Of a stretch of 64,000 bases of DNA, positions 1-64,000 are shown piece by piece (positions within the stretch are counted from its first letter, which is position 1; every line of letters begins with the position of its first letter). The DNA is taken from contig JAHBWY010000002.1 in assembly GCA_019636735.1 (NCBI GenBank), positions 372,001-436,000 of the forward strand, written 5' to 3'. The translations under genes and the position numbers were made by a program. Source of the DNA: Phycisphaeraceae bacterium (GTDB lineage: Bacteria; Planctomycetota; Phycisphaerae; Phycisphaerales; SM1A02). The notes under the pieces are model-generated. The model saw nothing but the letters and a program-made list of their open reading frames with translations. It made no database searches and was not told the origin of the DNA.

Positions 1-358
1 AGAGTTGCACCTTGAAGGCCTGATCCTTCATGGACCAGTCCATCAGCTTGTCCGACCAGAACGCAGCGCTGAGGAAGCCGCTTCGATTCGCGCGAGCCCT
101 GTCGAGCATCTCTCGCCCGACCTTGAGCAGTTCGCTGGTGAAGGCGGACTCTTCACTCTCGACCAGGCGCGCCGGACCCCGGCGCGAGACGGGCGATGAC
201 GAAGATCCCGATGGGCCGTCCTGATCATCAAGGGCCCGCCCGCCACGCCCGTCGGATGAGTCGGCGCCGAACGAGGAGGATCCTGACGAGGCGGATCCGG
301 ATGAGGGTGGCGCGGGAGCGACGGTGGCGCGCGACTTGCGCTTGGAGAAGAGACCCAT
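1..358 (-). CDS. PutA-like proline dehydrogenase, N-terminal part (cut by window edge)
   Basis: Only the first 119 codons are present; the gene continues beyond base 1. Translation from the ATG at 358 gives a basic start (MGLFSKRKSR), about 50 residues rich in Ser, Gly and Asp, then a segment that ends with FWSDKLMDWSMKDQAFKVQL. That last segment resembles the conserved start of PutA-type proline dehydrogenase / pyrroline-5-carboxylate dehydrogenase proteins, where a W(S/A)MKDEAFK-like motif precedes the FRFVD segment of the barrel. Proline catabolism to glutamate is therefore the likely role, but no catalytic residue lies in the window. The low-complexity N-terminus probably is a disordered tail. 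A TATACT hexamer lies 11 bases upstream of the ATG (369-374 on the minus strand). Confidence 0.6.
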   Translation of the reverse strand, partial: MGLFSKRKSRATVAPAPPSSGSASSGSSSFGADSSDGRGGRALDDQDGPSGSSSSPVSRRGPARLVESEESAFTSELLKVGREMLDRARANRSGFLSAAFWSDKLMDWSMKDQAFKVQL

Positions 359-404
359 GGGAGGCGGAAGTATAGAAGGGGGCCCCCGTCACTCCTCGGC
401 GTCA

Positions 405-446
405 GTCATCGTCGCCGCCGATCTCCCGACCGACGGCGACGATGGC
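405..446 (-). terminator. strong stem-loop downstream of catalase
   Basis: Bases 405-417 pair with 434-446 (13 pairs including one G-U; the core ATCGTCGCCG / CGGCGACGAT is perfect) around a 16-base loop. It begins 21 bases past the catalase stop on the minus strand. There is no U-run after it, so it is either a GC-rich terminator of non-classical type or an mRNA 3' stabiliser. A perfect 10-base palindrome of G5C5 follows at 378-387. Confidence 0.45.
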
Positions 447-466
447 CCCGATTCCGCCGCAGGCGG

Positions 467-1993
467 TCAGGCGTGCGCCGCCTCCGGCACCGAGCCGAGG
501 GCCGACAGGTCGACACCAAGGGCGGCCGCGACTCGCTTGCCGTAATCCTCGTCCGCACGGAAGAAGTGGCAGAGCTGACGCAACTGCACCTCCATGCGGG
601 CCTGCCCGAGCGCGCCGGCGATGCGAGCGGCAAGGCGATCGCGATGAGCCGAATCGAACATCCGGTAGAGATTGCCCGGCTGGGTGTAGTCGTCGTGATC
701 GAACGTGCTGTCGAAGCGATCGACGATCGTCTCACCGAGTTTCCACGCGGGGTCGGCAAAGGTCGGCTCGGGCTTCGGCGCCGAAGCGTGGCTGTTGGGC
801 CAGTAGTTCGGCGCCGAGCCGTAGTTCGCGGCATTGGCCTGTGCGCCATCGCGAATGTAGTTCATCACCGGGCAGCGCGGCGCATTCACCGGAATCTGAT
901 GATGGTTGACGCCAAGCCGATGGAGATGCGTGTCGGCGTAGGACATGAGCCGCGCCTGGAGCATCTTGTCGGGGCTCGGCCCGATGCCGGGCACGAGCGC
1001 CGATGGCTTGAACGCCGCCTGCTCCACCTCGGCGAAGTAGTTCTTCGGGTTTCGGTTGAGTTCCATCTCGCCGACCTCAATCAGCGGGAACTCCTTCTGC
1101 GGCCAGACCTTGGTCAGGTCGAAGGGATTCCAGTGGAATCCATCCGCCTGCGCCTGCGTCATCACCTGAATGCAGACGCGCCACTTCGGGAAGTCGCCGC
1201 CCTCGATCGCCTCGAAGAGATCGCGCTGATGGCTCTCGCGGTCGCGGCCGATGAGCTCCGCGGACTCCTGATCGGTGAGATTCCGAATGCCCTGCTTCGA
1301 CTTGAAGTGGAACTTGCACCAGACGCGCTCGCCCGCAGCATTGATGAGCGAATAGGTGTGGCTGCCGAAGCCGTGAAGATGGCGGTAGGTCGCGGGAATG
1401 CCGCGATCACTGAAGAGAATTGTCACCTGGTGGAGCGCCTCGGGACAGAGCGACCAGAAGTCCCACTGCATATCCATGTCGCGCAGATTCGTCTGCGGGT
1501 GACGCTTCTGCGTGTGAATGAAGTTCTGGAACTTGTAGGGGTCACGCACAAAGAAGACGGGCGTGTTGTTGCCGACGAGATCCCAGTTGCCCTCGTCGGT
1601 GTAGAACTTCACGGCAAAGCCGCGGACATCGCGCTCGGCGTCGGCGGCTCCGCGCTCGCCCGCCACCGTCGAGAAGCGGAGAAAGAGCTCCGTCGTCTTG
1701 CCGACTCGGCTGAAGATCGACGCCCGGGTGTATTTCGAGATGTCCTTCGTGACGGTGAAGGTGCCGTAGGCGCCAGACCCCTTGGCGTGGACGACGCGCT
1801 CGGGAATCCGCTCGCGATTGAAGTGCTGCATCTGCTCGAGCAGCGCCACATCCTGCATGAGCAGCGGTCCGCGCGGGCCGGCGGTCAGCGCCTGCTGCAC
1901 GCCGATGGGCGCGCCATTGGCAGTCGTGAGGACGGGGCACTTCGGCTCGACAGCGCCGTTCGGGCGCGGGGAGGGGTTCGATCGCTCGGTCAT
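467..1993 (-). CDS. katA: monofunctional haem catalase
   Basis: Decomposes hydrogen peroxide to water and oxygen in the cytoplasm. The 508-residue product matches small-subunit clade catalases along its length. Visible landmarks are the distal haem histidine in RVVHAKG (about residue 69), the active-site asparagine region GNNTPVFFVRD (about 141-151), and the proximal haem tyrosine segment RLMSYADTHLHRLG. The ATG at 1993 was chosen because GAGGAG lies 7 bases upstream; an in-frame TTG at 2011 would overlap that ribosome binding site region. A possible -10 (TAGACT) is at 2036-2041 on the minus strand. The gene appears monocistronic. No fused domains; the C-terminus (about residue 430 on) is the normal catalase helical tail. 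Confidence 0.97.
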   Translation of the reverse strand: MTERSNPSPRPNGAVEPKCPVLTTANGAPIGVQQALTAGPRGPLLMQDVALLEQMQHFNRERIPERVVHAKGSGAYGTFTVTKDISKYTRASIFSRVGKTTELFLRFSTVAGERGAADAERDVRGFAVKFYTDEGNWDLVGNNTPVFFVRDPYKFQNFIHTQKRHPQTNLRDMDMQWDFWSLCPEALHQVTILFSDRGIPATYRHLHGFGSHTYSLINAAGERVWCKFHFKSKQGIRNLTDQESAELIGRDRESHQRDLFEAIEGGDFPKWRVCIQVMTQAQADGFHWNPFDLTKVWPQKEFPLIEVGEMELNRNPKNYFAEVEQAAFKPSALVPGIGPSPDKMLQARLMSYADTHLHRLGVNHHQIPVNAPRCPVMNYIRDGAQANAANYGSAPNYWPNSHASAPKPEPTFADPAWKLGETIVDRFDSTFDHDDYTQPGNLYRMFDSAHRDRLAARIAGALGQARMEVQLRQLCHFFRADEDYGKRVAAALGVDLSALGSVPEAAHA

Positions 1994-2118
1994 CGTGGTC
2001 TCCTCGTTCAAAAATTGGGGTTGGAGCAGGGCGGAAGTCTAGGTTCGCCCGAGGGGGGCGAGTGGATCGAACCGCGACTTGAATTCCGGATCTGGCATCA
2101 TGTTCGAGGCCAGAGGGC

Positions 2119-3645
2119 TCAATGCGCCGCGTGATTCATCGCACCGAGGGCTCGGCGATAGATCGTCTCGCAGCGCCGGGCTGCGCCATCCCAGTTGATG
2201 CCGCGCACCTCGAAGTAGCCATGGTCTCGGAGCGTGTTCTGAAGGGGCGGATAGCGCAGCACGGCGACGATCTTGTTCGCCATGTCGCTGACATCCCAGA
2301 AATTGCACTTGAGGGCATTCACGAGGATCTCGCTCACGCCGCTCGTGCGGCTGATCAGCACGGGCACGCGATGGCTCATCGCCTCGAGGGGGGCGATGCC
2401 GAAGGGTTCACTCACGCTCGGCATGACATAGAGGTCGGCCATGCTGAAGACGCGCTGAATGTCCTTGCCGCGCAGGAATCCCGTGAAGAGCACCTTGGAG
2501 CCGATGCCGAGCGCGGCGGCCATCTCGATCATGCGCTGCGCCTGATCGCCCGATCCGGCGACGACGAACTTCACATCGTCCATGACATCGAGCACCTTCT
2601 TGGCCGCCTGAATGAAGTACTCCGGGCCCTTCTGCATGGTGATGCGGCCGAAGTAGAGGACGATTCGATCGCCCTTCTCGATGCCTGCGATGCCGACCGC
2701 GCGGGGATCGAGGTCGACGCCGTTGTAGACGACATCGATCTTGTCCGGTGAGACGCCGTAGCGGTTCACGCAGAGGTTCTTGGTGAGCATGCTCACCGCG
2801 ATGACGCGCACCGCGCCGTGCATGCCCCGCCGTTCGATGTTGTAGACGGGCTGATTGACATGCTCGCCGGAGCGGTCGAACTCGGTGCTGTGAATATGAC
2901 AGACGAGCGGTTTGCCCGTCAGTCGCGCGACCGCGAGTCCCGCGGGATAGGTGAGCCAATCGTGGGCGTGGATCACATCGAAGTCGAGGGTCTTCGAGAC
3001 CTTGGCGCAGAAGCGCGCGTAGCGCTCCGCCTGACCGATGAGGTCGCCCTCGTAGTCGGAGCGCGTGGGAGGCGGGGTGATGTCCGCCTCGGAGTCGAAG
3101 GCTGGTGCCGCCGAGGCTTCGGGGACGGCCTCGTAAAGCGCCAGTTCGCGTTCGAGCGTCTCGGCGTCCATGGCCCGAAGCGAGTGCTGGAGCAGGCGCC
3201 GGTGTCTTGACGCGGCGATGAGCGAACCCAGACGCGACGAGAGTCCACCCGGCCCGTAGACCGAAGACTCCGAGCGGCGCGGCTCAGGTGTCGCCAGCGG
3301 ACCGAGGATGGAGAGCCGGCCCTCGGCCGTCACTCCGCTCGACGCGGAGCGATCAATGCCATGGAGACCTCCCGGCGGCTCCGGTGCGCCGGGTTGCGGC
3401 TCCACGCAAAAGGGCGCGGCCGTCGGGAATCCCGCGGCGTCCTCGGGGCGAGGCTCGCCCGGCGAGATGAGCCGAACATGCGAGGCGTAGCTCGGATCGA
3501 TCTGCTTGGGCAGGACGAAGGTGACCTCCATCCCCATGCGCGACATCGCGCGGGTCAACCCATAGCACGCCGTTCCCAGGCCACCCGTGATGAATGGCGG
3601 GAACTCCCATCCGAGCATGAGCACCCGCAGGGATGCCACGTTCAC
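2119..3645 (-). CDS. glycosyltransferase family 4 / glycogen synthase-like
   Basis: A GT-B fold glycosyltransferase of 508 residues. The N-terminus (LMLGWEFPPFITGGLGTACYGL) has the nucleotide-sugar glycine loop seen in starch/glycogen synthases. The C-terminal half carries GRITMQKGPEYFIQAAKKV and the E-x7-E-type motif EPFGIAPLEAMSHRVPVLIS that binds the sugar nucleotide. Between them, roughly residues 75-190 form a poorly conserved Pro/Ser/Glu-rich stretch before DFDVIHAHDWLTYPAG. Acceptor and donor cannot be read from sequence; glycogen or another alpha-glucan is a reasonable guess. It starts at a GTG with AAGAGGA upstream, overlapping the stop of the preceding gene by four bases (GTGA), so the two are translationally coupled. 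Confidence 0.85.
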   Translation of the reverse strand: MNVASLRVLMLGWEFPPFITGGLGTACYGLTRAMSRMGMEVTFVLPKQIDPSYASHVRLISPGEPRPEDAAGFPTAAPFCVEPQPGAPEPPGGLHGIDRSASSGVTAEGRLSILGPLATPEPRRSESSVYGPGGLSSRLGSLIAASRHRRLLQHSLRAMDAETLERELALYEAVPEASAAPAFDSEADITPPPTRSDYEGDLIGQAERYARFCAKVSKTLDFDVIHAHDWLTYPAGLAVARLTGKPLVCHIHSTEFDRSGEHVNQPVYNIERRGMHGAVRVIAVSMLTKNLCVNRYGVSPDKIDVVYNGVDLDPRAVGIAGIEKGDRIVLYFGRITMQKGPEYFIQAAKKVLDVMDDVKFVVAGSGDQAQRMIEMAAALGIGSKVLFTGFLRGKDIQRVFSMADLYVMPSVSEPFGIAPLEAMSHRVPVLISRTSGVSEILVNALKCNFWDVSDMANKIVAVLRYPPLQNTLRDHGYFEVRGINWDGAARRCETIYRRALGAMNHAAH

Positions 3646-4091
3646 TCCTCTTCGTCCGCGCCTGACATATCGCCAAGATTCCGGAAGGTCGCCTCAAACG
3701 CCAGCAGGTAGCGCGAGATGAGTTCGGAATCGTGGCCGTCAGGCAGCCGTACATCGAAGGTGTAGAGGCGATCGTCCGATCGATAGTGACGAACCGGCGG
3801 AGGAACGGTCTCGACACCGAACTCGACCAGTTCCTCTTCAAAGAGCTCCTCCATCGCATCGCCCGTGTGCATCAGGTCAGACTCGATCGACTCGGAAAGC
3901 CATCGATCGGGAGTGACCAGCGTCAGGTGCCATGCATCGTCGCGGAACTCCACGCAGTACCACGCCTCAGCGGCTGCGTCGGCGGCGGCGCAGCGAAGTC
4001 GGGGGCCCTGGAGTTCGATCGCGCCAAAGGCCTTGGAGGCCTTGGCTCGTTCGGCGAGGTCCTTGAGGAAGTCCTGGTCGATGGCACGCAT
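3642..4091 (-). CDS. conserved hypothetical protein coupled to glycosyltransferase
   Basis: A 149-residue, strongly acidic protein with no motif I recognise and no signal peptide or membrane segment. It looks like a mixed alpha/beta domain with several tryptophans and tyrosines (AEAWYCVEFRDDAWHL, DRLYTFDVRLPDG). The ATG at 4091 (MRAIDQDFL) is preferred because sequence further upstream is low-complexity and would run into the divergent prmC leader. Its stop overlaps the glycosyltransferase start by four bases, so it may assist or regulate that enzyme; this is inference from position only. Confidence 0.7.
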   Translation of the reverse strand: MRAIDQDFLKDLAERAKASKAFGAIELQGPRLRCAAADAAAEAWYCVEFRDDAWHLTLVTPDRWLSESIESDLMHTGDAMEELFEEELVEFGVETVPPPVRHYRSDDRLYTFDVRLPDGHDSELISRYLLAFEATFRNLGDMSGADEEE

Positions 4092-4180
4092 GGCACTGGG
4101 AGCGGCGGAGCGGGGAGCGGGAAGGGAAGGGGCGAACAGTGTACCCGTTTCCCCGACTACGCTCGCAGGCAGGAGATCGC

Positions 4181-5107
4181 ATGGATGCACCCGCGCCAGT
4201 GAGGAACACGGAGGAGCCCTGGACCACGACGCGCCTGCTTCGATGGATGCACGAGCACTTCGAGCGTCAGCGCATTGACGCCCCGCGGGTCTGTGCCGAG
4301 ATGCTGCTTGCTCGGGCGCTCGGTTGCGATCGCATGCGGCTCTACATGGATCCGCAACGGCCCGCGAGCGCCGAGGAGCGGGCGCTCCTGCGCGACTTTG
4401 TGCGCCGCGTCGTGGCGCATGAGCCCGTCCAGTTCGTGGTGGGCGAGGCCTGGTTCTTCGGACGGCCCTTCCGAGTTTCGCCGGCGACCCTCATTCCGAG
4501 GCCGGCCACCGAGCGGCTTGTGGAGGAAGCCATCACGCATCTGCGCGCCGTGCATGGCGCATCGGATGGCGCGTCAGAGCCTTCTCGTGTGCTCGACCTC
4601 TGTACCGGAACCGGGTGCATCGCCATCTCGCTGCTTCGCACCAAGGGGTTCAGCGTGGCCATCACCGCGAGCGACTTCGCCCCGGACGCGCTCGACCTCG
4701 CGCGAGAGAACGCGCGCCGGCATGGCGTGGAGGAGCGCCTCACGCTGCTCCAAGGCGATCTCTATGCGGCCCTTTCACCGAATCACTCCAAGTTCCACCT
4801 GATCGCCTCGAACCCTCCCTATGTCGCCGATTCGGAGTGGGATGACCTTGAGCCGAATGTGCGATTGCACGAGCCGCCGCTCGCGCTTCGAGGTGGAGCC
4901 GATGGCCTCGACCTGGTGCGGCGCGTCGTGACCGAGGCGCCTGCATACCTTGAGCCTGGCGGGCTGCTGCTCGTCGAGATCGGTCACGCGCAGCGCGACG
5001 CCGCGCTCGATATCGCCGCAGAGACACAGGGCCTCACTCAGGCGGAAGTCCTTCCTGATCACGAGGGATTCAATCGAGTGCTGCGGGCGCGAGCCGCCGT
5101 CTCCTGA
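4181..5107 (+). CDS. prmC: peptide chain release factor N5-glutamine methyltransferase
   Basis: Methylates the glutamine of the GGQ motif in release factors RF1 and RF2 using S-adenosylmethionine. The 308-residue protein has an N-terminal helical domain (TTRLLRWMHEHFERQRIDAPRVCAEMLLA, typical of HemK/PrmC), a linker ending IPRPATERLVE, the SAM motif VLDLCTGTGCIAISLL and the catalytic NPPYV motif, followed by the usual EPPLALRGGADGLDLVR segment. The ATG at 4181 has AGGAG ten bases upstream. It is transcribed divergently from the gene at 3642-4091. It is not next to prfA, its common partner. Confidence 0.95.
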   Translation: MDAPAPVRNTEEPWTTTRLLRWMHEHFERQRIDAPRVCAEMLLARALGCDRMRLYMDPQRPASAEERALLRDFVRRVVAHEPVQFVVGEAWFFGRPFRVSPATLIPRPATERLVEEAITHLRAVHGASDGASEPSRVLDLCTGTGCIAISLLRTKGFSVAITASDFAPDALDLARENARRHGVEERLTLLQGDLYAALSPNHSKFHLIASNPPYVADSEWDDLEPNVRLHEPPLALRGGADGLDLVRRVVTEAPAYLEPGGLLLVEIGHAQRDAALDIAAETQGLTQAEVLPDHEGFNRVLRARAAVS

Positions 5108-5144
5108 CCGCGAGAGTGTTCTGCGGGCGAGCAATCGCGGCGGA

Positions 5145-6671
5145 TCAGCCCGCGGGTAGGCCAGCGTCGGTCTCAGGGCTCAGCGCCTTCCGCACTTCTT
5201 CCACGAGCTGCGTTGCCTGGAATGGCTTGAAGAGGAAGCAACTCAGACCCTCCTGACTCGACCGCACGATCGAGTGATTCGGGTCGTAACCGAAGCCGGT
5301 CATCAGGATGACGGCCGTGGCGGGAGAGGCATCCTTGGCGGCACGGAAGATCTCGTAGCCATTGCGATCGGGAATCCGCACATCGCTCAGGACCAGTTCG
5401 AATGGCCGGCTGGCCGCGGCCGCCTTCTGGATGGCCTCGATCGCCGCGACACCGGAACCGAAGCCTTCGACGAGCGCGCCGGCATCGCCGAGCACGCTCT
5501 GGATCGTCTCTCGAATGGGGGCCTCATCGTCGGCCACAAGCACGCGTCGCCCGGAGATGACCGTGTCCTTGCCGCGCTCGCGGTCGAGGCGATCGAGCCC
5601 CAGCACGCTGCGAGGACCGGAGGTGCAGTTGCGGACTCGCTCTTCGACCGATTCGAGCGATCGCTCGATCTCGGTGAGAATCGACGCGGCATCGGCGTCG
5701 TCGCCAAGTCGCAGTCGCAGGCGCGAGAGGCCATTCCGAACGGCGTGGACGGGAACGGCCATCTCCTCGCGGAGAGAGCCGGAGACGCGCTGATTCGTCG
5801 TGTAGCGCTCGACGATCAGCATGTCGAGGATCGTGAGCGCCATGGCGGTGTAGCGCCCATAAAGCTCGAGCAGCAGGCGATCTTCATCATCGAACTTCGA
5901 CGCGCTCGTGGATTCGAGGTTGAGCGTGCCCACCACGCGCTCATCGAGCTTGAGCGCGACCACCAGGCTGCTCTTCGCGTTGGTGAGCCCCGTCATGTAG
6001 CGGGGTTCATTCGAGATGTCGGGGGTGAGAATGCTCTCACCGGACGACGCCACGACGCCCGTGAGGCCATTGCCCTCGGGTCGCGCAAAGAGATTCGTTC
6101 CGATCCGCAGCGGCTCGATGCCATGTCCGATCACGAGCTCAAGCTGCCCCGACTCGCGATTGAGCAGTCGCAGCTCGAAGTGATCGCTGCCGAAAATCGA
6201 CTTCAGCGCCTGCGTAATACGACCTTCCAGAAGCTTGAGCCGCTCGGCGACATTGAGGGGATTCAGAATTCGCGCATCGAGCGCGAGCAGCGAAGCTCCG
6301 GCGGTGTCAATGGCGCGGACGCGATCGGCGAGGCGCTCCCGCGCCGTGGTTTCGCACAGTACGCCGACGGCGCGGAGGGTGGCGCCGGGTCCGCCAACGA
6401 AGGGGGAGATGATGACTTCGAAGCGCCGGCTGGCGACGCTGAATCGCCGCGTATGAGCGCGACGCGGCACGGCCATGCCGTCGCGCATCTGGTCGCGGCA
6501 GGCGTCGCTGAAGCGCGCCATCACTTCCGGTGGCTGCGCGGCGAGCCGGTTGTTCATCCAGAGGATTTCGCCCGAGGCCTCGACGACACCGACACCATCC
6601 GCGATGGCCTCGATGAGTTGCGGGACATCGCCGGTCGTGGCAGCTTCAGGTGGGGCGTCGGATGAAGTCAT
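5145..6671 (-). CDS. PAS-GAF-receiver domain signalling protein
   Basis: A 508-residue cytoplasmic protein. Residues about 17-108 look like a PAS domain, about 140-285 a GAF domain (RPEGNGLTGVVASSGESILTPD), about 295-350 a helical region that resembles a histidine-kinase dimerisation helix pair but has no LxHExRTPL-type motif, and 375-500 a response-regulator receiver domain. The receiver keeps the acidic pair (VADDEAPIR, 381-382), the phospho-acceptor Asp430 (LVLSDVRIPDRNG), Thr (ILMTGFG) and Lys (FLFKPF). There is no HATPase domain, so it cannot itself be a kinase; an outside kinase must phosphorylate the receiver. A TATACT hexamer is 56 bases upstream (6727-6732, minus). Nothing nearby names its pathway. 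Confidence 0.82.
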   Translation of the reverse strand: MTSSDAPPEAATTGDVPQLIEAIADGVGVVEASGEILWMNNRLAAQPPEVMARFSDACRDQMRDGMAVPRRAHTRRFSVASRRFEVIISPFVGGPGATLRAVGVLCETTARERLADRVRAIDTAGASLLALDARILNPLNVAERLKLLEGRITQALKSIFGSDHFELRLLNRESGQLELVIGHGIEPLRIGTNLFARPEGNGLTGVVASSGESILTPDISNEPRYMTGLTNAKSSLVVALKLDERVVGTLNLESTSASKFDDEDRLLLELYGRYTAMALTILDMLIVERYTTNQRVSGSLREEMAVPVHAVRNGLSRLRLRLGDDADAASILTEIERSLESVEERVRNCTSGPRSVLGLDRLDRERGKDTVISGRRVLVADDEAPIRETIQSVLGDAGALVEGFGSGVAAIEAIQKAAAASRPFELVLSDVRIPDRNGYEIFRAAKDASPATAVILMTGFGYDPNHSIVRSSQEGLSCFLFKPFQATQLVEEVRKALSPETDAGLPAG

Positions 6672-6852
6672 GGGTCAACTGCCAGAGGGGTCCGGTCGCA
6701 ACCGGGCGGGCAGGGGAGAACCGCCGAGTATAGATCGGCACGACGGCCCTTCCCGCGCGAGTAGACTTCGAAACTCTCGCTCCAGACGATGCGTGAACGC
6801 CGTCCGGTGCGAGAGTTCCCGGAACACGGAACGCACCTGGACGCGGCCCCGC

Positions 6853-7572
6853 ATGATCGATCTAGAAGGCGTGAGCAGACGATTCGGAACGGTCGCCGCA
6901 GTGCGAGAGCTTTCGTTCCGCGTGCCGGCGGGGGTGCTGTGCGGCTTTCTCGGTCCCAACGGAGCCGGCAAGAGCACCACCATTCGCATGATCGCCGGGG
7001 CGATCGCCCCCGACGAGGGGCGGATCACGCTCTGCGGCCGTGACTTGGGAAGCGATCGGGCGGGGGCCCTCTCAACGCTCGGGTGGCTTCCCGAGCACGC
7101 GCCACTGCCCGGTGAACTCCGAGTCGAGGAGATGCTCAGCCTGCGCGCCCGCATGTATGGGTTGAGCGGAGGCGAGCGGCGCGACGCGGTCGACTTCGCG
7201 ATTCGGGCTTCCGGCGTGGCGCCGATGCGTCGGCGCCTCTGCGGACAGCTCAGCAAGGGGTTCAGGCAGCGAGCGGGCCTGGCTGCGGCGATCGTGCATC
7301 GCCCGCGCGTCCTGGTGCTCGATGAGCCGACCTCGGGGCTCGACCCCGGTCAGATCGACGACTTTCGTTCACTGCTCCGCTCGCTGAAGGGGGAGACGAC
7401 GGTGCTGCTCTCAACCCATGTCCTCTCGGAGGTCGAGTCACTCTGCGAGCGCGTGGTGGTGATTGATCGAGGCACCCTCCTCGCCGATGGCGAGGTCGAT
7501 CACTTCCGGCGCGGCGGCGCGGACACGCTCGAAGATCTCTATCGCGGTCTTCTCGGCGGGCGACTGCAATGA
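6853..7572 (+). CDS. ABC transporter ATP-binding protein, GldA-like
   Basis: A 239-residue ABC ATPase with Walker A GPNGAGKST, signature LSKGFRQR (a variant of LSGGQ usual in the ABC-2/GldA/NatA group), Walker B VLVLDEPTSGLDP and the switch histidine in LLSTHVLSEVE. The ATG at 6853 gives the usual MIDLEGVSRRFG start of the family. It is the first of three overlapping genes: its last bases overlap the permease-GldG fusion as ATGA at 7569. It probably powers the export or conformational cycle of that permease at the inner membrane. Confidence 0.93.
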   Translation: MIDLEGVSRRFGTVAAVRELSFRVPAGVLCGFLGPNGAGKSTTIRMIAGAIAPDEGRITLCGRDLGSDRAGALSTLGWLPEHAPLPGELRVEEMLSLRARMYGLSGGERRDAVDFAIRASGVAPMRRRLCGQLSKGFRQRAGLAAAIVHRPRVLVLDEPTSGLDPGQIDDFRSLLRSLKGETTVLLSTHVLSEVESLCERVVVIDRGTLLADGEVDHFRRGGADTLEDLYRGLLGGRLQ

Positions 7573-10370
7573 CGAGCTCCTCCGCATCGTCGGGCGCCTT
7601 ACGGGCCATCCTGCTGCGCGAGTGGCTGATGCTCGTGCAGGCGCCGATCGGATGGGTGGCGCTCGCCGCCTTCGCTGTGCCGCCCGGGATCGTCTTCGCA
7701 CTCGGTGCGCTGGTCCCGGGCACACCCGTCTCGATGCGAGTTCCGCTCCAAGTGGCCGCGTGGTGTCTCTTTGTCACCGCGCCGGTCTTCGCGCTGCGGA
7801 GCATTTCAGAGGAGCGGCGCTCGGGCACATGGGACACCCTGCTCTCGTCGCCAGCATCGGCGACGGCGATCATCCTCGGGAAATTCGTCGCGTTGATGGC
7901 CTTCCTGCTGCTCTTTGCGCTGCCGCTGGTGGCGCAGGTTGGTTTGCTGTCGCTCGTGGCTCGGCCGGACCTCGGGGAGTTCGCCTGCGGGCTCCTTGGG
8001 ATCCTGCTCGCGGGTGGTGCGGTGCTGGCGAGCGCGTGCCTCTTCGCGTTGCTCGTGCCGAGTGGGTTGACGGCCTATCTGCTGACGATCGGCGGCTGGT
8101 CGGCGTGGCTCCTTCTGGGGCGAGCGCTCCCGACGATGGTGCCGCCCGAGGCGCTTTCGATCGCTTTCGCCGTCGATCCGCTGCGGCGGGTCGATGACTT
8201 CCTGCTGGGCATTCTTGATCCGGCGAATGTGCTCTTCTTCGTCGCGGTCATCGCATGGTTCCTCGTGGCGTCGATCGATGGTGTGGGCGAGTCGATGCGC
8301 GGAGGCCAGGCGCGCCGCCGCGTGGCGGCACGAGCCGCGATGCTCTCCGGGGCGCTGGTGCTGGTGATCGCGATCATCGGCCTCGCGAGCGAGCCGATGC
8401 TTCGGCAGAGCGTTGACCTCACGCGCACGCGCGCATGGACGCTGAGCGATCGAACTCGGGCGCTGGTCGCCTCGCTCGATGGTGATTGGCGTATCGAGGC
8501 AATTGCCGGTCGTGACACCGTCGATGCAGCGGCGCTCAGGCAACTGGATGAAGTGCTCGCTCGCTTTGACGGTCTGGCAACACGAAGCGGTCGACTCGCC
8601 TCTGCTCGAATCGACCCCGCCGATCCATCGCAGTCGATGGGCTTCGAGCAGGCGCTTGAGCGCCTCGAGCGACTGCACCAGTCGCCACTGTCCGAGGCGC
8701 ACGCCGCAGTCGATGGAGGGATTGCCGCCTATGAGCGCCTTGCTTCGTGGGCCGGTGCGGAGGCCAATGCGCTGACAGCGCTCCTCGCGCAGGTGCCGTC
8801 GGCGGCGGAAGTCGCGGCGGCCGGTGGTGCGGCGGGCCGGACGACGCTGACTGACGAACAACGCGGAGTGCTGGAGCAGTGGCGCGCGATCTGCATTCGA
8901 GTGGCGACCGATCACCGCGCGTTTCTTGATGCAGTCCGGGCCGATGCCCGCAGCAGTGAGCAGGCGCCGCTCGCCGATCCGATGCGGGCGGCGAGCCGTC
9001 TCGATGCGGCGCTGCGAGCGTGGATCACCCAATGCAACGACGCCGAGGCGGCGCTTCGTGAGTTGCGCCGCGGCGCCAACTTGCCGCCTCCGGTCATGGA
9101 CTATCTCCGAGATGCGCCGTCGCGCGCTCTGGACATGGCGCAGCGCCTCGCCTCGGCGCAGGATCGGCTCGCCCGGCTTCCCGGCGTGGCCTTGAGCGAG
9201 GTTGCCGCCGCGCTGCGCTCGGGTGACGCCGTGGTGGTGAGCGGGCCGGGCGGTGTGGCGGCCATTCCCGGCTGGCAGGTGTTGCCGCCACTCGGAAGCG
9301 GGGGGGCCTCCTTCGATCGACGATTCCGAGGCGAGGAGGTCATCGCGGCCGCGCTGCGGTCGATTGAGCGTGGCCGGGCGCCGGAGGTGATCTTCGTGCA
9401 TGCAGAGGGACGATCGCTCCTTCGACCTTCCGCCGATCGGATGGACCTGACGGCGCTCGCCGACGCCCTGCGCTCGGTCCGTTGCGCGGTCTCGGAGTGG
9501 CAGCCCGGTGCGGAGCCTCGGCCGCTCGCGCGCGAAGGCCGACGACAGGCGTGGGTGATCATTCCGCCTCTGCGACGGCAGTCGATCGAGGCCGATGCGC
9601 GGGAGCAGCGCCTCTTGGAGGCGACCCTGCGGCTTATCGAGTCGGGGGAGCCGATCCTTCTCGCCGTCACGCCGAGTGTGCTTCCGCTGATCGGACGCCC
9701 CGATCCATGGGCGGAGCTCGCGCAGCGTCTCGGCGTGCGAGCGGACAGCAGCCGGACCGTGCTCGAGCTCGCGGCGCTCTCCGAGCGTGAGCGCGAGGTT
9801 CGAGCCTTTCACGAGATCGATGGGGCATCGAGCCATCCTGCGGCGCGTGGTGCAGCGGGCATGAGGACCATCATCAGCGAGCCGGTTCCCGTTTCCGGCA
9901 TGGAAGGTGTCGAGGCGATCGGACTCCTCGAGATTGCACCGGCCGGCAATCGCTGGCTCGAAGATGATTGGCGCGGTGCCGCTCGTCGCACCACAGCCGT
10001 GCCAGTGGCGAAGCGCTTTGATTCGCCCGTGGCAGTCATCGTGGCGCGCGAACGACCCGGCGGCGCGCGGGCGGTGGTCTCAGGTGGCGCCGGCTGGCTC
10101 TTCTCCGGCCTGACCGATCTCACGGGGCAACTCGGCCCGGAGCGCGTCTTCCTTCGCTATCCGGGAAACCGCGAGCTCTTCGTCGGCATCATCGGATGGC
10201 TGGTCGAACTCGAAGGCGATTTCGCCTCCGCCACGGGGCGCGAGGTGGAGCGCATTCCTGTCGAGGCAACGCGGGTGCGTGGCGTGCTCGGCCTGAGCGC
10301 GGTCGCGGGTGTGCCGGGTGCGGCCATGCTCTTCGCGGCGTTCCTCTGGCTCAGGAGGCGGGCGTCATGA
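7569..10370 (+). CDS. ABC-2 permease fused to GldG-like domain
   Basis: A 933-residue membrane protein. Residues about 1-240 are an ABC-2 permease with six hydrophobic segments and the conserved ISEERRSGTWDTLLSSP loop that contacts the ATPase (as in GldF). A seventh segment (about 258-275) starts the second part, which has GldG-like layout: LTRTRAWTLSDRTRALVASLDG, a coiled-coil-rich middle, a sugar/glutamine-amidotransferase-like region typical of DUF4350/GldG proteins, and a C-terminal transmembrane helix with a basic end (LFAAFLWLRRRAS). In Bacteroidetes these are separate proteins GldF and GldG; here they are one chain. It overlaps its neighbours by four bases on both sides, so the three products are likely made in fixed ratio. 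Confidence 0.85.
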   Translation: MTSSSASSGALRAILLREWLMLVQAPIGWVALAAFAVPPGIVFALGALVPGTPVSMRVPLQVAAWCLFVTAPVFALRSISEERRSGTWDTLLSSPASATAIILGKFVALMAFLLLFALPLVAQVGLLSLVARPDLGEFACGLLGILLAGGAVLASACLFALLVPSGLTAYLLTIGGWSAWLLLGRALPTMVPPEALSIAFAVDPLRRVDDFLLGILDPANVLFFVAVIAWFLVASIDGVGESMRGGQARRRVAARAAMLSGALVLVIAIIGLASEPMLRQSVDLTRTRAWTLSDRTRALVASLDGDWRIEAIAGRDTVDAAALRQLDEVLARFDGLATRSGRLASARIDPADPSQSMGFEQALERLERLHQSPLSEAHAAVDGGIAAYERLASWAGAEANALTALLAQVPSAAEVAAAGGAAGRTTLTDEQRGVLEQWRAICIRVATDHRAFLDAVRADARSSEQAPLADPMRAASRLDAALRAWITQCNDAEAALRELRRGANLPPPVMDYLRDAPSRALDMAQRLASAQDRLARLPGVALSEVAAALRSGDAVVVSGPGGVAAIPGWQVLPPLGSGGASFDRRFRGEEVIAAALRSIERGRAPEVIFVHAEGRSLLRPSADRMDLTALADALRSVRCAVSEWQPGAEPRPLAREGRRQAWVIIPPLRRQSIEADAREQRLLEATLRLIESGEPILLAVTPSVLPLIGRPDPWAELAQRLGVRADSSRTVLELAALSEREREVRAFHEIDGASSHPAARGAAGMRTIISEPVPVSGMEGVEAIGLLEIAPAGNRWLEDDWRGAARRTTAVPVAKRFDSPVAVIVARERPGGARAVVSGGAGWLFSGLTDLTGQLGPERVFLRYPGNRELFVGIIGWLVELEGDFASATGREVERIPVEATRVRGVLGLSAVAGVPGAAMLFAAFLWLRRRAS

Positions 10371-11794
10371 AGGTCTGGCGCATCGCGATCGTCTTCTGGC
10401 TTCTGGCCGCGCTGGCGTTGGGCGCGTGGTACTTGGCCCGCCAGCGTGCACGCGTCATGGACCATGAGGTTCACTCGCGCGAAGTCCGGGGCGGTCCTCG
10501 CCCGGTTCTCACGCCGGGCCGTTGGCCGCTTGATCGGCTCGATGCGGTGGACATCAGCGCGGGGGCTTCCACCCTTCGCTTCGAGCGTCGTGGTGATGGT
10601 TGGTTCCAAGTGCTGCCCTTCGTCCAGCCCGCCGAGGGGAGTGCGCTGCGGGAGCTGCTGACTCGCGCGGTCGATCTTCGCGCGACCTCGCGCGGCGCGG
10701 TGAGTGACAACGAAGCTGCGGCGCTGGGGCTTGCTCCGCCACAGGCGAAGGTCCGACTCACCCTCGGTGATGAATCGATCACACTTCAGCTTGGGCGCCG
10801 GGGCGTGGGCGGGCGCGCGTGGCTGCGCGTTGATGATGGCCCGGCCCTTGCCGCGGAGCCGTCGCTGCACGAGGCGGTGCTTGAGGGCGATCTGAGGCTC
10901 CTGCGCTCATGGCGCCTGTTCGATCTGGCTGGTGCGGACCCTCAGCGCATCACGGTCGATCGCACGCCGGCAGATCCGTCGCGCCCGGCGCAGCGATTCG
11001 AAGTGATCAAGCGAGATGGTCGCTGGATGATGGAGGCGCCCTTCCGAACGAGAGTGGACCAAGGGGTCGTCACCGCACTTCTGGGCGCACTCTCTCGAGT
11101 GGAGCACGCGGGCTTCGCCGATGAGCAGCCCGAGGACCTGGCCCTTTTCGGACTGGAGCGCCCCATCGCGTCCATCGAGGTCGCATCGGCGCGGGCGGGC
11201 ACGCTCGGCAGTGGCGCGGACTCCGCTGGCGCCACGGCGACACCATTGCGAATCGAGCGTGTCGAGATCGGATCGGCTCTCGCGCAGGGGGGTTCGATCT
11301 GTGCTCGGCGCACCGATCGGCCCCCGATCGTGCTCCTCGACCAGACGGCGCTGGCCGCGCTCCTGCCCGCGGCGGAGGCCTTCGCCGATCCTCGGCCCAC
11401 CGCGCTTCGACCCGAGGACATTCGCTCCATTCGCATTCGCGATCCGCAGGGGGCTCTGCGAGTCCAACTCGATCGAACGATCGATGGATGGTTCGTGTCG
11501 CGCGGCGATGATCAATCGAAGCAGGCCGCCCATCTCCCCGCACTCGCCATGCTCATCGAGAGATTGGTCGAGTCCCGGGCCACCGAGCTGGCGCTTCATC
11601 CGATGCCGCAGGAGCTCCTGCTCGCGTCGATTGAACTCGTTCCGACATCGGGGTCGCCCAGCGTGATCAGGGTGGCGCGCGAGGGCGACGGGGGGCGCTG
11701 GGCGCTTGATGAGTCGGACGATGTCCTGCGGATCTTCCCGCCCTCTTTCGCGCTGCCGCTCTCGGCCCAGGAGTTCGGGCTGGTCGGGGAGTGA
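10367..11794 (+). CDS. DUF4340 domain envelope protein of Gld-like exporter
   Basis: A 475-residue protein with one N-terminal membrane helix (residues about 5-22) and a periplasmic part made of repeated beta-rich units. Each unit has the pattern of DUF4340: a GDGWFQVLPF-type strand, then a segment on which side groups such as LGLAPPQAKVRLTLGD recur (again as DLALFGLERPIASIEV). DUF4340 proteins are usually encoded after GldA/GldFG-type exporters and may form a periplasmic scaffold; the substrate is unknown. The ATG overlaps the stop of the permease fusion (ATGA at 10367). Only six bases separate its stop from the convergent ribD stop. Confidence 0.82.
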   Translation: MKVWRIAIVFWLLAALALGAWYLARQRARVMDHEVHSREVRGGPRPVLTPGRWPLDRLDAVDISAGASTLRFERRGDGWFQVLPFVQPAEGSALRELLTRAVDLRATSRGAVSDNEAAALGLAPPQAKVRLTLGDESITLQLGRRGVGGRAWLRVDDGPALAAEPSLHEAVLEGDLRLLRSWRLFDLAGADPQRITVDRTPADPSRPAQRFEVIKRDGRWMMEAPFRTRVDQGVVTALLGALSRVEHAGFADEQPEDLALFGLERPIASIEVASARAGTLGSGADSAGATATPLRIERVEIGSALAQGGSICARRTDRPPIVLLDQTALAALLPAAEAFADPRPTALRPEDIRSIRIRDPQGALRVQLDRTIDGWFVSRGDDQSKQAAHLPALAMLIERLVESRATELALHPMPQELLLASIELVPTSGSPSVIRVAREGDGGRWALDESDDVLRIFPPSFALPLSAQEFGLVGE

Positions 11795-11800
11795 ATCAGC

Positions 11801-12949
11801 TCAGGCGCGGGGACCTTCGAGATTGCGGTAGAGCAGCACCATCTCGTCGCCGCGCTGCCAGGCGCCGGCGAGAGTGTGCCGCCTCATGTCATCGGGCGTG
11901 GCGGGCTCAAAGCCTCGGATCGCTCGGGGGGCACGCGGGTCGCCTGCGAGTCGCGGTGAAATGACCACCCAGCGCTCATTGATGATGTTCTCGCGTTCAA
12001 GTGCGCCCAGCAGACCGCCGCCGCTCTCGACGAGCAGGCGCGAGACGCCATGGTCTCTCGCGAGGATCAGGAGCAGCGCGTGCAGCGGACCTTCGACTTC
12101 GATGAGGACGACACCGCGCTCACGAAGGCGCGCCGCGTGGTCATGTCGCCGCGTGATCGCTTCGGGATGCGCCGCGATCAGAAGCGGAACCCGGTCGGCC
12201 GAGGCGACGAGCGCCGCCTCGAGCGGGATGGTGAGTTCGGGATCGAACACCACGCGCATGGGCGTGCGGCGCTTCGTGACGCCACGCGGCGTGAGCTGAG
12301 GATCGTCGGCAAGCACGGTGCCGATGCCGGTCAACACGGCATCGACCCGGCCCCGTTCGCGGTGCACCATGCGGCGCAGCCGTTCGGACGAAATCCAGCG
12401 AGAGGCCCCGCCGTGGGCGGCGATCGCGCCGTCAATCGTCTGCGCCCACTTGGCGGACACCCACGGAAGTCCCGTCGTCACGCGATGAACGAAGGGAGCA
12501 TTGAGCGCCGACGCCGAGGGGTGCGCCCGTTGCATGGCGACGATGCCCGCCTCTCGCAGGGCCGCCGCGCCACCACCGGCGATCGGGTTCGGATCGGCCG
12601 TCGCGTAGATGACCCGGGCGACACCGGCGCGGATGATCGCGTCGGTGCATGGAGGGGTCCGCCCGTGATGGCGACAAGGTTCGAGTGTGACCACCATCGT
12701 CGCGCCGCGAGCGTTCGAAGCAGCATGGCGGAGCGCCTCGACTTCGGCGTGCGCTTCACCTAGCCGACGATGATGGCCTCGGCCGACCTCGCGGCCGTCG
12801 GACGCGAGAATGACGCAGCCCACCATCGGGTTCGGCTCGACATGACCGTGGCCGCGAACGGCAAGGCGAACGGCGGTCGAGATCGCTTGATCGATGCACT
12901 CGGCCTCGCGCGGAGAGAGGCTCTCGCTGGAGTCGGCGGATCCGGTCAT
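11801..12949 (-). CDS. ribD: bifunctional riboflavin deaminase/reductase
   Basis: Carries out two successive steps of riboflavin synthesis: deamination of diaminohydroxyphosphoribosylaminopyrimidine and NADPH reduction of the ribose side chain. The N-terminal deaminase has the zinc site His67 in HAEVEAL (with catalytic Glu69) and Cys92/Cys101 in TLEPCRHHGRTPPC. The C-terminal reductase (from about residue 160) begins WVSAKWAQTIDGAIA and has RLLVESGGGLLGAL. 382 residues is the normal length. The start ATG overlaps the stop of the membrane phosphatase gene upstream (ATGA). No ribE, ribBA or ribH lies in the window, so the pathway is dispersed in this genome. Confidence 0.96.
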   Translation of the reverse strand: MTGSADSSESLSPREAECIDQAISTAVRLAVRGHGHVEPNPMVGCVILASDGREVGRGHHRRLGEAHAEVEALRHAASNARGATMVVTLEPCRHHGRTPPCTDAIIRAGVARVIYATADPNPIAGGGAAALREAGIVAMQRAHPSASALNAPFVHRVTTGLPWVSAKWAQTIDGAIAAHGGASRWISSERLRRMVHRERGRVDAVLTGIGTVLADDPQLTPRGVTKRRTPMRVVFDPELTIPLEAALVASADRVPLLIAAHPEAITRRHDHAARLRERGVVLIEVEGPLHALLLILARDHGVSRLLVESGGGLLGALERENIINERWVVISPRLAGDPRAPRAIRGFEPATPDDMRRHTLAGAWQRGDEMVLLYRNLEGPRA

Positions 12950-14592
12950 GTGGCGACGGAGACCTGCGCGGAAAGTTCCACCGGGGGCTCCTGAGTCGCA
13001 CTCTCAACGGTCGCCCTAGCGACAGTTCCACCACTCACCGTGGCGGGTGAGGGCGTGCGTTCACCCTCGCGAATCGAGGTGCGCTCTTCGAGCGTGACGC
13101 CCGGAGGAGGCGCGACTCGCGCCGTCGGTGCAAGCGACATCGTCGCAATGAGGAGGTCGTCGTGGAGAATGCCGCCGCTCCACTGATCGATCTGCGAAGC
13201 GAGGAACTCGCTCCAGCGCGGAGGCGCCGGCTGCCGGCTGCACGCTTCGCGAAGCCGCGACTCGCCGAAGACACGACCGCGCCGATCGCGCGCCTCGATC
13301 ACACCATCGGTGACGAGGATGAGCGTCTCGCCCGGCTGGAGCCAGGTGACCTCCTCGGTGACTTCGAACTCCGTGTGGGCGATGGCTCCGAGCAGATACG
13401 CCGTGCTCTCGCGCGATTCGACACCGCCATTGCGTCGTCGCAGGACCGCGGCCGGATGACCTGCATTCGCAACGACCAGGCGCCCCGTGTGCGGATCGAG
13501 TTGGGCTGCGACCGCCGTTCCGAAGATGACATGCTTCGAGAGCGTGAGATAGATGTAGCGGTTCAATCCCGCCAACACCGCCGACGGTGAGATCAGCGGG
13601 TTCTCGGCGCGAATGCGATCAAGTTCGCCAGCAAGTCGATTGACCGTCATCGCGGCGGCGAGCCCATGCCCGGTGACATCGATGACCACCGCGTGGAAGC
13701 GATCAAGCGGGTCGGTCCAGGCCTGCACGAAGTCTCCGCCGAGCTCGCGCATCGGTCGGTAGAGGAGGTCGAATTCCACATCCTCGTGCTTGGAGGGGTG
13801 TGGGAAGAGACTCTCATGAATCTTCCGGGCCTGGGAGAGCTCGCGGCGCAACTCCATGAAGCCCTGGCTGGCCATGCGGCGTCCAAATCGGCGGCGATGA
13901 CGACTCAGGCGCCACCAGCACGCCACCATGCCCGGAATGAGCACCAGCGGCAGGAGGAGCGTGCTCAGGAGCGGCTCAATCCACCAGCCGGAGTCTTGGA
14001 GGACTTCGCCGCGCACCTGGACCACTCCGCCGTGCTGATTGAGGAGCAATGCGGCGACGCCATAAGCCACGATCAGCGGCACCATCGGACGAAGGCTCTC
14101 GCGAGGAGACCATGGCAGGATCAGGCACGCGGAGAAATGCCAGAAGAAGATGCTCTGCACCGGGCTGAAGGTCTCGGTCGCACCAAGCAAGGCCGCAACC
14201 GACTCGAGGGCGAGGTGCACGCCCCCGAGGAGCACGATCATCCAGCTTGCCTCGTGCACGAGGGCTTCGCGCGTTTCGACGCGACGCGTCCTGATGAGTG
14301 CGAAGACCGCAAGAATGGCAAAGTGGGCGACGCTGCTGGCGAAGGCCGCAGGCAGGGTCAGGCTGTCGAACCCCTGGCGCAGGACCGCTTGGTCGGCGGT
14401 CACCAGGCGCTCCGGAGCCTGCATGCTCGAAGCCCACCAGATCAGCAGATAGGTCCCCAGGGCGAAGATCTCCAGCAGCGCAAAGACCGCGCAGAGGATC
14501 AGGAAGCGCGTGCGGAACCAGCGCTCCATCTCTCGCTCGTACTCCCCGCGGAAGAGGCCGGGGAGGTTCTGTTCGGATGCGGACTCGCTCAT
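12946..14592 (-). CDS. membrane-bound PP2C (SpoIIE/RsbU-type) serine phosphatase
   Basis: A 548-residue protein with about six membrane helices in residues 25-235 (for example FLILCAVFALLEIFALGTYL), a helical linker ELRRELSQARKIHESLFP of the type that precedes RsbU catalytic domains, and a PP2C domain with the metal-binding motifs FVQAWTDPLDRFHAVVIDVTGHG, VVANAGHPAAVLRR and LILVTDGVIEARD. The last 60 residues are a Pro/Thr/Ser-rich tail. Members of the family dephosphorylate anti-sigma-factor antagonists in response to a signal sensed by the N-terminus. No STAS or HPK partner is adjacent. ATG 14592 is preferred; a GTG six bases upstream is possible. Its coupling with ribD is odd and probably incidental. 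Confidence 0.87.
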   Translation of the reverse strand: MSESASEQNLPGLFRGEYEREMERWFRTRFLILCAVFALLEIFALGTYLLIWWASSMQAPERLVTADQAVLRQGFDSLTLPAAFASSVAHFAILAVFALIRTRRVETREALVHEASWMIVLLGGVHLALESVAALLGATETFSPVQSIFFWHFSACLILPWSPRESLRPMVPLIVAYGVAALLLNQHGGVVQVRGEVLQDSGWWIEPLLSTLLLPLVLIPGMVACWWRLSRHRRRFGRRMASQGFMELRRELSQARKIHESLFPHPSKHEDVEFDLLYRPMRELGGDFVQAWTDPLDRFHAVVIDVTGHGLAAAMTVNRLAGELDRIRAENPLISPSAVLAGLNRYIYLTLSKHVIFGTAVAAQLDPHTGRLVVANAGHPAAVLRRRNGGVESRESTAYLLGAIAHTEFEVTEEVTWLQPGETLILVTDGVIEARDRRGRVFGESRLREACSRQPAPPRWSEFLASQIDQWSGGILHDDLLIATMSLAPTARVAPPPGVTLEERTSIREGERTPSPATVSGGTVARATVESATQEPPVELSAQVSVAT

Positions 14593-14770
14593 GGACACGA
14601 TGGAAAGGTCAGTTCGGGCTCGGGAGGCGTCGGGTTCGCGCCGGAGGCAACGCAGGTTGAATCACCTTGAGACGCTCCAACCAAGCGACAGTATCCCGCG
14701 CGGCTGATGAGGCCGCACGAGCACGGGGAATTGGGAACAAGGGCAGTGAGATTGCGGGCCGAATTCCGGA

Positions 14771-16885
14771 TCAGGTCTTCGCGAGCACCTCGTCCTTGAG
14801 GCGATCGGGCATGATGCGATAGGTGTGCGGCTCCATGCTGGAGCTTGCACGGCCCTGCGTCATGGACCTGAGCGTGGTGGTGTAGCCGAAGAGCTCCGCA
14901 AGCGGAACCTCGGCATGAATGATGCGGGAAACGCCGCGCATCTCACTGTCCACGATGTGACCTCGTCGCGAGGCGAGATCGCCTGAGACGCTGCCGAAGA
15001 ACTCATCGGGCGTGGTCACGACGACCTTCATGATGGGCTCAAGCAGGGCGAGGCCAGCCTGCGTGCACGCCTCGCGGAAGGCGAGGGCACCCGCCTGCTC
15101 GAACGCGATCTGGCTCGAGTCGACATCGTGGTAGCTGCCGAAGACGAGCTGCACCCGGACATTGATGACCGGGTACCCGCCGAGGATGCCGCTTGCGGCC
15201 GCCTGGCGCGCGCCGTACTCGACGCTCGGGATGTACTCGCGCGGGATGACGCCGCCGGTGATCTTGTCCTGGAAGACCACACCATCCTTGAGCTCCAGCT
15301 CCTCGGCCTCGGCCTGTTCCGGGGTGATCGGCTCCACGGTGACATAGGCGTCGCCGAACTGGCCGCGACCACCGGTCTGCTTCTTGAAGAGACCACGCAC
15401 GCGCTCGGCACGGCCGACGATCGTCTCGCGATAGGCGACGCGCGGCTTGCCGACATTGACGCCGATCTTCATGTCGCGCGTCAGCTTGTTCTTGATGATC
15501 TCCAAGTGAAGCTCGCCCATGCCCGAGATGATCGTCTCGCCCGTCTCATCGTTGTAGTTGGAGCGGAAGGAGGGATCTTCGCGGCGGATGGTCGTGAGGG
15601 CTTCGCCGAGCTTCTTCTTGTCGTCGGCGGTGATGGGCTCGATGGACATCGAGATCACCGGCTCCGGGAAGACCATGCGCTCGAGGATGATCGGATGATC
15701 CGGGTCGCAGAGGGTGTCGCCGGTGAAGCTGTCCTTGAGGCCGACCACGGCCACGATCTGGCCGGCGCCCGTTTCATCGAGCGCTTCGCGGTCGAGGGCG
15801 TGCATCTCGTAGAGACGGCTGATGTTCTCCTTGCGGCCGTTGCCGGGGTTGAGCACGCGGCTGCCCTTGGTCAGCTTGCCGGAGTAGATGCGCAGGTAGG
15901 TGAGGGTGCCCGCGACATCGGCCACCACCTTGAAGACCAGCGCCGAGAAGGGCGCGTCCTCCGTGTGGGGCCGAGTGAGCTTGGTGGAAGGCTCCTTGGG
16001 ATCGACGCCTTCGACATCCTCGCGCTCGGTGGGGTTCGGCAGGTACTCGATCGCCGAGTCGAGCACCTTCTGGATGCCGACATACTTGAGCGCCGAGCCG
16101 CAGAGGACGGGGAACGCGCGGCGATCGATGGTCGCCTTCCGAAGCGCCGCCTTCATTTCGGGAACCGTGATCGAGTCGTGATCGTGGATGTACTTCTCGG
16201 TGAGCTGCTCATCGAGCTCGGCGATGCGCTCGACCATCTGGGCGCGCCAGATGGTGGCGGCATCCTTCCAGTCATCGGGAATCTCAGTCTCGGTGATGGT
16301 GGTGCCGTCATCCTCGGCCTTCCAGAAGAGCGCCTTCATGGTCATCAGGTCGATGATGCCCTTGAAGTCCGGACCGTTTCCGATGGGAAGCTGAATGGCA
16401 ATGGCGTTCGCACCGAGGCGCTCGCGAATCGAGTTGAAGCTGAACTCGAAGTCGCCGCCCATCTTGTCCATCTTGTTGATGAGGCAGAGGCGCGGCACGC
16501 CGTAGCGCTCCGCCTGTCGCCACACCGTTTCCGACTGGGCTTCGACACCTTCCTTGCCGTCAAAGACCGCCACCGCGCCGTCGAGGACGCGCAGTGAACG
16601 CTCCACCTCGATGGTGAAGTCGACATGGCCCGGGGTATCGATCAGGTTGACCTTGTAGTCGACCCCCTGGAAAGTCCATGGGCAGCTCGTCGCCGCGGAT
16701 TGAATGGTGATGCCGCGCTCCTGCTCTTCCTGGAGGCTGTCCATCGTGGCGGTGCCTTCGTGCACTTCGCCCATGCGGTGGATCTTGCCGGTGTAGAAGA
16801 GGATGCGTTCGGTCACGGTCGTCTTGCCCGCGTCGATGTGGGCGCAGATGCCGATGTTGCGAACCTTGCTGAGATCGGTGACCAT
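14771..16885 (-). CDS. fusA: translation elongation factor G
   Basis: GTPase that moves tRNAs and mRNA through the ribosome after peptide transfer, and with RRF recycles ribosomes. 704 residues, full length. G1 AHIDAGKTT, switch [11 protein letters not shown]3 DTPGHVDF and G4 NKMDKMGGD are all intact, followed by the domain II to V blocks ([51 protein letters not shown]). It is outside the usual rpsL-rpsG-fusA-tuf string. A good promoter lies 118 bases upstream and the mRNA leader is about 110 bases long. Many genomes of this group have more than one EF-G; which paralogue this is I cannot tell. Confidence 0.97.
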
Positions 16886-17002
16886 GGCGTTCGAGCTTCC
16901 TGCTCCTGATGAATGGAGCCTTGCGTGCGGTGTCCGAGGGATGAGCGATCGACCGTCCCGACATCGGCCGTCGAGCGCCTGCCCTGCGGCGAAGAATCGG
17001 GC

Positions 17003-17032
17003 AATTTACCGGTACCCGTGTTTCGAAGTCAA
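17003..17032 (-). promoter_or_regulatory. sigma-70-like promoter of fusA
   Basis: Minus strand TTGACT (17032-17027) and TAAATT (17008-17003) separated by 18 bases, in a locally AT-richer patch. This is the best promoter-like match I found. It would start transcription near 16997, leaving a leader of roughly 110 bases before the fusA ATG. Confidence 0.55.
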
Positions 17033-17093
17033 GGATTCAGTCGAGAAGGGCGACCTCCGAGGCCCGGGTGACGCCACTGTCAAGCCCGGAAAC

Positions 17094-18134
17094 TCACGCC
17101 ATTCTCACGAGCCGCCTTCGATCGAGGCCAAGACGGGCCAGGTGAGGCTCCACTTCAGCCAGCCAGCGGCGGCCATCTTCCACATAGCCGGCCGTGGGTT
17201 TCAGTTCCGGCATGATCTTCGAGAAGGAGGTGTTCAGGCGACGCATCCAAAGCTCGCGAACCAGCTTGGCGCCCATGCTCGCCAGCGCCACGGTGAGATG
17301 CTTCGACTCCGCTTCCGATTGCCACGAGACGGTGATTCGGCGATGTCGGCAGTCGAGTTCGTAGCGGCTGCCCGCATCGGACTCTTCGAGCACCCTCAAT
17401 GACGCTTCGGGAAAGGTGTAGGCGAGTTCCTCGCGGTAGTGCACGCGGCCGCCGTGGCGATCGAAGGCGACGATGAGATCGTCGTTGGAGTGCTGCTGCG
17501 AGACGGCATGCACCACCTCAAGGCCCATCGCCGTGTTCACCGACGCCTTGCTGCGCGTGCGCTCGAACGCCGCATTGAACGCGGGGACATCAAGAGCGTT
17601 GACGCGCAGCGCGCGCAGCGCGACGCCGGAGTCGGCGAGCGCTCGCTGAAGGCGCTTCGCGGCGATGCCGAGGAGCGCGCGATCGTTGGCAAGCGGGAGT
17701 GGTGTCGGCGCAGTCGACCACGGCGCTGCGTCGGGCGGCGCGGCGCCCAACAGCGACAGGAGCGCACCGTCATCGACGGGAAAGGCGGCGGGTGCGTCGA
17801 GTGCGCAGCGGCCATCGAGACAGGCGAGCCAGCCGAGCACGCCCCGCTCCAAGTGCTCGAGAGGGTGACCCGCGGCATCATTGGGGCGCTTCAACCGCTT
17901 GCTGTCGTCGACAGCGATGCGGCCACGCGGATCGCGCGGTCGTCGGCAGATGGCGCTGCCGAGGGTGGTCCAGAGATCGCCCGAGGTGGCGGGGGTCGAG
18001 GCACCGCCAGTTTCGGAGTTCGTGCCAGATGGCGCAAAGTCTGCCGAAGGGACCTCAGCGAGCACCCAGCCCACGCACAGGGGGCCAAGCAGCGGGCCAT
18101 AGCCCGCTTCGTCGATGCCCAGAAGCAGCGGCAT
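17094..18134 (-). CDS. RNase HII-like protein with altered active-site motifs
   Basis: 346 residues with clear RNase HII layout: N-terminal GIDEAGYGPLLGPLCVG (Asp8, Glu9), VDDSKRL (about 76-81), a third acidic residue at Asp225 (VAFDRHGGR), and a C-terminal ASMGAKLVRELWM where the last carboxylate is Glu294 instead of Asp, then KPTAGYVEDGRRW. RNase HII cuts RNA in RNA-DNA hybrids and at single ribonucleotides. The usual GRG motif after DEA reads GYG, so the arginine that helps recognise the RNA-DNA junction is missing. The protein is also about 140 residues longer than normal, with the extra part between residues 85 and 210. Either a specialised branch or a protein that has lost nuclease activity. 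It is convergent with nothing and divergent from the RRM gene. Confidence 0.75.
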   Translation of the reverse strand: MPLLLGIDEAGYGPLLGPLCVGWVLAEVPSADFAPSGTNSETGGASTPATSGDLWTTLGSAICRRPRDPRGRIAVDDSKRLKRPNDAAGHPLEHLERGVLGWLACLDGRCALDAPAAFPVDDGALLSLLGAAPPDAAPWSTAPTPLPLANDRALLGIAAKRLQRALADSGVALRALRVNALDVPAFNAAFERTRSKASVNTAMGLEVVHAVSQQHSNDDLIVAFDRHGGRVHYREELAYTFPEASLRVLEESDAGSRYELDCRHRRITVSWQSEAESKHLTVALASMGAKLVRELWMRRLNTSFSKIMPELKPTAGYVEDGRRWLAEVEPHLARLGLDRRRLVRMA

Positions 18135-18199
18135 GGCGAAGAGGGTAACTGCTGGGTCGCTCTGTATCGCCCGGATCCTTCCTCAAACATTCAGGTCTG

Positions 18200-18231
18200 T
18201 TGAACACCTCCGAAAGATCGGACGCTATACT
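18200..18231 (+). promoter_or_regulatory. putative promoter of RRM gene
   Basis: TTGAAC at 18200-18205 and TATACT at 18226-18231 with a 20-base spacer, longer than the 17 considered best for sigma-70. The TATACT hexamer followed by CGG also occurs upstream of the gene at 5145-6671. The start would leave a leader of about 120 bases. Confidence 0.4.
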
Positions 18232-18243
18232 CGGGTCGGATTC

Positions 18244-18307
18244 GCGAGGGCTGACTGAACCGTTCGAGTTAGACCGCAGCGTTGAATCAGCCGTCGCTTG
18301 ACCTCGC
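18244..18307 (+). promoter_or_regulatory. structured leader of RRM mRNA
   Basis: Within the leader, GGCTGA (18249-18254) can pair with TCAGCC (18287-18292), and GCGAG (18244-18248) with CTCGC (18303-18307), giving a nested stem with one large bulge. The arms are perfect as far as they go. Leaders that fold and open with temperature control several cold-shock genes; that role here is only a guess. Confidence 0.3.
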
Positions 18308-18355
18308 CCGAGATCGTCGCCGGTTGCATCAGAGTTCGGGCAAGGATTGATTGTG

Positions 18356-18739
18356 ATGAAACTGTATGTCGGCAACCTGTCGTTCAAGACGACCAATGAG
18401 AGTCTGCGCGAGCTGTTCGAGCAGCATGGCTCCGTGCGCAGCGCGGAGGTGGTGACGGATCGCATGACCGGTCGTTCGCGTGGCTTCGGCTTCGTCGAGA
18501 TGGACGATTCCGGCCAGGCTCAGGCGGCCATCCAGGCCCTGAATGGGAAGAACATCGAGGGTCGTGACCTGACGGTCAACGAGGCTCGTCCGCGCGAGGA
18601 GCGGAGCTTCGGTGGTGGTGGCGGCGGCGGCGGTGGCCGCGGTGGCTACGGCGGTGGCGGTGGTGGTCGCGGCGGTTACGGTGGCGGCGGCGGTGGCCGC
18701 GGCGGCCGTGGCGGCGGCGGCGACCGCGGCGGCTGGTGA
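18356..18739 (+). CDS. glycine-rich RNA-binding protein (RRM domain)
   Basis: A 127-residue protein with one RNA recognition motif: RNP2 KLYVGNLSF (residues 2-10) and RNP1 RGFGFVEM (42-49) with the aromatic residues that stack on RNA bases. Residues 84-127 are a tail of glycine with interspersed RGG and YGG units. Such single-RRM Gly-rich proteins, found in cyanobacteria, planctomycetes and others, act as RNA chaperones, often induced by cold. The ATG at 18356 is chosen for AAGGA at 18342-18346 and because it places the RRM at the very start; a GTG three bases earlier is possible. It stands alone with its own promoter candidate and terminator. Confidence 0.95.
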   Translation: MKLYVGNLSFKTTNESLRELFEQHGSVRSAEVVTDRMTGRSRGFGFVEMDDSGQAQAAIQALNGKNIEGRDLTVNEARPREERSFGGGGGGGGGRGGYGGGGGGRGGYGGGGGGRGGRGGGGDRGGW

Positions 18740-18869
18740 ACCTGAGCAAGACAGGTCTGGCCGATTCCAGCCGGTTCTAGCCAGATCCTGAGCGGCGTCA
18801 TGCCGCAGAGACAATCACCGCGTTGCGGCAGTTCCACTTGGAGCGGTCGCGGCCGGTGACACGAAAGAG

Positions 18870-18924
18870 GCGGGCACGCGAGGCTGCGGCTCTATGCTGC
18901 ACCACGCGTGCCCGCTTTTCTTTC
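18870..18924 (+). terminator. Rho-independent terminator
   Basis: A perfect 11-base stem, GCGGGCACGCG (18870-18880) with CGCGTGCCCGC (18905-18915), and a 24-base loop, followed at once by TTTTCTTTCC. This is the most classical terminator in the window and would end the RRM transcript about 130 bases after its stop. A smaller hairpin TGCCGCA/TGCGGCA (18801-18807, 18824-18830) precedes it. Confidence 0.8.
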
Positions 18925-18969
18925 CAAAGGCCCGGGCGTGAGATGCGCCCGTTCCGAGGAGGCCAGCCC

Positions 18970-21606
18970 ATGACGGTCGGCGTTCGCAGAGTCTCTGGTT
19001 GCGCGTGGTGGGCGTTGATCGCCTCGCTCGTTGTGATGGCGTCCACGCGAGCAGCAGCGCAGGTCTTCCCCACGGGACTGAACGGAAGATCTCAGCCGGT
19101 TGGCATTGTCGAGGTGGCCGACCTTCTGAGATCAGCGGGGGTTCCGATCGAGCCGGAGACACTCTGGCGCTGCTACGGGGAGTACCTGACCTCGGTGGAG
19201 GCGAACATCAAGCACTGCCAGGCATCGACCGACGCATTGGGCGTCGACGGAACTCGATACGAGGCTCCGGATTCGGTCCGACGAGCCATCACCGTGGTTC
19301 GAGGCGCCATGTCGCAGCAACACCAGGCGATCGAGAGGCTTGTGGAGTGTGCCTGTCGCGCAGCGCCGGATGATTCGCGGAGTCGCCTTGGGGGGGTGCT
19401 GACGGAATTGCGAGTGCGCTGGTTGGCACGGTTCGCCCGTGGGCAGTCGATGAGCGGAATCGCGCAGCCCTTCGACCTGAGCGAACTGCTCGAGGCGCTT
19501 CCGCCAGCGACAAGACAAAGTGAGGCCGTGCGGCAAGGGCTCGCGGCAAGTGCGCCGCGTCGCGAGCGGGTCTACCGCGCACTCCTCGATGCAATCCTCG
19601 CGCAGCGCCTTCGGCTTGCAGAGGCGTGCGCCGAGTTCGGTATCTCGGGTCTGACCTTCCAGGAGGGAGCGGATGGACTTCGAGAACATGCTGATCGGGC
19701 GATGAAGGCATACATCGAGGCGCGCGCTGCCGCGGAAGACGCTCCGCCGCAGCCGTTCGTTGATCCTCTGGGCGAGTTCTGGGCGCTTCGGGAAACACCG
19801 GAATTGCCGCTGAGGGATCTGCTTGTGGCGCAGCGCGAGGCGGTGGAAGCGGTGGCCTCTCAGCTCGAGCCCGAGCAAGCCAAGCGTCTGCGGCGCGTGT
19901 ACCGCAATCAGATCTTCAATCTCGACGGGTTCATGTCCTTTGATCCATGGGACCTGGCGGCGCCATCACGGCCGTCTCCGCAGTGGTTTGCGCGACGGGT
20001 CCTCTCGCAGCGGAGCGTGACCGGAGAGCGACGCGCCGAGGCAATTCGGATCTTCAATGAGTGGCTCGACGCCGAGGATGCACTCAAGGAGCAGGCGGTC
20101 AGCGCGGCGCTGAGCGATCCCGATTGGGGACGAACAAGCACCTCCAGGCACTTCTCGATGTTCCGCCAGGAAGACGAGGTCCCCCCTGAACTCGAAGCGC
20201 TCTCGACGCCGTTCCGCAAGCGCCTTGCGTCGCTGCTTGGCATGGCGTGGATCGCCGATTCCGCCGTTCCGCCGGATCCGCTTCCGGAAGTGACCGAGTT
20301 CCCCGAGTTCACGACCGCTGAGCAGGAGCTGCTCGGCGGGTCACCGCGAACCTCGGCGCGCACGCCACCGGCGGACTCCACAGGTCGCCGCATGGACTGG
20401 TTCGGCCGCTTCACACTGGGCACGCGGGAGATCGACGCATGGATGCGTCTCCTCGGCGAGTCGCTCCTGCCGCGCGCAACGCTTGAGGCATTGGTCGAGG
20501 CCCATGGTCGTGAGTGGGAGGAGCGAGTCGCGCCGCACGCGCGAGTGGCCATGGAGCGACGCCCCGGTGAGAGCGGCCGCATCGTCACTTATGTCGTCGT
20601 CGGGGAGAACGACCAGGAGCCGGAGGGGACGGATGAGTGGCGGCGCCGCGTCTCAGAGGCGATCGACCTCATCGAGGCGGCTGCTGACGAGATCGACCGG
20701 CGGCTGTTCGAGTCGATTCGTGCCGCACTTCCGCCGGAGGAGAGCTGGCGCGCCGACGCGATCAGTTTCTCCCGGCGCGCCGATTCTGTGATTTCGATTC
20801 CCTATGCATGGGTGAGCTGGCTCATCGTCATGGGCGACCTCACTGTGTTCGGCGGCGCGCGCGTCAGTCCGTTGGACGCCATCCGCAGCGCTCGTTTCGG
20901 AACGGCGCGCGAGTTGGAGGCGGTCCGGATGGTTGCCCCTCGGCTTCAAGAGTTCCAACCGCTCATCGACGAGGAGAGGCTGCTCTTGCGTTCGTTCGTC
21001 CGCATGGCGAACGCGCTGCCGCGACACTCCTCGGGGGAGCAGTCGCCTCTTGCTCGATTGGAGACGCAGGCGCCACTGCGCTCACTCCAGGAGCGTTGGC
21101 GCCACCTCGAGCGACAGGTGCTCGCTGAACTGGACGAGATGCTCACGCCGTCTGAGAAGGCGCGATTGGAGAGGGCTGTCGTGCAGCGGCGATTCGCGCA
21201 GCTCTTCTGGCTGTCAAACCACGCTTCGCGCGCCTGCGACGAGTTGAGGGACGCCGCAGCGCGATCGGCCGAGCTGGAACGGGGCCTGAGTGACATCGAG
21301 CGGATCGATGCGGCGGAGGAAGCCCTGGCGGCTGGTGTCGTTGACACCGTCGGTGGAGTGGTGACGCTCTGGAGCGAGCCGTTGCCGAAGAGCGTGGACT
21401 CCGTGCAGGGCGTTCGAGACCTGAGTCAGGTCCGCCAGCGCGCCATGGAGGGCCCACGCGAGATGCTCCGTTCTCATGGGCAGCGATGCGCCTGGTACAT
21501 GGTTCAGACTCTCCCGGAGTCCGTGATCGCGGCAAGTCCGAGCTTCATGACCTTCGCTGCTGGAACCGGCGTGCCCGTGAACGAGGAGGGGAGCGGCCGT
21601 CGCTGA
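18970..21606 (+). CDS. large secreted protein of unknown function
   Basis: 878 residues. The N-terminus is a signal peptide: basic MTVGVRRVSG, hydrophobic WWALIASLVVMAS, cleavage after about ALA-like TRAAAQ. The mature part is rich in Arg, Glu, Leu and Ala, is predicted by eye to be almost wholly helical, and has no domain I recognise. There are few cysteines and no further membrane helix. The ATG at 18970 has GAGGAGG a short distance upstream and follows directly after a terminator, so the gene probably has its own promoter within that interval. No enzyme motif is seen; a structural or binding role in the envelope is possible. Confidence 0.85.
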   Translation: MTVGVRRVSGCAWWALIASLVVMASTRAAAQVFPTGLNGRSQPVGIVEVADLLRSAGVPIEPETLWRCYGEYLTSVEANIKHCQASTDALGVDGTRYEAPDSVRRAITVVRGAMSQQHQAIERLVECACRAAPDDSRSRLGGVLTELRVRWLARFARGQSMSGIAQPFDLSELLEALPPATRQSEAVRQGLAASAPRRERVYRALLDAILAQRLRLAEACAEFGISGLTFQEGADGLREHADRAMKAYIEARAAAEDAPPQPFVDPLGEFWALRETPELPLRDLLVAQREAVEAVASQLEPEQAKRLRRVYRNQIFNLDGFMSFDPWDLAAPSRPSPQWFARRVLSQRSVTGERRAEAIRIFNEWLDAEDALKEQAVSAALSDPDWGRTSTSRHFSMFRQEDEVPPELEALSTPFRKRLASLLGMAWIADSAVPPDPLPEVTEFPEFTTAEQELLGGSPRTSARTPPADSTGRRMDWFGRFTLGTREIDAWMRLLGESLLPRATLEALVEAHGREWEERVAPHARVAMERRPGESGRIVTYVVVGENDQEPEGTDEWRRRVSEAIDLIEAAADEIDRRLFESIRAALPPEESWRADAISFSRRADSVISIPYAWVSWLIVMGDLTVFGGARVSPLDAIRSARFGTARELEAVRMVAPRLQEFQPLIDEERLLLRSFVRMANALPRHSSGEQSPLARLETQAPLRSLQERWRHLERQVLAELDEMLTPSEKARLERAVVQRRFAQLFWLSNHASRACDELRDAAARSAELERGLSDIERIDAAEEALAAGVVDTVGGVVTLWSEPLPKSVDSVQGVRDLSQVRQRAMEGPREMLRSHGQRCAWYMVQTLPESVIAASPSFMTFAAGTGVPVNEEGSGRR

Positions 21607-21689
21607 TGTGAACCTTCGGTGAACAGGGGTGTGCCGATGTCGTGCCGCACGCAGCCCGAAGCGCGGCGCGCGACTACCATCGACCGGCC

Positions 21690-21857
21690 ATGTCCCCGAT
21701 TGCCCGCGAGTGTGTTGTCAGCCCTGCCCGCCGAGAGCGCCAGGAGCGCCTCTTGGGAGCGGCGGCGGATGCGCGGCTTCGCATCGGGCATGGTGACGGT
21801 GAGCGCAAGTGCCACGCGGTAGAGAGACTCGACGCCACTTTCGGGGTCCCGGCATGA
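21690..21857 (+). CDS. possible small protein overlapping mnmA start
   Basis: A 55-residue reading frame (MSPIARECVVSPARRERQERLL...) whose TGA overlaps the mnmA ATG as ATGA, the same four-base coupling used across this window. About three quarters of third positions are G or C, roughly as in genes around it. Against it: no clear ribosome binding site at the ATG and no recognised family. It could be a translational leader for mnmA or simply an open frame. Confidence 0.28.
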   Translation: MSPIARECVVSPARRERQERLLGAAADARLRIGHGDGERKCHAVERLDATFGVPA

Positions 21858-23128
21858 GTCGCACCAAGGTTGTCGTGGCCATGAGCGGCGGCGTGGACAG
21901 CTCCGTGGCTGCCGCGCTGCTCCTGCGAGAGGGATACGAGGTCATCGGCTGCTTCATGCGCCTCGGATCGGCCGAGGCGCGCGAGGAGGCGGAGTGTGAC
22001 ATCAAACTTCACGGCGATGGAGAGCCCGGCGGCCGCGGGGGCTCGATCGGTGCTCCGCGCGACGCCGCGCGATGTGCCTCGCGCCTGGCTGCGCCGACTC
22101 GCACCTCGCTTCCGCAGGCGCCGCGAAGCCACAAGCAGGGTTGTTGCAGCGTGAACGACGCGGCGGACGCGAGACTGGTCGCGGCGCACCTGGGCATTCC
22201 CTTCTACGCGGTCAACTTCGAGCGGGACTTCGGCCGTGTCATGGACTACTTCGTCAGTGAGTACAACGCCGGGCGCACCCCGAACCCCTGCGTGCGCTGC
22301 AACGACTGGCTCAAGTTCGGAAGGTTGCATGCGCTCGCGAAGGATCTTGGTGCCGAGTTCGTGGCGAGCGGCCACTACGCGCGCGTGGTGCGGGGCGATG
22401 GCAGTGGCATGACGCCCCGATCAGGGGTCGGCGGTGATGCCGCTGCGGCGCTCCCGGCCGCCGGACGAGCGAGGTTGCTGCGAGGCATCGATCACGGCAA
22501 GGACCAGAGCTATGTGCTCTTTGGCACGCCGAGAGAGCGCCTCAGCGAGATGCTGCTGCCGATCGGCGCCATGACCAAGGCGCGGGTTCGCGCCCTTGCC
22601 TCCGAGCTCGGGCTCCCGGTTTCTGAGAAGCCCGATTCGCAGGAGATCTGCTTCGTGCCCGATCAGGACTACGCGGGCTTCATCGATCGGCGCTCGCCGC
22701 ATGACCTGAGGCCCGGCGACATTCTTGATGAAGACGGCCGGACCATCGGCACGCACGACGGCCATCAGCGATTCACGATCGGTCAGCGGCGGGGAGTGCC
22801 GGTGGCGCTCGGGCGACCCGTGCATGTGATCGCGAAAGATCCCGTCGCGAACACCATCACCGTCGGAGCAAGGGAGCGGCTTCTGCGACGCGGGTGCACG
22901 GCCGCACAATCGAACTGGCTCATCGATCCGCCGGCGGACTTCATCAGGTGCACGGCCAAGGTGCGCTCGACCGCCGAGCCCGCTCCGGCCAGAGTTCGCG
23001 CCATCACTCCGGACACGATCGAGGTCGTCTTCGACGCTCCGATCGAGTCCGTCGCTCCGGGGCAGGCGGTCGTCTGCTACCGCGACGATGAGGTGATCGG
23101 AGGCGGGTGGATCGAAGCGGCCACCTGA
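21854..23128 (+). CDS. mnmA: tRNA-specific 2-thiouridylase
   Basis: Adds sulphur to uridine 34 of tRNA-Lys, -Glu and -Gln. PP-loop [12 protein letters not shown] binds [10 protein letters not shown] (Cys146) supplies the catalytic cysteine and [13 protein letters not shown] the second one. The C-terminal beta-barrel domain ([20 protein letters not shown]) is complete. Residues about 39-95, between MRLGSAEAR and [10 protein letters not shown], form an insertion of low-complexity sequence where most MnmA proteins have a short loop. The ATG at 21854 starts directly at the PP-loop strand [13 protein letters not shown]. 424 residues in all. Confidence 0.95.
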
Positions 23129-23238
23129 GCCGACGGCCATGCCACACCGGAGCGGCACCGGGGCGCGGCGCAGGGCCTTTCCAGCGCCGGCCTTCGCCCG
23201 TGCTCTGTGTACGATTCTCCACTTCAAGGAGAGCTTTC

Positions 23239-24318
23239 ATGCCTGCCACCACCGCGAGCAAGACCGTTGAGATCCTCGGAGCCGAGGCCGACTCCCTCTT
23301 GAGCCACAAGGCCAAGGTCGATCGCAAGCTGCTGCACCTGCCCGGCCCGGACTTCATCGACCGAATCTGGATGCAGAGCGATCGCTCGCCGCAGGTGCTT
23401 CGGAATCTTCAGTTGATGTTCAACACCGGGCGGCTGGCAGGCACCGGGTACATGAGCATTCTTCCGGTGGACCAGGGCATCGAGCACTCGGCTGGCGCGA
23501 GCTTCGCAAAGAACCCGCTCTACTTCGACGGCGAGAACATCATCAAGCTCGCCATCGATGGCGGCTGCAACGCGGTTGCGACCACCTTTGGCGTCCTCGG
23601 CAGCGTGAGCCGCAAGTACGCCCACAAGATCCCCTTCATCGTCAAGATCAATCACAACGAGCTGCTGACCTTCCCGAACAAGTTTGACCAGATCCTCTTC
23701 GGCACGGTCGAAGAAGCGTGGAACCTCGGCGCGGCCGCGGTGGGGGCGACCATCTACTTCGGCTCCGACAACGCCGATCGACAGATCGTCGAAGTCGCCA
23801 ACGCCTTCCAGCACGCCCATGAGCTCGGCATGGCCACCATCCTCTGGTGCTACCTGCGAAACAACGCCTTCAAGAAGGATGGCAAGGACTATCACACGAG
23901 CGCCGACCTCACCGGTCAGGCGAACCATCTGGGCGTCACGATCGAGGCGGACATCATCAAGCAGAAGCAGCCCGAACTGAACGGCGGATACGAGGCGCTC
24001 AACATGGGCGGATCGAGCTACGGCAAGTTCGACAAGCGGATCTACACCGATCTCTGCAGCGATCACCCGATCGATCTCACGCGCTACCAGGTCCTCAACT
24101 GCTACTGCGGTCGCGCAGGGCTCATCAACTCCGGCGGTGCGAGTGCAGGCGCGAGCGATCTCGCCGATGCGGTCAAGACGGCCGTCATCAACAAGCGCGC
24201 CGGCGGCACGGGACTCATCTCCGGCCGCAAGGCCTTCCAGCGTCCGATGGCCGACGGCGTGAAGCTGCTCCATGCCATTCAGGATGTCTATCTCGACCCC
24301 GAAGTGACCATCGCCTGA
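23239..24318 (+). CDS. fbaB: class I fructose-bisphosphate aldolase, DhnA/FbaB type
   Basis: Cleaves fructose 1,6-bisphosphate to dihydroxyacetone phosphate and glyceraldehyde 3-phosphate through a Schiff base. 359 residues, with the family blocks [39 protein letters not shown] and [15 protein letters not shown]. The lysines in the VKINHN and GRKAFQRP blocks are those expected in the active site of this archaeal-type aldolase. The ATG has AAGGAGA 9 bases upstream and a possible -10 TACGAT at 23210-23215. Next to it lies a lipoprotein gene 19 bases downstream, with no obvious link. Confidence 0.95.
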
Positions 24319-24337
24319 TGGGAGGACCTTGGCGGTG

Positions 24338-24934
24338 ATGATCACACCGGCGCTTCGAGGGTCGGCCGCGCTGGTGCTTCTGCTGCTGTTGGCGTGCGGA
24401 TGCAGGACCTCTCCCCGCATCAGCGGGCCTCCGCCGAAGGTCGAGGTCTACCTCGCCTCGTTCGAGGCGGTGGAGGAGTGGAGTCCATCGCGCTCTCGGT
24501 ATGGCGAAACGGTGCACCTCGCGCCGGAACCGATCATCGACCTCGAGGACATTCATCTCGCCATGGTGCGACGGCAGGGGAACGACGACTTTCTCTTGAT
24601 GAATGTGAAGGCGGGCTCACAGATGCGACTCGATGCGGCGACGCTCGCTCACCTCAATCGCCCGGTCGCGGTGGTGGTCGACGGCGAGCCGGCCTATGTC
24701 GCCGTGCTTCGCACCAGCATCTCGCGTCAGGTGCCCATTCGAGTCGGTCCCGGCGGCATCACGGCTGCGGAGGCGAGGGGAATCATCGAAGCGATCGATG
24801 ACCAGCGCGACTTCGGCCCATGGTCCATGCGCGGCGGTGATCCCCTGTTCTCCCGCGCTGGCCGGGTGCGCGCCTCGATCATGGCGCCGGAATCGTCGGA
24901 AGAGCCGCCGACGGCACCTGGTCCCGGAAGATGA
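24338..24934 (+). CDS. lipoprotein with SecD head-like domain
   Basis: 198 residues. A lipoprotein signal (hydrophobic LVLLLLLACGC, lipobox around LLACGC) is followed by one small domain. The segment from about residue 70 to 155 (SQMRLDAATLAHLNRPVAVVVDGEPAYVAVL ... GGITAAEARGIIEAI) follows the layout of the SecD P1 head subdomain: a strand, the helix ending in H-N/G-R-P, VVVDGE, and a helix beginning TAAEA. This is a pattern match, not a proven homology. The start may be GTG 24335 or ATG 24338; GGAGGA at 24321 fits either. Its last 56 bases overlap the convergent DUF486 gene. Confidence 0.7.
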   Translation: MITPALRGSAALVLLLLLACGCRTSPRISGPPPKVEVYLASFEAVEEWSPSRSRYGETVHLAPEPIIDLEDIHLAMVRRQGNDDFLLMNVKAGSQMRLDAATLAHLNRPVAVVVDGEPAYVAVLRTSISRQVPIRVGPGGITAAEARGIIEAIDDQRDFGPWSMRGGDPLFSRAGRVRASIMAPESSEEPPTAPGPGR

Positions 24935-25268
24935 AGAACGCTGCGCCGACCAGACAGAGACTCGCCCAGAGGTAGTTGAGTGTGATCGGCTGCCGAAGGT
25001 ATCCCGCGGCGAACGCGGCGAAGATCGTCATGGTCAGCACTTCCTGAATGACCTTGAGTTGTCCGAGCGTGTAGGGTCCCTGTCCGTCGCCGAATCCGAG
25101 TCGGTTCGCGGGTACCTGGAAGCAGTACTCGAAGAACGCCACCAGCCAGCTCGCCACGATCGCCACGATGAGCGTGCGATGCTTGAGATCGCGCAGGTGT
25201 CCGTACCACGCGTAGGTCATGAAGATGTTGGCGATGGCGAGAAGGAGAATGGGCGTGAACGGTCGCAT
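24879..25268 (-). CDS. DUF486 family small membrane protein
   Basis: 129 residues with four hydrophobic helices. It has the signature of DUF486: FMTYAWYGHLRDLKHRTL, WLVAFFEYCFQVPANRLGFG, LGQLKVIQEVLTMTIFAAF, and LNYLWASLCLVGAAFFIF. The family is related to the small drug/metabolite transporters, but no substrate is known. Start ATG 25268 gives the family's usual short N-terminus. The 3' end overlaps the lipoprotein gene on the other strand by 56 bases. Confidence 0.9.
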   Translation of the reverse strand: MRPFTPILLLAIANIFMTYAWYGHLRDLKHRTLIVAIVASWLVAFFEYCFQVPANRLGFGDGQGPYTLGQLKVIQEVLTMTIFAAFAAGYLRQPITLNYLWASLCLVGAAFFIFRDQVPSAALPTIPAP

Positions 25269-25392
25269 GGCCGCATTCTCCCAGCTTGTCGCGTGCGGCG
25301 GACATGGGCGGAGCGGCACTCATGCACACCGGAGGAGCGCGGTGACGCGATCGCTCGAGTGCTCCGCGCCCCGGCGGCTCTTCGAGGGGCGC

Positions 25393-26163
25393 TCACTCCG
25401 GCCGCTCGGCCATGTGCAACTCCGTGCGATAGCGGAGGGTCAGCAGGCCATCGTGCGATCGCTCGGCGAAGAGACCTCGCAAGGCATCGAGGGCCGCGGC
25501 TCGCTCGGCGCCCTCGCGCGGGAAGTAGCTCGCGCTTCGAGCCCGCTGCAATGTGCCCTCGAGATCGAGATGTTGCGTCTGAATGAAGTCCACCCGGCGG
25601 GCGTTCCTGAAGAGACGCGAGCGGGCCAGCGGTTCGCCGCCCTCGGCGCGGGCCCGAATCGTGGTCGCATCGAGGTGACGCATCGCGTGGGGAACCGCGA
25701 TTGCTGAGTACGCCGCGGTCACGGGATCGCGATCGTCGCGCAAGTTCCAGAGCAGCGCCGCCCGCCCGCCCGGGCGCAATAGCCGGGCGAACTCGGCGAG
25801 CGCCCGATCGGCATCAAACCAGTGGAAGGCTTGCGCCGCGAGCACCAGGCCGAACTCGCCCGCGGGCAGGCCCGTCTGCTCTGCGGGAGCGCTGCGCCAC
25901 TCGAGGGGCGCAAGCCCAGGGGAGTGGCCCTTCGAAGCCTTCGCCTGATCGAGCATCTCCGAGTTCGGCTCGACGCCGATCACCTGGTCGGCGACCGTCG
26001 CGAGTTGACGCGTGGAGATCCCCGTGCCACAGCCGATATCAACCGCTCGCACCGGACGGGCAAGCCCGCGCACCATCGCTTCGAATGCCGCAGGGGGGTA
26101 ATCCGGTCGCGCCTTCGCGTAATCCGCGGCCAGTCCGGTGAATCGAGCCTCGGGTGCGGTCAT
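25393..26163 (-). CDS. SAM-dependent methyltransferase (type 11)
   Basis: 256 residues of class I methyltransferase fold. Motif I is VRAVDIGCGTGISTRQLA, motif II GVEPNSEMLDQA, and motif IV GLVLAAQAFHWFDADRAL followed by LLRPGGRAALLWN. The FHWFD motif resembles the Tam / YcgJ-like small-molecule methyltransferases, where the substrate is often not known. Start ATG 26163 lies just ahead of FTGLAADYAKARPDYP, the usual beginning. The gene lies between DUF486 and P-type ATPase genes of the same strand with gaps of 124 and 64 bases. Confidence 0.9.
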   Translation of the reverse strand: MTAPEARFTGLAADYAKARPDYPPAAFEAMVRGLARPVRAVDIGCGTGISTRQLATVADQVIGVEPNSEMLDQAKASKGHSPGLAPLEWRSAPAEQTGLPAGEFGLVLAAQAFHWFDADRALAEFARLLRPGGRAALLWNLRDDRDPVTAAYSAIAVPHAMRHLDATTIRARAEGGEPLARSRLFRNARRVDFIQTQHLDLEGTLQRARSASYFPREGAERAAALDALRGLFAERSHDGLLTLRYRTELHMAERPE

Positions 26164-26227
26164 GGGCGCGACCCCTCGATCGTCACCGGAGCGACGACGA
26201 ACGCCGAAGGGCGTCGGTGGGTCGGCG

Positions 26228-28312
26228 TCATCCCGCCGTCGCGGCAGCCGATCCACCGCGCTGACGCAACTGCCGCGCCGGCTTCGACGCAGCAAGCGCC
26301 TCGGCCGCGCGCCGCGCCTCTTCGTTGCCGATGAAGTCCTCGCCGAAGCGGACCAGTCGGAGACTGTTCGCGATGACGAAGACATAGCTCACCGCGTAGA
26401 AGAAGGGCGTCGCCCAGATGTTGATGTTGCCGGTCGCCGCAAGCGCCAGGCCGATGATCGCCAGCAGGAGGCTCGCGCCGATGTTCTGCGCAATGATGAG
26501 CCGGGTGCGCCGCGCGAGTTCGAGCAGGAAGGGCACATGGCGAAGGTCGTCGTTCATGAGCGCCACGCCGGCGGAGTTGGTCGCGATATCCGAGCCGGAG
26601 AGGCCCATCGCCACGCCGACATCGGCGCTTGCGAGGATGGGGCCGTCATTGATGCCGTCACCGACCACCAACGTGCGATGGCCGCGTCGGATGAGGTACT
26701 TGAGCTCTTCGTGCTTCTCCTCGGGGAGGCACTCCGCCTCGATGGCGTCGACGCCGACCGCCTGACCGACGCGCTTCGCCACGCTCAGGCGATCACCGGT
26801 GAAGATGGCCACGCGGCGCACCCCGAGATCGCGCAGCTTGGTCACCACCTCGGCGGCGTTTCGGCGGAGCTTGTCCTCGAGGCCCACGGCGCCGAGGTAG
26901 CGGCCGTCGCGCATCACATGGACGCCCGACATGCCCTCGATCATCGATTCGACACCTGGCACCGAGGCCTCGATGGCGGGGTTCATCTGCGCGAGCCACT
27001 CGATACGGCCCGCGTGAATCGTGCTTCCTCCGTTGGTCTGGGCGATGACACCGCGCCCATGAAGCTCTTCGTATTTCGAGAGGTTCTCAGGCTGGAGACG
27101 CGCTTTCGCCGCTGTCTCCATGATGCTGCGGGCCAGCGGGTGATTGGAACTCTGCTCCGCATCGGCGGCGGCTTGCAGGAGCGACGCGGGGTCAACGCCC
27201 TCGGCGGGCGCCAGTCGGCTGACGCTGAAGCGGCCCGTCGTGAGCGTGCCCGTCTTATCCATGACGACCGTGTCGACATTGCCCGCGGCTTCAAGCACGC
27301 GCGTCGTCTTGATCATGATGCCGAGGCGCGCCGCCGCGGCGAACGCGGCGACCATCGCCGTCGGATAGGAGATGAGCAGCGCGCCGGGGCAGGTCACCAC
27401 CAGCACGGTGATGGCGCGCTCGGCGGCCGCGGCCTTGATCGCGGCATTCTCACTCTTGCTCGCGAAGAACCAGACAAGGCCGGCGACCATCAGCACCACC
27501 GGAACGTAGTAACTCGCGAGGCGCTCGATGAGTTCCTGGCGCTGACCGCGCGAACCCTCGGCCTCTCGAATGAGCGTCTCGACCTTGCCGATCGTGGTTT
27601 CACCCGCGACGGCGGTCACGCGGATGTCGATCTGGCCCGTCAGGTTGCTGGTGCCGGCGTAGACATCGGTGCCCGGCTCGACCTCGATCGGCACGGCTTC
27701 ACCGGTGAGGGACGCCTGGTTGATGCTCGAAGTGCCCGAGAGGACGCGGCCGTCGACGGGCAGATTCTCGCCGGGGCGGACGCGCACGACCATGCCGACG
27801 CGGATCTCCGAGAGACTCGCCTCGCGCTCCGAATCACCGTCGACCAGTCGAGCCACATCGGGGGTGAGTTCGACCAGGTCGCGGATGGCGCGCTGCGCCC
27901 CCCACGCGGTTCGGCTCAGGACGAGCTCAGCGAGCCAGAGGAAGAACGCGAGAAAGCCCGCCGCGAGGAAGAGATTGCTCATGAGCGCCGCAAAGACGGC
28001 CAGCGACGCGAGCGTGTCGCTCGATGGCCGACCGGCGAGGAACTCACGGATGGCGCCCCAGGCGAGCGGAATGAAGAGAATGATCGCGCCGAGGGCCGCA
28101 GGAATGTCCGCGACCTGGGGATCGATGCCGAGCAGCGTGGCGATCCACGCGGACAGCAGGAGCATTCCGCCCACCAGCGCCAGGAAGAGCTGCTGTTCGA
28201 GGCGACGACCTCCCTCGGCGCCGGGATCTGCGGCGCGGCGGGATGACGAGTGACCTCGGGAAGACGGCGAAGTGCCGGAAGAAAGACCGGTTGAAGCGCT
28301 TGCAGTGCTCAT
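26228..28312 (-). CDS. P1B-type heavy metal ATPase with CPG motif
   Basis: A 694-residue ATP-driven cation pump. Actuator TGEAVPIE, phosphorylation site DKTGTLT (Asp352), NHPLA (ATP binding), and GDGINDGP hinge are present, and the membrane helices are in the P1B arrangement (two before the core, MA/MB). The metal-binding helix reads TCPGALLIS (308-310 CPG) instead of CPC, SPC or TPC. No N-terminal heavy-metal domain: residues 1-38 are Ser-rich. The residue after GDGIND is Gly where Ala is usual. The exported ion cannot be assigned. No metal regulator or chaperone is adjacent. Confidence 0.9.
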   Translation of the reverse strand: MSTASASTGLSSGTSPSSRGHSSSRRAADPGAEGGRRLEQQLFLALVGGMLLLSAWIATLLGIDPQVADIPAALGAIILFIPLAWGAIREFLAGRPSSDTLASLAVFAALMSNLFLAAGFLAFFLWLAELVLSRTAWGAQRAIRDLVELTPDVARLVDGDSEREASLSEIRVGMVVRVRPGENLPVDGRVLSGTSSINQASLTGEAVPIEVEPGTDVYAGTSNLTGQIDIRVTAVAGETTIGKVETLIREAEGSRGQRQELIERLASYYVPVVLMVAGLVWFFASKSENAAIKAAAAERAITVLVVTCPGALLISYPTAMVAAFAAAARLGIMIKTTRVLEAAGNVDTVVMDKTGTLTTGRFSVSRLAPAEGVDPASLLQAAADAEQSSNHPLARSIMETAAKARLQPENLSKYEELHGRGVIAQTNGGSTIHAGRIEWLAQMNPAIEASVPGVESMIEGMSGVHVMRDGRYLGAVGLEDKLRRNAAEVVTKLRDLGVRRVAIFTGDRLSVAKRVGQAVGVDAIEAECLPEEKHEELKYLIRRGHRTLVVGDGINDGPILASADVGVAMGLSGSDIATNSAGVALMNDDLRHVPFLLELARRTRLIIAQNIGASLLLAIIGLALAATGNINIWATPFFYAVSYVFVIANSLRLVRFGEDFIGNEEARRAAEALAASKPARQLRQRGGSAAATAG

Positions 28313-28487
28313 GGGGCGCGACTCTCTGGGCGCGACGGAAGAAGTGAAGTCCTCGAAGCCTAGCAGCGGACCCGCACCTGGTGCCACTGGCTACGAGCGG
28401 GGCACGCCGAGGGTTCATGCAGCGGCTCAGGTTCTCTCCGCACCCATCGAGTCGTGCCCACGCTCGCTCGTCGTCCCTGCGAAGGGT

Positions 28488-29459
28488 TCACGGAGCGGGC
28501 CGGGTCCTCTCCGCCGGTTCCACCTCGGGTCGGCGCGAAACCCCCAGGAGCACGCTTCGGCTGACCTCGGGCCAGGGAATGGGAGGTCGATTTCCGATCG
28601 GCAGCAGATTTCGGAGCACGATCGCCAGAAACTTGAGCACACCCTTCAGGCGAACCACGGCCCCCGCGCTCACCGCCGCGCCGCTTTGACGCAAGAGAAG
28701 GAGCGTCAGGTCATCTTCGAGCGGTGCACCGCCACACCACTTCGAGAGGGCACTCATCAACTCGGGAATCAGGTCATCGGGACGGGTCGCATCGAGCATG
28801 GAGAGCAGCTTGAGCACGCCCGCCTCACCGAGAGGTGTGCCCTCGGGACTTCTGGCCTCGACGAGCGCGTCGGTGTAGGCGAGCACCAGATCGTTCTCAG
28901 AGAGGGTGAGTCCGAATTGCTCATACTCCGTCGGTTGAAGGACCCCCAGCGGCAGGTTGCGCGGTGCGGTGCCGGGCTTCCTCGCCGAAGCCTGCCGCGC
29001 GGCCAGCACGCGCCACTCGCGGGTTGATGCGCTCCAGAACATCGGGCGAGGATGACCGGCATTGCAGAGGGTCAGATGTCGCGTCGGCGCGAAGAAGGTC
29101 ATCGTGAGCGAGGTGGCAAAGTCCCCCGAGGTGGGGCTGAAGATCGCATCGTTCAGCGCTCGGACGAAGCGCGTCTGATCGACAAAGTTCACGAAGCGGC
29201 GCATCAGTCGACGAAGACCCTGCGCGAGCGAACTGGCGCCATCGCCGTGGCCGCTGACATCGGCGACGACCATGCGAGAGATGCGCCCCGTGCCGCACGA
29301 GGAGACGAAGTGCACATCGCCGCCCTCCGTGTGGCCGGGCAGCGGCTCGCTTCGCACCCAGAGTTCGAGGCCCGGCATGGCGACACCTCGATCGACGGCG
29401 TCATTGCCGCCCCAGACCTCCATGCAGCGCATTGTGTGAATGTCCTGGGTGGTGCTCAT
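28488..29459 (-). CDS. PP2C-type phosphatase, RsbU/SpoIIE-like
   Basis: 323 residues, soluble. It is a minimal PP2C: GGDVHFVSSCGTGRISRMVVADVSGHGDGAS (metal site), LTLCNAGHPRPMFW, LVLAYTDALVEARS and EDDLTLLLLR. The last 70 residues (LKGVLKFLAIVLRNLLPIG...) are a hydrophobic helix and basic tail that may bind the membrane. Start ATG 29459 (MSTTQDI) is chosen over an earlier in-frame Met. It follows gpsA on the same strand with a 67-base gap; the phosphatase may control a stress sigma factor, but the target is not in the window. Confidence 0.88.
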   Translation of the reverse strand: MSTTQDIHTMRCMEVWGGNDAVDRGVAMPGLELWVRSEPLPGHTEGGDVHFVSSCGTGRISRMVVADVSGHGDGASSLAQGLRRLMRRFVNFVDQTRFVRALNDAIFSPTSGDFATSLTMTFFAPTRHLTLCNAGHPRPMFWSASTREWRVLAARQASARKPGTAPRNLPLGVLQPTEYEQFGLTLSENDLVLAYTDALVEARSPEGTPLGEAGVLKLLSMLDATRPDDLIPELMSALSKWCGGAPLEDDLTLLLLRQSGAAVSAGAVVRLKGVLKFLAIVLRNLLPIGNRPPIPWPEVSRSVLLGVSRRPEVEPAERTRPAP

Positions 29460-29526
29460 CGACGCTCCGGCGCGGGAGGGATCGGCCGTGGCGACCGCGG
29501 CCGAACTCAACACTTGAAGCCGGACC

Positions 29527-30573
29527 TCAGCCGATCCGCTCCGACTTCGCCTCTCGCGTCATCAGTTCGTGAATGGCGTCCAGTGGAGGCAGGCCATCGA
29601 AGAGGATTCTGCACACGGCGTCAGTGATGGGCATGTCGACACCCCGGTCGCGGGCCAGATCGGCGACGCTGCGTGCGGTTTCAACCCCTTCCACCACCGA
29701 CCTCGTGCGGGCGAGGTGCTCATTGAGAGTCGCGCCGCGACCGATGGCCTCTCCGCAGGCGCGATTGCGGCCCTCCGGACTGAAGCATGTCGTCGCGAGA
29801 TCACCCACTCCTGCGATCCCGAAGAAGGTCTCCGTTCTCGCGCCGAGCGCCACGCCAAGCCTGACCATCTCGGCGAGACCGCGCGCGAGGAGCGCACTCT
29901 TCGCATTGAAGCCGAGCCCGAGTCCATCGATCATGCCTGCTGCGAGCGCGATGACATTCTTGAGGGCGCCCGCGACTTCGGCGCCCACCGGGTCGTCGTG
30001 GGTGTAGATGCGCAGCCACGGCGTGGTGAAGACGCGCTGGACCAGATGCGCGGCCTCCGCGTGGTGGCTGGCGGCCAGCATGGCGGCAGGCAGGCGACGC
30101 GCGAGTTCCGCGGCGATTGTGGGGCCGGTGAGTGCCACCATTGGCGGCGTGGCGTTCGTCGGAGTTCGCAGCGATTCCGCGAGAATGTCGCAGGGCAGCC
30201 GATGAGAGCCGCGCTCGAAGCCCTTGGCGACGCTCATCACCACCGCCTCGCGCGGAAGCGACGACGCGAGAGGCACCCAGACCGCGCGAATGAACTGGGT
30301 GGGAATGGCATTGACGACGAGCGCCGCGCCGTGCAGCGCGCGGGCGGCGATCGGCTCCACCCTGATCGAGTCCGGCAGCGTGAAGTCGGGCAGCCGCGGG
30401 GAGCGCCGCTCGCGGGCAAGTCGCTCGACCTCGTCGGGGAATGGGCCGGAGAGGACGCATGGCGCGTTCTTCTCGGCGAGGAGTCTCGCGAGCACGAGAC
30501 CCATCTGCCCATCGCCCACGATGGTCACCGGCACAGTGGAGTCATCGGACGCAGGTGCAGGCGGCATCGGCAC
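29527..30573 (-). CDS. gpsA: glycerol-3-phosphate dehydrogenase [NAD(P)+]
   Basis: Makes sn-glycerol 3-phosphate from dihydroxyacetone phosphate for phospholipid synthesis. 348 residues: the dinucleotide fold has VTIVGDGQMGLVLARLL, followed by GPTIAAELA, the catalytic lysine block GALKNVIALAAGMIDGLGLG, and GVGDLATTCFSPEGRNR. The GTG at 30573 is preferred (GAGGAG nearby); an in-frame ATG two codons on is possible. Only 3 bases separate it from the HPr-like gene. Being in one transcription unit with a regulatory PTS links membrane-lipid precursor supply with nitrogen/carbon status. Confidence 0.94.
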   Translation of the reverse strand: MPMPPAPASDDSTVPVTIVGDGQMGLVLARLLAEKNAPCVLSGPFPDEVERLARERRSPRLPDFTLPDSIRVEPIAARALHGAALVVNAIPTQFIRAVWVPLASSLPREAVVMSVAKGFERGSHRLPCDILAESLRTPTNATPPMVALTGPTIAAELARRLPAAMLAASHHAEAAHLVQRVFTTPWLRIYTHDDPVGAEVAGALKNVIALAAGMIDGLGLGFNAKSALLARGLAEMVRLGVALGARTETFFGIAGVGDLATTCFSPEGRNRACGEAIGRGATLNEHLARTRSVVEGVETARSVADLARDRGVDMPITDAVCRILFDGLPPLDAIHELMTREAKSERIG

Positions 30574-30576
30574 GAG

Positions 30577-30849
30577 TCACTCCTCGTCGAAGCGCCGATT
30601 GACCAGCGTGACGAGCGCGTCGAGTGCCGCCGCCTCATCGGTGCCGTCGACGCAGATCTCGAGTTCGGTGCCCTGCGTTCCCGCGAGCAGGAGCATCTGC
30701 ATGATGCTCTTGCCGTCAACCGTCTCGTCGCCGTCGCATCGGCGCACTGTGACTGAGGCCTGAAAGCGCGACGCAGTTTCGGTGAATGTCATCGCCGGCC
30801 GCGCATGCAGCCCGAGCTTGTTCTGGATGACGATGCGTGCGCTGACCAC
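30577..30849 (-). CDS. ptsO: HPr-like phosphocarrier protein (NPr)
   Basis: 90 residues. Active-site His15 in KLGLHARPA with Arg17, and Ser48 in DGKSIMQMLLL at the position that HPr kinase phosphorylates in Gram-positive HPr. It carries phosphate to the EIIA protein encoded next to it. No sugar-specific EIIBC is nearby, so this is a regulatory PTS. The GTG start at 30849 is 13 bases from the ptsN stop. The kept serine raises the chance that an HprK exists elsewhere in the genome. Confidence 0.9.
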   Translation of the reverse strand: MVSARIVIQNKLGLHARPAMTFTETASRFQASVTVRRCDGDETVDGKSIMQMLLLAGTQGTELEICVDGTDEAAALDALVTLVNRRFDEE

Positions 30850-30861
30850 GCTCTCACGCGC

Positions 30862-31338
30862 TCAATGAACGGCCCTTCCCGCATCCGCCTCCTCCAGGAG
30901 CGTCACGACATCGTCGACGCTCCTGGCCTGACGGAGAAAGCGGCGGAACTGGTCCTTGCCCAGACATCCCACGATGGCCTCCATGGCCGCGATGTGCTCT
31001 TCCGGTCGCTCTTCGGGAGAGACCAGAAGGAAGATGGCGTGCACGGGCTGGCGGTCGAGCGCATTGAACTCAACGCCGCGCTCGCTGAGTCCCACGGCCA
31101 CGCGCACCGAATCGGTCTCAAGACTCTTGACATGGGGCACGGCGACGCCGTGACCGATGCCGGTTGAGCCCCGCTTCTCGCGCTTGATAACGGCCTTGAC
31201 AAACTCGTCGCGCTTGGCCGCCGGTACACGCCCCGCCTTGACCAGCGCATCGAGCAACTCCCCGATCGAATCGTCGCGCTTCACGGCGACGAGCTTGGGG
31301 ATGATGGCCTCCTTGACGACGATGTTCAGCAGTTTCAT
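30862..31338 (-). CDS. ptsN: PTS EIIA-Ntr / fructose-type EIIA domain protein
   Basis: 158 residues of the fructose/mannitol EIIA family. The phosphate-accepting histidine is His69 in HGVAVPHVKS, and RGVEFNALDRQPVHAIFLLVSPEE and HIAAMEAIVGCLG are the usual flanking blocks. Its phosphorylation state probably controls other proteins and not sugar uptake. It follows hpf by 19 bases. The arrangement hpf-ptsN-HPr resembles the rpoN-linked cluster of Proteobacteria, but rpoN and rapZ are missing here. Confidence 0.93.
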   Translation of the reverse strand: MKLLNIVVKEAIIPKLVAVKRDDSIGELLDALVKAGRVPAAKRDEFVKAVIKREKRGSTGIGHGVAVPHVKSLETDSVRVAVGLSERGVEFNALDRQPVHAIFLLVSPEERPEEHIAAMEAIVGCLGKDQFRRFLRQARSVDDVVTLLEEADAGRAVH

Positions 31339-31357
31339 GGGGTCGGTGGCCTGGGGC

Positions 31358-31666
31358 TCACTGGTGCGGGTGGTGGTGATTGCGGACCTTCTCCTTGTGG
31401 TCGGTGAGCTGGCGCACGCCGCGATCCACCACCAGGTCCACAGCGGCGTAGAGATCCTCGTGGGTCGAGTTCGCCACGAAGTCGGCGTGACCCTCGATGT
31501 CGGTGATCAGCTCGACATGGAATCCATGCCGAGGCTGCTTCTCAATGACCACGGAGAGTTGCTGAACGCGGTCGAAATGGCGCGTGATGCGCTCGACTTT
31601 CTTGTGGATGTAGGCCTCGATCGGGCCCGTGAGGTCCATGTGCCTGGCCGAAATATTCACCTGCAT
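31358..31666 (-). CDS. hpf: ribosome hibernation promoting factor, short form
   Basis: 102 residues of the RaiA/HPF family: MQVNISARHMDLTGPIEAYIHKKVERI, VVIEKQPRHGFHVELI and EDLYAAVDLVVDRGVRQLTDHKEK. It binds the 30S decoding site in stationary phase. The long C-terminal dimerisation domain of long HPF is missing; the end is a His-rich HHHPHQ. ATG 31666 has AAAGG 8 bases upstream. First gene of a five-gene minus-strand unit (hpf-ptsN-ptsO-gpsA-phosphatase). Confidence 0.93.
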   Translation of the reverse strand: MQVNISARHMDLTGPIEAYIHKKVERITRHFDRVQQLSVVIEKQPRHGFHVELITDIEGHADFVANSTHEDLYAAVDLVVDRGVRQLTDHKEKVRNHHHPHQ

Positions 31667-31853
31667 GAACGCAACCTTTGAGTGAGACTTGGCTTGTGGC
31701 CGCAAGGCCGGGAGCTCGTCGGGGGCCTCCGGCCCCGAAGGCGCATCATCCTACACGGTCACGCAGAGCCCCGGAGATCGGAGCACAGACGCGGATGGCG
31801 ACGCGCGCCGGTCGCGTGAGCCCGTGGCGCGGTGCGCCGAGTCGGAGAGCGCC

Positions 31854-31901
31854 TGAGATCGCGCCATCCCCGTGGTGCCTTGATTCGAATTCGGGATCTC
31901 A
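31854..31901 (-). repeat. inverted repeat at end of protease/PDZ gene
   Basis: TGAGATC (31854-31860) and GATCTCA (31895-31901) form a 7-base stem around 34 bases; one arm holds the stop codon of the gene ending at 31899. No U-run. Also checked as a tRNA because of an internal TTCGAAT, but no cloverleaf fits. Confidence 0.3.
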
Positions 31902-33524
31902 CGGCGCAAGCGCTGGACGCTCGTTCGTCTGAACGAGCACTGCCGTTCGATACTCCCCGCGCCGACGGTAGGCGATATCGACGGGCTCGCCGCGGGGGCG
32001 CCGACCAAGCGCCATCACGAGCTCTTCGAGTGAGCGAACCGACTCGCGATTGACCTCGACGATGACATCACCGATGCGAAGTCCCGCGTTGGCTGCGGGG
32101 GTGCGCCGGAGCACGCGCGTGACGCGCACGCCATCGTTGGAGTTCTCCGCCTGGATGCCGATGATGATCGGATCAATGGAGTAGTGATCCTTGACGGCAC
32201 CGCGTCCGGCGAGCCAGCGGCGCCAGTCGCGCTCGATCTGGTCGAGCGGCTTCCCGAAGACGGCGACCATGGCTTCGCCGCCCGTCGGATCACGCTCGAA
32301 ATCCTCGGTGTAGGCGCGGTACCACGCGACGAGCCGCCCCTGATCGGCGAGGAACTCGAAGATCGAACGCGCGAGGGCGTAATGCAGCTCGGCGCGGAGC
32401 ATGAACTGCGGTCCGTTCATTGAGAAGAAGCGCGGCCACGGAGGCGCGTTCCCCGCCGAGGCGGCACCCCGGGCGAGGTTGTGACGGATGTTCGGCCGGA
32501 AGCGGGGGGATCCATCCTCATCCCAGGTGTAGTCCTCAAAGAGGCCTGCAAGTCCCTCCTGCACCCACATGGGATGCACCTGGCGCAGGCGATCCATGTG
32601 TCCCCAGTGGAGGAGGTGGACAAACTCATGGCGCAGGCTCGCGCCGGTGTCTCGGCTCACGAGGCGCCGGTTGCGATGCTCGTAGAGACCGGCAGTGTTC
32701 TGATCGGGGAAGAAATCCTTGAAGTCAAGCGGGTGCGGCACGGCCAACAGCACGACATCGTTCTGCACGCCGTCAAAGAGGATGCGAGCGCACCAATCCC
32801 CCTGACGGTGAATCATCTCGAGCATCTCGCCACGGCTTCGTTCATCGAGAGCGAGCGCGAGGCGCAGGCGCCGCGCATCGTCGGTGAGATAGGTGTAGCG
32901 CCGGTCGCCGTACTTGGTCTGCCACTCGGTGAAGGCCTCCTCGCCAAGTCGCACCCGGCGCTCGCCCGCGGGGCGCTTGCTGCGAAGACGATCACGCAGC
33001 GCGTTCCATCGCGGGTCGTCGCGCAGGGGCGCGAGGTCGGGGTCGCCGAGTGTCGTCCCGAGATCGCCGAAGCCTCCGTCGATCGATCGCTCGAGCGCCT
33101 CGAAGGCGCGATCCCGCTCGCCCAACTGGGCTAGCGCGCACGCGGCTTGGTAGAGCATCAGCGGATCACCGGGGTACTTCTCAAGAAAGGCCTCGGCGAA
33201 GGTCAGTGCGCGGCGCCAATCACCCTTGGCGATCTCGGCATCCATGCGGCGCTCGGCGGCCCGGCGATCGCTGTCAATGGGACTCGGGGCGGGGCGGTCA
33301 CGCGGGCGCTCGGGCTCACGCGCACCGTCGCGAGGCGTACCCCGAGGGCCGTCACGCGGCGTTCGCGGCGCATCGTCACGAGTGCGGGGAGGGGCGGTGT
33401 CATCGACGCCGATGGGGAGTGGACTGCCAGCAGGCGCCAACCACTCCTCGCTCGTTGCGCCCTGACCGAACGCGGTCGCGAGCGCAACAGCAAGAGTGGC
33501 GAAGGGTCCGGCGAAGCGACGCAT
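31899..33524 (-). CDS. secreted gluzincin-like metalloprotease with PDZ domain
   Basis: 541 residues. Signal peptide (MRRFAGPFATLAVALATAFGQG), a linker of repeated TPRDGPRG/TPRDGAREP-like units (about 45-85), a tetratricopeptide-like helical part (about 88-170), then a gluzincin-type domain with zinc motif HEFVH (in SLRHEFVHLLHWGH) and downstream WVQEGLAGLFE, where the Glu is the likely third ligand. The C-terminus is a PDZ domain (GVRVTRVLRRTPAANAGLRIGDVIVEVN). The protein is probably an envelope or extracellular peptidase. ATG 33524 overlaps the purN stop by one base (TGATG). Confidence 0.82.
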   Translation of the reverse strand: MRRFAGPFATLAVALATAFGQGATSEEWLAPAGSPLPIGVDDTAPPRTRDDAPRTPRDGPRGTPRDGAREPERPRDRPAPSPIDSDRRAAERRMDAEIAKGDWRRALTFAEAFLEKYPGDPLMLYQAACALAQLGERDRAFEALERSIDGGFGDLGTTLGDPDLAPLRDDPRWNALRDRLRSKRPAGERRVRLGEEAFTEWQTKYGDRRYTYLTDDARRLRLALALDERSRGEMLEMIHRQGDWCARILFDGVQNDVVLLAVPHPLDFKDFFPDQNTAGLYEHRNRRLVSRDTGASLRHEFVHLLHWGHMDRLRQVHPMWVQEGLAGLFEDYTWDEDGSPRFRPNIRHNLARGAASAGNAPPWPRFFSMNGPQFMLRAELHYALARSIFEFLADQGRLVAWYRAYTEDFERDPTGGEAMVAVFGKPLDQIERDWRRWLAGRGAVKDHYSIDPIIIGIQAENSNDGVRVTRVLRRTPAANAGLRIGDVIVEVNRESVRSLEELVMALGRRPRGEPVDIAYRRRGEYRTAVLVQTNERPALAP

Positions 33525-34312
33525 CACGCTCCAGAGGATAGGTCGCTGCGGCCCGCCTTCAAGGCGATCTCCTGGAGATCAATCTCACCCCGCGCAATGC
33601 CCAAAAGCACCTCCGGCAGGAGTTCGAGTTCCGCCGCTCGCACGCGCGCTTCGAGAGATTCGGGTGTGTCGGCGGGCAGGACCATGACTCGGCGCTCCGC
33701 GATGACCGGGCCGCGGTCGTAATCACTGTCAACGAGGTGAACGCAGCAGCGCGTCTCGTGCAGGCCGGCATCGAGCACCGCACGATGAACACGCGAACCG
33801 AACATGCCCTTGCCACCGAACTGGGGCAGCGGCCCGGGATGGATGTTGATGACCCTTCCCCCCCACGGTCCGACGCGGAAGAGTCGCATGTACCCGCAGA
33901 GGCAAATGAGGTCGGGATTGGCGAGACGAAGAGCGCGATCGAGTGAGTCATCGATGGCGCTCTGGAGCGCGTGCATCGCGGGCTGCGGCGAACGACTCGC
34001 GCTTCGACTCCGTCCGGCGCGCTCTCCGGTCATGGTCCGTGTCGCGGCCGCGGGAGGCGACGCTGCATCGGAGCGCGCTGGTGAATCGTCGGTCGCAATG
34101 ACCATGGTCGGCAGAGCGCGCTCGGCAGCGCGGGTGATCGCCTGGGTCCCGGCCTTCGTCGCCGCAACAAGGACGATCTGCACCGGCAGCTCACCCCGTT
34201 CGATGCGATCGGCGAGGTTCATGACCGTCGTGCCCGGGCCGCTCACCATGCAGGCGATGCGGAGTGCAGGCTTGGCCAGTTCGGCGTCGCGAGAGCGCGG
34301 GGCAACGGTCAT
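33524..34312 (-). CDS. purN: phosphoribosylglycinamide formyltransferase
   Basis: Third step of purine synthesis, transferring a formyl group from 10-formyltetrahydrofolate. 262 residues, longer than the usual 190-210 because of a Ser/Arg/Ala/Thr-rich insertion at about 77-115 between the first strand-helix units and PDLICLCGYMRL. Catalytic Asn and His are in NIHPGPLPQFGGKGMFG, the Asp in HLVDSDYDRGPVI. Overlaps the thioesterase gene upstream by four bases (ATGA). Confidence 0.9.
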   Translation of the reverse strand: MTVAPRSRDAELAKPALRIACMVSGPGTTVMNLADRIERGELPVQIVLVAATKAGTQAITRAAERALPTMVIATDDSPARSDAASPPAAATRTMTGERAGRSRSASRSPQPAMHALQSAIDDSLDRALRLANPDLICLCGYMRLFRVGPWGGRVINIHPGPLPQFGGKGMFGSRVHRAVLDAGLHETRCCVHLVDSDYDRGPVIAERRVMVLPADTPESLEARVRAAELELLPEVLLGIARGEIDLQEIALKAGRSDLSSGA

Positions 34313-34704
34313 GGTTCACTCCGAGGCGGCGATCGGAAGTCGACACTCCGGCCATCGGGGCCGATGGCAACCATCGTGAGCACGGCCTCGGTGACCTTGA
34401 CGGTTTCGCCGCCTCGCCAGCGCTCCGCTTCAACCACGACGCGCACGCGAACGCTGCTGCGACCCGCATGCTCGGTGCCAGTCGACAGTGCGAGAATGTC
34501 CCCGGTGTACACCGGCGCTATGAAGTCGACTCGATCGATCGACGCCGTCACCCATCGATGGAGGCCGTGGCGTCGCGCTTCGACATAGCCGGCCTGATCG
34601 ATCAGGCTCAGGATGACGCCGCCGAAGACGGTGCCCTGATGATTCTCGTCGGCAGGGGAGGTGATTCGCCGAAGCGCCGGATGGAACGGGACCTCGCCGC
34701 TCAT
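34309..34704 (-). CDS. acyl-CoA thioesterase, YciA-like hotdog fold
   Basis: 131 residues with the hotdog pattern NHQGTVFGGVILSLIDQAGYVEARRHG, WVTASIDRVDFIAPVYTGD and VRVRVVVEAERW. It probably hydrolyses medium or long chain acyl-CoA in the cytoplasm. The ATG 34704 is followed by the usual start of the family. The gene overlaps purN (ATGA) and both head toward the secreted protease; the grouping looks incidental. Confidence 0.9.
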   Translation of the reverse strand: MSGEVPFHPALRRITSPADENHQGTVFGGVILSLIDQAGYVEARRHGLHRWVTASIDRVDFIAPVYTGDILALSTGTEHAGRSSVRVRVVVEAERWRGGETVKVTEAVLTMVAIGPDGRSVDFRSPPRSEP

Positions 34705-34860
34705 GCCGCGAGCGTAATCCGAAACGCACATCGGCCGTCAGGCAAGGGACGGCAGCGGAGAGCGGATTCGGACCTCGCCTTTGCTCCGTCGACGCTGCCG
34801 CCGTCGTCGCGGCTGATCACGAGGGAATGTGAGCGGACACGGACCTCGCCTCGGCTCCGC

Positions 34861-37815
34861 CTATCCATGCCCGCTCCGCACAGGTCGGCGGCGCACCGCA
34901 GGAGACTTGAGCGATGGAAGCATCGACTTCAGGTAACGACCGGTGTGGCTCCTGGGATCCAGGGCGACCTGCTCCGGCGTTCCCTCGGCGACCACCGTGC
35001 CGCCCCGCTCGCCACCCTCGGGCCCGAGGTCGATGATCCAATCGGCGCACTTGATGACATCGAGGTTGTGCTCGATGACCACCAGCGTGTTCCCGGCATC
35101 GGCGAGGCGGGCCAGCACATGAAGGAGCCGTTCCACATCGGCGAAGTGCAGTCCTGTCGTCGGTTCATCGAGGACATAGAGGGCGTGACCGGTCGACGCG
35201 GTGCCGAGCTCGGTTGCGAGCTTCACGCGCTGCGCCTCTCCGCCGGAGAGGGTCGTGCTCGCCTGGCCGAGCTGGATGTAGCCCAAGCCGACATCGCGCA
35301 GGCAGCCGAGCATGCGGGCAATGCGCGGATGCGCCTCGAAGTGGCCGACCGCGTCGTCCACGGTCATATCCAGCAGTTCGGCAATGGTCCGGCCGCGGTA
35401 GCGCACCTCCAGGGTCTCGCGGTTGTATCGCGCGCCCTTGCAGACCTCGCAGGTCACGAAGACATCGGGCAGGAAGTGCATCTCGATGATGCGCACGCCC
35501 TGACCGGTGCATGCTTCGCAGCGACCGCCCTTGACATTGAAACTGAAGCGCCCGGGCTCATAGCCGCGGATCTTTGACTCGGGCACCGCGGCGAAGAGCT
35601 TGCGGATGTCATCAAACACGCCGGTATAGGTGGCGGGATTCGAGCGTGGTGTGCGCCCGATGGGAGACTGATCGACCTCAACGATGCGATCGATCGCCGC
35701 GAGACCGTTGATGCGGTCATGCGCCCCGGGAATGACGCGAGCTCCACCGACCGTGCGCTTCGCCGCCTTGAGAAGCACTTCATTCACCAGCGTGCTCTTG
35801 CCGCTGCCCGAAACACCGGTCACGCAGATCAGCCCGCCGAGCGGGAAGGTGACATCGATCGACTTGAGGTTGTTCGCTCGGGCCCCCTTGACGACAAGCG
35901 CCTTGCCGCGATCAACGGCACGGCGGGACTCGGGGACTTCGATGCGGCGTCGCCCCGAGAGGAAGGCGCCCGTGAGGCTTTCGCGGCTTCCCTCGATCTC
36001 GCGCACCGACCCCTGCGCAACGATGGTTCCGCCGTGCCGACCGGGTCCCGGGCCGATGTCGACGAGATGGTCGGCGGCGCGGATGGTGTCTTCGTCATGT
36101 TCGACCACGAGCACCGTGTTGCCGATATCGCGCAGGTGCTTGAGCGTCGCGATGAGCCTGTCGTTGTCGCGCTGATGAAGCCCGATGGTCGGTTCGTCGA
36201 GCACATAGCAGACGCCGACGAGGCCGCTGCCGACCTGGGTCGCCAGCCGAATCCGCTGCGCTTCGCCGCCGGAGAGCGTGGAACTCTGCCGGTCGAGTGT
36301 CAGGTAGTCGAGCCCCACATTCGCGAGGAAACCGAGTCTCGCCCGAATCTCCTTGAGAATCGGCGCGGCGATCGTCGACTGTTCGCGATTGAGGTCCAGC
36401 GACTCGAAGAAGGCGAGCGCACGCTCGACATTCATCGCGGTCGTCTCCGAGATCGAGAGCTTCAGCGAACCGGAGCGCAGCTTCACCGCGAGCGCCTCGG
36501 GCCGCAACCGAGCGCCATGACAGGTCTGGCACGGCGCGCTTGACATGTACTGCCGCAGGCGCTCCTTCACGAAGTCGCTCTCTGACTCCTCGAAGCGACG
36601 CTTGAGATTCGGAATCACCCCTTCGAAGCTGGCGCCAAGCTTCTCCGCATCCTCTGGAGGAATGCCGTGGAGGAGCGCCCGACGGACCTTCGCCGGAAGC
36701 TTCGCCACGCTCGTCCCCGGTGCCACCTTGAAGAGCGCCGCGAAGCGCCGAAGGAGCCGCGCGTAGAAGATGTTCGTGCGCGGACCCCAGCGTCGCCACG
36801 CTTCAATGGCGCCGTCGTTGAGAGCCACAGCCGGGTCGGGCACAACCAGCGCCTCGTCGAACTCGCTCACCGTGCCGAGACCCGCGCAGGCGGGGCAGGC
36901 CCCTTGTGGCGCGTTGAAGGAGAAGAGTCGTGGTTCGAGTTCCTCGAGCGAGCACTCGGGGTGTTCGGTGCAGGCGAACTTCTCGCTGTAGGGGCGTTCA
37001 CTCCATGAACCGCCCGCCTCTTCCGCGAGAATTGTCACGCTGCCCTGCGCCAGTTTGAGCGCGGTTTCGACGCTCTCGGCGAGGCGCTGCCGGTCGGCAT
37101 CGGAGACCTCGAGGCGGTCCACGATCGCTTCAACGGTGTGCGTCTCGTAGCGGCCGAGCCCCAGCGGGTTCTCACCACCCGCCTTGAGCGCCTCACGGAG
37201 ATCGACCACGCGCCCGTCGATGCGCGCCCGCATCAATCCCTGCTTCTGGATCGCTTCAAGAACCTCCTTGTGGAAGCCCTTGCGCGCCCGGATGAGCGGC
37301 GCCGCGACCATGATGCGGCGCCCCGCGAAGGCGTCCACCACGCCCGCGACGATCTGGCTGGCGCTCGTGGCGGTGATCGGTCGACCGCACGGCGCGGCGC
37401 GAGGATCCTCACTGTCGCGATGCCAGCAGGTCGGCGTTCCGGCGCGAGCGAAGAGCAGTCGCAGGTAGTCGTAAATCTCGGTGGTTGTGGCGACGGTCGA
37501 GCGCGGCGTGTGTCCACCCGAGCGCTGCTCGATCGCGATGGTCGGCGGAAGCCCCTCGACCGACTCGACATTCGGCTTCTGCATCTGGTCGAGGAATTGC
37601 CGCGCATACGCGGAGAGGCTCTCCATGTACTTGCGCTGGCCCTCGGCGAAGATGGTCTCGAAGGCGAGTGAGCTCTTGCCGCTTCCCGAGACGCCGGTCA
37701 GGACCACGAGCTGATCGCGCGGGATCTCGAGGTTCAGCCCGCGCAGATTGTGTTCCCGGGCCCCAGTGACACGAATGCAGCGATCATCAGAGGTGCGGGA
37801 AGTGCGTGAGGACAT
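34861..37815 (-). CDS. uvrA: excinuclease ABC subunit A
   Basis: DNA damage-recognition ATPase of nucleotide excision repair. 984 residues: two ABC modules each with Walker A (GVSGSGKSS and GVSGSGKST), two signatures ([14 protein letters not shown] and [14 protein letters not shown]), [13 protein letters not shown] and [10 protein letters not shown], and CxxC zinc motifs ([16 protein letters not shown] ... CEVCKGARY). DNA is loaded as a dimer and passed to UvrB. ATG 37815 lacks a good ribosome binding site. uvrB lies 0.7 kb upstream on the same strand, separated by an intergenic spacer. Confidence 0.97.
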
Positions 37816-37883
37816 GAGGCGTAGGGCTTGGCAGGCACCGCTCAAGGGCGGGGGAGGGTAGGATCTGCCTCGGTCTTGGGCCC

Positions 37884-37914
37884 ATTATTGGAACACGAGG
37901 CGAGAGAGTGTCGA
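37884..37914 (-). promoter_or_regulatory. putative uvrA promoter
   Basis: Minus strand TCGACA (37914-37909), 19-base spacer, AATAAT (37889-37884). About 65 bases above the uvrA ATG. The long spacer is shared with the candidate promoters at 18200 and 52225. Confidence 0.35.
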
Positions 37915-38074
37915 TGGTACGCCACCGCCCAAGGCGCAATGTTTTCCTGTTTCGACAATTGGCGACTGGCGGGTAGGTCCGGAGAAGGCAGAATCATCGG
38001 ACCACTTGGAAGAATTCTGGCACCGTCGCGGTTAAGTTGACGAACCTTCTGGTGCCCTGATTGAGAGCACTCCC

Positions 38075-38299
38075 ATGCCTGCCCCCGCCACCATCCCTCT
38101 GCCTGCTGACGCCAAGAGCACGGAGGGATCCTGTCCCCTGCCTCGATCCAACCACTCGGTGGCTCCGGATCGAGGTGACTGGGAGTTCCTGATGGCCTCG
38201 GTCGGCGCTCTTCGGATGAGGCCGATCGATCCGAACTTCCTCGCCCGGGAGACAGACTCTTCACCAGCGACCGCCGGCTCTCATCGACCGGCGGTTTGA
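38075..38299 (+). CDS. possible small protein between uvrA and uvrB
   Basis: A 74-residue frame beginning MPAPATIPLPADAKST and ending SHRPAV. It is not a shadow of a longer gene, about 69% of third positions are G or C, and its stop sits inside a hairpin with T-rich tail, as if the transcript ended there. Weak ribosome binding site (GAGAG 8 bases upstream). No known family and no membrane segment. Might be a real small gene or the remains of one. Confidence 0.35.
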   Translation: MPAPATIPLPADAKSTEGSCPLPRSNHSVAPDRGDWEFLMASVGALRMRPIDPNFLARETDSSPATAGSHRPAV

Positions 38300-38304
38300 G
38301 TTTC
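38270..38304 (+). terminator. terminator-like hairpin
   Basis: ACCGCCGG (38270-38277) and CCGGCGGT (38288-38295), perfect 8-base stem with a 10-base loop, followed by TTGAGTTTC. It overlaps the stop codon of the small plus-strand frame. The T-run is interrupted, so it is a moderate case. Confidence 0.5.
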
Positions 38305-38488
38305 AGGGGGCAGTTGAATCACGGTGGACAGCTTCGCTCGCCGGGGCGAGCGCGGTCGTGCGAGTACTGCGATTGATGGCGGCGAGTGCGTGAGTTGAGC
38401 GATGCACGCGCATGGCGCGCGGCGCTCCTGGTCCAGCGGTCGCGCGATGCGGCGCCCGAGCGACGGCCCCGACCGAACTCCCCGACGA

Positions 38489-40591
38489 CTACCGGCCGCG
38501 CCGCTTGCGACCGGCGCGGGTGCCTGGCATTCCGGCCTTCGTGCGGCGCTTGGCGGGTGCGTCATCGAGCACGGAGACACTGAGACGACCGCTGGCTTCG
38601 GGCAACGCGCGAATCTTCGCCGCCTGATCGCGAAGCTGCGCCGCCTTCTCGAACTCGAGGTTGCGGGCCGCTTCGAGCATCTCCTCTTCGAGCTTGGCGA
38701 CAAACTCGTCGCGGTCGAAGGTCTCCGAAGCGCGGCGCTTGCCCATCGCTTCGCGCACGGTCTTCTGGGCGGCGAGCTCCTGCTCGATGCCGCGTCGGAT
38801 CGCCTTGCGGATCGTCTGCGGGTCGATGCCGTGTTCAGCGTTGTACGCAAGCTGCTTGGCGCGCCGGCGCTCCACTTCATCGATCGCGGCCTGCATTTCC
38901 GGCGTGACCTGATCGGCGTACATGACCGCCAGCGAGTTGGCGTTGCGGGCGGCGCGGCCCATCGTCTGAATGAGGCTTGACTGGCTACGCAGGAAGCCCT
39001 GCTTGTCGGCGTCGAGAATGCAGACGAGGCTCACCTCGGGAAGATCGAGCCCCTCGCGCAGCAGGTTGACGCCGACCAGGACATCGAACTCGCCCCCCCG
39101 CAGGTCGCGCAAGAGTTCAATGCGCTCGAGCGTCTCGATCTCCGAGTGCAGATAGCGCACGCGCAGCCCTTCCTTGTGCAGGAAGGTGGTGAGGTCTTCG
39201 CACAGCCGCTTGGTCAGCGCGGTCACAAGCACACGCTCGTTCCGGGCGACGCGCTCGCGGCAGCGCTCGACGAGGTCGGGCACCTGTCCTCGCGCGGGCC
39301 TGATCTCAATCGGCGGATCGACCAGTCCGGTTGGACGGATGACCTGCTCGACGACGATGCCTTCCGATTGCTCGAGTTCCCACGGCCCCGGTGTGGCGCT
39401 CACGAAGATGCACTGGGGCGCGAGGTCCACGAATTCCTCGAACTTGAGCGGCCGGTTGTCAAGCGCAGCAGGCAGCCGGAAACCATGATCGACGAGCGTC
39501 TGCTTGCGGCTGCGATCGCCGAAGTACATGCCGCGGATCTGCGGGATGGTGACATGGCTCTCGTCGATCACCATGAGCCAGTCGCCCGGCGCCCGCCCCG
39601 GCACGCGATTGAAGTAGTCGAAGAGGCAGTAGCTCCGCGCACCGGGCGGCCGACCGTCGAAGTAGCGGGAGTAGTTCTCGATGCCGTTACAGAAGCCGGT
39701 CTCTTCGATCATTTCGAGGTCGTAGCGCGTGCGGCCGAGGAGGCGCTGCGCTTCGAGGAGCTTGCCCTCGCTGCGAAGTTCGAGCACGCGCGCGTCGAGG
39801 TCCGCCCGGATCTGCTCGATGGCCGTGCGCCGCTGCTCTTCCGGCATCACATAGTGGACCGCGGGGAAGATGAAGACCTCGCGCTCCTGCGCGAGCACTT
39901 CACCGCTGGTGGCGTCAAAGAGCTCGATCGACTCGACCTCCTCGCCGAAGCACCCGATGCGGATGCCGTGCTGCTCATAGGCCGGGAAGAGCTCGATCGT
40001 GTCGCCCCGCACGCGAAACTGCCCTCGCGTCGGAGCGATCTCGTTGCGCGAGTATTGCATGCCCGCGAGGCCGAGCAGGAAGTCACGCCGCGGGAGCCGG
40101 GCACCGACCGCGACAGGCAGCACGCGACGCGCATATTCGTCCGGTGAACCGAGGCCATAGAGGCAGCTCACACTCGCCACCACGATGGTGTCCTGGCGCG
40201 AGAGCAGGTGGCTGGTGGCGGCGAGACGAAGTCGATCGAGATCCTGATTGCGGCTCGCATCCTTCTCGATGTAGATGTCCCTCTGCGGGATGTACGCCTC
40301 CGGCTGGTAGTAGTCGTAGTAGCTCACGAAGTAGCTGACGGCATTGCCAGGAAAGAGCTCGCGCAGCTCCTCGTAGAGCTGCGCCGCCAGCGTCTTGTTG
40401 TGACTGATGACGAGCGTCGGCTTCTGCGCCTCCTGGATGACATTCGCGATCGTGAAAGTCTTGCCCGTGCCGGTGGCGCCGAGCAGCGTCTGCCAGCGGC
40501 GTCGCGCGAGCACGCCCTCGGCGAGCGCCTTGATCGCGGTGGGCTGGTCGCCCGTCGGCTCAAATGGCCGGTGGAGGTCGAAGGACTTCAC
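38489..40591 (-). CDS. uvrB: excinuclease ABC subunit B
   Basis: Helicase-like subunit that verifies damage and recruits UvrC. 700 residues from the chosen GTG: Walker A GATGTGKT, beta-hairpin region YYDYYQPEAYIPQRDIYIEKD, DEAD-like DESH (MVIDESHVT), helicase motifs GVNLLREGLDLPEVSLV and QTMGRAARN, and the C-terminal UVR motif that binds UvrC (AKLEEEMLEAARNLEFEKAAQLRD). The start is uncertain: GTG 40591 gives VKSFDLHRPFEPTGDQPTAI, as in the family, whereas a TTG at 40678 would add 29 residues. Neither has a good ribosome binding site. It follows the permease gene by about 100 bases. Confidence 0.95.
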   Translation of the reverse strand: MKSFDLHRPFEPTGDQPTAIKALAEGVLARRRWQTLLGATGTGKTFTIANVIQEAQKPTLVISHNKTLAAQLYEELRELFPGNAVSYFVSYYDYYQPEAYIPQRDIYIEKDASRNQDLDRLRLAATSHLLSRQDTIVVASVSCLYGLGSPDEYARRVLPVAVGARLPRRDFLLGLAGMQYSRNEIAPTRGQFRVRGDTIELFPAYEQHGIRIGCFGEEVESIELFDATSGEVLAQEREVFIFPAVHYVMPEEQRRTAIEQIRADLDARVLELRSEGKLLEAQRLLGRTRYDLEMIEETGFCNGIENYSRYFDGRPPGARSYCLFDYFNRVPGRAPGDWLMVIDESHVTIPQIRGMYFGDRSRKQTLVDHGFRLPAALDNRPLKFEEFVDLAPQCIFVSATPGPWELEQSEGIVVEQVIRPTGLVDPPIEIRPARGQVPDLVERCRERVARNERVLVTALTKRLCEDLTTFLHKEGLRVRYLHSEIETLERIELLRDLRGGEFDVLVGVNLLREGLDLPEVSLVCILDADKQGFLRSQSSLIQTMGRAARNANSLAVMYADQVTPEMQAAIDEVERRRAKQLAYNAEHGIDPQTIRKAIRRGIEQELAAQKTVREAMGKRRASETFDRDEFVAKLEEEMLEAARNLEFEKAAQLRDQAAKIRALPEASGRLSVSVLDDAPAKRRTKAGMPGTRAGRKRRGR

Positions 40592-40691
40592 CGCGAAATC
40601 GTAGGAGATGGGCGGAGGGGCCAAGGTCGGAAGCCGACGGGGCGTGATTCCATCGATCGCCGAAGCCAAGGCGGGCAACAGAGCTGGGCGA

Positions 40692-43277
40692 TCACGCGGT
40701 CGAGAGCAACTCTCGAGGGGTCTGGCGCGACGCCCCTCGAAGCGGAAGGAGCGCCGCCGCGCCGATCACGATGAGCAGGGCCACAGCGCCGATCGCGCCC
40801 TGGAGCCATGGGATCACGAATTCGATGTTGAGCCCCGCCATGTCGCGATAGAGGAGTGTGCCGAGCCAGGTGAGGTGAAGACCCAGCAGGGTGCCCGAGA
40901 CGATCGCCGTGATGCCGACGAGCATGACTTCGCCCAGCACCAGTCGCGCGATCACGCCCCGCGATCCGCCGATCGCGCGGAGCACGCCGAACTCGCGCCG
41001 TCGCGCCGAGATTCCCGCGGCCACCACATTCGCCATGCCGAAGGTCGCCAGCAGCAGCGCCGCGAAGGCCACGCCCGAACTCACCGCGAGCGCCGTCCGT
41101 CCGATCTGCGTGACCGCATGCTTGATCATGCGACCGCTCGAGAAGACCGCCCCCGGCACCCGCTCGGAGACCTCCTCGGCAATGCGCGCCTCGGTCTCTA
41201 CGCTGGCATCGGGCCCGAGGTCCATCTGCATGATGAAGGCGTCACGCGAATCGAACCAGCGCGCGACCGCGTCGAAGTCCATGAAGACGCAGCTCACGGC
41301 CTGCTCCATGTAGACGCTGCGAATGCCGAAGAACTGGGTGACGACATCAAGTCCCGCACTGGAGACGACCCCGACGATCTCGAAGTCATGCTGCCGTCGA
41401 GGTCCGCCGAGCGTGATCGTGTCGCCGACGCGGTAGCCGCGCGCATTCAGGAACTCGCTCGCCACGAGCACGGCATTCCCCTCACGGAGTTTCGGCAGGG
41501 CGGTGGCCGGCTCGCCCTCGATCCACTCGATGCGATTGAGCTCGAAGAACGACTCGGGCTCGAAACCGATGCAGGTGACATTCTGAGGTCCGAGTCCGGG
41601 CGCACCAAAGACCTGTTCTCCAATCACGCGCACCGGCAGGTAGCCGATCGGCACCGCAGTGCGCACACCGGGAATGGCCCGCAGCTCATCCTGGGCGGCG
41701 GGCGAAAGCCCAGTCGTCTTGAAGACAAAGGCATCGGCGAAGCGCACCCGTTCAACCACTTCGCGCATCAGGCCGAGTCCATTCCCCCAGACGCTGACGA
41801 GAATCGCCATGCCGACCATCAGCGCACCAGCCGTCAATCCGAGGCGGATCGGCGAGGTTTCGACCGCGCCTCGCAGAGCACCAAGCGGAAGGCGCAGCGC
41901 GCGATCAAGGAGCGGCGCCACAGACCGCGCCACGCCGCGCAGGACCAGCACGCTCAAGAGCAGCCAGGCGATGAAGAGGGCCGGCTGACCGAGCAGCACA
42001 TACATCCAGAAGCGCGCGTCGCGATCGGGAATGAGCAGCAGCAGCGACTGGAGCCCGATGAGCCCGACACCGATCAGGGCGAGGCGCACGACAATGCCCG
42101 CGGCTGGCGGCTTCGCCTGAATGCGAAGGGCCTCAAGGGGCGTGACGCGCGATGCGCTCGCCGCGGCAAATGAAGCGCCGAGCACTCCCGAGACCACGGC
42201 GCCCGCGACTGCGACCAGGATTCCCGTGACTGAAAGGACCAGTCCGACCGGCAGGAGATGGCGATACCAGAAGGCGCCAGCGGCGGTGACCGCAATCCCG
42301 AGGGGAAGGCCCGCGCAGACGCCCGCAACGCCGAGCAATCCCCCGGCGGAGAGTTGCGAGGCGACGAGATGCCAGCGACCCGCGCCGAGCGCCCTCAGCA
42401 TCGCCAGTTCGCGCACCTGCTCGGCAAGTGCCGTGGTCAGGCCCGTGCCGACGATGAACGCGCAGCCAAGAAACCCCACCACGCAGGCGAGTGTGAAACC
42501 GAGTGCGGAACCTGCCGCCTGGCGATCAAGCCCCGCCTTGACCCTCTCCGCGGGCTCGAGCACCAGCGGCTCGCGGACCGCGTCGGAGTGAGTCTCGCAC
42601 CATGCCTCCACATCGATGCCGTCGCGAAGAATGATCGCCACCACCGAGACCTCGTCGCCCCGGTCGCTGGCCTCGGCGAGCGTGGAGCGATCGACATGCA
42701 CCATCGGCCGTTGAAGCGCGCCGAGGGCCGGCCGATCGAAGATGCCGACCACTTCGAGTTCGATGGGATCTCCGAGGCGCTGCACCTCGAGGCGATCGCC
42801 GATGGTCGCCTTCAGCAGGCGCTGTGTTGTCGGATCGATCACGATCTCCGCACCGTTTCGAGGGGCCCGTCCCTCAAGGAGCGGCAGCGGCGTGAGCCGC
42901 GGATCGCCGTCAAGATCGATGCCGCGCGCCTGCACCGTGGCGCGAATCACGCGACCGTCATCACCCCGGCGCCCGTCGGCATGCACGAGGGTGAGCGATC
43001 CGATCAGTCTTGCTCCAGCCGCTTCGACTCCCGGAAGGGCTCGAATGGTGTCGACCACCTCAGCCTCGAAGGTCTGGGAGAACTGGTGCACCACGCGGGC
43101 ATGCACGGAACCGATGAGCCGGTCGATGCGGGCATCGATGTTCTGCTGCGCCGTAGCGATGCCGCACGCCATGGCCACGATCAGCGCCGTGGCGAAGGCG
43201 ATGGCCGAAGCAAGCAGCGCCGACCTACCTCGACGCGCCAGCAAGCTCCGCAGCGCGAACTGCAAGGTCGCCCGCAT
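40692..43277 (-). CDS. FtsX/LolC-type ABC transporter permease
   Basis: 861 residues with the double FtsX arrangement: an N-terminal helix, a periplasmic domain (about 35-240), three helices, a second N-terminal-like helix, a second periplasmic domain and three helices at the end. The motifs LAMLRALGAGRWHLVASQLSAGGLLGVAGV and FGVLRAIGGSRGVIARLVLGEVMLVGI are the FtsX repeats that touch the ATPase. Such macB/lolCE-like systems move lipoproteins or other substrates out of the inner membrane. GGAGGG lies just upstream of ATG 43277; the first 53 bases overlap the end of the ATPase gene, in another frame. Confidence 0.88.
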   Translation of the reverse strand: MRATLQFALRSLLARRGRSALLASAIAFATALIVAMACGIATAQQNIDARIDRLIGSVHARVVHQFSQTFEAEVVDTIRALPGVEAAGARLIGSLTLVHADGRRGDDGRVIRATVQARGIDLDGDPRLTPLPLLEGRAPRNGAEIVIDPTTQRLLKATIGDRLEVQRLGDPIELEVVGIFDRPALGALQRPMVHVDRSTLAEASDRGDEVSVVAIILRDGIDVEAWCETHSDAVREPLVLEPAERVKAGLDRQAAGSALGFTLACVVGFLGCAFIVGTGLTTALAEQVRELAMLRALGAGRWHLVASQLSAGGLLGVAGVCAGLPLGIAVTAAGAFWYRHLLPVGLVLSVTGILVAVAGAVVSGVLGASFAAASASRVTPLEALRIQAKPPAAGIVVRLALIGVGLIGLQSLLLLIPDRDARFWMYVLLGQPALFIAWLLLSVLVLRGVARSVAPLLDRALRLPLGALRGAVETSPIRLGLTAGALMVGMAILVSVWGNGLGLMREVVERVRFADAFVFKTTGLSPAAQDELRAIPGVRTAVPIGYLPVRVIGEQVFGAPGLGPQNVTCIGFEPESFFELNRIEWIEGEPATALPKLREGNAVLVASEFLNARGYRVGDTITLGGPRRQHDFEIVGVVSSAGLDVVTQFFGIRSVYMEQAVSCVFMDFDAVARWFDSRDAFIMQMDLGPDASVETEARIAEEVSERVPGAVFSSGRMIKHAVTQIGRTALAVSSGVAFAALLLATFGMANVVAAGISARRREFGVLRAIGGSRGVIARLVLGEVMLVGITAIVSGTLLGLHLTWLGTLLYRDMAGLNIEFVIPWLQGAIGAVALLIVIGAAALLPLRGASRQTPRELLSTA

Positions 43278-44034
43278 GCATGCCCTCCGTGTCGAATCGT
43301 CCCGCGACCTGCCCATCTCTCAGCACCGTCACACCGGAACAGCGCACGGCGGCTGTCGGTTCATGGGTCACCATGAGCACCATCATGCGGCGCGTGGCGG
43401 CGAGCGCTTCAAGCGCTTCCCACACGCGCTCGCTCGATGCCGAGTCGAGATTGCCGGTCGGCTCATCGGCAAAGAGGACCGGTGGCGCGAAGTAGAGCGA
43501 TCGCGCAATCGCCACACGCTGCTGCTCGCCTCCGGAGAGCGCATCAGGTCGATGATCGAGACGACCTCCAAGGCCGAGATCACGGAGCAGCTCTGCCGCT
43601 CGTTCGTGGCAAGCGCGTCGGGGGAGCCCGTCGAGCACGCCCGGCAACGCGACATTTTCAAGGGCCGAGAGTGTTGGCAGCAGGTTGAAACTCTGGAAGA
43701 CCACCCCGATCCGGCGCCGCCGATAGAGGGTGAGATCCCGTTCGTCCATTCGATCGACGCGCTCGCCATTCACCTCGATCTCACCGCCGTCGGCGCGATC
43801 GAGCCCGGCGAGCAGGTGCAGCAGAGTGCTCTTGCCGCTGCCCGACGCCCCCATCACCGCGTGAAAGCGAGCTTCTCTCAACTCGAAGTCGATTCCCCGA
43901 AGCGCTTCAACCACGCGCTCTCCCGAGCGATAGCGCCGGGTGAGACCCCGGGTGACGATGGATGGTCCCGCCAGCGGCGCGGCTGGCGCCTGGACGGGGG
44001 GCGTCGACCGGATCTCGGTCGCGTCACCCCCCAT
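43225..44034 (-). CDS. LolD/MacB-like ABC transporter ATP-binding protein
   Basis: 269 residues; Walker A GASGSGKST, Q-loop VFQSFNLLP, signature LSGGEQQRVAIARSL, Walker B VLFADEPTGNLDS, and MVTHEP with the switch His. The first 24 residues are a Pro/Ala-rich addition before the ABC domain. Belongs with the FtsX-like permease that overlaps its 3' end. The ATG overlaps the gcvH stop by 11 bases, making gcvH-ATPase-permease-uvrB one run on the minus strand. Confidence 0.92.
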   Translation of the reverse strand: MGGDATEIRSTPPVQAPAAPLAGPSIVTRGLTRRYRSGERVVEALRGIDFELREARFHAVMGASGSGKSTLLHLLAGLDRADGGEIEVNGERVDRMDERDLTLYRRRRIGVVFQSFNLLPTLSALENVALPGVLDGLPRRACHERAAELLRDLGLGGRLDHRPDALSGGEQQRVAIARSLYFAPPVLFADEPTGNLDSASSERVWEALEALAATRRMMVLMVTHEPTAAVRCSGVTVLRDGQVAGRFDTEGMHAGDLAVRAAELAGASR

Positions 44035-44416
44035 TCTTCGAGTCGTAGGCCGCCGCGTCGTGCAACTTGGCCATGTGCTGGGCCACGGCGGCGGGGTCGG
44101 TCACCGTGAGCTTGACGATCCAGCCGCGGCCATAGGGATCACTGTTCAGAATCGAGGGATCGTCACGCAGCGCCTGGTTGATCTCGGCGACGGTGCCGGG
44201 GATCGCGCTGTAGATCTCGCTCGCGGTCTTCACCGACTCGACTTCGCCGACGGAGCCCCCGGCGGCGATGGCGCTTCCGACCGGCTTCATGTCGGCGAAG
44301 GTGATGTCCGTGAGCTGGTCGACGGCGTGGCGGGTGATGCCCACGGTGACCGTCGTGCCCTCGGAATGGAACCACTCGTGGGTGTCGCTGTAGCGTCGAT
44401 CGGCGGGGCTGGCCAT
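44024..44416 (-). CDS. gcvH: glycine cleavage system H protein
   Basis: Lipoyl carrier of the glycine cleavage system. 130 residues; the lipoylated lysine is in ESVKTASEIYSA, preceded by YSDTHEWFHSEGTTVTVGITRHA and followed by GTVAEINQALRDDPSILNSDPYGRGWIVKL. The other subunits (gcvT, gcvP, lpd) are not in the window. A TATAGT hexamer 58 bases upstream (44474-44479, minus) could be a -10, without a clear -35. Confidence 0.96.
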   Translation of the reverse strand: MASPADRRYSDTHEWFHSEGTTVTVGITRHAVDQLTDITFADMKPVGSAIAAGGSVGEVESVKTASEIYSAIPGTVAEINQALRDDPSILNSDPYGRGWIVKLTVTDPAAVAQHMAKLHDAAAYDSKNGG

Positions 44417-44541
44417 GGGATTCTTCCGCTGGGGTCTCTTCGTCGCATCGCGCCGCGCGATGCAGGGGGGCAGACTATACCGCAGGCCGCGCGGGGCGGG
44501 CCGTTCCCGTAAACTCGCCCGCTCGACGGGTTCACCTCGCC

Positions 44542-45345
44542 GTGCAAACGCAGATCCTTCTCACTCTCGCGGCTGGAAGTTTGCGATCGCTCGTGACGCG
44601 GTCGCGTTCGCCGCTTGCGCTCAGCGACCTGCCGGGGTACACCGCCAGGGAACTCGGACTCCGAGGACTGGCTCTGCCGACTGACTTGCTCGCGGGAGTT
44701 CGCCTCTCCCAGCTTGATGCACTTCGGGATGCCGGCGACAAGGACCAATGTCCCTGCCTCCTGCTCGTTGAGTCTCAACCACTCGACTTCCGGGCACCGG
44801 CGGATCGGGCGGCCTCGATCGAGCGCATGCGGAAGTTGGCTGCGGCTGCCGCGCGCCTCGGATGCAGCGCGATCGGCATCAAGCCCGCGGCCGTCACCGA
44901 CGATCACGCCTTCAATCAGACCGCGCAGGGCATCAAGGAGGCGCTCTCCGCGCTTGATCGCATGGAGGTGAATGTCCTTCTTCAACCGGCACCCGGGCTG
45001 ATCGATCCGCCGGCGGGCCTGACGGAACTCATCAAGAAGGTCGGTGGCTTCCGCATCGGAAGCCTGCCGAGTTTCGAGCACGCTCACGCCTCCGGTGAGA
45101 CAGAACAGACGCTGCGTCGCCTGGCGCCCTACGCCACCAGCGCGATCCTCGCCACGGTGCGCGGCTTCGGCAAGGGCGATCGCCATGAGCCGTGGGATCT
45201 CGTGCGTTGCGTCGAAGCGGTGCGGAGCGTCGGCTATGTGAACACGCTCTGCATCGACTTTGTCGGCAAGGGCGATCCGACCAAGGCCATCGAGCAGGCG
45301 CGCGACCAGATGTCGGAGGCCATTCTCGCCGAGGAGCCCGCGTGA
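44542..45345 (+). CDS. xylose isomerase-like TIM-barrel protein
   Basis: 267 residues, GTG start. Looks like the AP-endonuclease-2/xylose-isomerase-like barrel group: an N-terminal strand with ALSDLPGYTARELGLRGLALPTDLLAG, a helical SIERMRKLAAAAARLGCSAIGIKP, and a last block ending NTLCIDFVGKGDPTKAIEQARDQ. Usual metal ligands (Glu/His sets) are hard to place: GFRIGSLPSFEHAHASGE may supply part. The substrate is unknown. Its stop overlaps the cmk GTG as GTGA. Confidence 0.7.
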   Translation: MQTQILLTLAAGSLRSLVTRSRSPLALSDLPGYTARELGLRGLALPTDLLAGVRLSQLDALRDAGDKDQCPCLLLVESQPLDFRAPADRAASIERMRKLAAAAARLGCSAIGIKPAAVTDDHAFNQTAQGIKEALSALDRMEVNVLLQPAPGLIDPPAGLTELIKKVGGFRIGSLPSFEHAHASGETEQTLRRLAPYATSAILATVRGFGKGDRHEPWDLVRCVEAVRSVGYVNTLCIDFVGKGDPTKAIEQARDQMSEAILAEEPA

Positions 45346-46088
45346 CCAACGCCACGGGTCAGCGTGACGCGGAGCATGGCGTCATCGTGACCATCGATGG
45401 TCCGGCGGGGACGGGCAAGAGTTCCGTCGCACGGAGCCTCGCCCGACGACTCGGCCTTGAGTTTCTCGACACGGGGGCGATGTATCGCGCGGCTGCGCTT
45501 GCGGCCATCGAGGGGGGCCTCCAACCCTCCGACGGCGCGGCGCTCGCGGCGTCGCTTCGCTCGCAGGGGCTCGCCTTCGACTGGATGAGCGACCCCCCGG
45601 CGCTCCACCTCGGGCAGCGCAATGTCATGGCCAGAATCCGGGATCAGGATGTGAACGCGGTCGTGAGTGAAGTGGCGGCGCAGCCCGAGGTGCGCAAGGT
45701 CATGGTGGTGTTGCAGCAGCAGATCGCCCGCGCGCACCCGCGGCTCGTGACCGAGGGGCGGGACCAGGGTTCTGCGGTCTTTCCGGAAGCGGCCGTGCGC
45801 TTCTATCTCGACGCCGACCCCGCCGTTCGAGCGCGGCGCCGCTGCGAGCAATTGCAGCGCGAGGGTCGCCGCACCGACCCCGAAGAAGTGCGTCGCTCGA
45901 TGCTCGTTCGCGATCGCATCGATTCGACCCGCGCCGACGCTCCGTTGCGCGTGCCCGAGGGGGCGGTGGTGATCGACACGAGCGCGCTCTCGGAGCGCGA
46001 AGTCGTCGATCGTCTCGAGCAGGAAGTGAGGCGGCGGATTCCCCGTGATCGCCTCGATGCCGCCGCCGCGGGGGGCTGCTGCCGGTGA
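45342..46088 (+). CDS. cmk: cytidylate kinase
   Basis: Phosphorylates CMP and dCMP with ATP. 248 residues: P-loop TIDGPAGTGKSSVA, LEFLDTGAMYRAAAL, and the lid residues RRRCEQLQREGRR. The block before the conserved FPEA reads TEGRDQGSAVFPEA, where most CMP kinases have DGRDIGTVVFP; the Asp-to-Glu and Ile-to-Gln changes are unusual but keep the Arg-Asp pair. Overlaps the TIM-barrel gene and plsC by GTGA pairs on both sides. Confidence 0.92.
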   Translation: MTNATGQRDAEHGVIVTIDGPAGTGKSSVARSLARRLGLEFLDTGAMYRAAALAAIEGGLQPSDGAALAASLRSQGLAFDWMSDPPALHLGQRNVMARIRDQDVNAVVSEVAAQPEVRKVMVVLQQQIARAHPRLVTEGRDQGSAVFPEAAVRFYLDADPAVRARRRCEQLQREGRRTDPEEVRRSMLVRDRIDSTRADAPLRVPEGAVVIDTSALSEREVVDRLEQEVRRRIPRDRLDAAAAGGCCR

Positions 46089-46810
46089 GCACCGTGGTGG
46101 TGGCGCGGCGCCGTCGATTGGATCACACCCGGCGGTGCCCCGGACGCTCGCGTCTTCAGGTGCTCTGGTTCGATGTCTGCGAATCGCTCTGCCGCCTGAC
46201 GCTGAAACTCTGCTACCGCTTCCGAATCACCGGGGAGTCGCTCGTTCCTGCGTCCGGGCCGTGCATCTTCGTCAGTAATCACCAGTCGCTGCTCGACCCC
46301 GTCCTGAACGGCTGCGCGGTGGTCGACCGTCAACTCACCGCCATGGCGCGCGAGAGTCTCTTTCGCTGGAAGCCTTTTGCGTGGCTGATGCGCTCCTATG
46401 GCGCGATCGCGCTCAAGGAAGAGGGCGGCGACACGGCGGCCTTCAAGGCGGCCCTCGCAGAACTTCGCGAGGGGCGGTGCATTCTCATCTACCCCGAGGG
46501 ATCGCGCACCCCGGATGGACGGGTGCACGACTTCATGCCGGGCGTGGCCCTGCTGATTCGCCGCGCGCAAGTTCCAGTCGTGCCCATGGGAATCGAGGGG
46601 GCATTCGATGTCTGGCGGCGAGGAGAGAAGTGGCCGAAGCTCTTCGGACGCATCGAGGTGGAAGTCGGGCAGCCGATTCCTGCCGAGCAGTTGCCGCGCG
46701 AACCGGGAGCGCTTCTCTCGCTCTTGCGGGAGCAGGTGAGCGAACTTGTCAGGCGTCGAGGAGAGGCCATGCGGCGCACGGGCTGGCGGCCCCGGCGCGC
46801 CTTGCCGTAG
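46085..46810 (+). CDS. plsC: 1-acyl-glycerol-3-phosphate acyltransferase
   Basis: Second acylation of glycerol 3-phosphate in phospholipid synthesis. 241 residues; motif I NHQSLLDP (HX4D catalytic pair), motif III YPEGSRTPDGRVHDFMPG and motif IV PVVPMGIEG. There is one membrane-associated N-terminal segment (FDVCESLCRLTLKLCYRF). GTG start overlapping the cmk stop (GTGA). The pairing cmk-plsC is common in bacteria. Confidence 0.94.
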   Translation: MSTVVVARRRRLDHTRRCPGRSRLQVLWFDVCESLCRLTLKLCYRFRITGESLVPASGPCIFVSNHQSLLDPVLNGCAVVDRQLTAMARESLFRWKPFAWLMRSYGAIALKEEGGDTAAFKAALAELREGRCILIYPEGSRTPDGRVHDFMPGVALLIRRAQVPVVPMGIEGAFDVWRRGEKWPKLFGRIEVEVGQPIPAEQLPREPGALLSLLREQVSELVRRRGEAMRRTGWRPRRALP

Positions 46811-46823
46811 GTAGAGTGCAGGG

Positions 46824-48104
46824 GTGCCTCCTTCAGGCCGAACCTCGGCAGCCCCGAAGTCACCTCGCGAAGCCGCGGCGCGGGTCGCCGCCGTTCTCAC
46901 GGCCGAGGGTTTTGTCGCGTTTTTCGCCGGGGGCTGTGTGCGAGATCGCCTTCTCGGGCTCGAGCCAGCGGATTACGACATCGCCACCGATGCGAGGCCC
47001 GAGGAGATCGCCCGTCACTTCCCCGGAGCCCGCGGAGTTGGCGCGAGTTTCGGAGTGATGCTCGTGCGCAGCATGGGGCACACCATCGAGGTGGCCACCT
47101 TTCGGCGGGATGGCGACTATCTCGACGGCCGTCGGCCCGCGCGCGTCGAGTTCGGGACCGCGGAGCAGGATGCGAGGCGGCGCGACTTCACCATCAACGG
47201 CCTCTTCGAGGTGCCCTCCGATGGGCGTGTGATCGACTTCGTCGGGGGCGTCGAGGATCTGCGCGCTCGTCGCCTTCGCGCGATCGGTCGCGCCGAAGAT
47301 CGACTCGGAGAAGATCGACTGCGCATGCTCCGCGCTGCGCGCTTCGCCGCACGATTCGACCTCGAGGTCGACTCCGAGGTCGAGACGGCCATCAGGCTCC
47401 ACGCCAATGACCTGCTTGGCGTGAGTCGGGAGCGAGTTGGCACCGAAGTTCGACGCATCCTGCTGCATCCGTCACGAGGTCGCGGCGTGGCGCTGATCGA
47501 GGCGCTCGGGCTCGGGCCTTCGGTGCTCCGAGAATCGCCTCTTCCGCTGACGGACCAGAGGATCGCCAGACTCCCCCCGATGTGCGATCTTGCCGCGGGG
47601 CTCGCGGCGTGGATGCTCGATCGCTCGGGCGCATCAACCGGTTGTGGTCCCGATCGACAGGCGCAGTGGGGTGCGGCACTGGTCCTCTCCAATGCCGAAG
47701 CCGAGGCGCTCTCGGTGACCCTGGAGCTCGCCTCGTTCATTCGATCCGGATGGGAAGACGCGGACCTCGCCCCCCGCAAGCGGGCGGCGGCCCGAAGCGC
47801 ATTCCATTCGGCCCTCGATCTCATTGGGGCTGAAGACCCCGTCCGGGCGGAGTTGGTGGCGACCGAGGTCGAGCGCCTTGCGGCGGAGGGGCTTGCCCCC
47901 GCGCCCTTGGTCACGGGTGATGACCTCATCGCGCTTGGATGGGCACCGGGACCGGCATTCAAGAGAGTCCTCAGCGATCTCTATGACCGTCAGCTTCGAG
48001 GCGAGTTCTCCTCCCGGAGCGCGGCGATCGCGGCCGCGCGTGAGGTTCATTCGGCCGATCGTTCCGCGGACCCATCGCCCGAGGATGGGACAGGCACCAC
48101 ATGA
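46824..48104 (+). CDS. tRNA CCA nucleotidyltransferase / poly(A) polymerase family (class II)
   Basis: Adds CCA or poly(A) to RNA 3' ends. 426 residues: GGCVRDRLLGLEPADYDIATDARPEEI has the G(G/S)xxR and DxD signature; RRDFTINGLF and LGEDRLRMLRAARFAARFDL follow. The C-terminal 200 residues are helical. Whether this is CCA-adding enzyme or PcnB-type polymerase is not decidable by eye; the RRDFTINGLF block is common to both. GTG start 13 bases after plsC; TAGAGT at 46815 might be a -10. Confidence 0.88.
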   Translation: MPPSGRTSAAPKSPREAAARVAAVLTAEGFVAFFAGGCVRDRLLGLEPADYDIATDARPEEIARHFPGARGVGASFGVMLVRSMGHTIEVATFRRDGDYLDGRRPARVEFGTAEQDARRRDFTINGLFEVPSDGRVIDFVGGVEDLRARRLRAIGRAEDRLGEDRLRMLRAARFAARFDLEVDSEVETAIRLHANDLLGVSRERVGTEVRRILLHPSRGRGVALIEALGLGPSVLRESPLPLTDQRIARLPPMCDLAAGLAAWMLDRSGASTGCGPDRQAQWGAALVLSNAEAEALSVTLELASFIRSGWEDADLAPRKRAAARSAFHSALDLIGAEDPVRAELVATEVERLAAEGLAPAPLVTGDDLIALGWAPGPAFKRVLSDLYDRQLRGEFSSRSAAIAAAREVHSADRSADPSPEDGTGTT

Positions 48105-48207
48105 TCGGCGGAAAATTGCCACGCTCGACCCCTCCAAGAGCGAGGAGTCAAGCAGCCAACCGGAATCCGGGGGGTATACTCGTACAATCACCCCGCTGGA
48201 GGACTAC

Positions 48208-49437
48208 ATGTCGAATCACTCTTGGCTCCCCGCTCGTCTGGTTGGTGCGCTTGCACTCACCGGTCTGCTCACCACCTCGTTCGGCTTCCAGTCGGGTGGC
48301 GTGGTCCAGCGACGCGGTCCTTCGCCCTACCAGATGGATCAGAAGGATCCGGCCCATCACCCGAAGGTCTATCGCATTCCTCTGCGAGGGCAGATGGGCA
48401 CGGACATCAACTCTGCCGCGTACCGGAATGTCATCGCCGATGTGAAGACGAAGCAGCCCGACCTGATCGTGTTCGTGCTCAATGCTGCGGATATCGATTC
48501 GAATGAGCACCTCCCGAACATCGATCCGGAGGAGTTCGCGAAGTTCGATGCCGATGACATGCGCAACCTGATCAATGCGTTCAAGACTGAGATCGGCGAT
48601 ATCCCCGCCGTCGTGTGGGTGCAGGATTCCGTCGGGTTCGCATCGCTGCTTGCGTTCGCCTGGCCGGATCTCTATATGGCGCCCAACGCGCGTCTGTATG
48701 GACTCAACAATGTCTTCAACATGTCCACATGGACGCCCGACTTCGAGTGGCACCGCAAGCTCTATGCCGCATGGGAGTCGATCGCCGTGGGGTTCTTCGA
48801 GGCGGGTGGCTATCCCAAGGCGCTCGCTCGAGGCATGATCGAAGCGAAGCACAAGCTGAGCGTGTCATGGCGCGGGCGTGAACTCATCTGGCAGGAAGAC
48901 GACCAGGGCACCTATGTGGTCGATGACTCCACGCGGTCCGTCGCTGGGTTCAACGCGAAGATCGCCGAGGACCTGATGCTCAGCAAGGGCACGGTGGAGG
49001 ACCTCGATGATCTTCTCTTCGCGCTGGGCTATCGCGAGTGGGATCGCTCGCTGGTCGATGGCAACCAGGATGGAGCGAGGCTGACGGACGACTACATCAA
49101 GCGATGGCGAGCCGCGTACGAGCGCTCGCTCACCTCGTGGGACACCTATGTCCGAGAGATGGGATGGGCCAGCGGTGATGACGCGTTGGTTCACCTCGGC
49201 AAGGCTCGGCGGGCGCTCGAGGAGATCAAGGAGGCCATGGAGCGCTTCCCTGCCGTCGAACTCCGCTGGATGGCTCGCCGGCAACCGCCCCGGGCTCGCT
49301 TGAAGGACATCGAGGATCTCCTCGAAGAGGTGCGGGGCCAGATCCGCCAGATCGAGGAACGACGCCGCGGAAATCGGGGAACCGGTGGCGGCGGTGGTGG
49401 TCTTGGTGGGGGTCGCGGTCGCGGCCTTGGTCGATGA
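48208..49437 (+). CDS. secreted ClpP/crotonase-fold protein lacking the catalytic Ser
   Basis: 409 residues with a signal peptide (LVGALALTGLLTTSFGFQ). The middle shares its layout with the next gene: a strand DLIVFVLNAADID, then PAVVWVQDSVGFASLLAFAWPDLYMAPNARLYGL. This matches the NfeD/SppA-type ClpP fold block in the neighbour, but the Ser position holds Gly143, so it is likely a pseudo-enzyme. Residues about 330-375 are helical with Arg/Glu, and the tail from 376 is rich in Gly and Arg. RBS CTGGAGGA close to ATG 48208; TATACT at 48174-48179 upstream. Confidence 0.8.
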   Translation: MSNHSWLPARLVGALALTGLLTTSFGFQSGGVVQRRGPSPYQMDQKDPAHHPKVYRIPLRGQMGTDINSAAYRNVIADVKTKQPDLIVFVLNAADIDSNEHLPNIDPEEFAKFDADDMRNLINAFKTEIGDIPAVVWVQDSVGFASLLAFAWPDLYMAPNARLYGLNNVFNMSTWTPDFEWHRKLYAAWESIAVGFFEAGGYPKALARGMIEAKHKLSVSWRGRELIWQEDDQGTYVVDDSTRSVAGFNAKIAEDLMLSKGTVEDLDDLLFALGYREWDRSLVDGNQDGARLTDDYIKRWRAAYERSLTSWDTYVREMGWASGDDALVHLGKARRALEEIKEAMERFPAVELRWMARRQPPRARLKDIEDLLEEVRGQIRQIEERRRGNRGTGGGGGGLGGGRGRGLGR

Positions 49438-49487
49438 CCTGCACGCCGCAACGGAACGCATCAACCTGACGCTGATTTGGAGCGAAC

Positions 49488-50915
49488 ATGACCTCACGAA
49501 GCAGAGTGATTCGAAGCCTTGTCCTTGCTGCCTCGCTGGCCCTCATTCCAGCCGTCGGGGGGGCGTGGGCTCTCCAGCAGCGTGAAGCAGCGGAGATTCG
49601 TTTCACCGGCGGAGTCTGGCGAGGCGCGATTGGCGACCGAATCGAGGTCACCTTCCGTGATCGCGGACGGGACGAGACCGTGACGGGCGTCCTGAGCAAG
49701 CTCGAGCGGTTCGCGATGACCCTTGAGGTCGATGCCGATGGACGCACCGGGCGTCGCGTCATCATCCTCGGCGATGTGCGCTCCGTGAAGCTTGTTGAAG
49801 AAGGAAGTGGAACAGCGACGCCGGCGGGTTCCGGTGGCGGCTCCCAGGACGATGCTCCAGAAGCCCCAGCGACGCCGACGACTCCGGGGACGCCTGCGCC
49901 CCGAGCGTCGTCACGCCTCTCGGCGATGGAAGTTGCGGACAACGCGGGGCCGATCACCGGACCCCGTGCCGATGGGAAGAAGACGGTCTTCGTGCTGCCG
50001 CTGCCCGGCATGGTCGGCACCGGTCTCCGTCACGATGAGATGGAGAAGCTTGAGAAGGAAATGGACAAGCTTGGGCCCGGTCAGATCATGGTCATGCGGA
50101 TCAACTCCGGCGGCGGCCTCGTGCTTGAAGGTGATCGCATTCATGTCAGCCTCCAGCGCATCAAGCGCAAGCATCGTCTGGTGGCGTGGATTGAGGAGGC
50201 GATCTCCGGTGCCGCATTTACAGCGCTCCATGCGGACGAGATCTACTTCATGGATGTCGGCTCGCTCGGCGCCATCACCATGGGTGGCGGCGGCATCTCC
50301 ATCAAGGGGCAGCAGCTTGATGCGTGGCTGAACAAGATTTATGAGGTCTGCGAGATCGGCGGCCGTCCGGGATTCCTCTGCCGCTGCATGGTGCATTCGT
50401 CGTTCGAGGCGAGTTACGATGTGGATGATGAGACCGGTCTCGTGACCTGGCATCAGGACACCACCGGCCAGTTCGTTGTCTCGCGATCGGGAGACAACCT
50501 CTCCTTCAATGCAACCGACGCGGTTCGAAGCGGATTTGCCCAGGGCCGTGCGAACACCGAGGCCGAGCTCTTCGAGGCCATGCAACTCGCTCCGGACACC
50601 TATGTGGTCAGCCATGTCGGCAAGCGCATTGCCGAGGACTGGCGGCGCACCCAGGAAGATTGCAAGCGCGAGTACCAGCAGTTGCTGCGCGACTATCAGA
50701 TTCGCGCCTCGGGCCGCGATCCCGAAGCGACCCTGGGAATCCGCATCAACGCCATCCGCCGGCTGATCGGCTGGTGGGATCGAGCCGAGCCCATCATGAT
50801 GTATGAGCTCAATGCGCCGCCCAAGCGGGTGCTCGAAGAGATGCTCATGCAGCTTCAGAAGGAGCTCTCCGATCTCCAGCGTCAGCGGGCCCAGGAGCGC
50901 CGCAACCGCGGCTGA
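49488..50915 (+). CDS. secreted ClpP/SppA-like serine protease-fold protein
   Basis: 475 residues with signal peptide (LVLAASLALIPAVGGAWA). An N-terminal beta domain (RFTGGVWRGAIGDRIEVTFRD..., about 38-105), a Pro/Thr/Ala linker (108-140), then a ClpP/crotonase-like domain: RINSGGGLVLEGDRIH and WIEEAISGAAFTALHADEIYFMDVGSLGAIT, where Ser240 is the likely nucleophile and the ADEIYF block resembles NfeD-type membrane serine proteases. The C-terminal helices (KREYQQLLRDYQIRASGR...) may oligomerise. The paralogue just upstream lacks the Ser. 50 bases separate the two. Confidence 0.82.
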   Translation: MTSRSRVIRSLVLAASLALIPAVGGAWALQQREAAEIRFTGGVWRGAIGDRIEVTFRDRGRDETVTGVLSKLERFAMTLEVDADGRTGRRVIILGDVRSVKLVEEGSGTATPAGSGGGSQDDAPEAPATPTTPGTPAPRASSRLSAMEVADNAGPITGPRADGKKTVFVLPLPGMVGTGLRHDEMEKLEKEMDKLGPGQIMVMRINSGGGLVLEGDRIHVSLQRIKRKHRLVAWIEEAISGAAFTALHADEIYFMDVGSLGAITMGGGGISIKGQQLDAWLNKIYEVCEIGGRPGFLCRCMVHSSFEASYDVDDETGLVTWHQDTTGQFVVSRSGDNLSFNATDAVRSGFAQGRANTEAELFEAMQLAPDTYVVSHVGKRIAEDWRRTQEDCKREYQQLLRDYQIRASGRDPEATLGIRINAIRRLIGWWDRAEPIMMYELNAPPKRVLEEMLMQLQKELSDLQRQRAQERRNRG

Positions 50916-51047
50916 GTCACGATCGCGGATCGGGTCGATGCGAGGGCCGAAGGCGTCAAGCGATCGTTGGATGGCATGATGCTGCGGTCCCGATGCTCGC
51001 TCGCGCGAATGAGGGCGCGCACTGCGCACCTCCGGCTCATCCTGACT

Positions 51048-52160
51048 TCAACCCACTTCGCGCCGCTGGAACAGGATGGCCCCGAGACCGAGCGCGGCCA
51101 CCGTCATGACCGCGCCATAGGCAAGCACCATGGCACCGTAGGCCTGAGTTTCGCCGTCGAGGTCCCCGAACATCACGATCGTCTTCTTCTGGTTCACGGC
51201 ATCAACCAACCAGAAGAGCTGGAAGTTTGGAATGACCGCCTGAGCTGCCTTGCAGAAGGCCCAGGTGAGGTGATTGGCGTCCCACCATGATCCCGGGTCC
51301 GCGGCGATGATCTTCTCGATCGCCGCGATCCGACGCGCGAAGATCCAGTCGCTGAGCAGGCCGAGGACAAAGACGCCGATGGTCGCGATCAGCGTCAGGA
51401 CAAGGCTCAGCCGCGTGGAAAGCGAGACAGCGATGGCGGTGAGCACCGTCAGGCCAACCCCCGCGAAGAAAATCGCCTTCCACAGTTCGAGGTTCAGGTT
51501 CCGCCAGATGAATGAGGCGAGATCATCGGGCGTGTAACCGGGAATCGTCGATGGCGGGGGATTCACCGGCAGCATCGAGAAGTCGTGATTGAACGGCAGC
51601 GTGGCGAGGAAGGCCGCAAAGAGCAGCGGGGTGCCCGTCAGGACAAAGGTCGCCCCGAAACTCCACCCGTAGAAGAAGTTCGCAAAGAGGGCGAACCCCC
51701 CTGCAAGCAGGCAGGCGCTGATTCCGAAGAGCAGCACCGGTGCCTGGTAGGGCGTGGCGACGGTGGGCATGACGCCATGCCTGATCACCAGCATGAAGAC
51801 GCAGGCGAGAAAGGCATAGGAGGCAAGAATGGCCACCAGCACACCGAGGAACTTGCCGGCCAGCAGGACCGGTCGCTCGACCGGTTTGCTCACCACGGTG
51901 AGCACCGTTCGATTCTCGATCTCCCGAGTCATCACGCCCGTGGCCAGCAATGCGGCGAGCAGCAGGCCACCGATGAAGATGGTGCTCATCCCCACTTCGA
52001 TGAGCATCCGCTGGTCATCCTCCATCGTGAAGGTCGTCAGCGGATTGGCCAGGATGAGAACAATGACCCCGGCAACGGCCACGATGGCCACGACCGGCTG
52101 ACGAATGCTCTCCAGGAGAGTGACCCGCGCGATGGCGAGAAGCTGCTCGATGATTCCCAT
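51048..52160 (-). CDS. ABC-2 type permease of the SPFH locus (divergent)
   Basis: 370 residues, about seven to eight helices. The motif GVMTREIENRTVLTVVSKPVERPVLLAGKFLGV matches the corresponding EIRDRQIWQTLTKPVDRMRYILGKWLGV of the permease at 58495-60591, so both contact an ABC ATPase in the same way. The gene has no ATPase of its own and is transcribed away from the SPFH genes; the shared 155-base region upstream is the likely control point. It may form a heterodimer with the second permease using the ATPase at 57152. Confidence 0.86.
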   Translation of the reverse strand: MGIIEQLLAIARVTLLESIRQPVVAIVAVAGVIVLILANPLTTFTMEDDQRMLIEVGMSTIFIGGLLLAALLATGVMTREIENRTVLTVVSKPVERPVLLAGKFLGVLVAILASYAFLACVFMLVIRHGVMPTVATPYQAPVLLFGISACLLAGGFALFANFFYGWSFGATFVLTGTPLLFAAFLATLPFNHDFSMLPVNPPPSTIPGYTPDDLASFIWRNLNLELWKAIFFAGVGLTVLTAIAVSLSTRLSLVLTLIATIGVFVLGLLSDWIFARRIAAIEKIIAADPGSWWDANHLTWAFCKAAQAVIPNFQLFWLVDAVNQKKTIVMFGDLDGETQAYGAMVLAYGAVMTVAALGLGAILFQRREVG

Positions 52161-52224
52161 GTCCGCGTCCAGGCGCCCGCGGGAGATGTCAAGGCGGGCT
52201 TGTCAGGAAGAGTAGCGAACCTCC

Positions 52225-52255
52225 TTGAACCGGGCCCGCTCGCTCGTCGTAGAAT
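52225..52255 (+). promoter_or_regulatory. putative promoter of SPFH-ABC operon
   Basis: TTGAAC (52225-52230), 19-base spacer, TAGAAT (52250-52255), about 60 bases before the first SPFH gene. Same -35 hexamer and similar long spacer as the candidate before the RRM gene. Confidence 0.45.
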
Positions 52256-52315
52256 CCGCACGACGGCTGGGACCATCTCTCGCTACCATCCCGGTCTCAT
52301 TTCAGGGTTCGCGCC

Positions 52316-54544
52316 ATGCGGATCGATCATCTCGCCTATCAGCAGGCGACCCGGGTCGCCGGATTCGGCCTGCTCCTCCAACTCGCGATCGGCCTGCTCC
52401 TCCTCATTCTTGGACAGGTCCTTGGGGACACTGCGCTCGTCGGAGCGAGTTGGTATGTCCTGCCGGGCATCGCAGTCTGGGTCACGCTGATTGTTGTCTT
52501 CAACCAGCACCGCCTGGAGCGACTCGAGGCGCTCGAGCGGCTGGAGATTGAGGCGGCGCGGCGCGAAGGACGCGGTGTCTTCGACCAGGAGAGTGTTGTC
52601 TCCGACGCAGCCGCTCGGCGTCTTGGATTGGTGCACAAGTTCATGGTGCCGGGGGTGACCCTTCTGGTCGCCGGCCTCTGGCTCGGCCTCGGCATCTATG
52701 CACTGAACCTTTATGCGGAGCTCGATCGCCCAGGTTCCGAGGCGGACGCCTTCCGGGTTGGCAGCCACCAGGGGTGGCAACTCGCCATCGCCGTGGGATT
52801 GGCCCTTGTCTCCTTCATCTTCTCGCGCTTCGTCGCGGGGATGGCGAAGCAGACGGCGTGGCAGAACCTCCGCGGCGGGGCGGGCGTCATGGTGGGCACG
52901 GCGCTCGTGCTCCTTGCGCTTGCGGTCGGCATCGTCTTCCATGTCTTCCAGCAGCCCCGTGCTGCCGAGGTGGTGGCGCGGTGCATCGCGTGGTTCATGG
53001 TGCTGGTGGCGGCGGAAGCGCTCCTGAACTTCATCCTGAACCTCTATCGCCCGCGGCGGCCGGGTGAGTACCCGCGTCCGGCGTTCGACTCTCGAGTGCT
53101 GGGTCTGCTGGCGGCGCCGGACAACATCGTCCGCAGCATCAACGAAGCCATCAACTACCAGTTCGGCTTCGACATCACGAGTTCATGGGGCTACCAGCTC
53201 ATGCTGCGGAGTTTCGCGGCGCTGCTGGCCCTGGGCACCGTGGTGCTTGTGCTCCTGTCGATGGTCGTCGTGGTCGGGCCTGGTCAGCAGGCGGTGCGGT
53301 TGCGGGGTGGTCGCATCGTGGGCGAAGTGCAGCAGGCGACGGTCCTCATCAAGTGGCCGTGGCCCCTCGAAACGGCGCATGTCGTCGATGTCTCCCAGCT
53401 TCGCACGCTCGAACTTGGCCCGAAGCCGAAGCCGATTGATGGTCGCGCGGTGAATCTCTGGGCGGCCGATGCATCTCCGGACCCCTCGCGGCAGGCCTTC
53501 CTCGTCGCAGCGCCGTCGCTCGCCGCGGAGCGCCAGCGCGACCTCGGCCCCGGCAGCGAAGCGGCGGCGGCACTCGGCGGGGCGGCCGCACTTCCCCAGG
53601 TGCCGCCCAGTCCGATGACGGCCGCCACCCCGGTCCGAGGCGCCGGTCGGCCCGGCCAGGCCAGCGCCTCGCCCGAGGAGCAGGCGCTCGAGGATGCCGC
53701 GCGCGGATTCGCCCTGGTCGACGCCGATGTGATGATGTCCTATCGCATCAAGTCCGATGGCCTGCTCGATTGGCTCAACTTCGCCAACGATGTGCGCGTG
53801 CGCCGCTCCGAACTCGACATGCGCGAGCGTGCGCTGCGTGCAATCGCAATGCGGGAGTTGAGCCAGTTCCTCTCGACGCAGCCTCTCGACGAGGTCCTCA
53901 GTCCGCGCGGGGAGTCGCTGGGCACGGCCCTCCAGGCTCGCATCCAGTCCGCCTTTGATCGTGAGCGGGCGGGTGTGGAAGTTGTGGCCGTCATCACGAC
54001 CATGCTCAAGCCGCCCGGTGAAGCGGGCGAGATGTTCGAGTCGATCTCGGTCGAGACGCAGAACGCGCGGAAGACGCTCGAAGAGGCGCGGCAGGTGGTC
54101 GACAACACCATGGCCACGCTCATCGGTGACGCGTCACAGGCCACCATGATCGTGAACGAGATTCTCGCGTGGCAGGCCCTTCGCAATGAGAAGGGTCACG
54201 ACGACCCCGCGGTCATTGAAGGCCGAGCTCGCTTGGAACGCCTGCTCACCGCGAACCCCGCACAGGCGGCGCGGGAGCTCGCCTTCTCGGCCTCGCGGCG
54301 CTGGAGCAGCCAGATCGCCGTGCGCCGCTCCGCGATGGAAGTGCTCGGCCAGGTTGAGTCGTATCTCGCTGCGCCGGAGCTGTATCGCCAGCGCAAGACG
54401 ATGGAAGTGATCGGCCAGGTGCTCGCGGGCGTCCGGACGAAGTTCGTCTTCGGCGTCGACCCCGAGCGCGTGCAGCTCGACCTCAGCATGCAGACCCCCG
54501 ACTCGGCACTCAATCTCCGCGACTACCTGGAGCGGAAGGACTGA
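52316..54544 (+). CDS. HflK-like SPFH protein with seven membrane helices
   Basis: 742 residues. About seven hydrophobic helices (13-35, 44-62, 109-131, 154-171, 190-211, 221-243, 296-321) precede an SPFH domain that starts VVVVGPGQQAVRLRGGRIVGE. A Pro/Ala-rich insert (about 375-460) interrupts it. Coiled-coil helices with EARQVVDNTMATLIGDASQATMIVNEILAWQAL and a C-terminal block (RTKFVFGVDPERVQLDL) follow. Ordinary HflK has one helix and about 400 residues. SPFH proteins assemble into large membrane rings. First gene of the operon that runs to 62606. Confidence 0.86.
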   Translation: MRIDHLAYQQATRVAGFGLLLQLAIGLLLLILGQVLGDTALVGASWYVLPGIAVWVTLIVVFNQHRLERLEALERLEIEAARREGRGVFDQESVVSDAAARRLGLVHKFMVPGVTLLVAGLWLGLGIYALNLYAELDRPGSEADAFRVGSHQGWQLAIAVGLALVSFIFSRFVAGMAKQTAWQNLRGGAGVMVGTALVLLALAVGIVFHVFQQPRAAEVVARCIAWFMVLVAAEALLNFILNLYRPRRPGEYPRPAFDSRVLGLLAAPDNIVRSINEAINYQFGFDITSSWGYQLMLRSFAALLALGTVVLVLLSMVVVVGPGQQAVRLRGGRIVGEVQQATVLIKWPWPLETAHVVDVSQLRTLELGPKPKPIDGRAVNLWAADASPDPSRQAFLVAAPSLAAERQRDLGPGSEAAAALGGAAALPQVPPSPMTAATPVRGAGRPGQASASPEEQALEDAARGFALVDADVMMSYRIKSDGLLDWLNFANDVRVRRSELDMRERALRAIAMRELSQFLSTQPLDEVLSPRGESLGTALQARIQSAFDRERAGVEVVAVITTMLKPPGEAGEMFESISVETQNARKTLEEARQVVDNTMATLIGDASQATMIVNEILAWQALRNEKGHDDPAVIEGRARLERLLTANPAQAARELAFSASRRWSSQIAVRRSAMEVLGQVESYLAAPELYRQRKTMEVIGQVLAGVRTKFVFGVDPERVQLDLSMQTPDSALNLRDYLERKD

Positions 54545-54562
54545 TCTCTCGGAGACGCGACC

Positions 54563-55561
54563 ATGTTCAGACCCGTTGTTCTCATCGTGGCCGCCGTCAT
54601 CGTGCTGGCGCTGGTGCTCTTCAACACCACCTTCACGGTGAACTTCCATGAAGTGGCCATCGTCACGCGCTTCGGCAAGCCAGCCGGCATCGTCCGCGAG
54701 CCCGGTCTGCACCTGAAGGCGCCCTTCTTCATCGACAGCGTGGCGAAGCTCGATACTCGGCTTCAGCTCATCGAGAGTCCGCTCGAGACCGTGAACACGC
54801 GCGACGGCCAGCAGATCCTGGTGAAGGCGTTTCTCTTCTGGCGCATCGACGACTCGGGGGAGGCGCCGCGGGAGTTCTACAACTCATACACCTCGCTCGA
54901 CGGAGCATCACGGCAGTTGACCGGCCTGTTGCAGGGCTCGCTCCGGCAGGTGGGCAGCTACAACTTCAGCGATCTCATCGGGCGCAACAGCAAGCTCCCC
55001 GAGGCGGAGTCCGCGATCCTGGCGGACCTGCGGCGCAACCCCATTGCCGGGATCACGCCGGAGAAGGTGGCGATCGCGCAGGTGGTGCTCCCGCCCAAGA
55101 CGACCACCGCGGTGCTTCGTCGCATGGGCGCGACGCAAGAGAGCCTCGCGAGCCTCGAGGCAAGCCGGGCGAACTCTCAAGCCGACTCACTCAAGAGCCA
55201 GGCCGCGAGCCAGGCGGACATCATTCGCGACCTCGTGCGGCTCTGGGGCGCCGAGATCCAGGCGCAGGGCGATCGCGAGGCGTCGCGCTTCTACCGCGAG
55301 ATGCAGCAGCACGCGGACCTGGCGATCTTCCTCGCTTGGCTCGACACGCTGCGAACCTCGCTGACGGGAAGCACCACCTTCGTCACCGACATGTCTCGGG
55401 CGCCATTCCAGTTGCTCGATCCCGATGCGCCGACTGATGCGCAGGGGATTCCGCAGCCGACGCGCGACGCCGGCGGCAGACCCATTCGCCCGCAGAGTGA
55501 CTCCACTCGCATGTCGCCACGACCTGCGGCGGCCGCGAGTGGTGGAGCGGGAGGTTCGTAA
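54563..55561 (+). CDS. hflC: HflC-like SPFH protein
   Basis: 332 residues: one N-terminal helix (VVLIVAAVIVLALVLF) and an SPFH domain (NFHEVAIVTRFGKPAGIVREPGLHLKAPFFIDSVAKLDTRL), with a helical part rich in Gln and Ala (LASLEASRANSQADSLKSQAASQADIIRDL). The Pro/Ala/Ser end is disordered. HflC with HflK usually regulates the FtsH protease; FtsH is not in the window. The stop TAA directly abuts the next ATG (55559-55562). Confidence 0.9.
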   Translation: MFRPVVLIVAAVIVLALVLFNTTFTVNFHEVAIVTRFGKPAGIVREPGLHLKAPFFIDSVAKLDTRLQLIESPLETVNTRDGQQILVKAFLFWRIDDSGEAPREFYNSYTSLDGASRQLTGLLQGSLRQVGSYNFSDLIGRNSKLPEAESAILADLRRNPIAGITPEKVAIAQVVLPPKTTTAVLRRMGATQESLASLEASRANSQADSLKSQAASQADIIRDLVRLWGAEIQAQGDREASRFYREMQQHADLAIFLAWLDTLRTSLTGSTTFVTDMSRAPFQLLDPDAPTDAQGIPQPTRDAGGRPIRPQSDSTRMSPRPAAAASGGAGGS

Positions 55562-57133
55562 ATGAGTTCCCTTCCCGACGATCCCATTCAAGATGTCGAC
55601 CGCGATGAGGATGCGCCGCGCCGAGAGGCGAGCGTCCGGCTTCAGGTCTCCGCCGAGGCGGGGGGAGAGGCGGCGCTGCGCGAGGCGATGGACCCCGCGA
55701 ATCAGAGCCTCGGCGAAGCCCTGCGGCTCAGCTATCGCATCCTTCAACTCGCCATCCTCGGACTGCTGGTGACCTTCCTCTTCAGTGGATTCCAGACGGT
55801 GCAGGAGGGGTTCACCGGGGTGAAGACAATGTTCGGGCGTATTCAGGGGCAGGGCGCCGAGGCGCAGTTGAGCCCGGGGCTCGAGCCGTTCTGGCCGTAC
55901 CCGATCGGAGAGATTGTCGTCTTTGAATCCCGGCGAGACATCTCCCTTCGCAATGAGTTCTGGCCGCGCCTTCCGCCCAACTCGACGATCCAGCGCGCGA
56001 TCGAGGCGGCAGATACCTCGAACCCGATTCGTCCCGGGGCCGATGGTTCAGTCCTGACCGCCGATGGCGATCTCGCCCACCTTCAGGTGGTGGCGGAGTA
56101 CATGGTCGACGATGTCAGCGCCTATGTGGAGCGCGTCGACCGAGCTCTTGTCGATCGACTCGTTCGCACGGCGTTGATGCGCGGCGTGGTTCTCGCGAGC
56201 GCGGTGACGCCGCTCGACGATCTCCTCGCCGATCGCGACAGCTTGCGAGGTCGAGCGGATGCCGGGACGCAGCAGAGTGGTGCTGCACGAACCGAGACTG
56301 CGGCGGCCGAAGCGGCGCCTGATGCTTCGAACGACGCCGGAGAGGACTCCGTCAGGGTGGTGACCCGAACAGGCCGCCGGAGCGAGCTCGAGCTGCTCAT
56401 CCGCGAGAAGGCCCAAGAGGTGCTCGATCAGCTTGGTTGCGGCATCCGCATCGTGACCCTCTCCGTCCCCGAGCGCATCGCACCGCTGGCAGTCGAGAAC
56501 CGTTACGCCCAGGTGCAGGTGGCGCGCGAGCAGGCCAAGGAAGTGGTCGACAAGGCGCGGCAGGAGGCGCAGTCGCTGCTGGTGGCGGTGGCGGGGCCCG
56601 CCTACGAGGCGTTGCTCGAAGGTGTTCGCCGCTACGAAACGGCGCTTCTGGCTGGTGACGAAGAGCGAGCGGACGCGCTCTTGGCCGAGCTCGGCACACT
56701 CATGGAGCGGGCTGATCTCGGGGGCGAGGCGTCGCTCATCCTGAACCGGGCGCGCGCCTATCAGGGCGCCATCCAGGCGACGCTCGGCGCGGAGACACGC
56801 CGACTCGAAGGACTCAAGGAGAGCTTCCGCGAGAATCCGCGCCAGCTTGTTCGGCAGATGTGGCTTGATGCGATCAAGCAGGTCTTCAGCGACAACGCCG
56901 ACCAGATCGAGGTCTTCTCGGTGGCGCCAGGCATGTCGCGCTTCACCGTCTCCGTCGCCAGCAGTCCCGATGTCATGCAGTCGCGCCGCGACGCTGAGTT
57001 GCGGCGCAAGCGAGCGGAGGCCGATGCGGCCGCGCGACTCGATCCGACATGGAACCTCGGACTGCGCGGGATCGTCATCGATGGTCCAGGTCGGCGACTG
57101 GAGCGCGATGCCACGCGAGGCCGCGGACGCTGA
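55562..57133 (+). CDS. third SPFH (HflK-like) protein
   Basis: 523 residues; a charged N-terminus, one helix (about 61-81: RILQLAILGLLVTFLFSGF), then an SPFH domain with QTVQEGFTGVKTMFGRI and a long coiled coil (VQVAREQAKEVVDKARQEAQSLLVAVAGPAYEALLEGVRRYETALL). The region KAQEVLDQLGCGIRIVTLSVPERI is the conserved end of the SPFH core. A third member in one operon is not the usual HflKC pair. Zero-base spacing from hflC suggests fixed stoichiometry. Confidence 0.87.
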   Translation: MSSLPDDPIQDVDRDEDAPRREASVRLQVSAEAGGEAALREAMDPANQSLGEALRLSYRILQLAILGLLVTFLFSGFQTVQEGFTGVKTMFGRIQGQGAEAQLSPGLEPFWPYPIGEIVVFESRRDISLRNEFWPRLPPNSTIQRAIEAADTSNPIRPGADGSVLTADGDLAHLQVVAEYMVDDVSAYVERVDRALVDRLVRTALMRGVVLASAVTPLDDLLADRDSLRGRADAGTQQSGAARTETAAAEAAPDASNDAGEDSVRVVTRTGRRSELELLIREKAQEVLDQLGCGIRIVTLSVPERIAPLAVENRYAQVQVAREQAKEVVDKARQEAQSLLVAVAGPAYEALLEGVRRYETALLAGDEERADALLAELGTLMERADLGGEASLILNRARAYQGAIQATLGAETRRLEGLKESFRENPRQLVRQMWLDAIKQVFSDNADQIEVFSVAPGMSRFTVSVASSPDVMQSRRDAELRRKRAEADAAARLDPTWNLGLRGIVIDGPGRRLERDATRGRGR

Positions 57134-57151
57134 CCCGGCGCAGGAGTGCAC

Positions 57152-58498
57152 ATGAAGCAAGCCGTCGTCAAACCTGCCAAGCAGGACCTCGTCGTGGAGG
57201 CGGTGGCGCTCACCAAGGTCTTCCATGACTTCTGGCATCGCGATACCGCCGTGGCCGTCGATGGCATCGACTTCCACATCCGGCGGCATGAGATCTTCGG
57301 ATTGCTCGGCCCCAACGGCAGCGGCAAGAGCACGACGATCAAGATGATCCTCGGACTCCTGCGGCGATCGAAGGGCGTGCTGCGGGTCTTCGGCCGGGAA
57401 CCCGACGATGTCGCGGTGAAGCGACGCATCGGATTTCTTCCCGAGGAGAGCTATCTCTATCGCTTCCTGAACCCGGTCGAGACGCTCGACTACTACGGCA
57501 AGCTCTTCGGGTTGAATCGGCGCGTCCGGCGCCGTCGGTCGGGCGAGCTGCTGTCCATGGTCGGTCTCGACGCCGCCGCCAATCGCACGGTGGGCGAGTT
57601 CTCCAAGGGCATGGCGCGGCGCCTCGGCCTGGCGCAGGCGCTCATCAACGATCCCGAGTTCCTCATCCTCGATGAACCGACATCGGGACTCGACCCCGTC
57701 GGCACGAGGCAGGTGAAGGACCTGCTGCTCGACCTGGGTCGGCGCGGGAAGACCATCCTCCTGTCGAGCCACCTGCTTTCCGAGGTCGAGGATGTCTGCG
57801 ACCGCATGGTGATCCTGTATGGCGGGCGAGTTCGAGCTGAAGGCACCACCGAGGAGCTTCTCGAAGATACGAATCGAACGGTCATTCAGGCGCCGCGCCT
57901 GAAGCCCGAGACGATCACCCGCATCGAGCAGGTCATTCGGGAAAGCGAAGGCGCTTCCATCGAGCGGGTGCAGGCGCCGCGTCAGAAGCTCGAAGAGCTC
58001 TTCATCAGCATCGTCGAGCGGGCACGCCAGGAGCAGGTGGCCACGAGCGGCGCCAAGCACGGCGGACCCACGGCGGACTTCCTGCTCCACGGCGACGAAG
58101 CGAGCGAGGAGAGCGAAGGCGGCGCGCTCATCGAGTCCCTCGCGTCGACCTCCGAAAGCGCACCGGTGCGTGCCGTCGAGGTCGAGCGCCCCGACGAGGC
58201 GCGACGCGAGCGCGGCGTCCGGGACGATGTGCTTCGCGAACTGACCGAGGCGAAGGCGCCGGATCATCCAGAGATCGACGCGCCGGAGCGCGGCGGGCCA
58301 GCGAGGGGAGCGCCACCGAAGAGTGGGAGCGGTTCGGGCTCGACGCCGGGGACACCGTCTTCTCCAACTCCTTCGTCATCGCCGTCATCTCCGCGAACAC
58401 CGGGGGCGGCCCCACCGTCCGATCCCAAGGTCGATCGTTCGTTCATCGAGGGGCTTCTCGGCGACAGGGCCGATGATGAGGGTGGGTCGAAGCGGTGA
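57152..58498 (+). CDS. ABC transporter ATPase with long disordered tail
   Basis: 448 residues. An ABC domain in residues about 12-250: GPNGSGKST, signature FSKGMARRLGLAQAL, FLILDEPTSGLDPVGTRQ and LLSSHLLSEVED. Then a helical extension with ERVQAPRQKLEELFISIVERARQE, and residues about 300-430 rich in Glu, Ser, Pro and Gly, ending in a conserved-looking VDRSFIEGLLGDRADDEGG. The tail is unusual for this family and could dock to a partner protein. RBS AGGAG before ATG 57152. It overlaps the permease GTG (GTGA). Confidence 0.92.
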   Translation: MKQAVVKPAKQDLVVEAVALTKVFHDFWHRDTAVAVDGIDFHIRRHEIFGLLGPNGSGKSTTIKMILGLLRRSKGVLRVFGREPDDVAVKRRIGFLPEESYLYRFLNPVETLDYYGKLFGLNRRVRRRRSGELLSMVGLDAAANRTVGEFSKGMARRLGLAQALINDPEFLILDEPTSGLDPVGTRQVKDLLLDLGRRGKTILLSSHLLSEVEDVCDRMVILYGGRVRAEGTTEELLEDTNRTVIQAPRLKPETITRIEQVIRESEGASIERVQAPRQKLEELFISIVERARQEQVATSGAKHGGPTADFLLHGDEASEESEGGALIESLASTSESAPVRAVEVERPDEARRERGVRDDVLRELTEAKAPDHPEIDAPERGGPARGAPPKSGSGSGSTPGTPSSPTPSSSPSSPRTPGAAPPSDPKVDRSFIEGLLGDRADDEGGSKR

Positions 58499-60591
58499 GC
58501 GCGGCAAGCTTCACCTTCAACGCCTTTCTGCTCATCACGCTCCTGGCCTCATGCGTGGGGCTGTGGGTGCTCTGGCTGTTTCTGCCGAGGCTTCAGAACG
58601 CACTGCGCAAGCCGGGGCGGACATGGATCGCCGCGCTCATTGCCGCGCTCGTCGTCATTCTTGCCGGGCTGCCGGTCATCGTGACCTCGTTCCGGCTCGC
58701 CTCGCAGCGGGCCGGCATCATCGATCGCCTCGCGAATGCGAACCTGAACCAGCGCGATCCGGCGACGGTGGAATTGCTCGAACAGGGGCGTGTGACCGTC
58801 GGTGATCGCAGCTATGTGTCGATGCAGCTGCGGTCCCTCGGGGAGCAACTCTTCGACAGGACCTCCGGGCGCCTCGTCGTCGCCGATCAGATTGCGGAAC
58901 TTCTGATGGCGCCCTCGATGCCGGCCTGGGCGCCACCGGCGATCTTCAATCGAACGGCCGTGGTGGGGGTCGTGCTGGCCGCCGCCGCGATCGCGGCCAT
59001 CGCCGCGGGGCTCGGTCTGGCGCCGATGATGCTCGCGGTCCTTCTCGGCGCGATCGGAGGCGGGTCGATCGCGCTCCTGCGGGGCGAGACGGGCATGCTC
59101 GTCGCCATCGTGGGCATGGTGGTGTTGATCGTCGGCTACGGCGTGCTGAGTCGGCTGGTGCTGCGAGCCCTTTCGGGTGCCGGCTCCCTCTCCGCAGTGG
59201 CGAACATCGTGGTCCGCGAGTCGACGCGGCAGTGGTACACCGGCGCGTTCATCCTCGTGCTGCTGGTGGTGCTGCCGCTCGTCCCGCTCGCGATCGATGC
59301 TGGACCGCTCCGCTACCGAATCCAGGCCTTCCTGAGCTGGTCGCTGGGGGTGACCTTCGGATTGGCGGGACTGCTCACGCTTGTGCTGGCCTGTGCGACG
59401 GTTGCGCTCGAGATCCGGGATCGCCAGATCTGGCAGACGCTGACCAAGCCCGTCGATCGCATGCGCTACATCCTGGGCAAGTGGCTGGGCGTGGTGGCGG
59501 TCAACGCAGTGCTCCTCCTCGTCAGCGGCGTGAGCATCCTGCTCTTTGTCGAGTACATGCGCACGCAGCCCGCGCAGGACTTTCTCGATGAGATGGCGGT
59601 CCGCGACGAAGTGCTTGCCGCACGCGTGGGTGTGCGACCTGTCTATGAGCCGCTCTCGCCCGATCAGGTGCGCACGGCGGTCGATGACCTGATCGCCGCC
59701 GACCCGAGCATCCGACAGGACATCGACATGGGCTTCCGCAACGAGGCGGAGGTGCGTCGAGCGCTCGGCGACCAGATCCGTCGGGATGCGCTCTCGGCGC
59801 AGCGCCTGGTGCCTGCGGGTGAGTCACGCACCTATCGCTTCCCCGGGATGGGCGCCGCGCGCGCCGCGCAGGCCGATGTGAGCCTCTCGTTCCTCTTCCA
59901 TATCGGGGCGAGCAGCCCACATGAACAGCATCCGGTGGTCTTCCGCTTCGCCGACGGGAGCTGGATGGATCGCATCTATGTGCCCGCCCAGCGCCACACC
60001 GAGCGCGTCCGATGGCAGAACATCGGTGACGATGGCACGCTGGTGCTCGAGATCATGAACATCGGATTCCGAGACGGGGAGTTCTTCCCAGGAAGTGGAA
60101 CACTGAATTGGGATGCCAACGGCATCGAGGTGCTCTACAAGGCTGGCTCATTCGAGATGAATTTTGTCCGCGCGATGGTGGTGGAGTGGGTCAAGCTCTC
60201 GTTCCTCGCAATGCTGGGCATCTGTGCGGCGACCGTTCTGAACTTCCCGGTCGCGCTCCTCTTCAGTGCCACGGTCTATCTCATCGGTTCGCTGACGCCT
60301 TTCCTCGCGGTGGCCATCGAGGAGTACTGGGTCGATCCGAATGACTTCTGGCTGGCCAAGGCCTTCCAGCACACGGTCCGCGGCATTGCGCAGGCGGCGT
60401 ACTTCGCGCTCTCCGGGTTCGGCGGAACCAGTGGCGAGACGCTCCTCGTCGAAGGGCGCCTGGTCCCGTGGAGTACGGTCGGTCGCACCATCGCCGTGAT
60501 CGGGGTGCTCTGGACGGGAGTCACCGCCTGCGTCGGATGGATCATCTTCCGCAGGAAGGAACTTGCGATCTACAGTGGTCAAGGTGGCTGA
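58495..60591 (+). CDS. large ABC-2 type permease
   Basis: 698 residues. Helices at about 10-30, 40-60, then several in 140-220, 245-300 and 315-350, a soluble part of about 200 residues (360-565) that carries a beta-rich region (AQADVSLSFLFHIGASSPHEQHPVVFRFADGSWMDRIYVP), and helices at the end (565-690). The coupling motif EIRDRQIWQTLTKPVDRMRYILGKWLGVV places it in the ABC-2 group. The big periplasmic domain could bind the substrate or the partner at 60591. GTG start; its TGA overlaps the next ATG (TGATG at 60589-60593). Confidence 0.88.
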   Translation: MSAASFTFNAFLLITLLASCVGLWVLWLFLPRLQNALRKPGRTWIAALIAALVVILAGLPVIVTSFRLASQRAGIIDRLANANLNQRDPATVELLEQGRVTVGDRSYVSMQLRSLGEQLFDRTSGRLVVADQIAELLMAPSMPAWAPPAIFNRTAVVGVVLAAAAIAAIAAGLGLAPMMLAVLLGAIGGGSIALLRGETGMLVAIVGMVVLIVGYGVLSRLVLRALSGAGSLSAVANIVVRESTRQWYTGAFILVLLVVLPLVPLAIDAGPLRYRIQAFLSWSLGVTFGLAGLLTLVLACATVALEIRDRQIWQTLTKPVDRMRYILGKWLGVVAVNAVLLLVSGVSILLFVEYMRTQPAQDFLDEMAVRDEVLAARVGVRPVYEPLSPDQVRTAVDDLIAADPSIRQDIDMGFRNEAEVRRALGDQIRRDALSAQRLVPAGESRTYRFPGMGAARAAQADVSLSFLFHIGASSPHEQHPVVFRFADGSWMDRIYVPAQRHTERVRWQNIGDDGTLVLEIMNIGFRDGEFFPGSGTLNWDANGIEVLYKAGSFEMNFVRAMVVEWVKLSFLAMLGICAATVLNFPVALLFSATVYLIGSLTPFLAVAIEEYWVDPNDFWLAKAFQHTVRGIAQAAYFALSGFGGTSGETLLVEGRLVPWSTVGRTIAVIGVLWTGVTACVGWIIFRRKELAIYSGQGG

Positions 60592-62606
60592 TGCGTGATC
60601 GCGTGATCCAACTCATGGCGGCGCTTGCCGTGCTCGTCTCGGTGGTCGGCGCGAGTGCGCTCGTGCCACGCATGCTGTCGGGCGCGGAGACGCTCGGCCT
60701 GCGCTACACCGCTGATCCGATCGAGGGCGCGCCGCCGATCATTGCACTCGCCAACGCCATCGGCGCCATCAGGCCCATCGTGGCGGACTACCTCTGGATC
60801 AAGCTCGCCAAGATGAAGGAGAAGGGCCAGTTCTACGAGGCGAGTTCTCTCGCATCGTGGATCACCAAGCTCCAGCCGCGCTTCCCCGAGGTCTGGGCCT
60901 TCCACGGCCACAACATGGCCTACAACATCTCGGTTCTCACGAACACGCCGCAGGAGCGCTGGTCATGGGTGAACCAGGGCATCGACCTCGTTCGGAACCA
61001 GGGGCTCCGCTACAACCCGAACGACCTCGGGCTCAACAAGGAACTGGCCTTCTGGTTCGCCCACAAGATCGACGGCGTGAGCGATGACGCGCATCTCTTC
61101 TACAAGCGCGAGTTCGCCAGAGAGTGGCAGTATCTGCTGGGGATTCCGCCCTTTGACCAGGAAGAGCGGGAGCGCTGGATTCAGGCGATCGCCGATGCGC
61201 CCGACACCTATGCCGAGCTCGTCGCCCTTCACCCCGATGTGCAGAAGGTCGTCGATCGCCTGACCTCGGGTCTCTCACCCTACCAGCGACGCTTCTCCTT
61301 CAAGTTCGATCGCAATCTGCTCAACCTCTACGGTCAATGGAAGGCCATCGAGACCTCGCCCTATGCGAGGCTCATGGAGCTCGATCAGGGTTTTCGTCGC
61401 ACCGACCCGCTCTATGTCGCGATCTCCGAGGTCTTCCGCGATCCCGAGCTCCAGGTGCCGCTTGAGCAGTTCATCACCTGGCTTCGCAAGCGCGTGCTGC
61501 TGGATACCTACAACATGGACCCGGTTCGCATGGCGCAATACACGAAGGAGTACGGTCCCTTCGACTGGCGCCATCCGCAGGCTCACGCCTTCTACTGGGC
61601 GAAGCTCGGCTCCGAGACGGGCGCGGAGCGCTACGACAACATCGATGATGTCTACAAGCAGCTCAACAATGATCGCCTCTGGCTGCAGGCCATCCAGGCT
61701 CTCCAGCGATCGGGGCTGATGAGCTTCGATCCCTTCTCCAACGACAACCCGACCCGGCTCAACGACCCGCGCTGGATCCAGGCGGCCAACAAGGCCTTCC
61801 GAAATCTCTACGACCACTACTACGACCGAAGTCGCGGCGGTGGCGTCGACACCTTCGCCGACTTCTATGAGAACTTCATGACCTCGAATGTCCGCGAGTT
61901 GTGGCGTGCGGGCGAAATCGAGGCGGCGCAGCAGATCTACACGGAACTGGACCAGCTCTTCGGCTCGACAGGTGTGCGGCCGAGCAACAAGTATCGTCGC
62001 CCCATCGATGTCTTCGTCCAGGAGACGACGCGGGGTGAGTATGAGTATGTCCCCGACACCGCGGCAACCGATGTCTATGCCGCGCTCCGAAACGGCTTCA
62101 TTCAGGCCTACCTGATGGGTCGACCCGAGCGGCTCAAGACCGCGCGCGAGTTCGCCTCCGGCATCATCGAGTTCTTCAAGAGCACGCACTACTTCAACTT
62201 CGTCAACAAGTTCGGCGAAGGACGCATGAGGGATCTCATTGCGGACATGGAGACGACCGAGGAACGCGTGTTCACCGCGCTGCTGAAGGATTCGAGCATT
62301 TCGCTGCTTGACCGGCTCACCATGTACAACCGCGCGCCCGAGGCCATGCGACGCCTGGCCTATGATGGCGTCCGAGACTCCATCAACCGCGAGATCAGGA
62401 TGAGTCCGATCGGTCAGTCGATCGTGGAGCGCGTGCGAGCGCAAGGGCGCGGCGACCCCGATGTTGAGACGGCGCTCTCCCAGGCCGTCACCCAGATGTT
62501 CCCCGAGCCTCCGGGCATGGAAGAGTGGCGACTGGTTCGAGCCGAGCGAGCCCGTCAGCGCGAGGAGCAGCGCGCTGGATCGCGAGCCGACTTCCAGACT
62601 CGCTGA
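60591..62606 (+). CDS. 671-residue envelope protein with helical repeats
   Basis: One N-terminal helix (VIQLMAALAVLVSVVGASALVP) without an obvious cleavage site, then a long helical part that looks like tetratricopeptide-type repeats: PIVADYLWIKLAKMKEKGQFYEASSLASWITKLQPRFPEVWAFHGHNMAYN, later FRNLYDHYYDRSRGGGVDTFADFYENF, and RAGEIEAAQQIYTELDQLF. It is rich in Tyr, Trp and Phe. No catalytic motif. As last gene of the operon, overlapped with the permease stop, it is likely the periplasmic partner of this exporter, but I do not recognise a family. Confidence 0.87.
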   Translation: MRDRVIQLMAALAVLVSVVGASALVPRMLSGAETLGLRYTADPIEGAPPIIALANAIGAIRPIVADYLWIKLAKMKEKGQFYEASSLASWITKLQPRFPEVWAFHGHNMAYNISVLTNTPQERWSWVNQGIDLVRNQGLRYNPNDLGLNKELAFWFAHKIDGVSDDAHLFYKREFAREWQYLLGIPPFDQEERERWIQAIADAPDTYAELVALHPDVQKVVDRLTSGLSPYQRRFSFKFDRNLLNLYGQWKAIETSPYARLMELDQGFRRTDPLYVAISEVFRDPELQVPLEQFITWLRKRVLLDTYNMDPVRMAQYTKEYGPFDWRHPQAHAFYWAKLGSETGAERYDNIDDVYKQLNNDRLWLQAIQALQRSGLMSFDPFSNDNPTRLNDPRWIQAANKAFRNLYDHYYDRSRGGGVDTFADFYENFMTSNVRELWRAGEIEAAQQIYTELDQLFGSTGVRPSNKYRRPIDVFVQETTRGEYEYVPDTAATDVYAALRNGFIQAYLMGRPERLKTAREFASGIIEFFKSTHYFNFVNKFGEGRMRDLIADMETTEERVFTALLKDSSISLLDRLTMYNRAPEAMRRLAYDGVRDSINREIRMSPIGQSIVERVRAQGRGDPDVETALSQAVTQMFPEPPGMEEWRLVRAERARQREEQRAGSRADFQTR

Positions 62607-62633
62607 CGGCGTTGCCCCGGTCGCGCCCACGAC

Positions 62634-63293
62634 ATGCGAACGCCTCCAGCCATCCTCTGCATCGGTCGAAACTACGCCGATCACGCGGCGGAGATGGGCG
62701 GGGCGCCGCTGACCCACCCCATGGTCTTCATGAAGAACCCGGCGAGCATCTGCGGGCCCGAGGATGACATCGTCATTCCGAGGATCGCGCGCGAGCATGG
62801 CCCGCAAGTTGACTTTGAGGGGGAACTGGCCGTCGAGATCGGCGTGGCGGCGCGCGATGTGCCCGAACTTCAGGCGGGCGAGGTCATCGCGGGGTACCGC
62901 GTTGCGAACGATGTGTCGGCGCGGTGGTGGCAGAAGCAGGGGAGCGGCGGCCAGTTCTGCCGCGGCAAGAGCTTCGACACCTTCTGCCCGCTTTCGCCGC
63001 TCCGGCCCGCGCGCGAGGTGACTGACCCCGGATCACTTCTCCTGCGCACGCGCTTGAACGGCGAGCTGATGCAGGAGTCGTCGACCAGCCTCATGCTCTT
63101 CTCCGTGGCGCGGCTTGTCGCCGACCTGAGCCGAGGAACCACGCTCCTTCCCGGCACGCTCATCCTCACGGGAACTCCGTCGGGTGTCGGTGCGGCTCGA
63201 ACGCCGCCGAGATTCCTCAAGGACGGTGATGTGGTCGAAGTCGAGGTGACCGGCGTGGGGCTCATTCGCAACCGCGTTCGGGAGGAGCCGTGA
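62634..63293 (+). CDS. fumarylacetoacetate hydrolase (FAH) family protein
   Basis: 219 residues: [43 protein letters not shown] (metal-binding Glu residues), [16 protein letters not shown] and [11 protein letters not shown]. These are the typical blocks of the FAH superfamily of C-C bond hydrolases and decarboxylases in catabolism of aromatic acids and other dicarbonyl compounds. Substrate not determinable. ATG is 27 bases after the envelope protein stop; stop overlaps the yidD GTG. Confidence 0.9.
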
Positions 63294-63631
63294 GTACCGC
63301 GCGCCCCACGATCGCGGCGCGATCGGTCATGGCGCTCGTGTCGCTCTACCAGCGGCTGCTGAGTCCCGTGCTCGGCGGGCGCTGCCGCTTTCACCCCTCG
63401 TGTTCCTGCTACGCCAAGGAGGCGCTGCGCACTCACGGAGCGATCCGAGGCAGCGCCCTCACGCTCCGCCGACTCGCGCGATGCCACCCGTGGGGTGGTT
63501 CAGGGGTCGATCCCGTGCCTCCGCTTGGCGGCGGCTCGAAGGAGAACCTCGGTGTACTCCGGCACGCTCCGGGCCCGGTGCGGGCGGACCACGACCACCA
63601 AGTCGCATCCGCCGCCGATCGTGTGCTGTGA
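63290..63631 (+). CDS. yidD: membrane protein insertion efficiency factor YidD, extended
   Basis: 113 residues. The YidD core is [59 protein letters not shown], with an amphipathic helix and the cysteines of the family. After it come about 35 residues rich in Gly, His and Asp that lie opposite rnpA and have no counterpart in normal 70-85 residue YidD proteins. GTG start in a GTGA overlap with the FAH gene. The convergent overlap with rnpA is 132 bases. Confidence 0.88.
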
Positions 63632-63859
63632 GAGACGAAAGGCTTCGCGCAGCAGCCTCTTCATGTGGTTGCGCACGACTGCACCGCCGACGCGTCGGCC
63701 GATCGAGATGCCGAGGCGCGGATGGTCGAGTTCATTGGCGAGCGCATAGACGATGACACCACCCGCGTCGGTCCTGGCGCCGTCGGCGTAGGCGCGTCGG
63801 AAGACAGCGGGGCTCCGGAGACGCATCCGCACCGGGAAGCGGAAGCGGGGTTCGCTCAC
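63500..63859 (-). CDS. rnpA: ribonuclease P protein component
   Basis: 119 residues; helps the RNase P RNA cut tRNA 5' leaders. The conserved [29 protein letters not shown] (the RNR motif in VVRNHMKR) and N-terminal [18 protein letters not shown] are present. GTG start overlapping the stop of a CBS-domain protein (GTGA). rpmH, which normally precedes rnpA, is not there, and yidD is on the opposite strand. Confidence 0.93.
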
Positions 63860-64000
63860 GCCTGCCGCTCCAGTTCATCCTGGTATCGCCGCATCATGCG
63901 AGCCCGGCCCGCCATGCCGAGCACCTGCTTCGTCTGAGGATCGACCACGGGCAGGCTCTGGACATCGTGGCGTGAGAAGCGATCAAGCGCCTGGTCAAGC
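63856..64000 (-). CDS. CBS-domain protein, C-terminal end (cut by window edge)
   Basis: Last 47 codons: LDQALDRFSRHDVQSLPVVDPQTKQVLGMAGR then [15 protein letters not shown]. The pattern RHDVQSLPVVD...VLGMAGR is the second half of a CBS domain, as at the ends of ClC chloride channels, where the last helix is RxRMMxxY. The gene type cannot be fixed from this end alone. It overlaps rnpA by four bases. Confidence 0.7.
   Translation of the reverse strand, partial: LDQALDRFSRHDVQSLPVVDPQTKQVLGMAGRARMMRRYQDELERQA

Follow-up and report, generated by a model that had tools for sequence, protein, structure and literature searches.

RNase HII is the enzyme that excises stray RNA letters from DNA, and its relative RNase HIII carries an N-terminal domain that is TATA-binding-like. 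In the Thermotoga RNase H2 complex, the 2'-OH is read by the backbone amides of G21, R22 and G23 together with Y163, and the side chain of R22 follows the minor groove and stabilises E19 (PMC3025331). According to that paper, an R22A substitution left activity on most substrates unaffected, lowering it at one DNA-RNA junction hybrid and, slightly, on a single-ribonucleotide substrate; a Y163F substitution seriously reduced activity, and RNase H3 enzymes are described as being without the junction tyrosine (PMC3025331). Excerpts of a comparison of bacterial genomes give HI plus HII or HII plus HIII as the common pairs, with no genome holding HI and HIII only and none lacking all three; the single planctomycete in that comparison belongs to its Group E, which by the definition of its other groups has RNase HI only (Kochiwa 2007, PMC1950709). 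According to part of a genome survey from 2025, rnhB is largely missing in Planctomycetota (PMC11929135).

We analysed a stretch of 64,000 nucleotides (the window) from a Phycisphaerales genome of the Planctomycetota (3.43 Mb, 97.3% complete). An ORF of 346 amino acids on the minus strand, with its ATG at 18134, encodes a divergent relative of these enzymes, and the features of the locus are as follows.

17094..18134, minus strand: divergent type-2 RNase H (RNase HII-like), 346 aa (ORF; PF01351 36.7 bits; AlphaFold2; VIA)
18096..18113, minus strand: D8-E9-A10-G11-Y12-G13, putative first two catalytic carboxylates and GxG loop, here GYG (conservation, 88 members)
17898..17906, minus strand: D77-S78-K79, DSK motif (88/88)
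17490..17852, minus strand: extra helical region, residues ~95-215, between DSK and the third carboxylate (spacing, secondary structure, conservation)
17457..17462, minus strand: D225-R226, putative third catalytic carboxylate within a DRxGGR motif (D225 in 87/88)
17307..17309, minus strand: Glu276, putative fourth catalytic carboxylate at the KAD/KGD position (HMMER alignment, spacing, 88 members)
17253..17255, minus strand: Glu294, acid of the R-D/E pair and not the fourth ligand (HMMER alignment, spacing)
17184..17186, minus strand: Tyr317 in TAGYxxD, candidate RNA-DNA junction-sensing tyrosine (88/88; HMMER alignment)
14771..16885, minus strand: EF-G (fusA), downstream on the same strand (Pfam)

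The DEAG (residues 8-11), DDSK (76-79) and KLVRE (290-294) blocks, as well as GYG (G11-Y12-G13) in the place of GRG, had been pointed out in an initial annotation and are all present in the translated ORF. Its assignment of the protein as an RNase HII relative agrees both with PF01351 (RNase_HII; 36.7 bits against a cut-off of 25.8, E 5e-9, with matches confined to short stretches) and with the predicted fold. An AlphaFold2 model built with a 30-member alignment (pLDDT 90.3, pTM 0.90) was compared with known structures by running VIA-align on Foldseek candidates. The top match of this predicted model was RNase HII 1eke_A (Z 17.6, rmsd 2.6 over 202 residues), followed by human and mouse RNase H2A, archaeal RNase HII and RNase H3 at Z ~15 to 17, with the bacterial RNases HII of E. 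coli, Thermotoga and Staphylococcus lower at Z 10 to 13, and sequence profiles gave a near-identical ranking of relatives. The model therefore predicts the type-2 RNase H fold of RNase HII.

Conservation was assessed in an alignment of 88 family members, comprising 30 from the order and 58 from the better-scoring matches in the phylum, with the weakest family members left out. Asp8, Glu9, Gly11 and the DSK motif are found in 88/88, Gly13 and Asp225 in 87/88, and Tyr317, Lys196 and Arg293 each in 88/88, while position 276 is acidic throughout (68 Glu, 20 Asp). D8, E9, D225 and E276 would thus make up the four active-site carboxylates, DED(D/E), of RNase HII. Glu294 had been proposed as the fourth of these; the HMMER alignment places it instead at Glu276, which pairs with the aspartate of the KAD motif in Archaeoglobus RNase HII, an enzyme that also has Glu at the Glu294 position, and the 18 residues from the fourth acid to the R-D/E pair (276 to 294) are the same in the Thermococcus and E. 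coli RNases HII. Likewise, what had been described as a single insertion of 120 residues resolves into ~36, 83 and 21 extra residues at three places relative to Thermococcus RNase HII, ~140 in all, the interval from DSK to the third carboxylate being ~83 residues longer; N187 and K196 are invariant within the extra helical region (residues ~95-215). These ~140 residues could alter substrate choice. All catalytic residues are kept in the 21 alignment members whose genomes also carry RNase HIII, and selection on the family is purifying (NG86 dN 0.26 to 0.49 and dS 1.1 to 2.0, the latter close to saturation, with dN/dS well below 1 in 4/4 pairs).

Position 12 is occupied by Tyr in 66 of the 88 members, Leu in 20, Phe in 1, Val in 1 and Arg in none, and Tyr12 is no peculiarity of the window gene. 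Judged from the alignment, the 2'-OH-sensing GRG motif is represented by its two glycines, with Tyr as the middle residue. The initial annotation had the GRG arginine contact the 2'-OH, which is wrong as stated, since that contact comes from a tyrosine and from main-chain amides in the GRG loop (PMC3025331). The mild effect of R22A in Thermotoga, together with the finding that Archaeoglobus RNase HII carries GKG and not GRG (HMMER alignment), makes loss of the arginine compatible with activity. The tAGYvqD sequence of the window protein aligns with GSGYPND of human RNase H2A (HMMER), a position that makes Tyr317 the candidate counterpart of the junction-sensing tyrosine, and its retention argues for junction recognition. 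Leu12 was more frequent in members whose genomes have RNase HIII (17/21) than in those without (3/67), an association that we rejected as evidence of co-adaptation because it reflects mainly one clade and 2 to 3 independent pairs, none of them in the same direction.

In order to place the family among known RNases H, a tree of 48 rows was built (23 GYG, 13 HIII, 8 bacterial HII, 2 archaeal and 2 planctomycete GRG sequences). The GYG family stands alone on one side of a branch with support 100/100 and a long stem (2.16), and a split with 97/87 support, from a bootstrap that had not fully settled, separates the HII rows from those of GYG and HIII. In the best tree the GYG family is a clade of its own, outside the HII clade. 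By profile ranks and Z-scores it would lie closest to archaeal and eukaryotic H2, a placement that AU tests do not settle, as they reject a union neither with archaeal-type HII (p 0.39) nor with bacterial HII (p 0.086). Compared with RNase HII and RNase H2 (rnhB, RNASEH2A), of which the archaeal and eukaryotic enzymes are nearest by fold, the window protein appears to share the type-2 fold, DED(D/E), DSK, the GxG glycines and the GYxxD tyrosine, but has GYG and not GRG (or the GKG of Archaeoglobus), a fourth acid that is usually Glu in the family, the additional residues and, in the best tree, a separate clade. With RNase HIII (rnhC) it has the type-2 fold in common (4py5, Z 16.3), and Glu at the fourth acid is also seen in the planctomycete HIII sequences read. 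In contrast to RNase HIII, the long N-terminal domain is missing from the window protein, which has only 7 residues N-terminal of Asp8, whereas in the HIII ORFs listed the motif is preceded by a long stretch (one contig-end ORF excepted), and where the window protein has the junction tyrosine the planctomycete HIII has a KGAG-like sequence. The hallmarks of RNase HIII, an N-terminal domain and the lack of a junction tyrosine, thus seem to be absent.

The family is nearly universal among the sampled genomes of the phylum. A homologue was found in 61/61 relatives, one copy in each (as two adjacent pieces in one genome), and PF01351 matches over cut-off in the same relatives fell only on these loci; among 294 genomes of Planctomycetota, sampled at at least 90% completeness, 287 carry the family. 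A search of the window genome returned no PF01351 match at E <= 0.001 and no standard RNase HII; at a loose threshold the top two matches were the window gene itself and the other two scored 11.9 and 11.6 bits. By this search the window gene has no RNase HII beside it in the genome, which is one of two circumstances that the initial annotation had named as together weighing against its suggestion of altered or lost function. RNase HI is present (145 bits).

At E <= 1e-10, PF01351 matched in 71/294 genomes of the phylum, and one locus was read in 70 of these 71, leaving out G302 and a second match in G213. The 70 loci comprised 66 of the GKG RNase HIII type, 2 GTG variants (G092, G108) and 2 GRG RNases HII (G063, G085). 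The latter two are true RNases HII, with GRG and GSGYPSD, and both belong to the 7 genomes without the GYG family; the chance of both GRG genomes (2/294) falling among the 7 is 21/43071, or ~5 in 10,000, if relatedness is ignored. The other five family-less genomes (G073, G160, G249, G323, G326) have neither the GYG family nor a GRG RNase HII, and their assemblies may be incomplete. Both GRG enzymes (L069 in G085, L070 in G063) have an archaeal-style GSGYPSD, and the best solved relatives of L070 are archaeal enzymes; a horizontal replacement is possible in these genomes. The GTG variants (L204 in G092, L202 in G108) are RNase HIII-like proteins from one planctomycete family in which GTG replaces GKG and the C terminus carries a long extension, and G132, of the same family, has a second PF01351 match of 38 bits at another locus. 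A short divergent HIII-like gene with GKGEREGLL was also seen in a genome of the window's own taxonomic family (L203 in G199, 1-2001), and a partial match of similar kind occurs in G302, which belongs to the same genus as G199.

We then considered the complement of RNases H in each genome. PF00075 (RNase HI) was present in 228/294 genomes; of the 67 with strong PF01351 matches (65 HIII), 48 were without PF00075 and 19 with it, and PF00075 was found in 209 of the remaining 227, so that genomes of the phylum mostly have either RNase HIII or RNase HI but not both. The GYG family and HIII occur together in 65 genomes. If the GYG family is counted as HII, the phylum fits the known HI plus HII and HII plus HIII pairings. 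Fifteen genomes have the GYG family and neither PF00075 nor a strong PF01351 match; among them, PF13456 is over cut-off in G139, G247 and G298 and below it in G006, and G132 has the 38-bit match noted above. In ~10 genomes, then, these searches found no further RNase H family; G251 (99%, 2 contigs) and G292 (99%, 6% contamination) are the most complete of them, and assembly gaps or unusual RNases HI could account for some. In five genomes of one family (f39: G146, G264, G289, G293, G312), the RNase HI gene converges with that of the GYG family from the opposite strand, at a distance of at most ~450 bases.

The EF-G neighbour cluster is found downstream on the same strand in 67/81 loci, some of which are partial. 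On the other side, the gene adjoins a divergently oriented one (18347-18739, plus strand), whose product is an RNA-binding protein that is rich in glycine and has a single RRM (PF00076). Searches for a mobile-element origin gave no plasmid match, no viral relative and nothing significant in PHROGs. The best 80 of 528 relatives in a contig search were nearly all planctomycete or without a name, and the nearest named ones, among the matches listed, were Phycisphaerae and Phycisphaerales bins. Two records titled Vicinamibacteraceae and Limnohabitans (L264, L281) carry the gene at 42-43% identity to the window and are probably mislabelled or contaminated bins.

Since no other RNase HII was found in its genome and the only GRG RNases HII read lie in genomes without the family, the protein appears to fill the RNase HII slot that had been recorded as empty. 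We consider it probable, at roughly 75%, that the window protein is catalytically active and, as a type-2 RNase H, performs the RNase HII function in Planctomycetota. We infer that it would bind metal and nick duplex DNA at RNA-DNA junctions, on the 5' side of the ribonucleotide, serving in the cell in ribonucleotide excision repair and primer removal; the backbone of the GYG loop would still read the 2'-OH, and an aromatic (or Leu) side chain would take the place of Arg in the minor groove. Counting against an RNase HII role are the NCBIfam RNase HII equivalog score of 30.2 bits against a cut-off of 123.3, the separate clade and the consistent lack of Arg in GxG. The same lack of Arg at position 12 in 88 rows, the clade and the extra residues would also suit an active type-2 RNase H whose preference has changed, through GYG and the helical region, for example mainly towards R-loops or RNA/DNA hybrids, leaving cleavage at single ribonucleotides weak or absent, and in the ~10 genomes where no other RNase H was found hybrid cleavage might fall to the GYG enzyme. 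We regard such a shift as unlikely, because the junction tyrosine missing in RNase H3 enzymes is invariant here, R22A changes little in Thermotoga (PMC3025331), and in most genomes RNase HI or HIII is present for hybrids anyway. A catalytically dead or regulatory relative retained for nucleic-acid binding, in line with the loss of activity first suggested, has only low similarity and the altered motif in its favour and is very improbable given the near-invariant catalytic residues (Asp8, Glu9 and DSK in 88/88, Asp225 in 87/88, an acid at 276 in 88/88), purifying selection, a single copy per genome, and its standing as the one RNase HII relative found in the order and the sole candidate for the role in most of the phylum.

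In the open-access literature searched on planctomycete or divergent RNase HII we found no description of the GYG family: nothing on the question appears in the portion of PMC2837039 considered or, by term search, in PMC12283558, and the main text of a Planctopirus limnophila transposon paper, as far as covered, names no RNase H (PMC10632474). Databases may label some members RNase HII, with Pfam already reaching them weakly. It is tempting to speculate, at somewhat less than even odds, that the family forms an additional, deeply separated lineage of type-2 RNases H next to HII and HIII. Such a lineage would have assumed the HII role early in planctomycete history and would sense the RNA-DNA junction through its aromatic GYG loop and conserved tyrosine, and in some species it may be the only RNase H. 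The supposed loss of rnhB in Planctomycetota would be corrected by a candidate replacement, and a candidate present across the phylum makes planctomycete ribonucleotide excision repair testable. The family is, in addition, a natural experiment on whether the arginine of GRG matters.
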